Positions 1 to 51,969 of a DNA stretch of 51,969 bases are shown here, piece by piece. Position numbers and translations under genes: made by a program. The stretch is taken from the NCBI GenBank assembly GCA_023144005.1, contig JAGLGN010000019.1, positions 1-51,969 on the forward strand. Direction: 5' to 3'. The notes beneath the pieces are model-generated. The model worked only from the letters and a program-made list of their open reading frames with translations. It made no database searches and had not been told where the DNA came from. The stretch comes from a bacterium (lineage in GTDB: Bacteria > AUK180). The first letter of the stretch is position 1. Every line of letters starts with the position of its first letter.

Positions 1-123
1 TAAAATGCATGAACTCGTTCGGAAATTTCCTCTCTCAAACAGCATGTCATTTTTCCTCGAACATTCGTTCCTGCCTCTAAAAGCTCTAACGATCGTTCAC
101 TCCTTCCGGAACTCTCGGTTGGG

Positions 124-146
124 CGCACGGCTGCGCCGTGCTCGAG
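124..146 (+). repeat. REP-like palindrome, copy 1 (exact inverted match at window end)
   Basis: Arms GCACGGC (125-131) and GCCGTGC (135-141) enclose a 3-base loop and are followed by TCGAG. The 23 bases at 124-146 are the exact reverse complement of 51947-51969. The flank after CTCGAG is also similar in both copies, a purine-rich stretch containing GTGAG and AAGCAG, so the repeat unit is probably 50 bases or more. Confidence 0.75.
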
Positions 147-264
147 GGGGGTGAGAGACGAAGCAGAGAAAAGAAATAGAAAAAGATATTTGAACATTAT
201 TGTTATGATTCATTCCTGCCGTTAAAAATGTCAATGTCACTTAGACGGTTCAAAACTCTTTTTG

Positions 265-290
265 GTTGGTCGCCCGGCGCTGCCGGGCTC
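265..290 (+). repeat. REP-like palindrome, variant copy
   Basis: Arms GCCCGGC (272-278) and GCCGGGC (282-288) enclose a 3-base loop. The element has the same frame as the copy at 124-146: both are preceded by GGTTGG and followed by TC. The A/T pair in the stem of the first copy is replaced by C/G here, a compensated change that keeps the hairpin. Confidence 0.6.
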
Positions 291-449
291 CCGTGGAGCG
301 GATGCGGGAAAGAAAATAAAGAAGTGGAAAGTGTCATCCAGAGGGAGTTGGCGACCGTGGGATCCAGTTTTATTTCATCCTGGGTCCCACTTTACACCTC
401 ACATTTCAGACTACGCCTTCCATAGTCATGGTATTTACGAATCAGAACA

Positions 450-965
450 CTAGCTATTAGAACGGTTCATCTTGCGGTGGCCGGAACCCTTGCCCTCTTT
501 GCGTTTTCCAGAGGAGTGGTGATCACGGCGGGATCCCTTCTTTCTCTCTCTCTGAAGGTGCATTTTGAACTTATCGAACTGCTCCTTGTTCAGGATCTTT
601 TCTACCTTTTTCAAATGGGCGATACGATCCTTGGCCTGCTGTAATCTCAAGGCGTTGATCTTCTCTTCCAATGTGAGCATTTTCGCGTAATCGATCTTGT
701 CTTCAAGAAGAAGTTCCTTGATCTCCAAACGCAATTTCTGAATGCCTATGCGGGTTTTCTGAGATCTCTTCCTTTTCTCGATCTGGAGTTTTTCCATCTC
801 TTTGGCCTGCTTATCGGAGAGGTCCAGAAACTTTTGTATCCTCTCGCCCGGCTCGAATCTTCCGTGGTCCGGCATAGCATCAGTTCTTTTCCCGGTCATT
901 CCCTTCGCAAAGGGTGCAGCAGCCAACAGTAACAAAGCAAAAAACAGTACAAGCGTCTTTTTCAT
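450..965 (-). CDS. Spy/CpxP-like periplasmic protein
   Basis: This is a 171-residue exported protein. The start at 965 is chosen because GGAGGT lies just upstream and the protein then opens with a classical signal peptide (MKKTLVLFFALLLLAAAPFA). The mature part is a helical, highly charged segment (about 35-140) with DLSDKQAKEMEKLQ, LEIKELLLEDKID and LNKEQFDKFK, the pattern of the Spy/CpxP/LTXXQ group of periplasmic chaperone-like stress or metal sensors. A Lys/Arg/His-rich tail (about 140-171) follows and could bind metal or anionic polymer; that is inference. Members of this group are often induced by envelope or metal stress. It stands alone and is divergent from gcvT. Assignment rests on helix pattern and size, not on a diagnostic catalytic residue. 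Confidence 0.6.
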   Translation of the reverse strand: MKKTLVLFFALLLLAAAPFAKGMTGKRTDAMPDHGRFEPGERIQKFLDLSDKQAKEMEKLQIEKRKRSQKTRIGIQKLRLEIKELLLEDKIDYAKMLTLEEKINALRLQQAKDRIAHLKKVEKILNKEQFDKFKMHLQRERKKGSRRDHHSSGKRKEGKGSGHRKMNRSNS

Positions 966-987
966 ATCTACCTCCGCTTTACCAATA

Positions 988-1015
988 CAACGATTGCGGG
1001 AGAACAAAGGTTACA
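988..1015 (-). promoter_or_regulatory. Possible ECF-sigma-type promoter upstream of the Spy/CpxP-like gene
   Basis: Read on the minus strand, TGTAACC (1015-1009) is followed after 16 bases by CGTTG (992-988). A GTAAC-type -35 with a CGT-type -10 at 16 bases is the usual layout for ECF sigma factors, and Spy/CpxP-like genes are commonly ECF targets. It lies 23 bases before the start codon. A single match of this length can be chance. Confidence 0.3.
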
Positions 1016-1077
1016 TGACACTTTCATAAATAGAGGATAGGTGCTAGAGGTTAGAGGTTGGTGCAGAAAAAAGGAAC

Positions 1078-1227
1078 CACATCCGTGACCGAAAAATCAA
1101 TATTTCGTTTAACCCATTAATTCTACTGTTACAATCGTTTCACGCCGCACCCCAACATAGTGTACTGTTCCAAGCAAAGAGTTGACAGGAAGCGAAGCGT
1201 GTAAACTCTTTGCCCCGTTAGAATCAA
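1078..1227 (+). repeat. Intergenic repeat family, copy A
   Basis: About 150 bases. The first half (to about 1158) is shared with the copies at 33173, 50359 and, inverted, 21525. The last 61 bases (1167-1227) are an exact reverse complement of 21333-21393. That part forms a 10-bp stem, GCAAAGAGTT (1174-1183) with AACTCTTTGC (1204-1213). The central palindromic module seen in copy B is missing and replaced by about 11 unrelated bases. TGTTACAAT near 1127-1135 resembles an extended -10 element. Confidence 0.85.
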
Positions 1228-1257
1228 CTGTAAAATAATATCCGCACTCTCTCAGAA

Positions 1258-1340
1258 GGGCACGGCAACGTGCCCCTACGATTATTCTCCTCTGCGCCAA
1301 TCTTGAACTTGGAACATTTCAACTTTTGAACAATCCTCTC
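1258..1340 (+). repeat. Hairpin-CTACG repeat, copy 1
   Basis: Stem GGGCACG/CGTGCCC (1258-1264 and 1269-1275) with a GCAA loop is followed by CTACG. Thirty-one bases later comes GAACATTTCAAC...TTGAACA (1312-1332). The same order, orientation and spacing recur at 25082-25157 with a different but still self-complementary stem. Confidence 0.6.
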
Positions 1341-1460
1341 CCCCTCGTACTTCGTTCACTCGTGACCGATGGTCATCGTATTTATGAAACGGCACATACA
1401 TTATCCCTACATATCTTTCTTTAAGCAAAGAATTATCGTAATTGCAAACTTAATAATTAC

Positions 1461-1489
1461 TTGAATTTCTCCCCAATAAGATGTATAAT
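1461..1489 (+). promoter_or_regulatory. Sigma70-type promoter of the gcv-led operon
   Basis: TTGAAT (1461-1466), a 17-base spacer and a perfect TATAAT (1484-1489). Transcription would start near 1496, leaving about 33 bases before the gcvT start at 1529. It overlaps the alternative upstream ATG at 1481, which therefore cannot be the start from this promoter. It is the only strong promoter seen for the plus-strand run ending at 21285. Confidence 0.75.
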
Positions 1490-1528
1490 ATAAGAACTAA
1501 TGGAAAATCTCTCTTAATAGGAGTATTT

Positions 1529-2635
1529 ATGGAGGATTTAAAGAGAACGCCTCTTCACGATATACATAAACGGAATGGAGGACATATTGTTCCCTTCGCG
1601 GGCTGGGAAATGCCTGTCCGTTTTTCTTCCATCAAGGAAGAGCATATTGCCGTAAGGACCAATGCCGGTCTCTTTGATATTTCTCATATGGGAGAGTTCA
1701 TCATTCACGGCCCTGAAGCCGTCAAATTCGTCGACATGCTTATCACCAATTCCGTTAGCTCCCTTGAAAACTATCATATCTGTTATTCTCCCATGTGCAA
1801 TGACAAAGGCGGCATTGTCGATGACCTCCTGGCTTATAAATTCAATGAAAGTAAAATAATGCTTGTTGTCAATGCTTCAAATATTGAAAAGGACTTTGAC
1901 TGGGTTGTGAAAAAGAGCGCCGATTATGATGTTGCCGTTGAGAACGAATCTGTGAATTTTGCCCAGATCGCCATTCAAGGCCCGAATGCGGAGAAAATAC
2001 TGCAGAAAACGGTAGCTTCTGAATTGGGAAAGATCGGCTTTTTTCATTTCCGCGAATTGACATTTAATAACGGAATAACGGCTATCGTATCCAGAACCGG
2101 ATATACCGGCGAGGATGGATTTGAGATATATATGGCATCGGCTTCCGCGGAGAAGATGTGGCTTGACATCATGGAGGCGGGTAAGGACTCTGCTTTGCTG
2201 CCCATCGGACTCGGCGCAAGAAACACCCTTCGTCTTGAAGCGAAATTGATGCTTTACGGCAATGAGCTTGATGACGCTATATCCCCTGTTGAGGCCGGGC
2301 TTAAGTGGGCAATGGATATCAACAAGGATTTTATAGGGAAAGACCGAGCCCTGAGAGAGATAGAGAATAAACCGGCGAGGACCCTTGTCGGATTTGAAAT
2401 GGAAGAACGCGCTATTCCAAGGCATGGCTATGCGATTTTCGCCGGAGATGAAGAAGTAGGCATCGTCACCAGCGGGACCTTCGCGCCATTTCTTGAAAAA
2501 TATCTTGGCCTGGGGTATGTATCCCGGTCACATAGAAAAAGAGGCACTCAGATCGAAATATCGATCAGAGGAAAAAATAAAAAGGCCGTTATTGTAAAAA
2601 CGCCGTTTTACAAGAAACAATACAAAAAGAATTGA
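1529..2635 (+). CDS. gcvT: Aminomethyltransferase, glycine cleavage T protein
   Basis: T protein takes the aminomethyl group from lipoylated GcvH and passes the carbon to tetrahydrofolate, releasing ammonia and giving 5,10-methylene-THF. The protein has 368 residues, normal for the family. The start at 1529 follows AGGAG; an in-frame ATG at 1481 lies inside the promoter. Visible family features are the N-terminal folate-binding fold with SHMGEF (about 52-57), the conserved acidic pair in GGIVDDLLAYK (Asp98/Asp99, the usual catalytic aspartate position), GYTGEDGFEIY, and LGARNTLRLEAK before the C-terminal barrel. It opens the operon, 9 bases ahead of gcvH. The L protein (dihydrolipoamide dehydrogenase) and lipoylation genes are not in the window. 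Confidence 0.96.
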   Translation: MEDLKRTPLHDIHKRNGGHIVPFAGWEMPVRFSSIKEEHIAVRTNAGLFDISHMGEFIIHGPEAVKFVDMLITNSVSSLENYHICYSPMCNDKGGIVDDLLAYKFNESKIMLVVNASNIEKDFDWVVKKSADYDVAVENESVNFAQIAIQGPNAEKILQKTVASELGKIGFFHFRELTFNNGITAIVSRTGYTGEDGFEIYMASASAEKMWLDIMEAGKDSALLPIGLGARNTLRLEAKLMLYGNELDDAISPVEAGLKWAMDINKDFIGKDRALREIENKPARTLVGFEMEERAIPRHGYAIFAGDEEVGIVTSGTFAPFLEKYLGLGYVSRSHRKRGTQIEISIRGKNKKAVIVKTPFYKKQYKKN

Positions 2636-2644
2636 GGAGGAAAC

Positions 2645-3010
2645 ATGAAATTCACAAAATCACATGAGTGGATCAAGGAAATAGGTGATGTTTATCATGT
2701 AGGTGTAAGCAATTACGCTCAGGAACATTTGAGCGATATAGTATATGTAGAAGCGGAAGCGGAAGGAAACAGCATCGACAAGGGCGAGAGGATCGGAACA
2801 TTGGAATCCGTCAAAGCGGCTGAAGATTTCGCGGCTCCCGTGGATGTTGAAATAGTCGCCTTCAATGATGCCCTGGCGGATCAGCCGGAATTGATAAATA
2901 CCGATCCCGAGAATGAAGGCTGGATAGTCACGGTGAAGGTTCTCAATGAAACACAGCTTGATGAGTTGATGGACGAAGCGGCATATAAAGATTTCCTGTC
3001 CACTTTATAA
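2645..3010 (+). CDS. gcvH: Glycine cleavage H protein
   Basis: This is the lipoyl carrier that shuttles the aminomethyl intermediate between P, T and L proteins. It has 121 residues, close to the usual 125-130. A strong GAGGAGG lies just before the ATG. The lipoyl-attachment lysine is Lys57 in TLESVKAAED, preceded by the expected KGERIG turn. The N-terminal KSHEWIK and GVSNYAQEHLSDIVYVE strings are typical of bacterial GcvH. It sits between gcvT and gcvPA in the usual T-H-PA-PB order. Confidence 0.97.
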   Translation: MKFTKSHEWIKEIGDVYHVGVSNYAQEHLSDIVYVEAEAEGNSIDKGERIGTLESVKAAEDFAAPVDVEIVAFNDALADQPELINTDPENEGWIVTVKVLNETQLDELMDEAAYKDFLSTL

Positions 3011-3034
3011 TATTATCCTTTTTCGGAGAGGTAG

Positions 3035-4381
3035 ATGAAGTACACGCAATTATCAGAAGACGATATAATTTCCATGTTGAAGGTCATAGGCGTTAATTCC
3101 ATAGAAGAGCTTTTCAATGACCTTCCCGCATCGTTGACCGATAATTACGGTTCAATAAATAACCATGGGATGACGGAAATGGAATTGCGCAGAAAATTCC
3201 ATGAATATGAGAAGAAGAACGGCACGGGCAATGATCTAACCTGCTTTCTCGGAGGAGGATATTACGATCACTTCATCCCTTCGATCTCTTCAGCACTCTC
3301 ATCCCGCAGTGAATTCTATACCGCATATACTCCCTATCAGCCCGAAGCGGCTCAGGGTTCTCTTCAGCTTATCTGGGAATTTCAATCGATGATGTCCGAG
3401 CTTACCGGACTGCCCGTCACAAACGCGTCAATGTATGATGGAGCGAGCGGATTCGCGGAGGCCTTTCTTATGGCATTTCGTCTGTTTCGGGGGAAAAAGA
3501 AAAAATTCATCTACTCTTCCACCGTCAATCCCGCGTATATTGCTGTATTGAAAACCTATTTACAATTCAAAGAAGATATCGAGATCGTTGAGATACCGGA
3601 GATCGACGGCCATACCGACATCGCCGCTCTCAAAGAACAATTGGACGAAAATACAGCCGGAGTCGGACTCTCCTATCCGAATTTCTATGGACAGATCGAG
3701 GATATGGAAGAAATGACAGAGCTCATCAAAGCTCAGGGGGCGATACCCATAGCCGCCTTCTACCCCATGGTCTCATCGGTTCTGAAAACTCCGGGAGAAT
3801 TGGGATTTGAGATCGTTACAGGAAATGGACAAAGTATGGGAAACCCCATTTACTTCTCCGGACCCACTTTCGGCATCTTCTCGGTCAAGAAAGAATATAT
3901 CAGACAGCTACCCGGAAGATTGGTCTCGGAAACCGTGGATCTGGAAGGGAAAAGAGGATTCGTCATGACCCTTCAGACCCGTGAACAACATATAAAAAGA
4001 GAAAGAGCGACATCAAATATATGTTCAAATCAAAGCCTGAACACCCTTCTGGCAAGTATCTATATGTCCTTTGTGGGCAGGGAAGGCTTTTATAAACTGG
4101 GACAAAGGATCATGCAATTGACAGCATATACAGTCAAAAAAGCGCAAGAAGCCGGTATAAAGATCAAATTCAGGAAGAAAAGGATATTCAATGAAATAGT
4201 ATTTGATGTACCCGATCCCGCGGCGATATTATCAAAGGGCATTGATGCAGGATTGGCTCCCGGAATTCCGCTTGAGGGATTGATGCGTGAAAATGGACTG
4301 ATGACGGCGATAACCGAGAAAAGAACCAAGGAAGAGATCGACACACTTGTAGAATTTCTCAAAGGAGACGGCAATGGATAA
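3035..4381 (+). CDS. gcvPA: Glycine dehydrogenase (decarboxylating) subunit 1
   Basis: N-terminal half of a split P protein. With GcvPB it decarboxylates glycine using PLP and loads the aminomethyl group onto lipoyl-GcvH. It has 448 residues, the normal GcvPA size. Typical strings are GGGYYDHFIPS, EFYTAYTPYQPEAAQGSLQ and NASMYDGASGFAEA. This half has the aminotransferase fold but not the PLP lysine, which is in GcvPB. GAGAGGT precedes the start. The end overlaps gcvPB by 8 bases, which suggests translational coupling of the two subunits. A split P protein is known from Firmicutes, Thermotogae and many other bacteria. Confidence 0.96.
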   Translation: MKYTQLSEDDIISMLKVIGVNSIEELFNDLPASLTDNYGSINNHGMTEMELRRKFHEYEKKNGTGNDLTCFLGGGYYDHFIPSISSALSSRSEFYTAYTPYQPEAAQGSLQLIWEFQSMMSELTGLPVTNASMYDGASGFAEAFLMAFRLFRGKKKKFIYSSTVNPAYIAVLKTYLQFKEDIEIVEIPEIDGHTDIAALKEQLDENTAGVGLSYPNFYGQIEDMEEMTELIKAQGAIPIAAFYPMVSSVLKTPGELGFEIVTGNGQSMGNPIYFSGPTFGIFSVKKEYIRQLPGRLVSETVDLEGKRGFVMTLQTREQHIKRERATSNICSNQSLNTLLASIYMSFVGREGFYKLGQRIMQLTAYTVKKAQEAGIKIKFRKKRIFNEIVFDVPDPAAILSKGIDAGLAPGIPLEGLMRENGLMTAITEKRTKEEIDTLVEFLKGDGNG

Positions 4382-5828
4382 GACCAGAGAGCTGATCTTT
4401 GAAATGTCCTCCCGCGGTGTAGAGAATATCTTCCTGGGTCATGAAGAATTCAATGAGGCACCCTTGATCGAAGAAAAATTTCTTGCATCCGAAAAGGCGG
4501 ATCTGCCTCAGGTTGGTGAATTGGATATAGTTCGTCATTACACCAATCTTTCCAAGCTGAATTTCTCGATCGACGCCAATTTCTACCCATTGGGTTCATG
4601 TACGATGAAATACAATCCCAAAATAAATGAGGAGATCGCATCCTTCAGAGGATTCGTCTCTCTCCATCCGATGCTTCCCGAGACAACTGTCCAGGGAATG
4701 CTGGAACTTCTTTATACAGGCGGCGAGTATCTTAAGGAGATATCCGGCCTTCCCGGAGTTTCTCTTCTGCCGGCCGCCGGAGCTCACGGTGAATTGGCGG
4801 GGAATTTTATATTCGCGAAGTATTTCAATGATCGAAATGAAATAAGGACCAAGATGCTTATCCCTGATTCCGCACACGGCACAAACCCCGCATCGGCCAT
4901 CATGGCGGGCTTCCAACCCGTGGAGATCCCCTCCGACGAGAATGGAGACATCGATCTGAAAGCGCTCAGAGAAGCAATGGACGAATCGGTCGCTGGTATC
5001 ATGATGACACAGCCCAATACGCTGGGTATATTTGACTCCAATTTCAAGAAAGTCGCGCAGATCGTACATGAAAGAGGCGGCCTGGTCTATATGGACGGAG
5101 CCAATATGAACGCGATGCTATGTCATGTCAAACCAGGCGAGATCGGGGTGGACATCATGCACTTCAATCTTCATAAGACCTTTTCCACACCCCACGGCAT
5201 GGGAGGGCCCGGAGCGGGACCTATCTGTGTCAGCGGTGAGCTGACGGAGTATTTACCCGTACCCGTGATCGGGAAGGATCAGAGCGGCACATTCCATATG
5301 GAGGGTAATATTCCCCGTTCCGTAGGAAGGATGACAGAAGGATACGGCAATATCGGCGTCATCCTGAAAGCCCTCGTTTATATGATGGCCCTCGGAGTGG
5401 AGGGGCTCAAAGATGCCACGGATATAGCGGTTCTGAACGCCAATTATGTCAAAGTATCATTGGAGAAGCATTATCATCTCCATTTCAAGGGGCTCTGCAA
5501 ACACGAATGCGTGTTCGATAACTCCTTTCAAAAAGACAAAGGGATAAGAACCCTTGATATAGCTAAGAGACTTCTGGACTACGGCCTGCACGCCCCTACC
5601 GTCTATTTCCCATTAACCGTGAAAGAGGCGATCATGGTGGAACCGACCGAGACAGAAAGTAAAAGATCGCTGGACCGTTTCATTCAAGTAATGACAAAGA
5701 TCGCCGGAGAGTGTAATGATTCACCGGAGCTTCTGAAAAATGCTCCCACCAAAACACCCGTGAGGAGACTGGATGAAACACAAGCAGCGAGGAACCCGAT
5801 ACTAAAATGGGAAAGAGGAGAACAATGA
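4374..5828 (+). CDS. gcvPB: Glycine dehydrogenase (decarboxylating) subunit 2
   Basis: PLP-carrying half of the split glycine decarboxylase, 484 residues. The Schiff-base lysine is Lys268 in FNLHKTFSTPHGMGGPGAGP, the family signature. Other conserved strings are YPLGSCTMKYNPKINE near residue 76 and the AHGTNPASA segment. The start overlaps gcvPA, and the stop overlaps the following lipoprotein gene by 4 bases (ATGA at 5825-5828). The glycine cleavage genes are therefore physically continuous with envelope genes. Confidence 0.97.
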   Translation: MDKTRELIFEMSSRGVENIFLGHEEFNEAPLIEEKFLASEKADLPQVGELDIVRHYTNLSKLNFSIDANFYPLGSCTMKYNPKINEEIASFRGFVSLHPMLPETTVQGMLELLYTGGEYLKEISGLPGVSLLPAAGAHGELAGNFIFAKYFNDRNEIRTKMLIPDSAHGTNPASAIMAGFQPVEIPSDENGDIDLKALREAMDESVAGIMMTQPNTLGIFDSNFKKVAQIVHERGGLVYMDGANMNAMLCHVKPGEIGVDIMHFNLHKTFSTPHGMGGPGAGPICVSGELTEYLPVPVIGKDQSGTFHMEGNIPRSVGRMTEGYGNIGVILKALVYMMALGVEGLKDATDIAVLNANYVKVSLEKHYHLHFKGLCKHECVFDNSFQKDKGIRTLDIAKRLLDYGLHAPTVYFPLTVKEAIMVEPTETESKRSLDRFIQVMTKIAGECNDSPELLKNAPTKTPVRRLDETQAARNPILKWERGEQ

Positions 5829-6907
5829 AAATAAGAAAGATGCTGATCTTAACAGGGCTGATCGCCTTTGTATTATTTGCCGGATGTAAGACAAATTTAT
5901 TTTCTCCATTTCATAATGCCGATTCAGATACCTCTCTGGATTCACTTTTATGGGACGGAAAGGCCGCGATGGAGAATTTGGATTTTGAGAAGGCCGAAGA
6001 ATATTACGGCAAGGCTATGGAAGACTACCCCCATTCCGGAGCGGCGAGACTCGGACATGCCGCGGCATACATCGCGCTTAAGGAGATCAACATCCTGGAC
6101 CTCTACAAGGATCTCGATCTTTCCGATGAGACCGTTGCTGATACGGAAAGTCTGTTTCCAAGAAATAGATGCGCTCTTTACAGAGACGGAGCCTTCACCG
6201 TGGACACCGACCTCAACCCCATACTCAACGGAAGCTGTGATCTCTCCCCAAGAGATGGCGAAACAAATCTTAATATAGCTTTTACTTCATTACTTTTGGG
6301 AGCACTTCAGATCTATGACATGGACGGCAATGGAAATTTCATGGAATCCCATGAGGTTCTCTATCTGGGAAAGGACATGAATGTTTACGGTTTTGAACTC
6401 TTTGCCACCGGAGGATTGACCGCGGGTGAAAAGAGCACCATCGTAAACAATCTCAACGCCCGCATTGACGATGTCACTTATTATATACACAAATCAACCA
6501 CCGCTATCAATTATGCCGTTGAGGCATTGGAGATGAATGACGAAGATCCGGAGATGCTCAATGAGATCAACTCTATCGCCAATTCCGTTTCCCGGCGTAT
6601 AGCTTTCTACCGCTATAAGGACGAAAAGGACAATGATGATGATTGGCTGGATGTAAATGAGGATGTCGTTGCCGACACCATGGTATGGACGGATACGGAC
6701 GGAGACGGGTTCATCGACGATGCGACGGACACACCCTGGACTTGGGACAGGGTAAACGCCCTCACCTTTCCTCTTAGCGCGGGATGGTTCACATCCACGG
6801 GAGGAGAATGGGAAGGAGGAGACTGGGGTATAGACGAGGAAGACATAGACGGAAGGGATAATGACAGTGATGGCATCATTGATGAGGACTCTGGGGGCGT
6901 TATATGA
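5825..6907 (+). CDS. Lipoprotein with TPR-like start and acidic calcium-binding-like loops
   Basis: Predicted lipoprotein of 360 residues. The start at 5825 is favoured by GAGGAG and by the ATGA overlap with gcvPB. A signal peptide ends in a lipobox-like FAGC with Cys21. Residues about 45-95 look like one or two TPR helices (AEEYYGKAMEDYPHSGAARLG). Three Asp-rich loops of EF-hand or thrombospondin-3 type follow: DMDGNGN, DTDGDGFIDD and DNDSDGIIDED, the last near the C terminus. Such loops usually bind calcium in extracytoplasmic proteins. I do not recognise the family. It overlaps the barrel-OmpA gene by 4 bases, so the two products may work together in the outer membrane; that is inference. 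Confidence 0.75.
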   Translation: MKIRKMLILTGLIAFVLFAGCKTNLFSPFHNADSDTSLDSLLWDGKAAMENLDFEKAEEYYGKAMEDYPHSGAARLGHAAAYIALKEINILDLYKDLDLSDETVADTESLFPRNRCALYRDGAFTVDTDLNPILNGSCDLSPRDGETNLNIAFTSLLLGALQIYDMDGNGNFMESHEVLYLGKDMNVYGFELFATGGLTAGEKSTIVNNLNARIDDVTYYIHKSTTAINYAVEALEMNDEDPEMLNEINSIANSVSRRIAFYRYKDEKDNDDDWLDVNEDVVADTMVWTDTDGDGFIDDATDTPWTWDRVNALTFPLSAGWFTSTGGEWEGGDWGIDEEDIDGRDNDSDGIIDEDSGGVI

Positions 6908-8925
6908 GACGCGTACTTATTATCGTCCTGCTTCTTGCCGCGCCGCTTTTTTTTGCTGAAGCGGATATGCCTTCATTGGATATCTTTTCAAAAAGTATCG
7001 GTGAAGCCGCTGTCACTTACGGTTATTCTTTCGGATCATATTATTACAATCCCGCGAATATCACATACTTCAACTCCGGAGGTTTCTCAGTATTCTCCCC
7101 GGCGTTGTCATACAATGAGGAAGCATGGGACCTATACGATTTCTATTTAGAAAATAAAGACCGGTTTGAGGGAGAAGATTTTGACCCGATGACGGACCTT
7201 GAATGGGAAGAGCTCGAAGAACTTCTCAGCAAGGACCCTCTGATACAGATACAGGTGCCGCTGAATTTTCTGATGATAACAAAACCCGACCGATGGGGAT
7301 TACAGACCCTCTTCGGCCTGAATATGACATTGAATCTGGCAACAGACATACAGCGCGGCGTGATGCCGCCTATTTCCTCCTCTATCTCCGCACTTGCCAT
7401 GGGCGACATCCTTATACCTCTGGGGATCGCGGGTAAATTGAAGATCGGAAAGCTCCTTTTCCGGTACGGCGCAACTTTCAAGTATATTCACAGGGAAAAG
7501 GTGGAGTTGGCAAAAGAACTCGCGGCGGCCGTATTGGACTATGTTCCCGTCAGATACTCGGGAAACGGCTTCGGCGTTGATGCCGGTACGGCGGTGGAAA
7601 TAAATGATCTGATAACAGTGGGAGCGGCCCTGAGAAATATCGGCGGTATGAGATTCACCTGGACAGCGGAAAAGATGGATGACGAAAACACCGCCGCGAT
7701 CACGATCGACACCGCCGCGACCTTTGTAAAACCTGATCTCAGCATCGGGATCACATACTTCCCGAAGATCAAGGGAATGACAAAGATCATCGACAATAAT
7801 TTTATTTCTCTGGCATTCAACGACATTTTGGCACCTCATGATTATTTCCTTAATCATATCAAGCTTGGATTCGGAACTCGGATAATGAAGGTATTCAATT
7901 TATATCTGGGGCTGAACGGCGGATATCCCACCGCCGGTGTGAATATCGATCTCTGGGTATTTCATCTTTCATATTCTTTCTATTCGATAGAACTCGGGAA
8001 ATTCCCCGGACAGATCAGGGATTCCAGACAGATATTCTCTCTGTCCTTCTCCGGTATGCGAAGGCCTCAGACAAAGGAAGAAGCCCTGCGAAAGGATTTC
8101 GGGGCAAAGAAGGAAAAGAAGAAAGACAGAAAGCAGCCGGGAAACCTGACCGAGGACAAAACAGAAAAGAAAGAAGTAAAGAAGGAAAAACCGGACCCGG
8201 AAGCGGAAGCTAAGATACAGGCCAGAATAAAACAGGAACAATTGGAAGCGGAAAAGAGAAAGCTTGAGGAGAAAAAGAAGAACGACGAAGAAGCAGGACG
8301 GCTCAAAAAACTTGAAGAAGAAAAGAGACTTGCCGCTGAGAAACAAAAAGCCGAAGAATTGAGGATCAAAAAAGAGGCACAGAACGAATTAAAGAATCTC
8401 TCAAAACCCGTCACGACACCGGTCAAAAAGGAAGTCAAGAAGGTTGAAGACATTGTTGAAGAGGAAATAATCGGAGAGGAAACGATCGTCCCGAAGGAAG
8501 AAATACTTGAAGAAACGCAGGTGGAAAAAGAAAGTGTGGTAAATGAGATCAAATCCTTGAACTATTCCGATGTTGACTCGAAACAGGTCAAGGTCGTGCT
8601 CAATATCCGATTCGCGTCCGGAAGCACTCAGATACCCGAAAGCGGGAAATCAGACCTTTACACTCTTCTGAACGGGCTTCACAAGACAAAGGGAAAGATA
8701 AAGATCTATTCTTACACCGATTCATCCGGCTCCGATGCGATCAATCTCAAATATTCACAACTCAGAGCGGATGAGGTCCGGCTGTTCTTGGTCAAGAACG
8801 GTATCGACCCTGCCAGAGTAACTGCCACGGGATACGGGGAAACTAATCCTATTGCGGATAATACCACAAAAGAAGGAAGAGCAAGGAACCGTAGAATAGA
8901 GGTGAGTTTCCAGATCAAGGAATAA
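6904..8925 (+). CDS. Outer-membrane beta-barrel protein fused to an OmpA domain
   Basis: A 673-residue protein with a signal peptide (about 1-20). Residues about 25-380 are rich in alternating aromatic/hydrophobic strands and begin with a segment (GEAAVTYGYSFGSYYYNPAN) like the PorV/UPF0164 outer-membrane barrels. Residues about 385-555 are a Lys/Glu-rich, probably coiled or extended linker. A C-terminal OmpA peptidoglycan-binding domain follows (about 560-673), with IRFASGSTQIPESGK, the YTDSSGS turn, LRADEVRLFL, and TGYGETNPIADN with ARNRRIEV; the Asp and Arg used to hold diaminopimelate are present. It probably links the outer membrane to the wall, with the charged linker spanning the periplasm. 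It overlaps the preceding lipoprotein gene by 4 bases and precedes the phosphatase gene by 1 base. Confidence 0.85.
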   Translation: MRRVLIIVLLLAAPLFFAEADMPSLDIFSKSIGEAAVTYGYSFGSYYYNPANITYFNSGGFSVFSPALSYNEEAWDLYDFYLENKDRFEGEDFDPMTDLEWEELEELLSKDPLIQIQVPLNFLMITKPDRWGLQTLFGLNMTLNLATDIQRGVMPPISSSISALAMGDILIPLGIAGKLKIGKLLFRYGATFKYIHREKVELAKELAAAVLDYVPVRYSGNGFGVDAGTAVEINDLITVGAALRNIGGMRFTWTAEKMDDENTAAITIDTAATFVKPDLSIGITYFPKIKGMTKIIDNNFISLAFNDILAPHDYFLNHIKLGFGTRIMKVFNLYLGLNGGYPTAGVNIDLWVFHLSYSFYSIELGKFPGQIRDSRQIFSLSFSGMRRPQTKEEALRKDFGAKKEKKKDRKQPGNLTEDKTEKKEVKKEKPDPEAEAKIQARIKQEQLEAEKRKLEEKKKNDEEAGRLKKLEEEKRLAAEKQKAEELRIKKEAQNELKNLSKPVTTPVKKEVKKVEDIVEEEIIGEETIVPKEEILEETQVEKESVVNEIKSLNYSDVDSKQVKVVLNIRFASGSTQIPESGKSDLYTLLNGLHKTKGKIKIYSYTDSSGSDAINLKYSQLRADEVRLFLVKNGIDPARVTATGYGETNPIADNTTKEGRARNRRIEVSFQIKE

Positions 8926-8926
8926 T

Positions 8927-9670
8927 ATGAAATACAAATTAAAGTACGGCGTAGTAACGGATCGGGGAAAGAAAAGAGAGATCAATGAAGACAGCCTTCT
9001 TGTGCTGCCGAAGAAACATTTCTTTGCCGTCGCGGATGGAATGGGCGGACATTACGGCGGCGAGGTCGCCAGTAATCTTGCTGTTGATGTTCTGAAGGAA
9101 AAGATCAATAAGAACCACGCACTTTTCGGGGAAGATATCCCCAATGAGAATATGGAAGTTTTTGACCGTATCCTTAGCGATGTGAACCAGAAGATCCGTG
9201 ACAAATCCGCGAAATCCAAAACCTACAACGACATGGGGACAACTGTAGTCGGCCTCTTATTCTTTCCGAATACCGTACTTTCATTTCATGTGGGAGATTC
9301 CCGCAATTATCTTCTCAGAGAGGGCAAATTGTTTCAGATCTCATATGATCATTCCTGGGTGAATGAGCAGCTGCGCTTCAATAGATTATCAACGCATGAG
9401 GCGAGAACCCATAAATGGAAAAATGTAATAATGCGCGCCATGGGCGGTCAGGATATAATATTTCCCGAATATTCACAAATGGATATTTCAAAGGGTGACC
9501 TTTTCGTGATATGCTCCGATGGACTTTCCGATATGGTGCCGGACAGGACATTACAGAAACTTCTGAATCGTTTCGAAGATCCCCAGGAGATAGCCAATAT
9601 CCTGCTTAACGAAGCATTGAAGAAGGGTGGATTAGACAATATTACCATCGTCGTAGTGAGGGTAGTATAA
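8927..9670 (+). CDS. PP2C-family Ser/Thr protein phosphatase
   Basis: A metal-dependent protein phosphatase of 247 residues, the size of a bare PP2C (Stp/PrpC-like) catalytic domain without membrane segment. The family motifs are in order: REINEDSLLV, VADGMGGHYGGEVAS (metal-binding Asp), GTTVVGLLF, FHVGDSRNYLLREGKL, CSDGLSDMVPD (metal Asp) and GGLDNITIVVV. It shares one base with the downstream kinase gene (TAATG), so kinase and phosphatase are made from adjacent coding regions. It probably removes phosphates placed by that kinase and possibly by the other kinases of the window. Confidence 0.95.
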   Translation: MKYKLKYGVVTDRGKKREINEDSLLVLPKKHFFAVADGMGGHYGGEVASNLAVDVLKEKINKNHALFGEDIPNENMEVFDRILSDVNQKIRDKSAKSKTYNDMGTTVVGLLFFPNTVLSFHVGDSRNYLLREGKLFQISYDHSWVNEQLRFNRLSTHEARTHKWKNVIMRAMGGQDIIFPEYSQMDISKGDLFVICSDGLSDMVPDRTLQKLLNRFEDPQEIANILLNEALKKGGLDNITIVVVRVV

Positions 9671-11883
9671 TGTTACGCAGATGGGAAAATTTCATTATTT
9701 TCAAGGACTATGTATTCTTGAAAAAATTGGCGACCGGTGGAATGGCGAGGGTGTATTTAGCCCGCAAGAAAGGTGCACACGGTTTTGAGAAATTCTACGC
9801 CATTAAAGAACTCCATGACCATTTGAGAGAGAATGAATCGTTTTTCTCAATGTTCGTTCAGGAAGCGAAGCTGTCATCCAAATTGGATCATCCGAATATT
9901 GTAAAGATCTTTGACCTCCTTGGAGAGGAAGAGCACTTTTTTATAGTGATGGAATATGCCAAAGGCAAGAATATTCGGGATATCCTGCGGGTTGCAGCCG
10001 GACAGAAGGAAGATCTGTACCCTATCGCATTAAAAATAACCTCCGAAATGCTGATGGGCCTGGATTTCGCGCACAACTTAAAGGATATTAACGGAAATCC
10101 TCTGAATATCATCCATAGGGATATTTCTCCCCAGAATATTATGGTCTCTTATGAAGGGTCAGTGAAGGTTACCGATTTCGGGATCGCGAAAGCCGCTGAT
10201 AATGTAGAAGAAACGCGAACCGGTGTCTTGAAGGGAAAGGTTTCCTATATGTCTCCGGAGCAGGCCTTCGGAAGAAAACTTGACCGTCGTTCCGACCTAT
10301 ACTCCATGGGCATTATTCTATATGAGATGATCACATTGAAAAAGTGCTTCTCAGGAAAAAATTCCGTTGATATTCTTGAGAAGGTAAGAAATGGGAATTT
10401 CATAGCTGTTGATAAGATCGTTCCCGGGATCAACCCGCAGCTTAATAACATTTTAAATAAAGCATTGGCATATTCGGCTGATGAAAGATACCAGACCGCA
10501 GCCGAGTTCCAGAAGGATCTTGAGGACTTCATTTTCGAGAACAGGATACCCGTTAAGGACTTGAATGTCGCGAACCTTATGCACAAGATGTTCGAAAAAG
10601 ACATCAAGGAAGAATTTGACGAATTAGCCTCTCTATCCCGAAAGATCCAAAAGATCCCCTACTTAGCAGAAAAAAGTAATGATGATATAGAAACCGGCAG
10701 GGTAGTAGGCAGTTCGAGAAGGAGAACAAAGCCCAGGAAAACAGCGGCGAAAAAACAGAAGTCGAAAGAAAAAAAGCGGATCGGTTTTGGAGCACTGTTC
10801 CTGAACATTCTTCTTATGCTCTTCATTCCCCTATTGCTTTTTGACATCTTCTTTGTTTCATACTACAGGGATTTTGTTGACGCTTTCCCTTTCAAAGCAC
10901 CGGTAAAGCATACACTTAAGTACCGCCCGGGCTTTCTCCCTGATATTAATCTGGCGCCATATTACAAATATCGGGAGATCGATGTCTCCTCCCCCAGTTT
11001 GCCCGTGAAATACATCTTCCGCTCAAACCCCGCTCCGCTGCTTGTCAATATGGCAGGAAACGATACTATCATAGCTACACATGAGGAGTCCACGGGTATT
11101 TACTCAATAGATATCATGTCCTATATTGACTATAATCTGGTTTTTTCCACAAGCGGGTATCAGAATATCACAAAGAAAATATTCGTAAGGAACACCAATA
11201 CCATTCCTCATTCGATCAATTTGGAGGATAAGACCTCTACGATCACTTTCAAATTCGACCCCAAGGACGCAATGCTGTACATCAATGATCAGCTTCTTTC
11301 TCAGGAATCCCCCTATATATATTCGTATAATCCGGATAAAGAGACCGCGAGCCATACGATCAAGCTTAAAAAATCGGGATATGAAGGAATAGAGAAGATC
11401 ATCACATTCTCAGGTGATTCGAAAACCTATACAATAGCTCTGGAACCCAAGTTCATTAATGTCACATTCAGGATAGTTCCGTGGGGGATCGTAAGTGCAA
11501 AGGGCAAACAGATCGGTATCTGTAATAAGGAATCAAGTTTTACCAAGCGAATGCAGGCGGGTAAGTATGACTTTACTTTCCTCTACCCGGACAATGATGT
11601 TCAGCAGCAGGTTTCATATAATCTTGACAAGTCCCAAACCATTACATATAATTTTTCCAAGATCTATGCTCACGCATTCATCACCTCTTATCCCCCTCAA
11701 GCGGATATTTATGTCGATGATGTTCAAATGATGACTACACCTCAACAGGCCATGCCATTGAAAGCGGGCTATCACAAGATCGTTATTCACAAAAACGGAT
11801 TCTTGCCATGCACCCGGGAGATCAATGTTTCGCCCGGAGAGGAGATTGCTATTCACTGTGACCTTGAAAAAACGATAGAATGA
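9670..11883 (+). CDS. Membrane Ser/Thr kinase with PEGA-like C-terminal repeats
   Basis: Hanks-type kinase of 737 residues. The catalytic domain is at about 14-285: Gly-rich loop ATGGMARVYLA, Lys46 in AIKEL, HRD with Asp151 in HRDISPQNIM, DFGIAKA, and MSPEQAFG. All key residues are present, so it should be active. A basic stretch and one transmembrane helix (about 371-396) follow. The outer part (about 410-737) contains at least three PEGA-like beta repeats, clearest in the last (about 667-732: SYPPQADIYVDD ... PLKAGYHKIVIHKNGF). PEGA domains are known from surface or wall proteins and probably sense or bind an extracytoplasmic ligand here. It overlaps the phosphatase gene by 1 base and the sugar-transferase gene by 4, which points to control of envelope or glycan functions. 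Confidence 0.93.
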   Translation: MLRRWENFIIFKDYVFLKKLATGGMARVYLARKKGAHGFEKFYAIKELHDHLRENESFFSMFVQEAKLSSKLDHPNIVKIFDLLGEEEHFFIVMEYAKGKNIRDILRVAAGQKEDLYPIALKITSEMLMGLDFAHNLKDINGNPLNIIHRDISPQNIMVSYEGSVKVTDFGIAKAADNVEETRTGVLKGKVSYMSPEQAFGRKLDRRSDLYSMGIILYEMITLKKCFSGKNSVDILEKVRNGNFIAVDKIVPGINPQLNNILNKALAYSADERYQTAAEFQKDLEDFIFENRIPVKDLNVANLMHKMFEKDIKEEFDELASLSRKIQKIPYLAEKSNDDIETGRVVGSSRRRTKPRKTAAKKQKSKEKKRIGFGALFLNILLMLFIPLLLFDIFFVSYYRDFVDAFPFKAPVKHTLKYRPGFLPDINLAPYYKYREIDVSSPSLPVKYIFRSNPAPLLVNMAGNDTIIATHEESTGIYSIDIMSYIDYNLVFSTSGYQNITKKIFVRNTNTIPHSINLEDKTSTITFKFDPKDAMLYINDQLLSQESPYIYSYNPDKETASHTIKLKKSGYEGIEKIITFSGDSKTYTIALEPKFINVTFRIVPWGIVSAKGKQIGICNKESSFTKRMQAGKYDFTFLYPDNDVQQQVSYNLDKSQTITYNFSKIYAHAFITSYPPQADIYVDDVQMMTTPQQAMPLKAGYHKIVIHKNGFLPCTREINVSPGEEIAIHCDLEKTIE

Positions 11884-13283
11884 AAAGAAAGATCTTCCAG
11901 AGACACTTATTGACCGGTATCAAGATCCTTCTGGATGGCTTCATTGTCTATTTCGCCTATCACCTTTCATATCTACTTCGACATAATGAGATCCTGAATA
12001 GTTCGGAACTCAATTTCATGGAGTATTTTGAACTCTTCTTCATAGTGCTTTTCATTAAACTCTTCTCCTTTCTGATAACTGGAGTTTACAGGCACCGCAG
12101 AGCTTTTTTCTCCCTGGACGAACTCAAGTATGTCTTTAACGGAATCGGTGTCGCTTTCTTGATCACCATATTTTTTATCTTCTTTTCAAAGGGCTTTCTT
12201 TTTTCAAGAACAGTTCTATTGTTATGGTTCACATTCACTTTCATCTCCATTTTCTTCTTCCATTTCTTTTTCAGCCGATTTGAGATATTTCTTTATTCCA
12301 AGGGATTCGGAGTAAGGAATATCGCGATAATCGGTTTCACTGAAACCGGAAAAGACATTGAAAGCAAATTACGGAATTACCCTTCTCATGGAATGCACTT
12401 CATTGGATATATCTCATTGGACGGGAAAAAACGAAAGAAAACGCTGGGCGGATTGAAGGATCTCTCAAGGCTTATTAAACAGTATGGGATATCTGAATTA
12501 ATGATCGCGGATGACCGCATTAATGATGTGGACAAGATCGATATCATCCATACCGCGATGAAGCATGGCACTCATGTAATAATCGCTTCGTCTTTATTTG
12601 AATTGTTGGCGTCTAAGATCTCTGTCACTGAAATATACGGCGTTCCCACCCTGACGATAAGCCCTTCCCCGATACAGGGTTTGAATCTCGCTATAAAGAG
12701 GGTGATGGATATCACATTTTCTTCTCTTTTCCTTCTCATCGGTTCACCGTTCTTTCTCTTACTTGCTATCGCTATTAAGATCAACTCAAAGGGACCCGTT
12801 CTTTTCTCGCAACTCCGAGTAACGAAGAACGGACGGATCTTCAAATGCTGGAAATTCCGTTCCATGGTAGCGGATGCGGAAAAGATCAAGGAAGATCTTA
12901 AGCATCTCAATGAACAGACGGACGGGCCTACTTTCAAGATAAAGAATGATCCCAGAATAACCATAGTCGGGAAATTTATACGGAAGTTCTCTATCGACGA
13001 AATACCGCAATTTCTAAATGTCTTCAAGGGTGAGATGTCTATCGTCGGACCCAGGCCTCCGGTACCATCGGAAGTAGAGGAATACCTGCCCTGGCATAAT
13101 GAACGCCTTAGTGTTAAGCAAGGCATCACCGGATTATGGCAGGTTTCCGGAAGAAGCGAATTAAGCTTTGACGATATGGTAAAATTAGACATCTTTTATG
13201 TTGAACATTGGTCAATGTGGCTTGATATTAAAATAATTTTGAAAACAATACCCGCAATACTCAGCTCCAAGGGGGCATATTAA
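11880..13283 (+). CDS. Polyprenyl-phosphate sugar-1-phosphate transferase (WbaP/PssY type)
   Basis: Starts surface-glycan assembly by moving a sugar-1-phosphate from a UDP-sugar to undecaprenyl phosphate in the inner membrane. It has 467 residues with the full-length architecture: about four N-terminal hydrophobic helices (to about 135), a Rossmann-like middle domain (NIAIIGFTETGKDIESKL), one membrane-associated helix, and the catalytic sugar-transferase domain (about 275-467). Conserved strings there are GPVLFSQLRV, FKCWKFRSM, DEIPQFLNVFKGEMSIVGPR and LSVKQGITGLWQVSGRS. The substrate sugar cannot be read from sequence. It overlaps the PEGA kinase gene by 4 bases (ATGA). Confidence 0.92.
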   Translation: MKRKIFQRHLLTGIKILLDGFIVYFAYHLSYLLRHNEILNSSELNFMEYFELFFIVLFIKLFSFLITGVYRHRRAFFSLDELKYVFNGIGVAFLITIFFIFFSKGFLFSRTVLLLWFTFTFISIFFFHFFFSRFEIFLYSKGFGVRNIAIIGFTETGKDIESKLRNYPSHGMHFIGYISLDGKKRKKTLGGLKDLSRLIKQYGISELMIADDRINDVDKIDIIHTAMKHGTHVIIASSLFELLASKISVTEIYGVPTLTISPSPIQGLNLAIKRVMDITFSSLFLLIGSPFFLLLAIAIKINSKGPVLFSQLRVTKNGRIFKCWKFRSMVADAEKIKEDLKHLNEQTDGPTFKIKNDPRITIVGKFIRKFSIDEIPQFLNVFKGEMSIVGPRPPVPSEVEEYLPWHNERLSVKQGITGLWQVSGRSELSFDDMVKLDIFYVEHWSMWLDIKIILKTIPAILSSKGAY

Positions 13284-13308
13284 GGGTTAAAATATTTTGG
13301 AGGAATGT

Positions 13309-14601
13309 ATGAAGATAACGGTCATTGGTACAGGCTATGTCGGCCTGATCACGGCTACATGTTTCGCTGAATTGGGAAATCATGTTGTTGGAGTCGATGT
13401 TGATGTTGAAAAACTCAAGAAATTGAGAAATGGGGAATCCCCTATATATGAACCAGGCTTGACAGAGCTTCTGAAGAAGAATATCAAAGAAGGCCGATTG
13501 ACCTTCACCGAAGATTCCAAAGAAGCAGTAAAGGAAAGCTCAATAATCTACATAGCGGTAGGAACACCTCAGGCCGATGACGGGTCAGCGGACCTGAGCT
13601 ACCTCGTGAGCGCGATCAAACACTTTGCCCCGGCTATCGATCATAAAGTGATCATAGTAAATAAGTCAACCGTTCCTGTAGGGACAGGGAATTATGTAAA
13701 ACAATTGCTTATTGAGGAAAATATTTCTGAGGATCTTTTCGCTGTTGTGTCAAATCCTGAATTTCTCAAGGAAGGAAGTGCTGTAAACGATTTCATGTAT
13801 CCTGAAAGGGTGGTAGTGGGCTCTGACAAGAAAGAAGCGGTCGAGGTCATCGCAAAGCTGTACGGCCCTCTCACAGATAAGATCATAAAAACTAATATCC
13901 TTTCGGCGGAGCTGATAAAATACGCGTCCAATGGATTTTTGGCCACCAAGATCTCTTTTATCAATGAGATCTCCAATATTTGCGACAAGGTCGGCGCCAA
14001 TGTTCGCGAGGTGGCATACGGAATGGGACTTGACACCAGGATCGGCGGCAAATTTTTAAACGCCGGAATAGGCTACGGCGGTTCATGTTTCCCCAAGGAT
14101 ACGCTCGCGCTAATTGATATTGCCGATAAACTCAATTATGAATTCAAGATACTCAAGAAAGTCGTCGAGGTCAATCACGAGCAAAGAAAGGTTTACTATG
14201 CCAAGGTCAAGAAAGAGCTCGGAGACCTAAAGGGAAAGAAGATAGCCGTATGGGGTCTCGCCTTCAAGGATAATACCGATGATGTGCGTGAATCACCCGC
14301 ATTGGACATAATACCCTGGCTTTTGAATGACGGCGCGGAGGTGTTTGCTTATGATCCCATAGCGCAGGAGAATGCCGCGGTACTTCTCCCTGAGAGCGTA
14401 AATTATGTAAAGGATGCTTACGATACACTCAACGACGCGGACGCGCTGCTGATTATTACCGATTGGAAGGAATTCAGACAGGTTAATCTGAGCGAGATCA
14501 AGAAACGCTTGAAAACTCCGCTGATCATTGACGGTAGAAATATGTACTCAAGAGATGATATGGACGAGAACGGGCTGACATATATCGGAATGGGTATATG
14601 A
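13309..14601 (+). CDS. ugd: UDP-glucose 6-dehydrogenase
   Basis: Oxidises UDP-glucose to UDP-glucuronate with two NAD+. It has 430 residues. The start at 13309 follows GGAGG; an in-frame TTG at 13297 is less likely. NAD-binding [10 protein letters not shown] is at the N terminus, catalytic Cys260 is in [11 protein letters not shown], and the C-terminal substrate domain carries [17 protein letters not shown]. The next gene uses the product, so the pair makes UDP-xylose. It overlaps that gene by 4 bases. Confidence 0.95.
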
Positions 14602-15527
14602 GAATAATTATTACGGGGGGGGCCGGATTTATCGGCTCCCATCTGTCCCGGACATTGCTTGATCAGGGGCATGATGTAATTGTGATCGATAATCTGATCA
14701 CCGGTAATATTGAGAACATTCGCCTTTTGCTACCCAGAAAAAATTTCAATTTCATTCAACACGATGTTTCAAAACCCATCTTTCTTTCGGATACGATCGA
14801 TCAGATCTATCACCTTGCGTCCCCTGCCTCGCCCATCGATTACCTGAAGCTTCCCATTCAAACGCTTAAGGTCGGAGCATTGGGCACATATACCGCCCTG
14901 GGAATGGCAATGAGACACAATGCCGCTCTTTTGATGGCTTCAACCTCCGAAGTTTACGGAGATCCGCTTGTTCATCCTCAAAAAGAGGATTACTGGGGAA
15001 ATGTGAACCCGATCGGCCCGAGAGGTGTTTATGATGAAGCAAAGCGCTATGCGGAATCAATGGTGGAAGCGTACCGCAGATTTCATGGCGTTAATACACA
15101 TATCGTTAGGATCTTCAATACTTACGGCCCTAATATGCGGCCCTATGATGGGAGAGTAGTTCCCGCCTTCTGCATAGGCGCCTTGAAAAACGAACCGCTG
15201 CCCGTATTCGGAGATGGAGAACAGACTAGATCATTCTGCTATGTTTCCGATCTTGTTCGCGGGCTCATCGCAATGATGAATTCAAATGATCCGGGCCCGA
15301 TCAATCTTGGCAATCCTCATGAAATGACGATAAAGGAATTCGGGGAGATCGTTAACTCGCTAACCAAAAATACCGCGGGATTCGAATATAAGGAACTCCC
15401 TGTAGATGACCCGAAGATAAGACAGCCGGATATTTCAAAGGCGATAAAAATATTGAAATGGGAGCCGGAGATCGCGATCGAACAAGGACTTCAGGAAGCC
15501 ATAGAATATTTTAAGAGGTTTGTATAA
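14598..15527 (+). CDS. UDP-glucuronate decarboxylase (UDP-xylose synthase)
   Basis: SDR-family NAD-dependent epimerase/decarboxylase, 309 residues. [10 protein letters not shown] is the NAD loop. YHLASPASP and the TSEVYGDP segment are typical of UXS enzymes, and the catalytic pair is Tyr145/Lys149 in [24 protein letters not shown] and [13 protein letters not shown] also match that subgroup. It directly follows ugd with an ATGA overlap, which supports the UDP-glucuronate to UDP-xylose step over a generic epimerase role. The twelfth to fifteenth codon region contains a run of eight G (14625-14632). The gene ends with ATAA shared with the next coding region. Confidence 0.9.
14625..14632 (+). repeat. 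G8 homopolymer in the 5' end of the UDP-xylose synthase gene
   Basis: Eight consecutive G encode part of the NAD-binding glycine loop. One-base slippage here would shift the frame within the first ten codons. Runs of G of this length are the classic substrate for phase variation of surface genes in other bacteria; whether it varies here is unknown. Confidence 0.6.
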
Positions 15528-16411
15528 CTCATTCGCTATACCTTAATCTCGGGGTTTCCTTACTCGGCATTTACCTTCTTCTTCGGATAAGCGGATCTCT
15601 CCCCGCAAAGGAAGGTGAACCTCCAGGAATGCTGGGGTTGGTATTTCTGATACCGCTTGCCTTCATTTCTTATACCAGCGGGGACATAAAATTCGGGCTC
15701 ATCGGTGCTTTCGTCCTTCTCATCGGAATCCTGGATGATATCTTTGATCTATCGGCAATATTTAAACTGATACTACAGATATCCGCGGCTGGACTCTACT
15801 TTCTCCTTTTCCCTTCAACAACTATTTTTCAGCTCTTTCTCCTTGTTTTCATTTTCAATGCTTTTAATCTTTCCGACGGTATTGACGGCCTCCTTCTATC
15901 TCTTACATTCATTTCGATCTCTTGCGTATTCTTCTTTTACAGAGATCCTTCCCTTCTATTTCTTTTTTCGACCATGCTGCTTCTTACATTGGTAAACTTT
16001 CCCAAAGCCAAGATATACCTCGGAGATACGGGTTCACACTTTCTGGGATTGATCTTCTTTCACTTCTTCAGAGCGGCATTTACCGGTGTGTCGGACTTCT
16101 ATCTTCTTCCCATTTTTATCATGATATGTTTTTATCCCTTCTTCGATACTGCCTTCGCGCTAATACGCAGATCCATTCAAAAGAAAAACCCGATGCAGGG
16201 GGACCTGAAACACATTCACCATGTTCTGAGAGGAAAATTCGGCGCTATACGTTCTTTGATATTACTCATCTCATTGAATCTTATAAATAATGTGATATTT
16301 ATCACCATTTACAAATATGTAGGTTTGAAAATAATTCCTGTAAGTAGTATAATTATAATGGCAATTGAAGGATTTTTATTAATTTATGCGTGGAAAAGTA
16401 AAAGACTATGA
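15524..16411 (+). CDS. WecA/TagO-type polyprenyl-phosphate HexNAc-1-phosphate transferase
   Basis: Multi-pass GT4-family enzyme that loads a HexNAc-1-phosphate onto a polyprenyl phosphate. Visible motifs are [34 protein letters not shown] and the cytoplasmic DLKHIHHVL. The first ATG (15629) would remove the first membrane helix. The frame is open back to 15515 and encodes a good helix ([12 protein letters not shown]) plus the [11 protein letters not shown] loop. No ATG, GTG or TTG lies in that extension. The best candidate is ATA at 15524, 5 bases after AGAGG and overlapping the preceding stop as ATAA, just as other genes of this operon overlap as ATGA. I use that start (295 residues); the start is inference. 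The 3' end overlaps the next kinase gene by 26 bases. Confidence 0.82.
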
Positions 16412-18332
16412 AATAATCGAAAAAATCGCCTCCGGCGGTATGGCGGATGTCTTTAAAGCAAAAAAACTCGGCGCTCGAGGATTTTCCAAGATCTTCGCTA
16501 TAAAGGTCATCAAAGAAGATATCTCCAAGGATACAAAACTAAAGGATATGTTCGTCAAAGAGGCCGAATTGTCAGCCCGTTTGGTTCACCCTAATATTGT
16601 CCAGATATTCGAATTGGGCGAAGAGGAGGGCGTGCTTTACATCGTTATGGAATATATCCACGGAAAGAATCTTCGCGAGATCGACAAATTGATCGGCTTC
16701 AGAAAAATCTCATGGAAAAAATCCGCATATATCGCCTATAAAAGCGCGCTGGGACTGGATTTCGCCCATGGCGCCAAGGACCATTACGGAAGGCCCCTTG
16801 AGATCGTTCACCGTGATATATCTCCGCAGAATATAATGGTTACCTTCTCCGGCGAGGTCAAGGTCGCGGACTTCGGAATTGCCAAGGTGGCAAAGGACGG
16901 TATTAAAGAAGAAAAGGTCCTCGCGGGGAAATATCCATTCATGTCGCCCGAACAAACAAAGGGCGATGTTCTTGACAAACGCTCTGATCTCTTTTCTCTG
17001 GGAATAGTATTTTATCAAATGCTCACCGGCAGGCCGCCCTTCACCGGAAAGAACGGACTGGAAATAATAAAGAGTATTCGAAACGACGCGCCAACTCCCC
17101 CGTATAAAGTTAATCCTGATATTCCTGTCAATGTTTCAAACATCGTTATGAAGTGCCTGGAAAAGGAGCCCGATTTCCGTTACAATACCGGTTTGGAAGT
17201 TGCCAAGGACATCGAGAAATATCTTCCCAATTTGATAGACATTTCAAATAAATTAGGGGAATTCCTTCTTGAAAAATATACGGTCAATCTGTCAAATAAC
17301 ATGACAAAGACCTCTCTTGATCAATCAATGGAATCAACGGAAACTCAGATATCAAAAACCATAAGCTCTATTATGGAGATGTTGAGGGAAGAACCCGAGA
17401 ATGTTGAATATCTTGAAAAGATCGGCTCAATTTATCTTATTCAGAAGAAATTCGATAAGGCATCGGAGTATTTCACCAGAGGGCTAGCGCTAGACGATTC
17501 TAACTTTCTCATCAGATTCAGGCTGGCTCAGATATTTCTACGAAAAAAGGATAAGTACAGTTTCTCCCATCAATACACCATTTTGAAGAAATTGGACCCG
17601 AAAAATCCTCATATTGATCTTCTCCACCTCCAGTATTTGATCATTTTCAAGAAATGGAAAGAGGCAGCGAAAGAGTTGAAAAGACTTGCCAAGATTGAAG
17701 ATTTCCATGATAATATCGATTTCCTTGTCCTTCAAGCAGAATATTATTCATTCAAAAAAGAGTATTCTAAGGTGATCAATAATTATCTCAAGATCTCTGA
17801 GATCGAACCGGAATTCTATTTCTTCAAAGAAGAGGTCAGACTCCTTGTTGAGGACCTATATGTATCCATCTTCGGAGAGGAAAAGATCATTGGCGAGATG
17901 ACTTCCAACGGCGAGAAGGAAGCCGAGAAAGCACACGCTAAAACCTATGAAGGGAAGAAAGCGCTTGTGATCGAAGACGATAAGAACACGCGGATCCTTC
18001 TGAAAATAATCCTTTCTGACGAGGGCTTTTCAGTTGATATGGCAAAAAGCGCGTTCAATGTTGAGAAATTACTCGAAATGCATGATTATGATCTCATCAT
18101 TATGGATGTCCTGATGCCCGGAAAGAACGGCTTCAAACTCCTCGAGCAGCTGCAAAAGAGTAATCTGATCGTTGAACATACAAAGGTCTTCATGATATCC
18201 GGAATATATAAATCGGCTAAATTTAAAAATATGGCAAGCGATCTGGGGGTGCTGGTGTATCTGGAGAAACCGTTTACAGCCAAACAGATCTCCCGGCATA
18301 TTCACAAGCATGTACATGGAAAAGTCAGTTAA
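16386..18332 (+). CDS. Soluble Ser/Thr kinase fused to TPRs and a response-regulator receiver
   Basis: A 648-residue protein without membrane segment. The kinase domain (about 8-270) is complete: SGGMADVFKA, Lys40 in FAIKVI, HRDISPQNIM with Asp144, DFGIAK, and FMSPEQTKG. Residues about 330-500 are TPR-like helical repeats (EKIGSIYLIQKKFDKASEYF and similar). The C terminus (about 523-645) is a receiver: ALVIEDDKNTR, phosphoacceptor Asp574 in IIMDVLMPG, the Ser of MISG, and Lys in YLEKPFTAKQ. This joins eukaryote-like Ser/Thr phosphorylation to a two-component phosphorelay in one chain. No histidine kinase is nearby. It overlaps the WecA-like gene by 26 bases and the Xer gene by up to 23, and shares HRDISPQNIM with the PEGA kinase, so the two kinases look like relatives. 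Confidence 0.93.
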   Translation: MRGKVKDYEIIEKIASGGMADVFKAKKLGARGFSKIFAIKVIKEDISKDTKLKDMFVKEAELSARLVHPNIVQIFELGEEEGVLYIVMEYIHGKNLREIDKLIGFRKISWKKSAYIAYKSALGLDFAHGAKDHYGRPLEIVHRDISPQNIMVTFSGEVKVADFGIAKVAKDGIKEEKVLAGKYPFMSPEQTKGDVLDKRSDLFSLGIVFYQMLTGRPPFTGKNGLEIIKSIRNDAPTPPYKVNPDIPVNVSNIVMKCLEKEPDFRYNTGLEVAKDIEKYLPNLIDISNKLGEFLLEKYTVNLSNNMTKTSLDQSMESTETQISKTISSIMEMLREEPENVEYLEKIGSIYLIQKKFDKASEYFTRGLALDDSNFLIRFRLAQIFLRKKDKYSFSHQYTILKKLDPKNPHIDLLHLQYLIIFKKWKEAAKELKRLAKIEDFHDNIDFLVLQAEYYSFKKEYSKVINNYLKISEIEPEFYFFKEEVRLLVEDLYVSIFGEEKIIGEMTSNGEKEAEKAHAKTYEGKKALVIEDDKNTRILLKIILSDEGFSVDMAKSAFNVEKLLEMHDYDLIIMDVLMPGKNGFKLLEQLQKSNLIVEHTKVFMISGIYKSAKFKNMASDLGVLVYLEKPFTAKQISRHIHKHVHGKVS

Positions 18333-19218
18333 GGACTTTGAGGAATACCTAAGCGTCCAAAGGAATTATTCACCAAATACTATTCGTGCGTATAGTGCGG
18401 ATCTGCAGGATTTCTACACATTTATCGGCGAGAAATATAATGCAAAGGGCTTGGATGAAACCACTCATTACTGGGTAAGGTCGTATATAACATATCTTGT
18501 CCGCAAGGGCCTTAAAAAGACCTCGATCCTGAGACATCTTTCCACACTACGAAGCTATTTCAGATTCCGTATCAGAGAAGGCAGTGTACTCCGCAATCCG
18601 GTAAGCGGTGTACTATCACCCAAAAGGCCTAAGCGCCTTCCTAAGTTCTTCAATGTTTCTGAGATCGCTCAGATAATAGAGGCCATTGATGATTCTGATA
18701 TCCTTGGCGCACGGGACAGGGCTATATTCGAACTCTTTTACTCTACGGGAATGAGAATATCTGAAATGAGCACATTATCGCATCGAAACCTTGATTTCCT
18801 TTCCGAGATCGTGCGGGTATTCGGAAAGGGTTCGAAAGAGCGAATAATTCCTCTGGGGGGATTCGCGATCAACTCTCTTAAAAAATATTTCGATTTCAAG
18901 ATACAAAAAGGCTACACATTTATGGACAACTCTCCGGTGTTTCTCAATGTCAGGGGAAGCGGCATTTCATCAAGGGGGATTAGAATGATCGTTGACAAGA
19001 GGCTCAACCTGCTGGCAAAGAAGAATGGCCGGACTCCGCATACCTTAAGACACAGTTTCGCGACACATCTCCTCAATGGGGGCGCGGATATCAAGATCGT
19101 ACAGGAATTACTGGGGCATGCATCACTGTCCACAACTCAGATATATACACATCTCTCCACCGCAAAACTAAAGGAAGTGTATAAACACTCACATCCTCTG
19201 GAGAAGGATCGGGAATGA
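18310..19218 (+). CDS. Tyrosine recombinase, XerC/XerD family
   Basis: Site-specific recombinase of 302 residues (300 if the ATG at 18316 is used), the size of XerC/XerD. The N-terminal SAM-like core-binding domain is present (EEYLSVQRNYSPNTIRAYSAD). The catalytic set is complete: Arg149 in GMRISEM, Lys in GKGSKER, HxxR in HTLRHSFATHLL, His in LGHASLSTTQ, and nucleophile Tyr279 in IYTHLS. It probably resolves chromosome dimers with a partner at dif. No integron, phage or transposon genes surround it, so a mobile-element role is less likely. It overlaps the upstream kinase gene and shares ATGA with the S66 peptidase gene. Confidence 0.92.
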   Translation: MYMEKSVKDFEEYLSVQRNYSPNTIRAYSADLQDFYTFIGEKYNAKGLDETTHYWVRSYITYLVRKGLKKTSILRHLSTLRSYFRFRIREGSVLRNPVSGVLSPKRPKRLPKFFNVSEIAQIIEAIDDSDILGARDRAIFELFYSTGMRISEMSTLSHRNLDFLSEIVRVFGKGSKERIIPLGGFAINSLKKYFDFKIQKGYTFMDNSPVFLNVRGSGISSRGIRMIVDKRLNLLAKKNGRTPHTLRHSFATHLLNGGADIKIVQELLGHASLSTTQIYTHLSTAKLKEVYKHSHPLEKDRE

Positions 19219-20051
19219 GAAAAGTCTTCTTCATCGCGCCCTCATGGCATTCTGATAGGAAAGAACTTCTGAGAGCGCGTGAGCTGCTTTCCGCGGATTT
19301 TAACTGTGAGATCGATGAAGATATATTCAAACAAGAGCGAATGCTCGCGGGGTCTGACGAAAGACGCATTAGAGAATTCAACAAGGCCTTGAATTCCGAC
19401 TCGGATATCATCTGGGCAGTACGCGGCGGTTACGGAGCGTCCCGCATTATTTCCGATCTTATCTTCAACGGGACGGCAAAGAAGACCTGGATCGGATTTT
19501 CTGATTTTTCAATGATAGGATACTCTGCCTATCAAGCCGGACATAACTATATTTATGGGCCGATGCCGCATACATTTGAATATCAGAAGACCGGCTTGAA
19601 GCAGACGATTACTATATTAAAGAGCAAAAATGACACTACTCGTGTAATTATACATCACGGCAGTATCGCCAATAAGATAAACGGCAGAGTTGCGGTATTC
19701 TGTTTAAAATTATTGGTAAACTCAATGGGTACGCCGCTTCAGCCCGCATTTGATAAGGACACCGTTCTTTTTCTTGAGGATGTTGATGAAAGAAGCTACG
19801 CTCTTGAAAGGGATCTCATTCAATTACATAAATGCGGAATATTTAACAATATCAAAGCTATTGTTGTGAATTTCACAAATACGCTCAAACCAGAGGAAGC
19901 CGAGCCCGTTGAATGGCTCAGGAGAAATATCTCTCTGCCCGTCCTCGAGGGCATACCGTTCGGGCACTCTGCAGATGCTATACCGCTGATCTACGGCCAG
20001 GAGGTTGATCTTGAAAAAGACCGCATTGTTCTTTCTGATCATTGCCTTTAG
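19215..20051 (+). CDS. S66-family LD-carboxypeptidase-like serine peptidase
   Basis: Related to LdcA/MccF enzymes, which cut the L,D bond of tetrapeptide muropeptides during wall recycling or inactivate microcin C. It has 278 residues. The nucleophile is Ser96 in WIGFSDFS, preceded by VRGGYGASRI and followed by YGPMPHTF. Glu188 in LFLEDVDERSY and His251 in PFGHSADAIPL fit the other two triad positions. No signal peptide is present, so it is cytoplasmic as expected for muropeptide recycling. The usual GGNL segment is changed to NGRVAVF, so its exact substrate is uncertain. It overlaps the Xer gene by 4 bases and the next gene by about 41. Confidence 0.85.
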   Translation: MRKVFFIAPSWHSDRKELLRARELLSADFNCEIDEDIFKQERMLAGSDERRIREFNKALNSDSDIIWAVRGGYGASRIISDLIFNGTAKKTWIGFSDFSMIGYSAYQAGHNYIYGPMPHTFEYQKTGLKQTITILKSKNDTTRVIIHHGSIANKINGRVAVFCLKLLVNSMGTPLQPAFDKDTVLFLEDVDERSYALERDLIQLHKCGIFNNIKAIVVNFTNTLKPEEAEPVEWLRRNISLPVLEGIPFGHSADAIPLIYGQEVDLEKDRIVLSDHCL

Positions 20052-21285
20052 TATCGCAGGGTATTGCAGCATTCTTATTCCCATGAACTCAACACAGAAC
20101 GATCACTTGAAGGCCTACGGGATCGTATATAATCACCTCAAGGAATATGGAGGGAAAGTAGCCTGGCTCCTGAATTACAAGGGTGGAAGCTTTGTGATAC
20201 CCTCGAATACGAGCGAGATCGCGTTGGCGGCAGCCGGTGTTTCATATACGAAGATCACCGAAGAGCAGCTTGAGGCCATTATGGCTACAGTATCAAGCGA
20301 GAATATGGAGCGTGTTTGGCTGGAAAAAGCACCGAAGATCGCAGTTTTTACACCATTGGTCGAGAATTCTCACAATAATATGGACACCGAGCCCTGGGAC
20401 GATGCCGTGATCCTGGTATTAGATTATGCCGGCATACCCTATGATAAGATCTATATCGATGAGGTTCTTGAAGGGAAATTGGCGGATTATGAGTGGGTCC
20501 ACCTTCATCATGAAGATTTCACCGGCCAATTCGGGAAGTTCTACGCATCCTTTAAGACCGCTGCCTGGTATATCTCCCACAAAAACTGGTTAAGCGATAA
20601 GGCGAAGCAATACCGCATGGCGAGCGTTTCGCAGCTGATGAGATCGGTCTCGGTAAAGATAGCTGAATACACATCAAAGGGAGGATTCCTCTTTGCGATG
20701 TGCTCTGCCACCGACTCAATAGATGTCGCTCTCGCGGCGCTTAATACCGATATTGTCCCCTCTGAATTCGACGGGACCCCGGTCGCGGCGGATCATTTGG
20801 CAAAGTTGGATTATTCGCTCACCTTCGCTTTTTCTGGATTCATCCCCGAGTTGTCACCGGATGTATACGAATTTTCTGATATCGATGTTTCGCCCTACGG
20901 AGCACGGCCCGAGTCCGGCACAGAGGATTTCATATTATTTGATTTCTCAGCGAAGCAGGATCCTATACCGACAATGCTCTGTCAAAGTCATGAAAAGCTC
21001 ATACACGGTTTCATGGGTCAGACATCGACATTCACGATGAAGCGCATCAAGAAGACCACTGTTATAATGGGGTTCTTGAAAGATATGCAGCGTGCGAAAT
21101 ACATTTACGGCGGATACGGAAAGGGATTTTTTACCTTTTACGGAGGACATGATCCCGAGGATTTCGCTCATCGTATCGGAGATCCGCCAACCGATGTTTC
21201 TATATATAAGAACTCTTCGGGCTATAGACTGATCCTGAACAATGTACTTTTTCCCGCGATGAGGAAAAAGAAACAGAAGACGTAA
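20011..21285 (+). CDS. Exported conserved protein of unknown function, TTG start
   Basis: A 424-residue protein with signal peptide MKKTALFFLIIAFSIAGYCS. The start is read as TTG at 20011 because AGGAGG ends 6 bases before it; this puts the start 41 bases inside the S66 gene. The mature protein begins with MNSTQNDHLKAYGIVYNHL and VAWLLNYKGGSF, and later has PWDDAVILVLDYAGIPYDKI and LHHEDFTGQFG. I recall similar proteins labelled asparagine synthetase B in some genomes, but I see no N-terminal catalytic cysteine or synthetase domain, and that label should not be used. It is the last gene of the plus-strand operon. Function is not recognised. Confidence 0.75.
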   Translation: MKKTALFFLIIAFSIAGYCSILIPMNSTQNDHLKAYGIVYNHLKEYGGKVAWLLNYKGGSFVIPSNTSEIALAAAGVSYTKITEEQLEAIMATVSSENMERVWLEKAPKIAVFTPLVENSHNNMDTEPWDDAVILVLDYAGIPYDKIYIDEVLEGKLADYEWVHLHHEDFTGQFGKFYASFKTAAWYISHKNWLSDKAKQYRMASVSQLMRSVSVKIAEYTSKGGFLFAMCSATDSIDVALAALNTDIVPSEFDGTPVAADHLAKLDYSLTFAFSGFIPELSPDVYEFSDIDVSPYGARPESGTEDFILFDFSAKQDPIPTMLCQSHEKLIHGFMGQTSTFTMKRIKKTTVIMGFLKDMQRAKYIYGGYGKGFFTFYGGHDPEDFAHRIGDPPTDVSIYKNSSGYRLILNNVLFPAMRKKKQKT

Positions 21286-21332
21286 CACGTATGACGTGAA
21301 ATACAAAAAACAGGTGTGAAGAATGTTTCCGT

Positions 21333-21525
21333 TTGATTCTAACGGGGCAAAGAGTTTACACGCTTCGCTTCCTGTCAACTCTTTGCTTGGAACTTTTACA
21401 TCGGGACAGACGAACTCCTGCGGAGTACGACATGTCCCATATCTTGTTTGGGGTGCGGCATGATATGATTGTAACAGTAAAATTAATGGGTTAATCGAAA
21501 TAGTGATTTCTCGTCTGCGGATGTG
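21333..21525 (-). repeat. Intergenic repeat family, copy B (longest, inverted)
   Basis: About 193 bases between convergent operons. Positions 21333-21393 are the perfect reverse complement of 1167-1227. The 10-bp stem GCAAAGAGTT/AACTCTTTGC lies at 21347-21356 and 21377-21386. A second nested palindrome is at 21403-21438, with outer arms GGGACA/TGTCCC and inner arms ACTCC/GGAGT. The part at about 21440-21525 corresponds to the module shared by all copies. Confidence 0.85.
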
Positions 21526-21564
21526 TTTCTTCTTACATTTAAACCTTGAACTTTAATCGGTTTT

Positions 21565-23352
21565 CTAAATTAATTCCCGGATCATCTCGATCCATTCTTC
21601 GATGATAGTGAAACTGCCCTGCCAGAATTCCGGGGAGTTAATGTCTATGCCCACTTCCTTCAGCATCAAGGTGGGTTTCTGCGAACCGCCGGCTGCCAGT
21701 ATCTTCTCTATTGATGGAATAAAGCTCTTGCCCTTCTGCTTGTACAGAGAATACAATGCCATTGACAGAAGTTCTCCGAAATTATACGCATAGCAATAGA
21801 ATGGGGTTACAAAGATATGGGGAATATACGACCACTCATAGCGAAATTCCTTGGGAATTGAAACCGCATTCCCGAATTGTTCTTTTAATATCTCATAATA
21901 CTTGTCGCTCAATTCCTCTCCGTTCGTCCCCTTCTGCACCATCTCATGCGCTGCTTTTTCAAATTTGACGAAATAATTCTGCCTGATAATGGTAGCAAAG
22001 GAAGAGTCCACTTTTTCAAAGAGCATGGCCTTCTTTTCTTTTTTATCTTTGATCGTTTTTAAAAGGTGATCGAACATCAGCATCTCGGAAAATGTGGAGG
22101 CGGTCTCCGCTAGCGGCAGCGTGGAATGTGCGACCAGGTCCGATAACTTATTAGAATACAAGGAGTGTATCCCGTGGCCGATCTCATGCGCCATCGTCAT
22201 CATCGCATCCGCATTGCCGTTAAAATTCAAGAGGACATAGGGAGTGATCTTTGTGGATACGGTAGAGCAAAATGCGCCGGATCTCTTGTTCTGACGGGGA
22301 TGGGAATCCACATGCCTCTCATCAAAGATCAATTTTCCACGCTCATAGAATCCCTTGTCGAAATTCTTCAGAACCTTTAAAACCTCTTTTTTTGCGCTTT
22401 CATAGGTATATTTTTTTGACGAACTGCCGACGGGTGCGTAAAGATCATACCGCGAGAGTTTCTTTATTTTCTGCGCCTTGGCTTTCAATTTGAAGTAGCG
22501 CTGGAATACTTTTCTATTCTCAACACATACTTCCATAAGGGTCTCAACGGTCTTGTCATCCAGATAATTAGTAAAGTTCCTTATCGAAATAGGCTGCTTA
22601 TGACCCCTTACCGCGACTCCGTCATACCAATCCTTGAGCAATGCTTCATATATGGTATAGAAGATGTTGATGTTCTTCTTGAATGGGGTGAAGAGGGCTT
22701 TGTAGGCGGCCTTTCTCATTTCAGGGTCCTTATGTCTTACCAAAGCGGTCAATTTCCCCTGCGTGTTTATCTTGATCGGCTTTTTGCCCTTGAGTTTAAC
22801 CTCATATTCAAAATCATTCGTTATCATCCCCCTCAGCCGCATTATCGGTGATTTCAGATTGGAATTCTTTCGTGAAACGATCTTCTCCTCAGCCAGCGAA
22901 AGGGAATATTTCCTGCTCTCAACAAGATGTTCGAAGTAGAACTCGAGATCTGGACGCTCTTTAAAGAGGCGCTTGGAATTTTTAGGGTCTAATTTTTTCA
23001 TCCCCGGAAGGGCAAGCCCTTTCAGCCAATGACTCATAAATATTGACATCTCACTAAGTGATAGTGCCAGTTGATTGGACTTCGACAGCAGGTAAAAGGT
23101 GCGATTATCATTCATATTCGTTGACTGATAGAGATGCGAATATGAGAGCACACCGTCAGCATCAATCAGGAGTTTTTCAAATTCCTTCACCATCTGCTTG
23201 AACTTCTTTCCCGGTATATCGGGAGATAGCTCTTTTTTGCATTTGGAAAAGAATTTCTTGATCGCCTTCGACGATGCTTCCAGCTTCGAATCGAATTCCT
23301 CATCTTTCAGTATCGAGCCCAGGTTCCACCTGACTCCCGCTTTCTTATTCAT
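21565..23352 (-). CDS. pepF: Oligoendopeptidase F, M3 family zinc peptidase
   Basis: Cytoplasmic metallopeptidase that degrades oligopeptides. It has 595 residues, the normal PepF length. The zinc site is HEIGH with His389, Glu390 and His393, in MTMAHEIGHGIHSLYS. The third ligand is expected in the following AETASTFSEMLM segment. C-terminal YEWSYIPHIFVTPFYCYAYNFGELL is typical of the family. AAGGAG precedes the ATG at 23352. It follows an unrecognised membrane gene by 9 bases and is probably in the rsmE operon. It ends convergent to the long plus-strand operon, with repeat copy B between. Confidence 0.95.
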   Translation of the reverse strand: MNKKAGVRWNLGSILKDEEFDSKLEASSKAIKKFFSKCKKELSPDIPGKKFKQMVKEFEKLLIDADGVLSYSHLYQSTNMNDNRTFYLLSKSNQLALSLSEMSIFMSHWLKGLALPGMKKLDPKNSKRLFKERPDLEFYFEHLVESRKYSLSLAEEKIVSRKNSNLKSPIMRLRGMITNDFEYEVKLKGKKPIKINTQGKLTALVRHKDPEMRKAAYKALFTPFKKNINIFYTIYEALLKDWYDGVAVRGHKQPISIRNFTNYLDDKTVETLMEVCVENRKVFQRYFKLKAKAQKIKKLSRYDLYAPVGSSSKKYTYESAKKEVLKVLKNFDKGFYERGKLIFDERHVDSHPRQNKRSGAFCSTVSTKITPYVLLNFNGNADAMMTMAHEIGHGIHSLYSNKLSDLVAHSTLPLAETASTFSEMLMFDHLLKTIKDKKEKKAMLFEKVDSSFATIIRQNYFVKFEKAAHEMVQKGTNGEELSDKYYEILKEQFGNAVSIPKEFRYEWSYIPHIFVTPFYCYAYNFGELLSMALYSLYKQKGKSFIPSIEKILAAGGSQKPTLMLKEVGIDINSPEFWQGSFTIIEEWIEMIRELI

Positions 23353-23361
23353 AAATACTCC

Positions 23362-24237
23362 TTAAATATTGTCATAACCGTAATCACCGCCGAAATATTT
23401 CGTACTTATATCGACCGTGATATTACTGTAAGTGAATGTGGCTTTCTTTCCTTTAATATGGTTCATAAGTTCATTTGAAGCGATCTTTATGATCTCCTTA
23501 TTGCCGCTGAAGATACGGAAATACAGGTTTGTCTGAATTATATACACCACAGAGATATTATAACTTAACTTGGATTTGAATGCTGCCGCGACTGATGACC
23601 GTTCCCACATAATCCCCTCAGCGGAAAGCTCATCGTAATTTCTGGGCTTTCTCCCAAGCCCCATAATAGCTACCAGAAACACCACGAGGAGTATCATGAA
23701 AAGGAAACTTCCGCCAAGCGTCAGCATAAGCGTCATAAGGGAGGCAAGGCCATATTTCTTCGCGACACGCGCCTTGATCGAGGCGATCTGCTCATCGGTT
23801 AGATGCTCTGAAGATGGCTGTACGGTGCGCAGGGCTACATCTATCCACTCGGAGACATTAGAATTGGCTTTGAACTGAACAATGAATATCTTTCCTTCAC
23901 TCTCTACCCATGCGGCCGAGTAAATTGTCTTGTTTACACAATAGAAATAATATTCCCCGTCCCCGATATCCTCAATGACCTGATAATTCTGGAATACATT
24001 CTCAGCAATAAATCCCTCGCTGGGGCGAGAGTTGAAATAAAATTTATAGAACATGCCTTTGTAATTGAAAGTATCTTTATTATCCTCTATCCGCGGTATA
24101 AGAGAAGGCCGTTGAATATCGAATCCCCACTTGGTCTCAGGATGATATTTCAATGAGGCAAGAGGCCCGAGGAAATAGAAAAGAGCCCCTGTAATGAGCA
24201 CAAATATCAGTACAATGATCTTTACAATAGTTTTCAT
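23362..24237 (-). CDS. Two-helix membrane protein of unknown function
   Basis: A 291-residue protein I do not recognise. It has an N-terminal transmembrane helix (about 4-25), an extracytoplasmic segment of about 140 residues with many aromatic residues (KGMFYKFYFNSRPSEGF, GDGEYYFYCVNKTIY), a second helix (about 170-195, LMTLMLTLGGSFLFMILLVV), and a cytoplasmic C-terminal domain of about 90 residues. The start overlaps the rsmE stop by 4 bases (ATGA). The nearby rRNA methylase and peptidase do not suggest a function. Confidence 0.7.
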   Translation of the reverse strand: MKTIVKIIVLIFVLITGALFYFLGPLASLKYHPETKWGFDIQRPSLIPRIEDNKDTFNYKGMFYKFYFNSRPSEGFIAENVFQNYQVIEDIGDGEYYFYCVNKTIYSAAWVESEGKIFIVQFKANSNVSEWIDVALRTVQPSSEHLTDEQIASIKARVAKKYGLASLMTLMLTLGGSFLFMILLVVFLVAIMGLGRKPRNYDELSAEGIMWERSSVAAAFKSKLSYNISVVYIIQTNLYFRIFSGNKEIIKIASNELMNHIKGKKATFTYSNITVDISTKYFGGDYGYDNI

Positions 24238-24920
24238 CCGTTAATTTTACCCTTTTTACTAGCGTATTTCAAATTTGATGCCGTCGCATAGCTCAGTAAA
24301 GCAAAAGCAGCGGTCTCAGCTCTCATGATATAAGGTGATAAATTCAATGGTATGCATTTGCTTTGCAGTATTTGTTTTTCCCTGCTGGAAAATCCGCCTT
24401 CCGGCCCCCAGATAACCGATTCAATCTCGCCACAGGGCCCCGCTTCTCCGGCAAGCGCATCGCAGCTTCCCCAAACAACTACCCCGCTCAACTCCAAGCC
24501 GATTAATTCATGCGGACCGGAAAGGATCGGCATCCAGGGATTCTTGCTTTGCTTCATACCTTCACGCAAAAGCTTTCTGTCCCGCTCCTCCCATCTGCGT
24601 TTAACAACAGTATTATCCGTACTGATGAGGCAGAGCTCTACTATGGGAAATGATAGAATGCTTCTCAGTACCTGTGAATGCGGAGAGGATTTAATCATCG
24701 GAATATAGGCCTTCAGTGTCGGCCTCGGCATCTCACTGCTCCCCTGTATGGAAAAGGTATCGCGAGAGGTCATTGTAGCCTCGTAGAATATACCCTTGCC
24801 GTTCACAATACCGATCGGGTCACCTACGCATACACGGTTTACCTTGATATGCGCAAGTTCATCTTTCGGGATCTTACCGTCAAGAGGTTCCGCGATAAAG
24901 ATATTAGTGTGCTGTCTCAT
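24234..24920 (-). CDS. rsmE: 16S rRNA (uracil-1498-N3)-methyltransferase
   Basis: SPOUT-family methyltransferase that modifies U1498 of 16S rRNA with S-adenosylmethionine. It has 228 residues; family members have about 240. The C-terminal SAM knot is diagnostic: WGPEGGFSSREKQ followed by LNLSPYIMRAETAAFALLSY, the GPEGG and RAETA signatures. The N-terminal PUA-like domain is shortened but recognisable. The ribosome site before the ATG at 24920 is weak. It is the first gene of a three-gene group with the membrane protein and pepF. Confidence 0.93.
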   Translation of the reverse strand: MRQHTNIFIAEPLDGKIPKDELAHIKVNRVCVGDPIGIVNGKGIFYEATMTSRDTFSIQGSSEMPRPTLKAYIPMIKSSPHSQVLRSILSFPIVELCLISTDNTVVKRRWEERDRKLLREGMKQSKNPWMPILSGPHELIGLELSGVVVWGSCDALAGEAGPCGEIESVIWGPEGGFSSREKQILQSKCIPLNLSPYIMRAETAAFALLSYATASNLKYASKKGKING

Positions 24921-25203
24921 AAATACGATGACAATGGAATGTTTAGATTTGAGTCAATTCCAACGATAAATGCAGTTTGAAGTGTGAAGTGTGAGGTGTA
25001 AAGTGAGGATAAGAAAGAAGATGGATTTCCGCTCCTCGATGTAATCGGAGTTCCCAAGGTCATGTACCTGGGAATGACAGAGGACAGGTCAAGTCCTGTC
25101 CCTACGGGGGAATTAATCCCCCAACCTTTAACCTTTGAACATTTCAACTTTTGAACATTCTTCTCCCTGTCAGCCATTATTAATGCATTTATAGAACAGT
25201 ACA
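24921..25203. other. Intergenic DNA with hairpin cluster
   Basis: The open frame across this stretch is composed of repeats and is rejected as a gene. It holds a degenerate tandem of AAGTGTG-like units (about 24976-25003), a bulged hairpin TTCCC...GGGAA (25051-25073), the GGACAGG/CCTGTCC hairpin with CTACG tail (25082-25106), a GGGGG/CCCCC hairpin (25106-25122) and the 21-base string (25137-25157) also found at 1312-1332. Confidence 0.6.
25082..25157 (+). repeat. Hairpin-CTACG repeat, copy 2
   Basis: Stem GGACAGG/CCTGTCC (25082-25088 and 25095-25101) is followed by CTACG and, 30 bases later, by the same 21-base string as in copy 1 (1258-1332). The stem sequence differs from copy 1 but remains self-complementary. 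Orientation and spacing are conserved. Confidence 0.6.
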
Positions 25204-25512
25204 CTAGTTCTTTTCTTTTTCTGAACGGAAACCAATATTTGTGCCCTCTTCGCCCTTTGGCAGGCGAACGTTTCCATGTGCTTTTTCGTAATCCGAAACC
25301 CTTTGTTTCAAAATGAGTGAAAGCAATTTCGCATTCTTCGGACTTAAAATAATTCGGGATTTCACCTCAGCTGCCGGCATTCCCGGAATCATTCTCGCGA
25401 AATCAATGATGAATTCAGAATCACTGAAAATGATATTCGCAAGATTCGCATATTCACCGCTGGAGGTGTTCTCATCGATCTTAAATTCCACTTTTCTTCT
25501 TTTCTCAGCCAT
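25204..25512 (-). CDS. DUF3467-type small protein
   Basis: Cytoplasmic protein of 102 residues. The start at 25512 follows AGAGGAAA; an upstream in-frame start would overlap the preceding gene without a ribosome site. The pattern GEYANLANIIFSDSEFIIDF, PGMPAAEVKSRIILSPKNAK and a YEKAHGN end is that of the DUF3467 family, which has no established function. It follows alr by 11 bases and is the last gene of the group read from 33015. Confidence 0.8.
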   Translation of the reverse strand: MAEKRRKVEFKIDENTSSGEYANLANIIFSDSEFIIDFARMIPGMPAAEVKSRIILSPKNAKLLSLILKQRVSDYEKAHGNVRLPKGEEGTNIGFRSEKEKN

Positions 25513-25523
25513 ATATTTCCTCT

Positions 25524-27377
25524 TTACTCCCAATAAAATATGATCCCGTTCTCAGGGAAGATAAACTCATTCGGTTCTATTGTGATCTTCATTGAATCCT
25601 TGTTCCGACTTTGTGTGATACGAAGGTCCTTTGTGGAGAAAAAGGGAAAATGCTTTAGATCAACATCTGCCAGCTTGAACTCAACTTCTGCTCCCTTCGT
25701 GAAATCTGAAAAATACACCGGGAATACCCGGCTGTCCGCCGGATAATATGTCTCCATCTTAATTGAAAATTCACTTAGATTGCGGCCTGAAATGTCTGTG
25801 CGGTAATGAAAACAATACCCGCCGTCAAGTTCGCTTTCCGAGACCTTTTCAACATCCTTTCCACCAATGGTAAATGATCCGATCAGGAGGTCTTCATTAT
25901 TTATTTCCGGCCGATCAAGAAGCCATCTATAGATATATTTACGGTCGTGGATCATTTTGTCCAGAAGATCGGAATTATTGGCGATCCCGATATACAGATC
26001 TGTCTGATTGATCCATTTTTTGAAAGTGATCGAGGTGAGTACCTTAAAATACTCCCCTTCAAGCGGCAGCAGCTCAATATGATATCTAAGGTCCTCCCGG
26101 ATAAGGTCCCAGGAGTCACCGAAGAGTTTTTTTACAATATCATTTTTGATCTTGGACTGAAAATCAGTGTTGAGGTCAATGCCGTAAACCTTTTTCAGCA
26201 GATCGGGAAACTTGATCTCCCTGATCAGAGAAGGTAATGCCGAAGAATTCGATCTCGTGTCTTTTTCAATATTATATATCTTCACAGCGCGCCGGCCGGC
26301 ATTAGTAAGTATCTCATAATTTATCGTATTCGAGGCCTTTGACAGATCATCCGCGCTTTGTGTTAATGCGCCGTCGCGGCCCATTATTGTAACATTATCT
26401 CCTTTGCCGATCTCAGATACCGCATCCGTAACATCAGCCATGACCATATCCATTGACACTCTTCCCACCAGTGGGAAGCGCTGACCGTTAATAAGGACAA
26501 GAGCGCTATGTGATGCCTGGCGGAATAAACCGTCAGCGTAGCCTATCGGAATGACTGCGATCTTGGTGTCCCTCTGCGTAATGAAGGTTCTCCCGTAAGA
26601 TATGCTTTCCCCTTTCTCATATTCCTTTATCAAGGTAACCTTGCTCTTGAACGACATTATCGGTTCGACCGGAAAACTTCCCCTTTCCCCGTTCGGAAAA
26701 TATCCATAAGAGAGAAGCCCGATGCGGATCATCGTGAAGAACGATTCCTTGTAATTGAGAAAGCCGCCTGAATTTGCCATATGTATCAGCGGAGCGGAAT
26801 ATCCTTTCGATCCCAGAGTTTTCACGAATTCCTTGAATTCAGCGCCTTGGGACAGTGAGAACTCATTTTTTTCCTCTGATATGGGAAAATGCGAGAAGAT
26901 GCCTTCGACGCGGAGATTTGATAATTGGAATATATTTTCTATCTGTGATCGATTTACCGCGGTAAATCCGCCGCGGCCCATTCCGGTATCCACCTCTATA
27001 TGGATCGGGATAATTTTGCTTGACCTTTCTGAAAGCATCTGTCCGAATTCTAATGACGATACCGACGGGGTCAGATCGTAACTCAGAATATCTTCGATCT
27101 CTTCCTCTAATGACGGCCCGAGAATTATAATGGGGACATCAATGCCGCTTTCTCTTAAAAGGACACCTTCCACCGCATTGGCAACACCCAGATACTGTAT
27201 ATTCATTCCCAGGGCCGCTTTTGATATTTCGACCGCGCCATGGCCGTAGGCATCTGCCTTTACAACCTGAAGATACTTTACATCAGATGGCAACTTGCTT
27301 AAAATATTGGAGAGATTTTGCTTGAAACGAATAAGGTCGATCTCGATCCAGCTTCTGTAAAATGAGGTTTTATTCAT
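25524..27377 (-). CDS. alr: Alanine racemase with a large C-terminal extension
   Basis: PLP enzyme that makes D-alanine for peptidoglycan. The start at 27377 gives the canonical N terminus (MNKTSFYRSWIEIDLIRFKQ), and PLP Lys40 lies in VVKADAYGHG. The second catalytic site is Tyr in ESISYGRTF, and RVSMDMVMADVT and ILTNAGRRA are conserved. The racemase ends near residue 370. A further region of about 245 residues (371-617) follows, with no hydrophobic helix and many aromatic/charged strands (for example TSITFKKWINQTDLYIGI, METYYPADSRVFPVYFSD, EPNEFIFPENGIIFYWE). I do not recognise it. The frame is continuous, so this is a real fusion and not a missed stop. It overlaps the nitroreductase gene by 8 bases. 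Confidence 0.93.
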   Translation of the reverse strand: MNKTSFYRSWIEIDLIRFKQNLSNILSKLPSDVKYLQVVKADAYGHGAVEISKAALGMNIQYLGVANAVEGVLLRESGIDVPIIILGPSLEEEIEDILSYDLTPSVSSLEFGQMLSERSSKIIPIHIEVDTGMGRGGFTAVNRSQIENIFQLSNLRVEGIFSHFPISEEKNEFSLSQGAEFKEFVKTLGSKGYSAPLIHMANSGGFLNYKESFFTMIRIGLLSYGYFPNGERGSFPVEPIMSFKSKVTLIKEYEKGESISYGRTFITQRDTKIAVIPIGYADGLFRQASHSALVLINGQRFPLVGRVSMDMVMADVTDAVSEIGKGDNVTIMGRDGALTQSADDLSKASNTINYEILTNAGRRAVKIYNIEKDTRSNSSALPSLIREIKFPDLLKKVYGIDLNTDFQSKIKNDIVKKLFGDSWDLIREDLRYHIELLPLEGEYFKVLTSITFKKWINQTDLYIGIANNSDLLDKMIHDRKYIYRWLLDRPEINNEDLLIGSFTIGGKDVEKVSESELDGGYCFHYRTDISGRNLSEFSIKMETYYPADSRVFPVYFSDFTKGAEVEFKLADVDLKHFPFFSTKDLRITQSRNKDSMKITIEPNEFIFPENGIIFYWE

Positions 27378-27879
27378 ACTTGTTATGGCAATAAAATTCT
27401 TTAAGATCCTTACGGGGGCGTGACTCCGGGGCCTCATCAGCATATCCAAGCGTAAGGATCTGTATCACTTCCATCTCCGTAGGTATCGAAAGAAGCCTCT
27501 TGACCTGATCATTGAAGAACGAGCCGATGTAGCATGTGCCCAGCCCTTCTTTCTCTGCCTGAAGCACCATGTTCTGCAAAACGATCGTTGTGTCAACGGT
27601 ACCGGCATTTACCCCGCATCTCATCGTATAGGAAGTGTCGGTCGAGACAGCAACAAGAAGCGCGGCAGCTGTCTTGACAAAGGCCTGTCCGTTGCAGGCA
27701 TCTACCATCTTCATCTTCAATTCCGGATCGGTAACAATGATCACCTTCCATTCCTGCCGATTACGGGCAGTGGGAGCCAAACGGCCGGCTTCCAGAATAT
27801 TCAGTAATTTGGATTCTTCGATAGGAGTGTCTTTATACTTTCTAATACTTCGTCTTTTTGAAATCTCTTCTAAAACCAT
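27370..27879 (-). CDS. Nitroreductase-family flavoprotein
   Basis: FMN-dependent NAD(P)H oxidoreductase of 169 residues, a short member of the family. The start is taken at 27879, where AAGGTGAT is well spaced; GTG at 27891 is too close to it. The N-terminal RRSIRKYKDTPI (FMN phosphate-binding Arg/Ser) and LEAGRLAPTARNRQEWKVIIV are typical. EKEGLGTCYIGSFFNDQVKRLLSIPTE-type sequence near the C terminus supports the fold. The substrate is unknown. It overlaps alr by 8 bases and follows a lipoprotein gene by 27 bases. Confidence 0.88.
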   Translation of the reverse strand: MVLEEISKRRSIRKYKDTPIEESKLLNILEAGRLAPTARNRQEWKVIIVTDPELKMKMVDACNGQAFVKTAAALLVAVSTDTSYTMRCGVNAGTVDTTIVLQNMVLQAEKEGLGTCYIGSFFNDQVKRLLSIPTEMEVIQILTLGYADEAPESRPRKDLKEFYCHNKYE

Positions 27880-27906
27880 AGTTTTGATCACCTTTCAGTT
27901 CGTTTC

Positions 27907-28335
27907 TTAATCTTTGTCCTTATCTTTTCCTTTGCCTTTCTTCCCTTTCTTTTTCTTTATCTTGTCTTTAGCTGAATCCTTTTTGTTCTCCTTAGCCTTT
28001 TTACCGGTTTTTATGCGTGCTTTGGCCTTGTTCGCCATAAATTTCCGGGCTTTCAGCAATCCCGGAGGGAGACCCTTTTTGACATGAACCCACGGGCCTT
28101 TCCAGAACTGAGACGCATACCAGTACCCCTGATCGAGTATAAACCATCTGCCGTCAAAGAAAAACGCCACCGAAGGGTGTCCCTTGACATAATAAACCGC
28201 AGTAAAACCCGGAACTACAATGATCTCCGGAGCAGAATAGAACATCAATTTGGGTTTTGGCGGTACATGCCTGACATAGACCCTGCACGAAATAAATGCT
28301 GTGATGATCAACAAAAAGAGAGCAATGCGTTTCAT
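27907..28335 (-). CDS. Small lipoprotein with aromatic core and Lys-rich tail
   Basis: A 142-residue predicted lipoprotein. GGAGG precedes the ATG at 28335, and the signal peptide ends at Cys17 in AFISC. The core (about 20-90) is rich in Tyr/Trp (DGRWFILDQGYWYASQFW, GPWVHVKKGLP) and ends with PPGLL. This resembles short proteobacterial lipoproteins with repeated YW/GPW motifs whose function is unknown. The last 45 residues are almost all Lys with Asp/Gly and could bind wall polymers or polyphosphate; that is inference. Its ribosome site lies in the last codons of the MoaD-like gene. Confidence 0.7.
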   Translation of the reverse strand: MKRIALFLLIITAFISCRVYVRHVPPKPKLMFYSAPEIIVVPGFTAVYYVKGHPSVAFFFDGRWFILDQGYWYASQFWKGPWVHVKKGLPPGLLKARKFMANKAKARIKTGKKAKENKKDSAKDKIKKKKGKKGKGKDKDKD

Positions 28336-28336
28336 A

Positions 28337-28561
28337 TCAACCTCCACTAAGAAATGGAATGAGTTTAAGATTCCCTCCCTCAGGTATAATAGCTCCCCTT
28401 TTCAAGGGAGTTCCGTTAAGAATAAAGTATCCGATAATATCAGGTTCAAGTCCCAATTCGATCAGCAATTGCTCCAATACCGTCCCTTCGGGAACAGAAA
28501 CGGTCTTTTCGTCGGGAGCTGTCGCATTAAAGTAGCGGAATCCTGATATCTTTAACTTCAT
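28337..28561 (-). CDS. MoaD/ThiS-like ubiquitin-fold sulfur carrier
   Basis: A 74-residue protein with the ubiquitin-like beta-grasp pattern. It begins MKLKISGFRYFNATAPDEK, has a helix around VLEQLLIELGL, then YFILNGTPLKRG, and ends in FLSGG. A C-terminal Gly-Gly is required for adenylation and thiocarboxylate formation in MoaD and ThiS. No MoeB/ThiF-type activator or partner enzyme is in the window, so the pathway is not known. The last two codons also form the ribosome site of the next gene, which starts one base after the stop. Confidence 0.75.
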   Translation of the reverse strand: MKLKISGFRYFNATAPDEKTVSVPEGTVLEQLLIELGLEPDIIGYFILNGTPLKRGAIIPEGGNLKLIPFLSGG

Positions 28562-28581
28562 CTATAGAGTATCTGCATAAA

Positions 28582-30738
28582 TTATGCCTTTTTCTCTTCA
28601 TTAGCGTCCACATCATCGTAACTGTAATAGTAGGTCTGGCCGTAATAGTAATAATAATACCCATAGCCGCCCCTGAGAGGGATGCCGTTGAGGATAAGGC
28701 CAAGAATATTGCCTCCGCTCTTTTTGATATTTTCTAATGCTATCTGTACCCTGTGCCTCCCTATCTGATTGGATCTGATGACAAAGAGAACACCGTCCAG
28801 TTTATTTGAGAGGACGACGGCATCGGTAAGCGCATTCACCGGGGGCGTGTCAAAAATGATATATTCATATCCCAATGCCGAAAGCTTATCAATAAGCTCA
28901 AATACCTTAGGAGAATCGAGATATTCGCTTGAATTATGTGTATGCGGTCCGCAAGTAATAAGGTCATGATAGGGATTCACGCCTGCTTGAATGATCTTTT
29001 TTACATCAGTGATGCTCGATTCGAAATAATCGGTCAAGCCAACATTATTTACCCTTTCAAAGATCCTGTGCTGTGCGGGTTTTCTCATATCGGCATCGAT
29101 CAGAACGGTCTTCTTTCTGTTCAAGGAAAGGATTATTGAAAGGTTGGCTCCGGTGATCGACTTACCTTCCTTTGTTTCAGAACTGGTGACCAACATGGTT
29201 TTGGCACCTTCCTTATTTTTGAATTCTTTACTGTAGGATAAAAGAGTTCTCAATTCTTTATAGGATTCATTGATAGTAGATTTCTTGCTGATATTGGTGA
29301 TAAGATTCTCCTTGAAGGAACGCGTAATATATTTCGCGCGCTGGCCGGTAATAATCGCCCATTTACTCAATTTTTCATCACCTTTATATATTTCAGGGAT
29401 CTTCCCGATCAGATTCGCGTCGAATATCTTCTCAATATTATCAGAGGGTTTTACCGTAGTGTCAATATATTCGATAAGAAAAGCAAAGCCCACAGAAACA
29501 ATGAGGGCGAGCAATGTGATGAAGAGAAGGTATCTGACCTTACTGGTAGTTATGGGCCTGGAGGGTTGGATCGCTCTGTCCACGACCCTTATAGTACTTC
29601 CTTGAGTGATCTTTGCCAATTCCAGTTCTTTCTCCTGCTCAAGGAGAATATTATACAATTTCTCATTGATGGTCAGATCAGCCATCAGGTCCTGATATTC
29701 CATTTCCTTTTCAGGAATGCTTTTATGCTGCTGCTCCATGCTCTGCAGAATAAAATCGGTCTTAACGATCTCGTAGTTCAACTCCACAAGTCGCTGCTCT
29801 AAAAGAGTTTTCTGCGAGTATAAAGAGAGTAGAGAAACATTAGAATCAGTTGATGATATTCGGTTAAAGAGCTTATTCTTAAGATCATCAAGCTTTATCT
29901 TCACTGCCTTTATATACGAGGACCCTTCTTTATATACCATGGATGCTTCTTCATATTCCTGCTGCAATTTCTTGTATGCTGCATACTCGGGAGAGGTTTC
30001 GATATCATTGATGATCTTGGCTTCTCCGGAATCCTTTATCTTACTTAATTCGCGATTGACCTTGGCAAGTGTCTCATTTACCGACTTCCTTTCCATAATG
30101 GATGTTGTTTTAGATAAGCGCAGCGCCGAAAATCGCTCTACCAGGTTCTGCATCTCTGTTTTCACATCCACGATCCCGTTCTTCTCTTTGAAATCCCTGA
30201 TCTTCTCCTGAATACACTTTCTGTCAGCGCCGACCACCTGAAGCTGTTCTTGAATATAATTCTTTGCCTTAACCGAATCCTCGGTCATAAAGCCGGTCTG
30301 AAGAATAATATACTGATCAATAAGTGTATTTATGAATAGAGCCACATGCTCTTTATCTGGGAGTGTCCCTGATACCTTGATCAGATTTGTCCCCTCCTCG
30401 GTCTCAACAAAGAGATGCGAGCGGAGATACCCGATCGAATAGGGCAGGTCCAGAATTTTTCTTGTCTTTTCCAAGACCTGATTGGAAACGATCGTCAAGG
30501 AGTATGTTTTCACAAGATACCTTATGGTGCCGGACATAAAATACCTGGACATATCGTTCGTTCCACTCATCTGATAATTTACCAGTATCTTTGTTTGCGC
30601 CGCGTACATCTCTTGACTCTTCATAACCACGAACATTCCCGAAATAAATAAGATCAGAAACAGTAGAAGAACCAACCACTTATACTTGAACACAATGCTC
30701 AAGTAACGATATAAATTCATGCTGCCTTCATTATCCAT
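28582..30738 (-). CDS. Wzc-like polysaccharide co-polymerase / tyrosine autokinase
   Basis: Inner-membrane protein of 718 residues that controls polymerisation and export of surface polysaccharide. The start at 30738 follows AAGGAG. Domains: Wzz region with the first transmembrane helix (about 22-42), a long coiled-coil periplasmic segment, the second helix (about 425-450, LLFITLLALIVSVGFAFLI), then a cytoplasmic BY-kinase. Kinase motifs are SSETKEGKSITGANLS (Walker A), VLIDADMRKP (A') and YIIFDTPPV (Walker B). The C-terminal tail (about 689-718) has a cluster of 11 tyrosines, the autophosphorylation site of this kinase family. It follows the flippase-like gene with an 8-base overlap; the Wza-like partner is two genes upstream. 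Confidence 0.93.
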   Translation of the reverse strand: MDNEGSMNLYRYLSIVFKYKWLVLLLFLILFISGMFVVMKSQEMYAAQTKILVNYQMSGTNDMSRYFMSGTIRYLVKTYSLTIVSNQVLEKTRKILDLPYSIGYLRSHLFVETEEGTNLIKVSGTLPDKEHVALFINTLIDQYIILQTGFMTEDSVKAKNYIQEQLQVVGADRKCIQEKIRDFKEKNGIVDVKTEMQNLVERFSALRLSKTTSIMERKSVNETLAKVNRELSKIKDSGEAKIINDIETSPEYAAYKKLQQEYEEASMVYKEGSSYIKAVKIKLDDLKNKLFNRISSTDSNVSLLSLYSQKTLLEQRLVELNYEIVKTDFILQSMEQQHKSIPEKEMEYQDLMADLTINEKLYNILLEQEKELELAKITQGSTIRVVDRAIQPSRPITTSKVRYLLFITLLALIVSVGFAFLIEYIDTTVKPSDNIEKIFDANLIGKIPEIYKGDEKLSKWAIITGQRAKYITRSFKENLITNISKKSTINESYKELRTLLSYSKEFKNKEGAKTMLVTSSETKEGKSITGANLSIILSLNRKKTVLIDADMRKPAQHRIFERVNNVGLTDYFESSITDVKKIIQAGVNPYHDLITCGPHTHNSSEYLDSPKVFELIDKLSALGYEYIIFDTPPVNALTDAVVLSNKLDGVLFVIRSNQIGRHRVQIALENIKKSGGNILGLILNGIPLRGGYGYYYYYYGQTYYYSYDDVDANEEKKA

Positions 30739-31690
30739 CAATTTTCTCCTTTTCTCCGAAGAGATAAAGAACACCGCCCGGGATACACATGAGAATATAC
30801 AATCCCACATATAAAAGGGCCAATGCCAATGCCGGAATCTTTCCGATCCCGTAAAGTGCGAGCAGAGAAACAAATGCCTGCTCTCTTACTCCGAAACCGC
30901 CAACAGATATAGGTATCATTGATACCACGAATATTATCGGCATGACTATAAAATATTGCTCAACAGCTAAAGTGACACCCTCCAGGCCGGTCCCCAAAAG
31001 GGATACCGCCAGAATAAGAGCCAATTGGGCCGCGAAGGAATATGCCAGCGCTATGTAATACAGCTTTTTCTGATCCTTGGTCTTCAGAAAGAATCTGTAG
31101 CTTTCTTTGATCCGATGAAGAAATTTGATCTTATCTTCAAAGGGTTTAAAGAAGATACGGTAAACCATTCCGGAAAGCCGGGTGGAGAAGATCATTATCG
31201 TAAGAACGATGCAGATCGCACCGAAACCGCCGAGAAGGTAAAGCGAATTGCCCTTCAGATAGGATGCGCCTCCGATAAGGATCGCCACAAAAAGGTACAC
31301 GAGCATGGTCAATAAGCCCAACAGGCGGTCTATAAAGGTTATCAATAACCCGGAAGGGACATCATTCACGGCCTTGCCTAATTTGTATCCCTTGACAGCG
31401 TCGCCGCCGACAGCGGTGGGAAGTGCCTGATTGAAAAACAGGCCGATAAGATAATATCTGAGTACCTTTAAAAAAGATAGTTTCTGAGGAAATACCTTAA
31501 AAAGCGTAGATATTCTCAAGGTCATCAAAACGGTATTAACCATGAAGAGGATAAATGCCCAGACAACCATCATCTTATCAGAACTGATGAACGCGTCCTT
31601 CAAAAGAGAAAATTCGATCTTTCTGAAAACAAAATATAAAAAGAGCAGAGTTAAAACAATGCGGACAATATTAAATAACTTCTTTCCCAT
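30731..31690 (-). CDS. LPG-synthase-type (UPF0104) flippase-like membrane protein
   Basis: Multi-pass membrane protein of 319 residues with about eight helices. The pattern RISTLFKVFPQKLSFLKVLR, GLFFNQALPTAVGGDAVKGY and FIDRLLGLLTMLVYL near the middle, with SVGGFGVREQAFVSLLALYG towards the end, is that of the UPF0104/lysylphosphatidylglycerol synthase transmembrane family (AglD-like). Members move or modify lipid-linked precursors, and here it lies between the export protein and the co-polymerase. It probably handles a lipid-linked glycan intermediate. Its ATG immediately follows the stop of the Wza-like gene with no spacer. Confidence 0.85.
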   Translation of the reverse strand: MGKKLFNIVRIVLTLLFLYFVFRKIEFSLLKDAFISSDKMMVVWAFILFMVNTVLMTLRISTLFKVFPQKLSFLKVLRYYLIGLFFNQALPTAVGGDAVKGYKLGKAVNDVPSGLLITFIDRLLGLLTMLVYLFVAILIGGASYLKGNSLYLLGGFGAICIVLTIMIFSTRLSGMVYRIFFKPFEDKIKFLHRIKESYRFFLKTKDQKKLYYIALAYSFAAQLALILAVSLLGTGLEGVTLAVEQYFIVMPIIFVVSMIPISVGGFGVREQAFVSLLALYGIGKIPALALALLYVGLYILMCIPGGVLYLFGEKEKIDG

Positions 31691-32323
31691 TTACTCCACA
31701 TTGAAATACTTAAAGATCACGATGAGAGAACTTACAAGAGACACTATCTGAACCGTCGTTTGAAGGTCCAGGTATAAGAATTTTTTCGGTACATATACAA
31801 TGTCACCGGTATTAAGAATTGCGGACTTTCTTAAAACAGGATCACCTGTTTTTATAAGTTTGTTCACATTGATCTTTACCACCGTCCCGTCAGCGCGGAT
31901 GATCTTCACCCTGCTGAGAGAAGCTTTTCTCAGATTCACACCACCGGCAGCAAGAGCTTCCACCACAGTGCTCCCCTGAGGCAAAGAAACGAGTTCGCCA
32001 CCGTCCTGCGAAAACGCCATTACCCCGACACTTATGGGTGCTTTCTCGATAATAATGGATAGGATCTCAGGGTTATTAAAGATCACATTGTATTTCTCGG
32101 AAATGATCTCATTGAATTCTTCCATTGTTAAGCCGGAGGCGCGGATCTCACCAATATAAGGCAATGAGAGCGTTCCATCAGCTTGAATAACGAAAGGAAT
32201 ATTGGAAAAATCCTTGACGCCCTGAATAACGATCTTCAGCCTGTCTCCTTGTTTCAATTCATAAGAATATACAGGCAAAGAAATAAGCAATATAACTAAT
32301 AAAATTAAAAATCGCTTTATCAT
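31691..32323 (-). CDS. Wza-like outer-membrane polysaccharide export protein
   Basis: A 210-residue OPX protein. The signal peptide (about 1-20, FLILLVILLISLPVYS) is not a lipoprotein type. The polysaccharide-export domain follows: YELKQGDRLKIVIQGV, IQADGTLSLPYIGEI, and LTMEEFNEIISEKY. One SLBB-like beta-grasp domain comes next (about 105-170, AFSQDGGELVSLPQGSTVVEAL, NTGDIVYVPKK). A C-terminal helix (about 185-205, VQIVSLVSSLIVIFKYF) probably spans the outer membrane as in Wza. It is shorter than E. coli Wza, with one SLBB. It is grouped with the co-polymerase kinase, its expected partner. Confidence 0.9.
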   Translation of the reverse strand: MIKRFLILLVILLISLPVYSYELKQGDRLKIVIQGVKDFSNIPFVIQADGTLSLPYIGEIRASGLTMEEFNEIISEKYNVIFNNPEILSIIIEKAPISVGVMAFSQDGGELVSLPQGSTVVEALAAGGVNLRKASLSRVKIIRADGTVVKINVNKLIKTGDPVLRKSAILNTGDIVYVPKKFLYLDLQTTVQIVSLVSSLIVIFKYFNVE

Positions 32324-32331
32324 ATGCCGGA

Positions 32332-33015
32332 CTAGCGGGGTATTCTAAATACCTGTTTTGGGAAAATAAGATCGGGGTCCCTTATCTGATCTTTGTTCTC
32401 TTTGTAGATCTTCGGCCATTGGAAAGGATCTCCGTATATCTTTTCTTTTTTGGCGATATTCCAAAGGCAGTCACCTTTAATGACGGTATATGCAGTAGGT
32501 TTATTTTTCTTGATCTCTAAACCCTTATTGAATGTATCCATTGCCATGGTCAGGGTCTCAAGGGCCTTGTCATATTCACCCGCTTCGTATTCCGCCTTGG
32601 CCTGTTCGATCAGATCAAGTGTTTTCTGATAGACCTCTTTTTCCGTTTTGATCTCATCGACCGCAGCGGTAAGGTCGGCAAGTTTAGTTTCATATTCGTC
32701 CTTTACGACAATTACTCTCTCGGCTTCTTTCTTTGCCGCGATGGCATCGGCTTTCGCTTTATTTGCCAGCTCTATTGTCTTGTTGGCGTAGATTTCGACA
32801 TCGTCACCCTTTTTCCCTTCATAAGCCTCTTGTGCGCTCTTGAACGCGGCCTCGGCTTCCTTGAGCTGCTCATCTTCTGCGCCTTCTGTCTGTTTTGCAG
32901 ATTCCAGGGCAGCTTTCGCATCGTTCATCAAGGGATCATATTTCTTCATATTCTTACATCCGGTAAGTGCAATCACTGCTATAAGTACAATTATCAGCCA
33001 CGATCGTCTGTTCAT
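32332..33015 (-). CDS. LysM-domain lipoprotein
   Basis: Predicted lipoprotein of 227 residues. AGGAGG precedes the ATG at 33015. The lipobox is IALTGC with Cys20. Residues 30-165 are Ala/Glu/Lys-rich coiled coil (DUF4398-like: AEAAFKSAQEAYEGKKGDDVEIYANKTI is the repeat type). A C-terminal LysM domain (about 175-227) binds peptidoglycan: YTVIKGDCLWNIAKKEKIYG, FQWPKIYKENKDQI and DLIFPKQVF. It would anchor to the outer membrane and touch the wall. It is the first gene of the export cluster behind a strong promoter. Confidence 0.88.
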   Translation of the reverse strand: MNRRSWLIIVLIAVIALTGCKNMKKYDPLMNDAKAALESAKQTEGAEDEQLKEAEAAFKSAQEAYEGKKGDDVEIYANKTIELANKAKADAIAAKKEAERVIVVKDEYETKLADLTAAVDEIKTEKEVYQKTLDLIEQAKAEYEAGEYDKALETLTMAMDTFNKGLEIKKNKPTAYTVIKGDCLWNIAKKEKIYGDPFQWPKIYKENKDQIRDPDLIFPKQVFRIPR

Positions 33016-33051
33016 CGCAATCCTCCTGCGTCTCAAATTCTTAACATTGAT

Positions 33052-33080
33052 ATTATAATACATTATACCTGAAATTTCAA
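33052..33080 (-). promoter_or_regulatory. Sigma70-type promoter of the LysM/export operon
   Basis: On the minus strand TTGAAA (33080-33075), a 17-base spacer and TATAAT (33057-33052). The start would be near 33045, about 30 bases before the LysM lipoprotein ATG. The genes down to 25204 follow with gaps of less than 30 bases or with overlaps. Confidence 0.75.
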
Positions 33081-33172
33081 CTAAATCCGAACCTTATTTG
33101 GGATCAGGTCAAACTCTGGCTCTGCTTCCGGGATTTGAAGTACAAGGTGGAAGAATATAACACCACAATAGT

Positions 33173-33332
33173 CACACCCGTAACCGGAAAACCGGTATTT
33201 CGCTTAACACAATAGATCTTCTTTTACAATCATTCCCTTGGGGAACGGAGTGCGACGAACGACCGTCTATCCCGATGTAAAAGTTCCAAGCAAAGAGTTG
33301 GCAGGAAGCAGAGCGTGAAAACTCCTTGCCAT
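33173..33332 (+). repeat. Intergenic repeat family, copy C (diverged)
   Basis: Shares the 5' module (CCGTAACCGG... TATTTCGCTTAA... TTTTACAATC) and the 3' module starting CCCGATGTAAAAGTTCCAAG with copy B. The stem is GCAAAGAGTT (33290-33299) against AACTCCTTGC (33320-33329), with one mismatch, so this copy looks older. It ends about 70 bases before the bioY start. Confidence 0.75.
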
Positions 33333-33359
33333 GCGGATAATGTCGGGAAGATACTAGAT

Positions 33360-33382
33360 ATTTCAGAGAAATCCGGTATAAT
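33360..33382 (+). promoter_or_regulatory. Possible bioY promoter with overlapping inverted repeat
   Basis: TATAAT at 33377-33382 is 20 bases before the bioY ATG. The -35 position has no good match. ATTTC-aga-GAAAT (33360-33372) is a perfect 5-3-5 inverted repeat between the -35 and -10 positions and could be an operator. It does not resemble the known BirA operator well enough to name a regulator. Confidence 0.35.
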
Positions 33383-33401
33383 GGAAGAGCAGGAGAGTGT
33401 T

Positions 33402-33968
33402 ATGAATGTTGTCGGGACGATATTATTGAAAAAAGAAAGGAGTGTTCCTCTTTATATCGGTATCATATTGATTGGCAATTTACTAATGATCCTATCGGCT
33501 TATACTTCGTTTTACTTACCGGCAACACCAGTGCCAATCACACTTCAAACCCTTACAATACTTGCCTGGAGTATTGCTTTCGGCAGGAAGATCGGCTTTG
33601 CCGCTGTTTCACTCTATATCTTTGAAGGCATAGCCGGACTACCGGTTTTTGCTAGCGGAAAGGCGGGAGTCGCCGCTATCCTTGGTCCGACAGGCGGTTA
33701 TATTATTGGCTTTCTGGTCGCTTCTTATGTTGTATCACTATTAGCAGAAAAAATAAATACAAGGAAAATCAGCATCGTCTTTTTCCTTATGCTACTTGGG
33801 AACTTATTGATCTATCTTTTCGGAGTAGGCCACTTAACACTGCTATATACACATTCTTTTGGAAAAAGTATTCATTTGGGACTCCTCCCATTTCTCGTCG
33901 GAGATTTATATAAAATATTTGCTGGATGTTTACTTCTTCCGTCACTGTGGCGGTTCCAGAAGAAATAG
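33402..33968 (+). CDS. bioY: Biotin transporter BioY
   Basis: Substrate-binding S component of an ECF-type biotin transporter, 188 residues with about six helices. The start at 33402 follows AGGAGAG. Family strings are LPATPVPITLQTLTILAWSIAFG, SLYIFEGIAGLPVFASGKAG, LGPTGGYIIGFLVASYVV and the C-terminal LGLLPFLVGDLYKIFAGCLLLP-type end. No EcfA/EcfT genes are nearby; it may use shared ones or work alone. It is the only plus-strand gene between two minus-strand clusters. Confidence 0.95.
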   Translation: MNVVGTILLKKERSVPLYIGIILIGNLLMILSAYTSFYLPATPVPITLQTLTILAWSIAFGRKIGFAAVSLYIFEGIAGLPVFASGKAGVAAILGPTGGYIIGFLVASYVVSLLAEKINTRKISIVFFLMLLGNLLIYLFGVGHLTLLYTHSFGKSIHLGLLPFLVGDLYKIFAGCLLLPSLWRFQKK

Positions 33969-34015
33969 AGTATCGCAAATAGGTATCTGCAATATTGTGA
34001 GCCACAACCTCTTAT

Positions 34016-36362
34016 TTATCCCAATTTGAAAATCTTGGCAGCAGTGAATTTGCTTTTGAAATGCTGAAGTGCGGGAACGGGCTCTTCTCCGCATGGCGCT
34101 TTCACCATTAACTCGTAGAAGTAGATATTGTTTATTTTTTTCAGGACAGCGGGCATGGGGCCGAAAACTGTCAATTCCTCTGAAGCGGAGAGCATTTCGG
34201 CGGCGGCATCCGCCTTTTTCACAACACTTTCTTCTTTTTTTCCGCTGAAAGTGATACGGTACAGCCGCATGAAGGGCGGGAATTTGAGTTTTTTGCGCAA
34301 TTTGATCTCATGTTCATAGAAGAGACGGTAATTATGCTCCAGCGAATACTCGATGATCTCATTATTCGGATTATAGGTCTGGACCAGCACTTCCCCTTTT
34401 TTCACCCCGCGGCCCGCACGGCCGGATACCTGCATGAGCAATGAAAATCCCCTTTCCGAGGTAGAATAATCGGGAAAGGAGAACAGAACTTCCGCGGAAA
34501 GCACACCGACAAGCGTAACATTGCTGAAATCCATTCCCTTCGCGATCAATTGAGTTCCCAGAAGTATATCAATGTCATGTGTCCTGAATCTGCTTAACAC
34601 ATCCTGCATCTTGACAATATTTCTTGAGACATCCTGATCCAGGCGGGCGATCTCCGCATCCGGAAAAAGGTTCTCGATGATGTCCTGAATGCGTTGTATC
34701 CCGATGCCGCGGAAATCAAGGTGGAAAGAGCCGCATTCAGAGCATTTTTTCGGAAGGCCGGTTTCCTTACCGCAATAGTGACAGCTCATTTTATTGGTGT
34801 CATTGTGGTATATGAGAGGAACATCACAGTTCGCACACTTGAAGATATATCCGCATTTTTTACATTTCGCCGAACGGTAGAATCCCCTCCGATTGTAAAA
34901 GAGCATTATTTGTTCTTTTTTTTCAAGGGTTGACCGGATCTTCTCCTTAAGTTCGTGTGAAATTATGTGATCAGACTCAAGCGACATATTAATGATCCTG
35001 ATCTCCGGCAATACGGAGTTCTTCACTGCTCTTTCAGGCAGTTCGTGGAATTCCTTTTCGCCGTAAAGGGTGTGATGATAATATGATACGGGTGGAGTCG
35101 CGGAGGCCAAAAGGAGCAAGGCCTTATTGATCCTGCAGATCTCTCTGGCAAGCAATAGCCCGTCATACAGCGGGTCACCCTGATTCTGTTTGAAGGAGTC
35201 ATCCTGAAATTCATCCATCACCAGGAGGCCGAGGTCTTTCAAGGGAAGAAGCATTACCGACCGGGGGCCGATGAGTATTTCATATTTATTATTCAGGATA
35301 CCGCTATGAACGGCGCGTTTCTCCGCCGCGGTCTGCTTAGAATGATAGATCATTACCTTTTCACCGAAACGGGATTTGAATTGAGCGGCCACCTGGGGAG
35401 TAAGAGAAATTTCAGGGACCAGTATCATCGCCCTCTTTCCCCTGGACAGGACTTCCGCGGCGGCATTTAAATAGACCTCTGTCTTTCCGCTGCCGGTAAC
35501 ACCGGATATAAGGTGCTCAGAAAATCTGCCGCTTGAGATCTTTTCCTTCAATACCTTTACAGCTTTTTTCTGATGAGCTGTTAATGTTTTTTCCGAATAT
35601 CCGCCCATCTCGGGTGTAATATAACTATCCACGGCATCTTTGAATGTCTTGAAGACGATGCTACCGGACTTCTCCAATGGCTTTAATTTGGCCTTTGTAA
35701 CTCCGAAACGCCTTCTCAGATCCTTGAAGGGGCACCAGAAACCGTACCTGAAAAGAAATTGCTGCATTTCATCGAAGGGCTCCTGAATGTCTTCGTATTT
35801 CAATTCCCCGAGGCGTACATACAAACTCTCCCGATGGCTCCTTTCTTTTTCTATTTCTTCGAATTTTTTAATATAGCCCGCCTTCGCGAGCCAATTGAGG
35901 CCGTAATCAAGTTTTGCCACACCCTTCAGCGAGCGCTTTATGCCCTGCTTGGTCGATTTGCCCTTTTCCTTCAGATAAGTATAAACCGCAAGCCGCTCCG
36001 CCGCAATTTCCTTCCTGCCGAAATTGTCGCCGTGCTTATCCGTGACCGTATAGAAAGTCTTTACGGGATTGCCCCTTCCAGGCGGTTTAAGAATAAAATA
36101 TGACGGACCGGGATTATTGTAGAATTTCTCCTGAATAAGTCCTCCCAGAGACAACTGAGCGGAGGATAAAGGCGGGATCTTATCAAGCTTGAAAGAGATG
36201 GATTTAAGTTCTGTGAAAGAGGCATCGCTTTTGACTGAAACCACAATGCCCTCAACTCTTCTGGGACCGACAGGGACCACAACGAAATCACCTGGAGATA
36301 CCACAGCATCTTCCGGGATCAGATAATCATAGATGGAATTAATAGGAAGATTGACTGCTACT

Positions 36363-36376
<14 letters not shown>
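34016..36376 (-). CDS. priA: Primosomal replication-restart helicase PriA
   Basis: DNA helicase that restarts stalled forks, 786 residues. The N-terminal DNA-binding domain begins IAEVAVNLPINSIYDYLIPE. Helicase Walker A is GVTGSGKTEVYL with Lys298. The zinc-binding segment is clear, with paired cysteines in AKCKKCGYIFKCANCD, SCHYCGK and KKCSECGS, and IGIQRIQDIIENLFPDAEI follows. The Walker B motif is DEFQDDSFKQ (Asp388-Gln391) where typical PriA has DEEHDSSYKQ; Asp-Glu are kept but the Glu-His pair is replaced. It overlaps the response-regulator gene by 14 bases and is last in its operon. Confidence 0.95.
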
Positions 36377-37700
<1,324 letters not shown>

Positions 37701-37701
37701 A

Positions 37702-38847
37702 TTAAACCACATTATGCTCCTGAGAAAAATCACCCTTCTCGATCCTTTCCATCGTCAAATGAGAAATGTCTGTAGTCAGCGGTTTTCCTTTGACTATCCA
37801 TTCCGCTATCGCTTCACCCGTTGCGGGAGCCAGCATAAATCCGTGACCGGAATAGCCGACAGCGAGAAAATAATTGGGATCATCCGCGGAGATGGGGCCG
37901 AGTATGGGCTGCGCGTCCGGAGAAACACAATAAGAACCGGCCCACTGCCTTAGAATCTTCACATTCGAAAATCGAGGAAATAAATATGTAAATTTTTTAC
38001 TGATGGATTCCACAAATTTCCAATGAGATGAGGTCTTGTAGGATGCAGGCTCCGAAGGATCACTTTCTCCCATCACAAAGCCGCCTCGCTTCTCTTGAGA
38101 ACCGTAAAAGCCATTGTAGAAATCAACGACCATAGGACCGACCATTCTTTCCAGGGGCTCTGTTACCAGGATCTGATGTCTTTCGGGCTCCACAGGTATG
38201 TCATATCCTATCATCTTTGCCGCTTCCTGTGCCCACGGCCCGGCAGCATTAACGATATATTTTACCGTACAATCGCCTTTATCGGTTCTGATCCTGTATG
38301 AGCCGCCTTTCCTTTCAATGGAATTGACCCTGGTTTTGCGCAATATCGTCATTCCCGCTTCGGAGGCGCGCTCGGCATAACCGAATGTTGTGAGAAACGG
38401 ATTTGCCAGGCCGTCGGTCGGACAGTAAGTTGCCGCCAGAACATCATTTGTATTCAGGAAAGGAACTATCTTCTTCGCTTGCCGGGGAGAGATCAGATCG
38501 ACCTTCAGGCCGTGTTTTTTCTGCATCGCGACATTCTTTTTAAAATCCCTCACCTCGTCATCCGTAAAAGCAAGTATCAGATAACCCTGCTGTATATATT
38601 CAAAATCGAAATCCAATTCGTCCTCATACTTCTCGAATAACTCTACCGATCGTTTCGCCAATTTCACATTATCAGAAGTGGACCATTGCTGGCGTATGCC
38701 CCCGCCGCAGCGGCCTGTGCAGCCGGAGGTCAGATAATCCTTTTCAAAAAGGACTATGTCTTTAAGGCCCATTTTAGTCAGATAATAGCCGATCGCCGAA
38801 CCGATTATTCCGCCGCCGATTATTCCTACATCCGCTGCTGCCTTCAC
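37702..38847 (-). CDS. FAD-dependent amine/amino-acid dehydrogenase, HcnC/SoxB-like subunit
   Basis: DAO-family flavoprotein of 381 residues. The FAD loop is VGIIGGGIIGSAIGYYLT at the N terminus and GCTGRCGGGIRQQW follows. C-terminal AVGYSGHGFMLAPATGEAIAE is the usual end of this group. With the two genes upstream it matches the three-part dehydrogenases such as hydrogen-cyanide synthase, opine oxidase, sarcosine oxidase-like and hydroxyproline dehydrogenases, where this subunit oxidises the substrate. Glycine, sarcosine, proline or an opine are possible substrates; the sequence does not decide. It overlaps the next upstream gene by 4 bases. Confidence 0.88.
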   Translation of the reverse strand: MKAAADVGIIGGGIIGSAIGYYLTKMGLKDIVLFEKDYLTSGCTGRCGGGIRQQWSTSDNVKLAKRSVELFEKYEDELDFDFEYIQQGYLILAFTDDEVRDFKKNVAMQKKHGLKVDLISPRQAKKIVPFLNTNDVLAATYCPTDGLANPFLTTFGYAERASEAGMTILRKTRVNSIERKGGSYRIRTDKGDCTVKYIVNAAGPWAQEAAKMIGYDIPVEPERHQILVTEPLERMVGPMVVDFYNGFYGSQEKRGGFVMGESDPSEPASYKTSSHWKFVESISKKFTYLFPRFSNVKILRQWAGSYCVSPDAQPILGPISADDPNYFLAVGYSGHGFMLAPATGEAIAEWIVKGKPLTTDISHLTMERIEKGDFSQEHNVV

Positions 38848-40664
38848 TTCTTCCCCCCTTTTGTGAATGCACTGAATGGAAGTGCAGATTCAGGAGGGCG
38901 CGGTGTACCGGTAGAATGCGAAGATACATCCTCGCCGGTTTTAGCCCTGATCATATTCATGATCAATTGGCGGCACCCGCGTCCCTGACAAGGCCCGGTC
39001 GTGACCCTGAGGTATCTCTTCAACTCTTCAAAATCGGTATATCCGCGGTCAAGCGCGTCATTGATCTCATCAGCGGTGATATCCAGACAACGGCAGATCA
39101 GCACATCTCCTGAAGCTCCCGGGTAGAAATGACGGACATTTTCAGCATATTCATTCTCAACAGAAATAGTGATCAGATGAGTTTTATTCTTATTTTTTCT
39201 TACTGCTTCAACCCTTGCGCTGCAAATGATCTTTCCGTCCCGGTCCGCGCCCCAGACGGTATCTCCCTTTTCAGGAAGAGGCAGAAGCTCATATGGAATG
39301 GTTATCCCGGTTCTCCCGGGAGCAAGATCCTTATTAATACCGAAGATCGCCAAGCCCGGGCATTGCGTGAGGCATGACATACAGCCCGTACACTTATCCA
39401 GATCAAGCATGGGAAGGTCAGTGATATTCGGCCCGACCGTTATAGCTTTGAAATGACAGGAGATCTCGCAGGGATTACATGGAATATCCTCATAACATTC
39501 AATACTCACATAGGCCTTTGTCCTGCCTTTCGGTATTTTTATCGTATTATCCTTCTTTTCAAAGGTCTCCATCGAAGTGTCCCAAGGCTTATTCCAAAGC
39601 TCGTACTTACCCTTCTTAACCTTGATCCCGGTGTTGCCGTCCCTTAATTTCTCAATATAATCGACATGCTCTTTATAGACTTTTTCGGCATTCTTTTCCT
39701 TCCCTAAGGACGCGGAAGCTGAAATTCCGGCAAGCCGGCCCTCTATAATGGCGGATGTAGCCTCGCCGATCCCAGCCGCATCGCCGGCGACAAAGTAATC
39801 GGTGGAAGAGGTCTGCATGAACTCATTATGCACAGGCACATACCCTCCAAGAGAAGGTGAAAATGTCATCTTTATGCCTGTCTGCATAAGTATTTCAGAA
39901 GAAGGTGTCAATCCGACCGCTAAACAAATGGTATCACATTCAAGCTGCATTTGTGTACCGTTCAAATGCTTCCACCTATTATCGATCTGAACTATTAAAG
40001 CGCCTTCGACGCTATCCTGCCCAAAGGCCTCAACTATCGTGTGTTTAAAGAAAACAGGTACGCCCATACGCCTGATCTTCGCGAGATGTACATCATATCC
40101 GCCTGCTTTAGGCAATGCCTCAACGATGCCGACAACATCCGCGCCGGCCTGTATAAGCTGATATGAAACGATAAGACCTATATTTCCCGCACCGATCATC
40201 AATATCTTCTTTCCGGGAAGTACACCGTAAACATTCATCAATGTCTGCACTCCGCCCGCGCCGTAAATACCGGGAAGATCATTGTTCTTGAATGGTATGG
40301 TCTTCTCCGAAGCACCTGTAGCGACAATTACTTTCTTAGCGCTTACTTTCTTGAATCTGTTCTTCTCGGAATCGTAAATGCCGATCACGCCGTCATCATA
40401 TATACCCACAGCGGAGTGGCCCGGCAGCATGGAAAAGTGCTCTTTCTTTATCTCTTTTAACAACTCGTCCTGTATGTAAATACCTCTTGTTCCGGCAAAA
40501 TGGGAATGAGATCCAAAGAACTTATGCGTCTGCTTGATCAATTGGCCGCCATATATCGGATTTTCTTCCACAAGGAGGGTTTTCAGGCCCCGGTTCGTAG
40601 TTTCGATCGCGGCGCCTAAGCCGGCCGGCCCGCCGCCGATGATCAAGACATCTGTTCTGATCAT
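38844..40664 (-). CDS. FAD/Fe-S subunit of the amine dehydrogenase, HcnB-like with ferredoxin insert
   Basis: A 606-residue pyridine-nucleotide-disulfide-oxidoreductase-type subunit. It has an N-terminal FAD loop (VLIIGGGPAGLGAAIET) and a second dinucleotide loop (ILMIGAGNIGLIVSY, near 155). A two-cluster ferredoxin-like segment is inserted (about 390-450): ECYEDIPCNPCEISCHFKA, then DLDKCTGCMSCLTQCPG. The C-terminal BFD-like [2Fe-2S] module has ICRCLDI and GPCQGRGC. Electrons could pass from the HcnC-like subunit through these clusters to an unknown acceptor. HcnB/OoxA relatives often lack the middle ferredoxin, so this form suggests an anaerobic or low-potential acceptor; that is inference. 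Confidence 0.88.
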   Translation of the reverse strand: MIRTDVLIIGGGPAGLGAAIETTNRGLKTLLVEENPIYGGQLIKQTHKFFGSHSHFAGTRGIYIQDELLKEIKKEHFSMLPGHSAVGIYDDGVIGIYDSEKNRFKKVSAKKVIVATGASEKTIPFKNNDLPGIYGAGGVQTLMNVYGVLPGKKILMIGAGNIGLIVSYQLIQAGADVVGIVEALPKAGGYDVHLAKIRRMGVPVFFKHTIVEAFGQDSVEGALIVQIDNRWKHLNGTQMQLECDTICLAVGLTPSSEILMQTGIKMTFSPSLGGYVPVHNEFMQTSSTDYFVAGDAAGIGEATSAIIEGRLAGISASASLGKEKNAEKVYKEHVDYIEKLRDGNTGIKVKKGKYELWNKPWDTSMETFEKKDNTIKIPKGRTKAYVSIECYEDIPCNPCEISCHFKAITVGPNITDLPMLDLDKCTGCMSCLTQCPGLAIFGINKDLAPGRTGITIPYELLPLPEKGDTVWGADRDGKIICSARVEAVRKNKNKTHLITISVENEYAENVRHFYPGASGDVLICRCLDITADEINDALDRGYTDFEELKRYLRVTTGPCQGRGCRQLIMNMIRAKTGEDVSSHSTGTPRPPESALPFSAFTKGGKK

Positions 40665-40963
40665 TTATAACTCCCCTTTCCCTTCTGGCACTCTATATGC
40701 ATTCCGGTCTTCAATTCCGTAACACAGGTCTTTATATTCGGAATTCCGTCCACCTTCATCATACACGAGGAACACTTACCGATGGCGCAGAAAAAACCGC
40801 GTTTTCTGCTTTTGTCCGTGACACGATAGACCATTATCCCATTGTCATGAAGAGCGGAGGCGATGGTGTCTCCGGTCATACCGAATATTTTTTCACCATT
40901 ATAATAAAAAGGGATCCGCTTCTGCTTTTTAAAGTCCAAAATAGGATGCTTCGCGATTCTCAT
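40661..40963 (-). CDS. Small [2Fe-2S] subunit, HcnA-like
   Basis: A 100-residue ferredoxin-like protein. The start at 40963 follows AGGAG; an ATG at 40978 overlaps that site and is rejected. Cys59, Cys64 and Cys67 (FCAIGKCSSC) with Cys80 (KTC) form the plant-type [2Fe-2S] pattern. FYYNGEKIFGMTGDTIASAL is the usual beta-grasp start of the HcnA/SoxA-like small subunits. It leads the three-subunit dehydrogenase and overlaps the second gene by 4 bases. Confidence 0.9.
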   Translation of the reverse strand: MRIAKHPILDFKKQKRIPFYYNGEKIFGMTGDTIASALHDNGIMVYRVTDKSRKRGFFCAIGKCSSCMMKVDGIPNIKTCVTELKTGMHIECQKGKGSYK

Positions 40964-40991
40964 TGGAAAACTCCTCATTCATATTGTAAGT

Positions 40992-41019
40992 ATTGTACTC
41001 AATATATCTTTTTTTTCAA
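40992..41019 (-). promoter_or_regulatory. Putative sigma70-type promoter of the dehydrogenase operon
   Basis: On the minus strand TTGAAA (41019-41014), a 16-base spacer and TACAAT (40997-40992), about 22 bases before the predicted start near 40985-40963. It lies in the only notable gap (82 bases) of the minus-strand run from 50277 to 34016. I see no -12/-24 sigma54 site here. Confidence 0.5.
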
Positions 41020-41045
41020 TATTCACCGATGATTTGGCAGATCCA

Positions 41046-42194
41046 TCAGATCTTCTTCTCGTAAATTCTATATTTCTTATAAATCCTGCCGCCGATGCCT
41101 TTATCGAATGTGTTTATCTTGACATTATCCTCTAAATTCCAGGACATCTCGCACCATTTATACCCTTTTCTTCTTGCTTCATCCTCTGTTTTCATAAGTA
41201 ATAAAGCGGGGATACCGAAGCCCTGAGCATGCCGTTTGAGGCCAAAAAGGATCGCTCTCGTTCCTTTGATCTTTTTCTTGGCAGCAAGAAATTTCAAGAT
41301 CTCAATAGGACCCAATTTACCGTTCAAGCTCTTTGTAGCTTCATTCAGATTTGGAAGTACAATTGATATTCCTATCGGCTCGATCTTCCCGTCTTCATGC
41401 GTTTTTTCCGCGAACCACACAAGGTCCGTATCAGCGTATTCCAGAAGAACCTTGGATGTTTCCTCCAATTCCCTCTCGGTCATCGGCACAAACCCCCAAT
41501 TGGGTTCCCACGCCGCGTCATACACTTCTTTTATGTATTCCATTTCTCTTTTGAAATTCTTTTTCTCAAATTTTCTGACATGTATCGTCGGGTCTTCCGC
41601 GATCCTCTTGGCGTGTTTCTCCATTCTGGGGTCCATTGGATCTTCTGTACTCTTATAGAAGGCCAGAAGGTCCTTTGCCTTTACAAATCCTTCGCCCTCT
41701 GTGAGTTCTAAATAATACTTCGGACTATAGGTCATCATAACAGCGGGATCAGAATCAAAACCCTCTAAGAGGAAAGCACACTCATCGTTCGTGCCGAAAC
41801 TCATAGGCCCGCGGAGGACATTCATATCTCTGTCTCTTCCCCATTTTTCCGCCGTCTCATATAATTTTGCTGCTATCCTGCTATCATTAAGCGTCTCGAA
41901 AAACCCGAAGAATGCCGCCTTCTCCTTATGAAACTCATTATGCAGTTTATCAATATGACAGGCGATCCTGCCGACAATATCACCACCCATAAGGGCAATG
42001 TACAATTCTACTTCAGCGTGATCGTAATAGGGATTTTTATTCTCATCAAAGCGATGCTTCATTTCAGAGATCAGCGGAGGAACCCAATTCGGCATATCTT
42101 CATAGATCTTCCACGGCAATTTGATAAATTCCATGAGATCTTTCTTAGAAACAACTTTCTTTATAGAAATATCCACATCTTCCTCACTTCTCAT
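41046..42194 (-). CDS. GNAT-like N-acyltransferase-fold protein (YghO-like)
   Basis: A 382-residue cytoplasmic protein. WKIYEDMPNWVPPLISEMKHRFDENKNP-type N terminus and FGFFETLNDSRIAAKLYETAEKWGRDR are typical of a family of large GNAT-fold proteins of unknown role (E. coli YghO is one I recall). Later strings are LRGPMSFGTNDECAFLLEGFD and GFVPMTERE. The C-terminal part (RAILFGLKRHAQGFGIPALLL) resembles the acyl-CoA-binding half of GNAT enzymes. The substrate is unknown. It overlaps the mutS end by 11 bases. Confidence 0.75.
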   Translation of the reverse strand: MRSEEDVDISIKKVVSKKDLMEFIKLPWKIYEDMPNWVPPLISEMKHRFDENKNPYYDHAEVELYIALMGGDIVGRIACHIDKLHNEFHKEKAAFFGFFETLNDSRIAAKLYETAEKWGRDRDMNVLRGPMSFGTNDECAFLLEGFDSDPAVMMTYSPKYYLELTEGEGFVKAKDLLAFYKSTEDPMDPRMEKHAKRIAEDPTIHVRKFEKKNFKREMEYIKEVYDAAWEPNWGFVPMTERELEETSKVLLEYADTDLVWFAEKTHEDGKIEPIGISIVLPNLNEATKSLNGKLGPIEILKFLAAKKKIKGTRAILFGLKRHAQGFGIPALLLMKTEDEARRKGYKWCEMSWNLEDNVKINTFDKGIGGRIYKKYRIYEKKI

Positions 42195-44850
42195 TCAGCT
42201 TTTTCTTTAATGCCGAGAGCAGTTTCAATGCGTCAATGGGAGCGATCGCGTCCGGATCCAGTTCTCTTAGGTCGCGTAGAACTTCCGTCTCATTCTCATC
42301 GGGCATCTCGGTTGAAAAGAGGGAAGGCTGCAAAAATCTTCTTTGGGCCTGGCTGATGCTTTTAGCCGAACCGCCTTCTTCGAGCTGGGCGAGTATCTGG
42401 CCGGCACGTTCGATAACATCTTCGGGAATTCCGGCTAATTTAGCCACATATATACCATAACTCTTATCGGCACTGCCCTTTATTAATTTCCTCAAGAAGA
42501 TGATCTTCTCGCCGTATTCCTTAACATCCACCTTATATATCTCTACCCTGTCCAGATAATCGCCGATACGTGTGATCTCGTGATAATGTGTCGCGAAAAG
42601 TGTCTTTGCCTGCTGGCCTTCCTTCCTGTGCAGGAATTCTATCACCGCCCAGGCGATAGAGAGGCCGTCATAAGTGGAAGTCCCTCTTCCTACTTCATCA
42701 AGGATTATCAGACTCCTGTCGGTAGCTGAGGATAGGATATTCGCGACCTCATTCATCTCCACCATGAAGGTTGACTGGCCCAATGCCAGATTGTCACTGG
42801 CGCCGATGCGGGTGAATATCCTGTCAACAACGCCGATATGGGCCTCATCCGCGGGGATAAACATACCTACCTGTGCCATCAGGACAATAACGGCTATCTG
42901 CCTCAGAAATGTAGATTTTCCAGCCATATTGGGACCGGTAATGATGTGGATTTGAGAATCTGAATTATTCATCTCCAGATCATTCGGAATGAATGGCTCT
43001 CCTAAGTCCTGCTGCTCTATCACCGGATGACGGCCGCCTTTGATCTTTATACTGTCCCCGTCATTTATCCCGGGACGGGAAAAATAATACTTCTGCGCGC
43101 AGTTTTTCAAAGCCGTATATAGATCGATCCTCCCTACAACGGAACAATACTTGGAAAGCTCATCATAATAGGGTTCAAAGAAAGACAGCGCCTCAGCCCA
43201 AAGAGTTCGCTCGCGTGATTTGATCTTCTCATCTACTGTCAATATTTCCTCTTCACGCTCTTTAAGTTCGGGAGTAATAAATCTTTCGCTGTTCACCAGG
43301 GTCTGCTTTCTGATTATCTCCGGCGGAAGTTCGATCTCATTCAATTTCAATTTACTTAACTCAAAGTAATATCCATGTATCCTATTGTATCCCAATTTGA
43401 TCCCGGGAACATTCAATTTTGCCTTAAGTTCTTCAAGGATGCCCTTGATTATTCCTTTCCCATTTTTTGAAATATCTCTCAGATGGTCAAGTTCGGCATC
43501 ATATCCTTCTCTGAAGATCCCGGTGTCATTGGAAACCACGGGCGGAGAATCCGAAATAGCGGAGAGAAGAAATTCACTGGTCTTCTCTATATGGCTTTTT
43601 GAAGCTTCCATATCAGCCGCCATCGCCTTTCCCAGAACGGAGTCCAATACTCCGACAAATGAAAATACCTGCGGAAAGACCTCCAATCCGGCCCTCAGAA
43701 CAAGTAATTCAGGGGGTTTTACTACACCTAAAGAGATCTTTGAGAGTATCCTCTCGATGTCCTTGATCCTCTTCAAGGTCTCTTCCAGTTCCAGCGTATC
43801 ATAATTGGTCAATTCTTCAACTATATCAAGGCGCGCCTGTATCGCTTCCACATCAAGAAGAGGCCTCATCAAACGCTTTTTTAGCAGCCTTGAACCCATC
43901 GGGGTCTGATTCAGGTCTAATATATCAAAAAGATTCGGGCCGCCCCGCGCAGGAAGAATATCCAGATTCAATTGTGTGTACAGATCAAGGAACATATGTT
44001 CCAGTTCTCTCTGAGGAGTCATCCTCCTGATGTGAAGCAGGCTGCTCTTTTGGGTTTCCTTCAGATATGAAAGCAATATTCCGGCGGCCCTGATCTCTCC
44101 TTCATTTTCAAAACCGCTGGCTTTCAAAGTATTTATACCCAAATGGGAAAGTAATTGATCTTCACAATACCTGGAATCCCCTTTCCAATCGTCAATATGA
44201 TTGAATGCGAGTTCGGGGAGCAAGCGCTTCACTGAAGAAAGAAGTTCGGCTCCGCCTTCCAGATAACTCCCGTACGACGAGGATTCCACGATCACTTCGC
44301 TGGGGGAGATCTTAATGATATGAGAGATCACTCCCCGCATGAATTCATCCTTTTTCATAGTACAGAAGTGAAATTCACCGGTGGAAATATCACAAAACGC
44401 CGTATAGGCGGAATCATCTGTCTCCACTATCGAAAGTATATTGTTATTTGATTTAATGTCCACGACCTTATCGTCAATTATAGTCCCGGGTGTAACGATC
44501 CTGACAACATCCCGTTTGACAACGCCTTCGGCTAATTTGGGATCCTCGACTTGCTCGCAAACAGCGGCATTATGCCCTGCTTTGACAAGTTTATACAGAT
44601 AAGAATCCAAAGCGTGATATGGAATCCCTGCCAATGGGATAGATTCTCCATTGGACGATTTCCCCCGTGATGTAAGCGCGATATTCAACACTCTGGAAGC
44701 GGTACGGGCGTCTTCAAAGAATGTCTCATAGAAATCACCAACCCTGTACAGCAGGATCGTATCAGGATACTTCTCCTTGATCTTCAGGAATTGGCGGATC
44801 ATTGGAGTCTCGTTCGGTTTATTTTTCCCTTTTGATGATCCTGCCTTCAT
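42184..44850 (-). CDS. mutS: DNA mismatch repair protein MutS
   Basis: Mismatch-recognition ATPase of 888 residues, full family length. The mismatch-contact Phe-x-Glu is in GDFYETFFEDA near the N terminus. Walker A is GPNMAGKSTFLRQIA with Lys645; STFMVEMNEVANIL and ILDEVGRGTSTYDGLSIAW follow, and the helix-turn-helix dimer region is near AKLAGIPEDVIERA. An in-frame ATG at codon 17 lacks a ribosome site, so the ATG at 44850 is kept (AAAAGGGAT before it). No mutL is in the window. It overlaps the upstream SPOR gene by 32 bases. Confidence 0.97.
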   Translation of the reverse strand: MKAGSSKGKNKPNETPMIRQFLKIKEKYPDTILLYRVGDFYETFFEDARTASRVLNIALTSRGKSSNGESIPLAGIPYHALDSYLYKLVKAGHNAAVCEQVEDPKLAEGVVKRDVVRIVTPGTIIDDKVVDIKSNNNILSIVETDDSAYTAFCDISTGEFHFCTMKKDEFMRGVISHIIKISPSEVIVESSSYGSYLEGGAELLSSVKRLLPELAFNHIDDWKGDSRYCEDQLLSHLGINTLKASGFENEGEIRAAGILLSYLKETQKSSLLHIRRMTPQRELEHMFLDLYTQLNLDILPARGGPNLFDILDLNQTPMGSRLLKKRLMRPLLDVEAIQARLDIVEELTNYDTLELEETLKRIKDIERILSKISLGVVKPPELLVLRAGLEVFPQVFSFVGVLDSVLGKAMAADMEASKSHIEKTSEFLLSAISDSPPVVSNDTGIFREGYDAELDHLRDISKNGKGIIKGILEELKAKLNVPGIKLGYNRIHGYYFELSKLKLNEIELPPEIIRKQTLVNSERFITPELKEREEEILTVDEKIKSRERTLWAEALSFFEPYYDELSKYCSVVGRIDLYTALKNCAQKYYFSRPGINDGDSIKIKGGRHPVIEQQDLGEPFIPNDLEMNNSDSQIHIITGPNMAGKSTFLRQIAVIVLMAQVGMFIPADEAHIGVVDRIFTRIGASDNLALGQSTFMVEMNEVANILSSATDRSLIILDEVGRGTSTYDGLSIAWAVIEFLHRKEGQQAKTLFATHYHEITRIGDYLDRVEIYKVDVKEYGEKIIFLRKLIKGSADKSYGIYVAKLAGIPEDVIERAGQILAQLEEGGSAKSISQAQRRFLQPSLFSTEMPDENETEVLRDLRELDPDAIAPIDALKLLSALKKKLNEK

Positions 44851-45670
44851 ATCCCTTTTCTTTTATTTTCTTAAGTTTTTTCTTGGCATCACTACGGTTC
44901 TTAAAGCGGCCTGAATACACCTTATAATATTTGCCGCTTTTGAGAACAAATACATCTTTAATACCGGCTTCCTTCATTTCAGATTTATATGTTTCCGCAC
45001 CCGTCTCCTTCGAGAACGCTCCTAATTGTATCGTCCAGAATATATTCTCCACTATTTCTTCGATCATTACCATGGGCGGGTACTTGCCCTTCAATATTTC
45101 TTCGGCATCCCTCACTTTTTCATCTATGCCCCTTGAGCGGTAATAAATACTCAGGTGAAAGATAGAGGGAAGATAAAAAGAGCTATCGGGCTGATGTGAA
45201 AGAGAAGACATCTTAGAGAAGTACAGATCATTTTCCCCTGTCTTCATCGCGATGACCCCCAAGTAGAAATTCACCTTATCCGCATATTTACCACCGGGAT
45301 AATTCCAGAGGTACTGTTCCAGGTAATAGCGGGAATTATTAAAATTGGATGAAATGTAATAATTCATTGACAGAAAATAATAAGCATCCTCGGCAAATTT
45401 TGAATGCGGGAACATTTCAAGAAAATCCTTGAATTCCACTATCTGCTGAAAGATATCCTGTGCGAAATAGGCCGCGTAATACCTTGCGGATTCCGCGTAT
45501 TCCGACCGGGGGCTTTTAAGATAGATCGACCGGAGAAAGAGAATGCCCTCTTCATACTGTTCCGATGCGATCGCCTCAAGGCCTTTTCTATGAAGTTCTG
45601 CGAGGGTTTCAGCTGCGGGAATAGAAGCCATAATGATCACTAATAAGATGATAGGAATTGCTTTATTCAT
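44819..45670 (-). CDS. Exported TPR protein with C-terminal SPOR domain
   Basis: A 283-residue periplasmic or membrane-anchored protein. GGGAGG precedes the ATG at 45670. The signal sequence is MNKAIPIILLVIIMASIPAA; no lipobox cysteine is seen. Residues about 25-200 are BamD/CpoB-like TPRs (KGLEAIASEQYEEGILFLRS, FKDFLEMFPHSKFAEDAYYF). The SPOR domain (about 210-280) has FWTIQLGAFSKETGAETYK, GKYYKVYSGRFKNRSDAKKK, and a basic end. SPOR domains bind denuded glycan at division sites. It overlaps miaB by 8 bases and mutS by 32. Confidence 0.85.
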   Translation of the reverse strand: MNKAIPIILLVIIMASIPAAETLAELHRKGLEAIASEQYEEGILFLRSIYLKSPRSEYAESARYYAAYFAQDIFQQIVEFKDFLEMFPHSKFAEDAYYFLSMNYYISSNFNNSRYYLEQYLWNYPGGKYADKVNFYLGVIAMKTGENDLYFSKMSSLSHQPDSSFYLPSIFHLSIYYRSRGIDEKVRDAEEILKGKYPPMVMIEEIVENIFWTIQLGAFSKETGAETYKSEMKEAGIKDVFVLKSGKYYKVYSGRFKNRSDAKKKLKKIKEKGYEGRIIKREK

Positions 45671-46985
45671 TTTCGGGCCTCCCAAAAAGAGTGAATGAGT
45701 TACCATCATAAATTTTCATTCTCACCACCTTTCCAATATAGTCGTCCGGAAAATCCGCCACCACGATCATATCATGAGTGTCCCTTCCCGAGATCTTCTT
45801 CCCGGTCTTGTCCTTGCCGTCAAAAAGAACTTCTTGTGTTGTCCCTATATAATCCGACGCGATTTCCCTTGTGATCTCTTTTTGTATATCGATCGCGTAA
45901 TTCAAGCGGCGTAGTTTTTCTTCGACCGGAATATTATCCTCATATTCTGCTGCTGCCGTACCTGCCCGGGGCGTATATTTAAAAAGAAAACCCGTTTTAT
46001 ACCTGATATCTTTCAAGAGGTCGACAGATCTTAGAAAATCCGCTTCACTTTCCCCGGGAAAACCGAATATCATATCGGTTGATAATGCGATGTCCGGAAG
46101 TTTTTCCCTTAGAGATACGATCTTGCCCACATATTCCTCCCTGGTGTATTTTCGGTTCATTCTCTTCAATACTTCATTCGAACCTGATTGAACAGGAAGG
46201 TGCAAACTGTGTGCCATCTTGGGTTCTTCGGCAATAATATCAGCAAGCTCATCATTAAAATCCTTGGGGTGCGAGGTAATGAACCTTAATCTGAAAAGAT
46301 CAGAGAATTTCAATATTTTCTTCAATAGCTCCGGAAAATCTATCTCCCGCTGAATCCCGTCAGTAAATGGGATGCCGTAGGAATTGACATTCTGCCCGAG
46401 GAGGATGATCTCTCTGAAGCCCCTGTTTAAGAGATCTTGGATCTCCGCTAAGACCCGCTCAGGAGTATTGGATAATTCGCCGCCGCGCGCAAATGGAACG
46501 ATACAATAGGAACAGTAATTATTACAGCCCTTCATTATCTCAACGAAAGCGGTATATTCGGAGTCGCGAGAAGCATTTAACGCATACTCCAGGTCCTCGT
46601 CTTCAAAGGAAAGGTCTATCACTCTTTGAGAATCTGATATTTGCTCCAATTGCCGGGCAATATTATGTTTATTACGGCTTCCAAAGATGAGAGGCACATA
46701 TGTATATTTCTCATAAAGCTCTTCACCCTTGACTTGGGTAACACATCCGCCTAAAGCGATCTGAACTCCCTCTTTTCCCTTTTTATGTATCTGCCCCATC
46801 TTGCCGTATATCTTCCGTTCCGCTGTTTCCCTTACCATACAGGTATTGAAGATGACGATATCTGCATCGAACTCGGATGAGGATTCCTCATAGCCCTGAG
46901 AAAGAAGACGGCCTTTCATTTTCTGCGCCTCCAACACATTCATTTGACATCCGTAATTCAAGATAAAAAAGGTTTTTGAGCTCAT
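45663..46985 (-). CDS. miaB: tRNA methylthiotransferase MiaB
   Basis: Radical-SAM enzyme that converts i6A37 to ms2i6A37 in tRNA; 440 residues. N-terminal cluster cysteines are Cys13 (NYGCQMN), Cys49 (FNTCMVRE) and Cys81 (LGGCVTQ). The radical-SAM motif is GCNNYCSYCIVPFARGG; MiaB usually has RGRE after this, here GGE. ILLGQNVNSYG and LHLPVQSGSNEVLKRMNRKY follow, and a C-terminal TRAM domain ends the protein. Among related enzymes the CQMN start and GQNVNSYG favour MiaB over MtaB or RimO. It overlaps the upstream kinase by 4 bases. Confidence 0.94.
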   Translation of the reverse strand: MSSKTFFILNYGCQMNVLEAQKMKGRLLSQGYEESSSEFDADIVIFNTCMVRETAERKIYGKMGQIHKKGKEGVQIALGGCVTQVKGEELYEKYTYVPLIFGSRNKHNIARQLEQISDSQRVIDLSFEDEDLEYALNASRDSEYTAFVEIMKGCNNYCSYCIVPFARGGELSNTPERVLAEIQDLLNRGFREIILLGQNVNSYGIPFTDGIQREIDFPELLKKILKFSDLFRLRFITSHPKDFNDELADIIAEEPKMAHSLHLPVQSGSNEVLKRMNRKYTREEYVGKIVSLREKLPDIALSTDMIFGFPGESEADFLRSVDLLKDIRYKTGFLFKYTPRAGTAAAEYEDNIPVEEKLRRLNYAIDIQKEITREIASDYIGTTQEVLFDGKDKTGKKISGRDTHDMIVVADFPDDYIGKVVRMKIYDGNSFTLFGRPENE

Positions 46986-48412
46986 TTCATGATCTTATAT
47001 ATTTCGGCCTTCATATCTTCCGATTGAGCATTTACTATGGCTTTCTTGAAATAGGAGCTGGAAAGGACCTTTTCACCCTTCGCTTTGTAAAAGTGTCCGA
47101 GGCGTTTATATATAAAATACCTGTCGGATCTGGAGGAGTATTTTATAACCTCGCTGGCAATTTCGATAAATTTTTTCTCATCTGTAATGTAGTAGAGGTC
47201 AAAGAGCCTCTTGTTCACATCATACTTACTTCCGGGGAATCTATCCTTCAGAGCGAGCAGGATATCTTCCGCGAGAGGGTATTCCGAGTGATCCTGGCAC
47301 CATAGAGCATATGCAATACTGTCCTCTTGATTGAACACCCCGTAATTTGATATCACGTGCGCCTTGATATCTACAAATATCCCTGATAACGGGAAATTCC
47401 CTAATTTTTCCGCCTGCCATACCGCCATAGAGACGAGGGCGAGCAAAATGAATAAAAAGAGAATGATCCCCCGGAAGATATTAAAGAAGGAAACTTTCTT
47501 TTTCTTCTTCTTGACGGGTTCGACCGGGAATTCTTCAACCGCATATACCTTTTTTACAATGAGTTCATCACCTGCATGATAGTCGCTATAACTCTGATCT
47601 GTAATGGAATAGGATTTCAGGCTATCCATCTCTTCAATTACCTCATCAACGGTCTTATATCTGTCATTTGGATCCGTCCTCAGCATTCTCATACAAACAC
47701 TTGAAATATACTCGGGCACTAGATGCCTTCTGCTTGATAACGGTTCGGGCGGCTCCGTGGTCTTGGCCTTCACGATCTCTTCATTTTCTCCAAGAAACGG
47801 CGCTTCTCCGGCATAAAGCTCATAAAGGATTATTCCCAATTGATAAATATCGGTATGGTAACCGACCTTATCTCCCTTGATCTGTTCCGGAGCGATATAC
47901 TTGATCGTGCCTATAAGTGTATCTTTTTTTAGTATATCCTTATCGATATCCACTCCGATGCCGAAATCCGTGATCTTTATCTTCCCGGAATTTTCGATCA
48001 TAATATTGGAGGGCTTAAGGTCCATGTGAAGGATCTTCTTCTCATGAATATATGAGAGCGCTCGAAGTATCTCCTTGAAGATCACTTCGTTCTCATCAAA
48101 GGACATACCCCTCTCCATAAGCTGTTTCAATGTCTTGCCGTTGATATACTCCATTACATAGAAGAAGAAATCGTTATATTTGGCGTTCTCATAGACCTTA
48201 ACTATATGAGGGTCATCCAATTGGGCCATGATCTGGCCTTCACGGATAAACATTTTCACAACATCAACATTTTTCTTGAACTTCGGCAATAGCGCTTTGA
48301 TAGCGATGTCGCGCTTAAGGGTCGGGTCATAGGCATGATACACAATGGCCATGCCGCCCTGGCCTAACTTCCCTTTTATCAGATATTTACCAAAAAGGAG
48401 CTTCTCTTCCAT
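46982..48412 (-). CDS. Membrane Ser/Thr kinase of HMD (non-RD) type with TPR tail
   Basis: A 476-residue Hanks-type kinase. The Gly-rich loop is KLGQGGMAIVYHAY and the ATP lysine is Lys39 (IAIKALLPK). The catalytic loop reads LHMDLKPSNIM (Asp131), with Met in place of the Arg before the catalytic Asp. DFGIGVDI, GTIKYIAPEQIKG and the rest of the fold are intact, so catalysis is expected without activation-loop control of the RD type. A basic KKKKKK stretch and one helix (about 311-332, GIILFLFILLALVSMAVW) lead to TPR-like repeats (about 360-476). It shares one base with the pseudokinase gene upstream, and the two have the same kinase-helix-TPR layout. Confidence 0.92.
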   Translation of the reverse strand: MEEKLLFGKYLIKGKLGQGGMAIVYHAYDPTLKRDIAIKALLPKFKKNVDVVKMFIREGQIMAQLDDPHIVKVYENAKYNDFFFYVMEYINGKTLKQLMERGMSFDENEVIFKEILRALSYIHEKKILHMDLKPSNIMIENSGKIKITDFGIGVDIDKDILKKDTLIGTIKYIAPEQIKGDKVGYHTDIYQLGIILYELYAGEAPFLGENEEIVKAKTTEPPEPLSSRRHLVPEYISSVCMRMLRTDPNDRYKTVDEVIEEMDSLKSYSITDQSYSDYHAGDELIVKKVYAVEEFPVEPVKKKKKKVSFFNIFRGIILFLFILLALVSMAVWQAEKLGNFPLSGIFVDIKAHVISNYGVFNQEDSIAYALWCQDHSEYPLAEDILLALKDRFPGSKYDVNKRLFDLYYITDEKKFIEIASEVIKYSSRSDRYFIYKRLGHFYKAKGEKVLSSSYFKKAIVNAQSEDMKAEIYKIMK

Positions 48413-50277
48413 TATTTCCTTAATTTCTTGTATTCTTTATAGGCATTGTTACCCACACGGGAGCCTTTGTAATTTTCCATGAGGAATCTGTAGAGCTTCA
48501 TTGCCCTTTTCTTTTCATTGATCTCAGCATAGAACTGGGCCTTCGAAAAGATCGTTGTCGGGTAAAGAAGCTTATCTCCTTTGAGTATACCTTCCAGCGT
48601 ATTATATGTCTTGAGAATGTCGGAATACCGTTTTTCTGCTCTATAATAATCGATCATTTTGAAATAAATCCGATGAAGGCTGTAGGCATCCATTGAAGGA
48701 TTGGCGATCAATTTTTCCAAAACAGCGTATGCCTTGCTCATATGTTCCGGGTCATTTTCATTACCGCTGTAAAAATCGGCCAGTCTCAATCCCAGATCAA
48801 CCTTATCATTTACCGTTACTGCTTTCTTGATCTGCTTTTTGATCGCTTTTATCTCTTTAGTGTCATAGGACTTCTTGCTTGAAAGGACTATGGCAAATAT
48901 AAGCACAGGGATCAGGATCACCGGTATCAGGATAAAGAGCGGCAATTTCCTTTTTTTCTTTTTTTCGCTGCTCAGGAGATTCGGATTTGTAATATCTTCT
49001 GTAATCGTGGGAGCCATTTCTTCAAATTCATTTGCGCGGGAGGATCGTGCGGGTTCCGTGACATAACTGTCATCACTGTATGTTTCAGGCGGAGGGCCGA
49101 ATTCGTCAACAACACTATCCTCTTGAGAAGCCTCTTGTACGGAAACGGCAGCCATTTGCTCCCTCTCCTTTTTGTGCTCTTCAAATAACTTTCGGGCTTT
49201 CTCCTTTTCCACACGCTTTCTCTCGTCGTAGGCACATGAAGGGCAGAAGATCTTACCGTCTATATTCTCCGCGCAATCTTCACAGATATCACAAGAACAA
49301 CTGACACATTTGTGAGCAGCGGGGCGTTTGGGATGATATTTACAAAGAGCTTCTTTTTTCTCGGCCTTGACCTCTGCTTCTCCTCCGGAAAGTTCTTCGA
49401 TACATTTCTGGCAGAAATGATCGCTTCCGATCACCCGGGCATCGGACAGGAGAATGGGTTTGTTGCATCTTGTACATTCCCCGTCAGCAATCTTATTATT
49501 ATCGTAATATGCGAATCGTATGGGCAGATTATTCTCCAAAAGCGCTTCATACACAGTATCGGAAGCTATTCTATCACCGGATTCCGGCAACATCATTTTC
49601 TCAAGAAGCCCCTTGTAGTCGGATAGCTCGGATGGGATATCGATCTGAGCTTCTTTGATCTGCTGGGGAGAAAATGTTTTGCCCGTCTGATAAAATATAA
49701 TAAAAAGCGCCAGGGAAAATACATCAGACGCGGGCGTGATCGGCTGTCCCTTGAGATGTTCGGGGGAAAGAAAAGATAATTCCTCATCGTAGAATCTGCC
49801 GATCTTCTTGATTAATGTAATATCGTCCCATCCCATCATAATGTCCAGATAATACGGTGTACCTGAATCACTGATCATAAAAAGCGTGGGGGACGAATTG
49901 CCCACACTTACGCCTTCCTGATGGAAATCTCTGAATATCTTGACCAAGGCGACCATAAGATTATGTTTCATATCCGGTTTATTTTTCAAAACCGGTATCA
50001 CCTGATCCAATGTCTTTCCGAAGGTCTTGAAAACATATCCAAACGAAATATATGGGAAATTTGAATGTATGCCCTTATCCATATCAAGTATCTGCGGAAG
50101 GTTGATCGATCCTAATTGCTCTTTGCGTTTCTTAAAATACACCGCATATTCCTTTGTTTTGAAGAAGGGGTCCTGAAGAAGCAGCATCAAACGATCTTCG
50201 CCCTTGATATTGGCCTTAAATAAGGAAACATGCTTTCTACTGAAAAGGTTATCTGTAATTTGTATTATATTATCCAT
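48412..50277 (-). CDS. Membrane pseudokinase with zinc-ribbon/B-box-like domain and TPR tail
   Basis: A 621-residue protein with a kinase-like N-terminal domain that lacks the catalytic set. There is no Gly-rich loop, the VAIK lysine position reads LMLLLQ, the HRD segment reads HQEGVSVGNSS, and DFG is replaced by LDIMMG. The C-lobe landmarks FLSPEHLKGQPITPASDVFSLALFI are kept. Two zinc-type modules follow: CTRC (Cys268/271) with CQKC (Cys289/292), then a B-box-like stretch from Cys312 (CKYHPKRPAAHKCVSCSCDI, CEDCAENIDGKIFCPSCA) to about 349. After an acidic linker come one helix (about 445-466) and TPR-like repeats. It starts the operon from a leaderless-type promoter and is translationally linked (TAATG) to the active kinase. 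It is probably an allosteric partner or scaffold. Confidence 0.85.
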   Translation of the reverse strand: MDNIIQITDNLFSRKHVSLFKANIKGEDRLMLLLQDPFFKTKEYAVYFKKRKEQLGSINLPQILDMDKGIHSNFPYISFGYVFKTFGKTLDQVIPVLKNKPDMKHNLMVALVKIFRDFHQEGVSVGNSSPTLFMISDSGTPYYLDIMMGWDDITLIKKIGRFYDEELSFLSPEHLKGQPITPASDVFSLALFIIFYQTGKTFSPQQIKEAQIDIPSELSDYKGLLEKMMLPESGDRIASDTVYEALLENNLPIRFAYYDNNKIADGECTRCNKPILLSDARVIGSDHFCQKCIEELSGGEAEVKAEKKEALCKYHPKRPAAHKCVSCSCDICEDCAENIDGKIFCPSCAYDERKRVEKEKARKLFEEHKKEREQMAAVSVQEASQEDSVVDEFGPPPETYSDDSYVTEPARSSRANEFEEMAPTITEDITNPNLLSSEKKKKRKLPLFILIPVILIPVLIFAIVLSSKKSYDTKEIKAIKKQIKKAVTVNDKVDLGLRLADFYSGNENDPEHMSKAYAVLEKLIANPSMDAYSLHRIYFKMIDYYRAEKRYSDILKTYNTLEGILKGDKLLYPTTIFSKAQFYAEINEKKRAMKLYRFLMENYKGSRVGNNAYKEYKKLRK

Positions 50278-50283
50278 ACTATC

Positions 50284-50312
50284 ATTTTACCACAATTGCT
50301 CTGCGATTTCAA
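50284..50312 (-). promoter_or_regulatory. Promoter predicting a leaderless mRNA for the pseudokinase gene
   Basis: On the minus strand TTGAAA (50312-50307), a 17-base spacer and TAAAAT (50289-50284). Six bases separate the -10 from the ATG at 50277, so transcription should start on or next to the A of the start codon. There is no Shine-Dalgarno sequence in those six bases. Confidence 0.65.
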
Positions 50313-50358
50313 TATAAGAACGAGTGAGCCTCGTTATAATCACATGAAAGCATTCTCT

Positions 50359-50487
50359 GCATCCGTAACCGGAAAATCGATATTTCGCTTAAGCCATTAG
50401 ATTTTCTGCTACAATCGTTTCACGCCGCAACCAAACCAAGATATGGGACAAGCTTCGCAGTACACCAGTGGACCCAGGGACAAGTGC
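50359..50487 (+). repeat. Intergenic repeat family, copy D
   Basis: The 5' module (ATCCGTAACCGG... TATTTCGCTTAA... TGCTACAATCG... CACGCCGCA) is well kept, followed by CAAGATATGGGACA as in copy B. The 3' stem module with GCAAAGAGTT is absent. TGCTACAAT (about 50408-50416) fits an extended -10 element read on the plus strand. Confidence 0.75.
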
Positions 50488-50537
50488 ACCAATGGAGAAT
50501 GAATATTGGGAGACCTCGGGGAAAGTGGTTGCATTAT
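50488..50537. other. Low-complexity spacer with TTCACTGTTCA-type repeats
   Basis: Short degenerate tandem of TTCAC/TTCAT units at about 50520-50545, reaching the end of the transporter gene. Similar simple tandems occur at about 389-409 and 24976-25003. No gene or clear terminator is seen. Confidence 0.4.
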
Positions 50538-51719
50538 TCACTGTTCATTGTTCACTATTTTTCGCCCCAGCGCCGCATAAGCTATCATGCCCGAGATGCA
50601 GATCAGTCCGGCGATAATTATCGAAAGAGTATAAGACGCACTTAAGTCAAACTGCCATCCGGCGAATGCGGGGCCGGTTATTCCGGCGATGCCGTAAGAC
50701 AGGAAAATATACGGATACACACTTCCCAATTTTTCGATGCCGTAAACACCGGAAATACGCGCGGCGAAGAGAACGAAATTCGCGCCGAAGCCAAAGCCGA
50801 TCAATAAGGCAAGTATCAGGAACATAATCTTGCCGGCCGCCAGCAAAGGCACAAGGAAAATGACGAGAGAAAGCATGAACAGAGCTGCGATTATAGAAAG
50901 CCGGGTTCCAATGAAGTCAGAGATCGTACCCCAGACAACACGGCCCAAAGAATTGCCGATAGCAAGGAAACTTATCCCCAATGATGCTGTCGCTGAGCTC
51001 AGGCCGTAACTGAGTCCGATCGGCTTCAGATTACCCGTAATGAGAAGGCCTGCGAATGTGCCGGCGAACATACCGATGAAGAGTCCCCAATTCGCCCGGG
51101 AACGGATCACTTCACCCAAAGGAACATTGATCCTGCTGCTCTCTTTTTTGCTGTCAACTTCAGGTGTAAATATGAGAAAGGAAGAAAGGAGAATAAGAAC
51201 TCCGTATGATAAGCCGATGATCAGAAATATCTTGAGGATATCGACGTTATTTCCGATCATTGTTTCCGCGATAAAGGAAAGAAGCATCGCGCCACCGCCG
51301 AAGCCGGCAACCGATAAACCTGTAATCATTCCCTTCTTGTCGGGGAACCATTTGATGGGTGTAGTGATCGCGATCAAATATCCGAAGCCGGTGCCGATTC
51401 CTGCGAATACCCCGATACCCAGAATAATTACGACAGGATTTCCTTTGGAAAGAAAAGCCATCGCATATCCTATGAGAAAAAATACACCGCTCAAAAGCGA
51501 GAGCATTCTCGGCCCAATGATCTTCTCAAGCTTCCCGCCCGCTATCATAGCGAGGGTAAAGACCGCGATCAGCAGTCCGAATGTGAACTGTGTCTGGGAG
51601 GCGGTCAAGCCGTACTCAGATATCAATCCGGGTACAAATACGCTCCATGCATACACTCCGCCGAGGCATACCATAGTTATGATCGCGGAAACAAGTGTCA
51701 TATATTTTTTTATTTTCAT
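50538..51719 (-). CDS. MFS transporter, OFA (oxalate/formate antiporter) family
   Basis: A 393-residue, 12-helix transporter. N-terminal CLGGVYAWSVFVPGLISEYG and TQFTFGLLIAVFTLAMIAGG are characteristic of the OFA subgroup, as are GIGTGFGYLIAITTPIKWFP and GMITGLSVAGFGGGAMLLSF. The second half has ISFLAIGNSLGRVVWGTISD and FGFGANFVLFAARISGVYG. Known members carry oxalate, formate, pyruvate or other small carboxylates; the substrate here is open. It has its own promoter and no strong ribosome site before the ATG at 51719. Repeat copy D lies after its 3' end. Confidence 0.9.
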   Translation of the reverse strand: MKIKKYMTLVSAIITMVCLGGVYAWSVFVPGLISEYGLTASQTQFTFGLLIAVFTLAMIAGGKLEKIIGPRMLSLLSGVFFLIGYAMAFLSKGNPVVIILGIGVFAGIGTGFGYLIAITTPIKWFPDKKGMITGLSVAGFGGGAMLLSFIAETMIGNNVDILKIFLIIGLSYGVLILLSSFLIFTPEVDSKKESSRINVPLGEVIRSRANWGLFIGMFAGTFAGLLITGNLKPIGLSYGLSSATASLGISFLAIGNSLGRVVWGTISDFIGTRLSIIAALFMLSLVIFLVPLLAAGKIMFLILALLIGFGFGANFVLFAARISGVYGIEKLGSVYPYIFLSYGIAGITGPAFAGWQFDLSASYTLSIIIAGLICISGMIAYAALGRKIVNNEQ

Positions 51720-51746
51720 AATTTTAATTTTTATTCAACCCGGAAT

Positions 51747-51775
51747 ATTATAAAGGAATATGTTCGATATTGCAA
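51747..51775 (-). promoter_or_regulatory. Sigma70-type promoter of the OFA transporter
   Basis: On the minus strand TTGCAA (51775-51770), a 17-base spacer and TATAAT (51752-51747). The predicted start is near 51740, about 20 bases before the ATG at 51719. Confidence 0.7.
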
Positions 51776-51797
51776 GATTGAGAATACAATTATCCGG

Positions 51798-51822
51798 GAA
51801 TATCTCATTCGGATGAGTATTC
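51798..51822. other. Hairpin upstream of the transporter promoter
   Basis: GAATA-t-CTCA (51798-51807) pairs with TGAGTATTC (51814-51822) around a TTCGGA loop. It is not followed by a T-run on either strand, so it is more likely part of the intergenic repeat landscape or a binding site than a terminator. Confidence 0.4.
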
Positions 51823-51946
51823 TCAGGAGAGAAAAGGCAATTGAGAATCGCAATAATGTGGTTCTTCTCCCAAAAAGTTGGTCTTTTTTTCTCCTTCTAC
51901 TCACTTTTTTCCATTTTCCTTTATCTGCTTTGTCCTCTCCAACTCA

Positions 51947-51969
51947 CTCGAGCACGGCGCAGCCGTGCG
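51947..51969 (-). repeat. REP-like palindrome at the window end, inverted copy of 124-146
   Basis: The last 23 bases are the exact reverse complement of 124-146 and contain the GCACGGC/GCCGTGC stem. The sequence before it (about 51905-51946) matches, inverted and with gaps, the purine-rich flank after copy 1. The element probably continues past the window. Confidence 0.75.

Follow-up and report, generated by a model that had tools for sequence, protein, structure and literature searches.

Do bacteria, too, place live kinases under the allosteric control of dead ones? This logic is well known in animal cells and not yet shown in bacteria, and a pair of genes in a bacterial contig of 51,969 nucleotides (hereafter the window) allows the question to be asked. 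A sequence-only reading of the window had proposed that the first gene encodes a degenerate kinase fold with two zinc modules and the second an intact kinase, and that the two proteins, each with one membrane helix and a TPR tail, form an allosteric complex at the inner membrane. The gene structure proved to be as described. The first gene (48412..50277) encodes a 621-aa protein and the second (46982..48412) a 476-aa protein, both on the minus strand, as are all parts of the two genes and of their operon discussed below. They have a single base in common, within a TAATG stop/start overlap (48410..48414), and a Shine-Dalgarno-like AAGGAA (48416-48421) lies just upstream of it. A promoter scan returned one sigma70-like site upstream of the pair, at 50284-50312, which is within chance expectation.

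We compared seven genomes of this little-known bacterial class (G000-G006) that span two families, f1 and f2, the latter comprising G005 and G006. All seven encode an orthologue of the first protein, whose N-terminal domain (residues 1-250; 49528..50277) has a kinase fold. The single sequence matches Pfam Pkinase weakly (E=0.004), while a profile of the seven orthologues matches PDB kinases at 3e-10, and hhalign aligns this family to that of the partner kinase with 99% probability over 195 columns. The AF2 model (pLDDT 77.5) resembles Mycobacterium tuberculosis PknB and CaMKII, with TM(target) about 0.72. These profile and fold searches rule out a chance resemblance to kinases.

What has been lost from this fold are the residues of catalysis. 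In G000 numbering, the Gly loop is absent, the beta3 Lys is replaced by L32 (the position is lost in five of seven orthologues), and HRD reads V125-G126-N127, with the Asp lost in all seven and the position occupied by VGN, LGN or FGL across orthologues. The catalytic-loop Lys and Asn are S129 and L132, and the APE position is S171-P-E. The C-lobe core is retained, although the alphaC Glu has become an Arg, R51, that is invariant in 7/7. The earlier claim that Gly loop, ATP Lys, HRD and DFG are all missing thus needs correction at its last item: the DFG position is D145-I-M, and its Asp is kept in six of the seven. The raw sequences of G005 and G006 also carry a Lys in the beta3 region (YYIKTLK, WIKVIK), outside the G000-numbered column. 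Loss of the beta3 Lys, the HRD Asp or the DFG Asp from a kinase fold is a mark of pseudokinases within the protein kinase superfamily, and on its sequence the first gene's product is best called a pseudokinase, of a new, lineage-restricted bacterial family with a kinase partner.

The partner looks very different. Its PknB-like catalytic domain (residues 10-262; 47627..48385) matches Pfam Pkinase at E=3.8e-55, and the Gly loop, beta3 Lys, alphaC Glu, HxD Asp, DFG and APE are invariant in 7/7. Judged by these residues, the gene encodes an active Hanks-type kinase. Within this protein, conservation is highest in the N-lobe. It scores 275 against the NCBIfam PASTA-kinase model NF033483, for which the cut-off is 450, and has no PASTA repeats. 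The description of this kinase as intact holds for its catalytic residues and fails at one position: the Arg that marks an RD kinase is replaced, the triplet being H[ML]D in all seven orthologues (HMD here, residues 129-131; 48020..48028), so the kinase is non-RD. In other kinases the HRD Arg usually contacts the phosphorylated activation loop, and among the seven orthologues the partner has no conserved activation-loop Thr. A paralogue set from the same genomes (L032, L030, L031 and L038) has a TxTGT loop, L032 and its orthologues retaining the widespread TMTGTLMGTPAYMSPE form; two further sets, A and B, have HRD yet also lack the TxTGT loop. A non-RD motif combined with a Thr-poor activation loop is a separate ground for expecting activation in trans, and the partner kinase may need another way of switching on. 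Non-RD status does not require a pseudokinase, since 6 of the 50 other kinases in our tree are non-RD, among them two f2 paralogues, themselves HLD, that have no known partner.

The sequence-only reading had staked its proposal on the two genes being conserved together, and a search of other genomes found that they are. Both occur side by side, in the same order and on the same strand, in all seven class genomes and hence in both families, whose pseudokinases are 23% identical; the one-base overlap recurs in most of the seven. A tree built from 64 kinase domains groups all seven pseudokinases in a single clade and all seven partners in a second, each supported at 99/99. Both clades divide into f1 and f2, which points to a single ancient origin of each gene and to their being inherited together. 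The two clades are not joined to each other in this tree; a topology that holds them together comes close to rejection without reaching it (AU p=0.058), the branches being long, and origin of the pseudokinase by duplication of the partner is neither supported nor rejected. Outside the class, we found no full-length relative in 379 genomes with the best three candidates per genome scored; the best match, 61 bits, covers the kinase domain alone. A contig scan, sensitive to close relatives only, found just the same-genus relative.

The dead domain is also under constraint. Comparison of two species of the same genus gives an omega of 0.037 in the pseudokinase domain, against 0.066 in the live one, a difference not to be pressed because the underlying counts are small. 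Such strong purifying selection argues that the dead domain is not a decaying copy. The pseudokinase is intact in seven genomes with an omega of 0.09, which rules out a pseudogene or a sequencing error.

The two proteins have the same predicted layout. One hydrophobic stretch in each forms the membrane helix (pseudokinase residues 447-465, 48883..48939; partner residues 312-330, 47423..47479), as had been claimed. The Lys-rich N side of the helix would, by the positive-inside rule, put each kinase fold on the cytoplasmic side of the membrane and each helical tail on the other, an argument that is weaker for the pseudokinase, which also has Lys after its helix. The tails are TPR-like and helical in both models (pseudokinase residues 474-620, 48418..48858, pLDDT mostly above 85; partner residues 343-475, 46988..47386). 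The earlier assignment of TPR repeats is borne out by these models and only in some orthologues by Pfam TPR matches. Compared by hhalign, the tails match at 94-96% in some family combinations and not at all in others; since TPR-like repeats are generic, we make no claim that the tails are homologous. The genes' constant co-occurrence, order and co-orientation, together with the start/stop overlap and the like topology of their products, speak for a functional pair.

Between its kinase fold and its membrane helix, the pseudokinase carries two zinc modules, which we find within residues 268-349, as proposed, with their predicted ligands present and near-invariant. Module 2 (residues 312-348; 49234..49344) is B-box-like, with two predicted Zn sites and eight alternating Cys/His ligands in 7/7, spaced C-x2-H, C-x2-C, C-x2-C, C-x2-C (C312, H315, C324, C327, C332, C335, C345 and C348). 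All are invariant except C348, which is His in G003. The window protein scores 17 against the Pfam B-box zinc finger (PF00643), below the cut-off of 24.1 that only G006 exceeds. Module 1 (residues 268-292; 49402..49476) has four Cys here, C268, C271, C289 and C292, invariant across the seven orthologues. The f2 proteins carry module 1 as a complete second copy with eight ligands, detected at about 1e-17 to 1e-18. The f1 version aligns to it without gaps and has kept ligand pairs 2 and 4 and lost pairs 1 and 3. In the cross-brace topology of RING and B-box domains, pairs 1 and 3 together make up one of the two sites. The f1 proteins have thus lost exactly one site's ligands from module 1 and would bind about three zinc ions where f2 proteins bind four. 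By their sequences, the two modules are a tandem pair.

B-box-like modules had been called uncommon on bacterial kinases. The module type itself is common, being present in 67 of 386 genomes. Its attachment to a kinase fold does appear unusual within a limited sample, as 23 carriers from other lineages than the class were inspected and none matches a kinase model. That model also misses the degenerate pseudokinase of G003, so other degenerate kinases could escape it.

The pair belongs to a larger operon. Its third gene (45663..46985) encodes, by Pfam, a MiaB-like radical SAM methylthiotransferase. Beyond miaB, the f1 operon continues with a gene for a secreted TPR-like/SPOR protein, mutS and another gene. 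The TPR-like/SPOR gene (44819..45709; SPOR E=2e-15, YfiO 7e-8; placed in the operon by synteny) probably has its true start near 45670. In f1 it separates miaB from mutS and may connect the operon with septal peptidoglycan, and we regard its product as a candidate envelope partner of the pair.

How might the two proteins work together? We give about even weight to the proposal that they are halves of an inner-membrane complex, in which the pseudokinase would be a non-catalytic partner, serving the non-RD kinase as allosteric activator or scaffold on the model of STRAD and LKB1. The extracytoplasmic TPR tails could bind each other or a common envelope ligand, perhaps the operon's TPR-SPOR protein, and this periplasmic input would draw the kinase folds together in the cytoplasm. 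Contact with the dead fold would then stabilize the live one in its active conformation, substituting for phosphorylation of the activation loop; the zinc modules and the linker might recruit substrates or readers. A tight common interface sits uneasily with the rates of change of the two N-lobes, because that of the pseudokinase evolves much faster (identity over f1 of 0.31 vs 0.82 for the kinase). Less likely is the more specific reading of a class-wide receptor, with the zinc-bearing membrane pseudokinase as a dedicated allosteric activator of its neighbor; the pair would then be an independently evolved counterpart of STRAD-LKB1. Fixed across the class, and with a partner that lacks the usual activation features, it offers a small test system friendly to work with soluble domains.

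The pseudokinase might instead serve its partner as scaffold and substrate, a reading suggested by the linker between the zinc modules and the membrane helix. This linker is disordered (pLDDT < 50) and poorly conserved except for one island just before the helix (residues 417-431; 48985..49029), with the motif [DE]F.[DE]...T[IV][TS]E.[ILV].[NS] in the f1 alignment. T424 and the Glu at +3, E427, are invariant in f1, making the island a possible phospho-Thr dock for FHA domains, of which each of the seven genomes has 5-8 matches. The partner would phosphorylate T424, FHA proteins would dock there, and the zinc modules would recruit more partners, much as the tail of MviN is phosphorylated by PknB and recruits FhaA (PMC12599244). 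We consider this doubtful. The island was picked by inspection among four effective f1 sequences, its core FxDxxxT[IV][TS]E is unrecognizable in f2, though f2 keeps the pair, and no FHA gene lies near the pair; moreover, phosphorylation of the linker would leave the partner's missing activation-loop features unexplained. Activation and scaffolding of this kind are not mutually exclusive.

Two other explanations would dispense with a joint function or with a dead kinase. The pair lies in a housekeeping operon (miaB, mutS), so that its linkage could be passive and the two membrane kinase-fold proteins could work separately. Conservation of the operon does extend beyond the pair, as miaB adjoins the kinase gene in G001-G004 and G006, with mutS and others following in the first four of these. 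Yet the pair is the constant core in all seven genomes, including G006 and also G005, whose contig stops just past the kinase gene; with the common fold and topology and the overlapping genes, this makes passive neighbors unlikely. It is very unlikely, in turn, that the kinase-like domain is not dead and either binds nucleotide for another activity or binds ATP structurally. Degenerate kinase folds can be enzymes, as SelO, which AMPylates, and SidJ, which glutamylates, show (PMC12599244), and the retained DFG Asp and the beta3-region Lys of f2 would fit such a role. In the f1 proteins, however, the Gly loop and the catalytic Asp are gone, as are the beta3 Lys, the alphaC Glu, and both the Lys and the Asn of the catalytic loop, and only R51 and G126 are invariant among the replacements.

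The closest precedent for an activating role is eukaryotic. STRADalpha, a pseudokinase that has lost most catalytic residues, activates LKB1 without phosphorylation of the LKB1 activation loop (PMC3014569). Unlike the window protein, it is soluble, needs MO25, and bears neither zinc modules nor a TM helix or TPR tail; what the two systems have in common is their logic, and we claim no homology beyond the kinase fold. Non-RD kinases in general are thought not to need activation-loop phosphorylation, although it does matter in one of them (PMC8463890).

Experiments have left most of the biology of bacterial pseudokinases unexplored, according to a 2025 review that lists the ActPs1-3, GLW, CP1, DYD and DLHK families along with EssB/YukC, SidJ and SelO (PMC12599244). 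That review does not mention zinc, and no kinase gene appears in the pseudokinase operons it lists (PMC12599244). EssB/YukC resembles the window protein in having a cytoplasmic pseudokinase, one TM helix and an extracytoplasmic helical domain (PMC12599244), and differs in having neither zinc modules nor a kinase partner. Membership was rejected, as the window protein has no Pfam YukC match at E<=1 and its neighbors are miaB, the TPR-SPOR gene, mutS and others; no T7SS genes were seen in the window. MviN/ActPs3 of Mycobacterium is likewise a membrane pseudokinase working with a PknB-type kinase, dimerizes back to back as canonical bacterial kinases do, and has a phosphorylated tail read by an FHA protein (PMC12599244). 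It is, in contrast, attached to a flippase, encoded in an operon without a kinase gene, degenerate in other motifs and free of zinc. We rejected membership in this actinobacterial family, which has a short activation loop and Y-- for DFG, since the window family has a DIM/DFL-type motif and has kept its activation segment. The GLW family of Proteobacteria also has a replaced HRD, a run of Leu for the beta3 Lys and a TM helix C-terminal to the domain (PMC12599244). Zinc modules and a kinase partner are not described for it, and the VGN, LGN or FGL motif and a different phylum exclude the window protein. The live partner compares best with PknB (Foldseek TM(target) 0.90, 32% identity), having the same N-in, C-out single TM, and differs from it in being non-RD, in lacking a TxT activation loop and in bearing a TPR-like tail in place of PASTA repeats.

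In the open-access literature we found no bacterial pseudokinase that is described as regulating a kinase encoded beside it; a description in a subscription journal is possible. New here are the non-RD status of the partner, the tandem zinc pair with loss of one site in f1, and the FxDxxxT[IV][TS]E motif before the TM helix. An anti-phage defense role for the kinases was considered and rejected: the PADLOC matches to PD-T4-6 and MADS are generic kinase-domain matches, and there are no defense genes nearby.

Other degenerate kinases turned up in the course of the comparison. In another phylum, L143 (G378:C295, 1-3830, minus strand) encodes a 1276-aa protein with three tandem kinase-like domains and TPR repeats. 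Its HRD positions read HLA, HGA and YGR, none of them canonical, and the region after the kinase-like domains is possibly PP2C-like by eye, with no Pfam match. L142 (G125:C41, 6610-8679) is a PASTA-repeat pseudokinase standing alone, with HGQFSPRS for HRDxKxxN. Within the window itself, at 8927-11883, a PP2C phosphatase gene overlaps by one base the gene of a PEGA-domain kinase with HRDISPQN as its catalytic loop, Ser standing in for Lys. The HRD[IV]SPQN loop recurs in paralogue sets of all seven genomes, and a further kinase with the HRDISPQN loop, at 16386-18332 of the window, has a TPR-like region and, by eye, a C-terminal response-regulator receiver domain.
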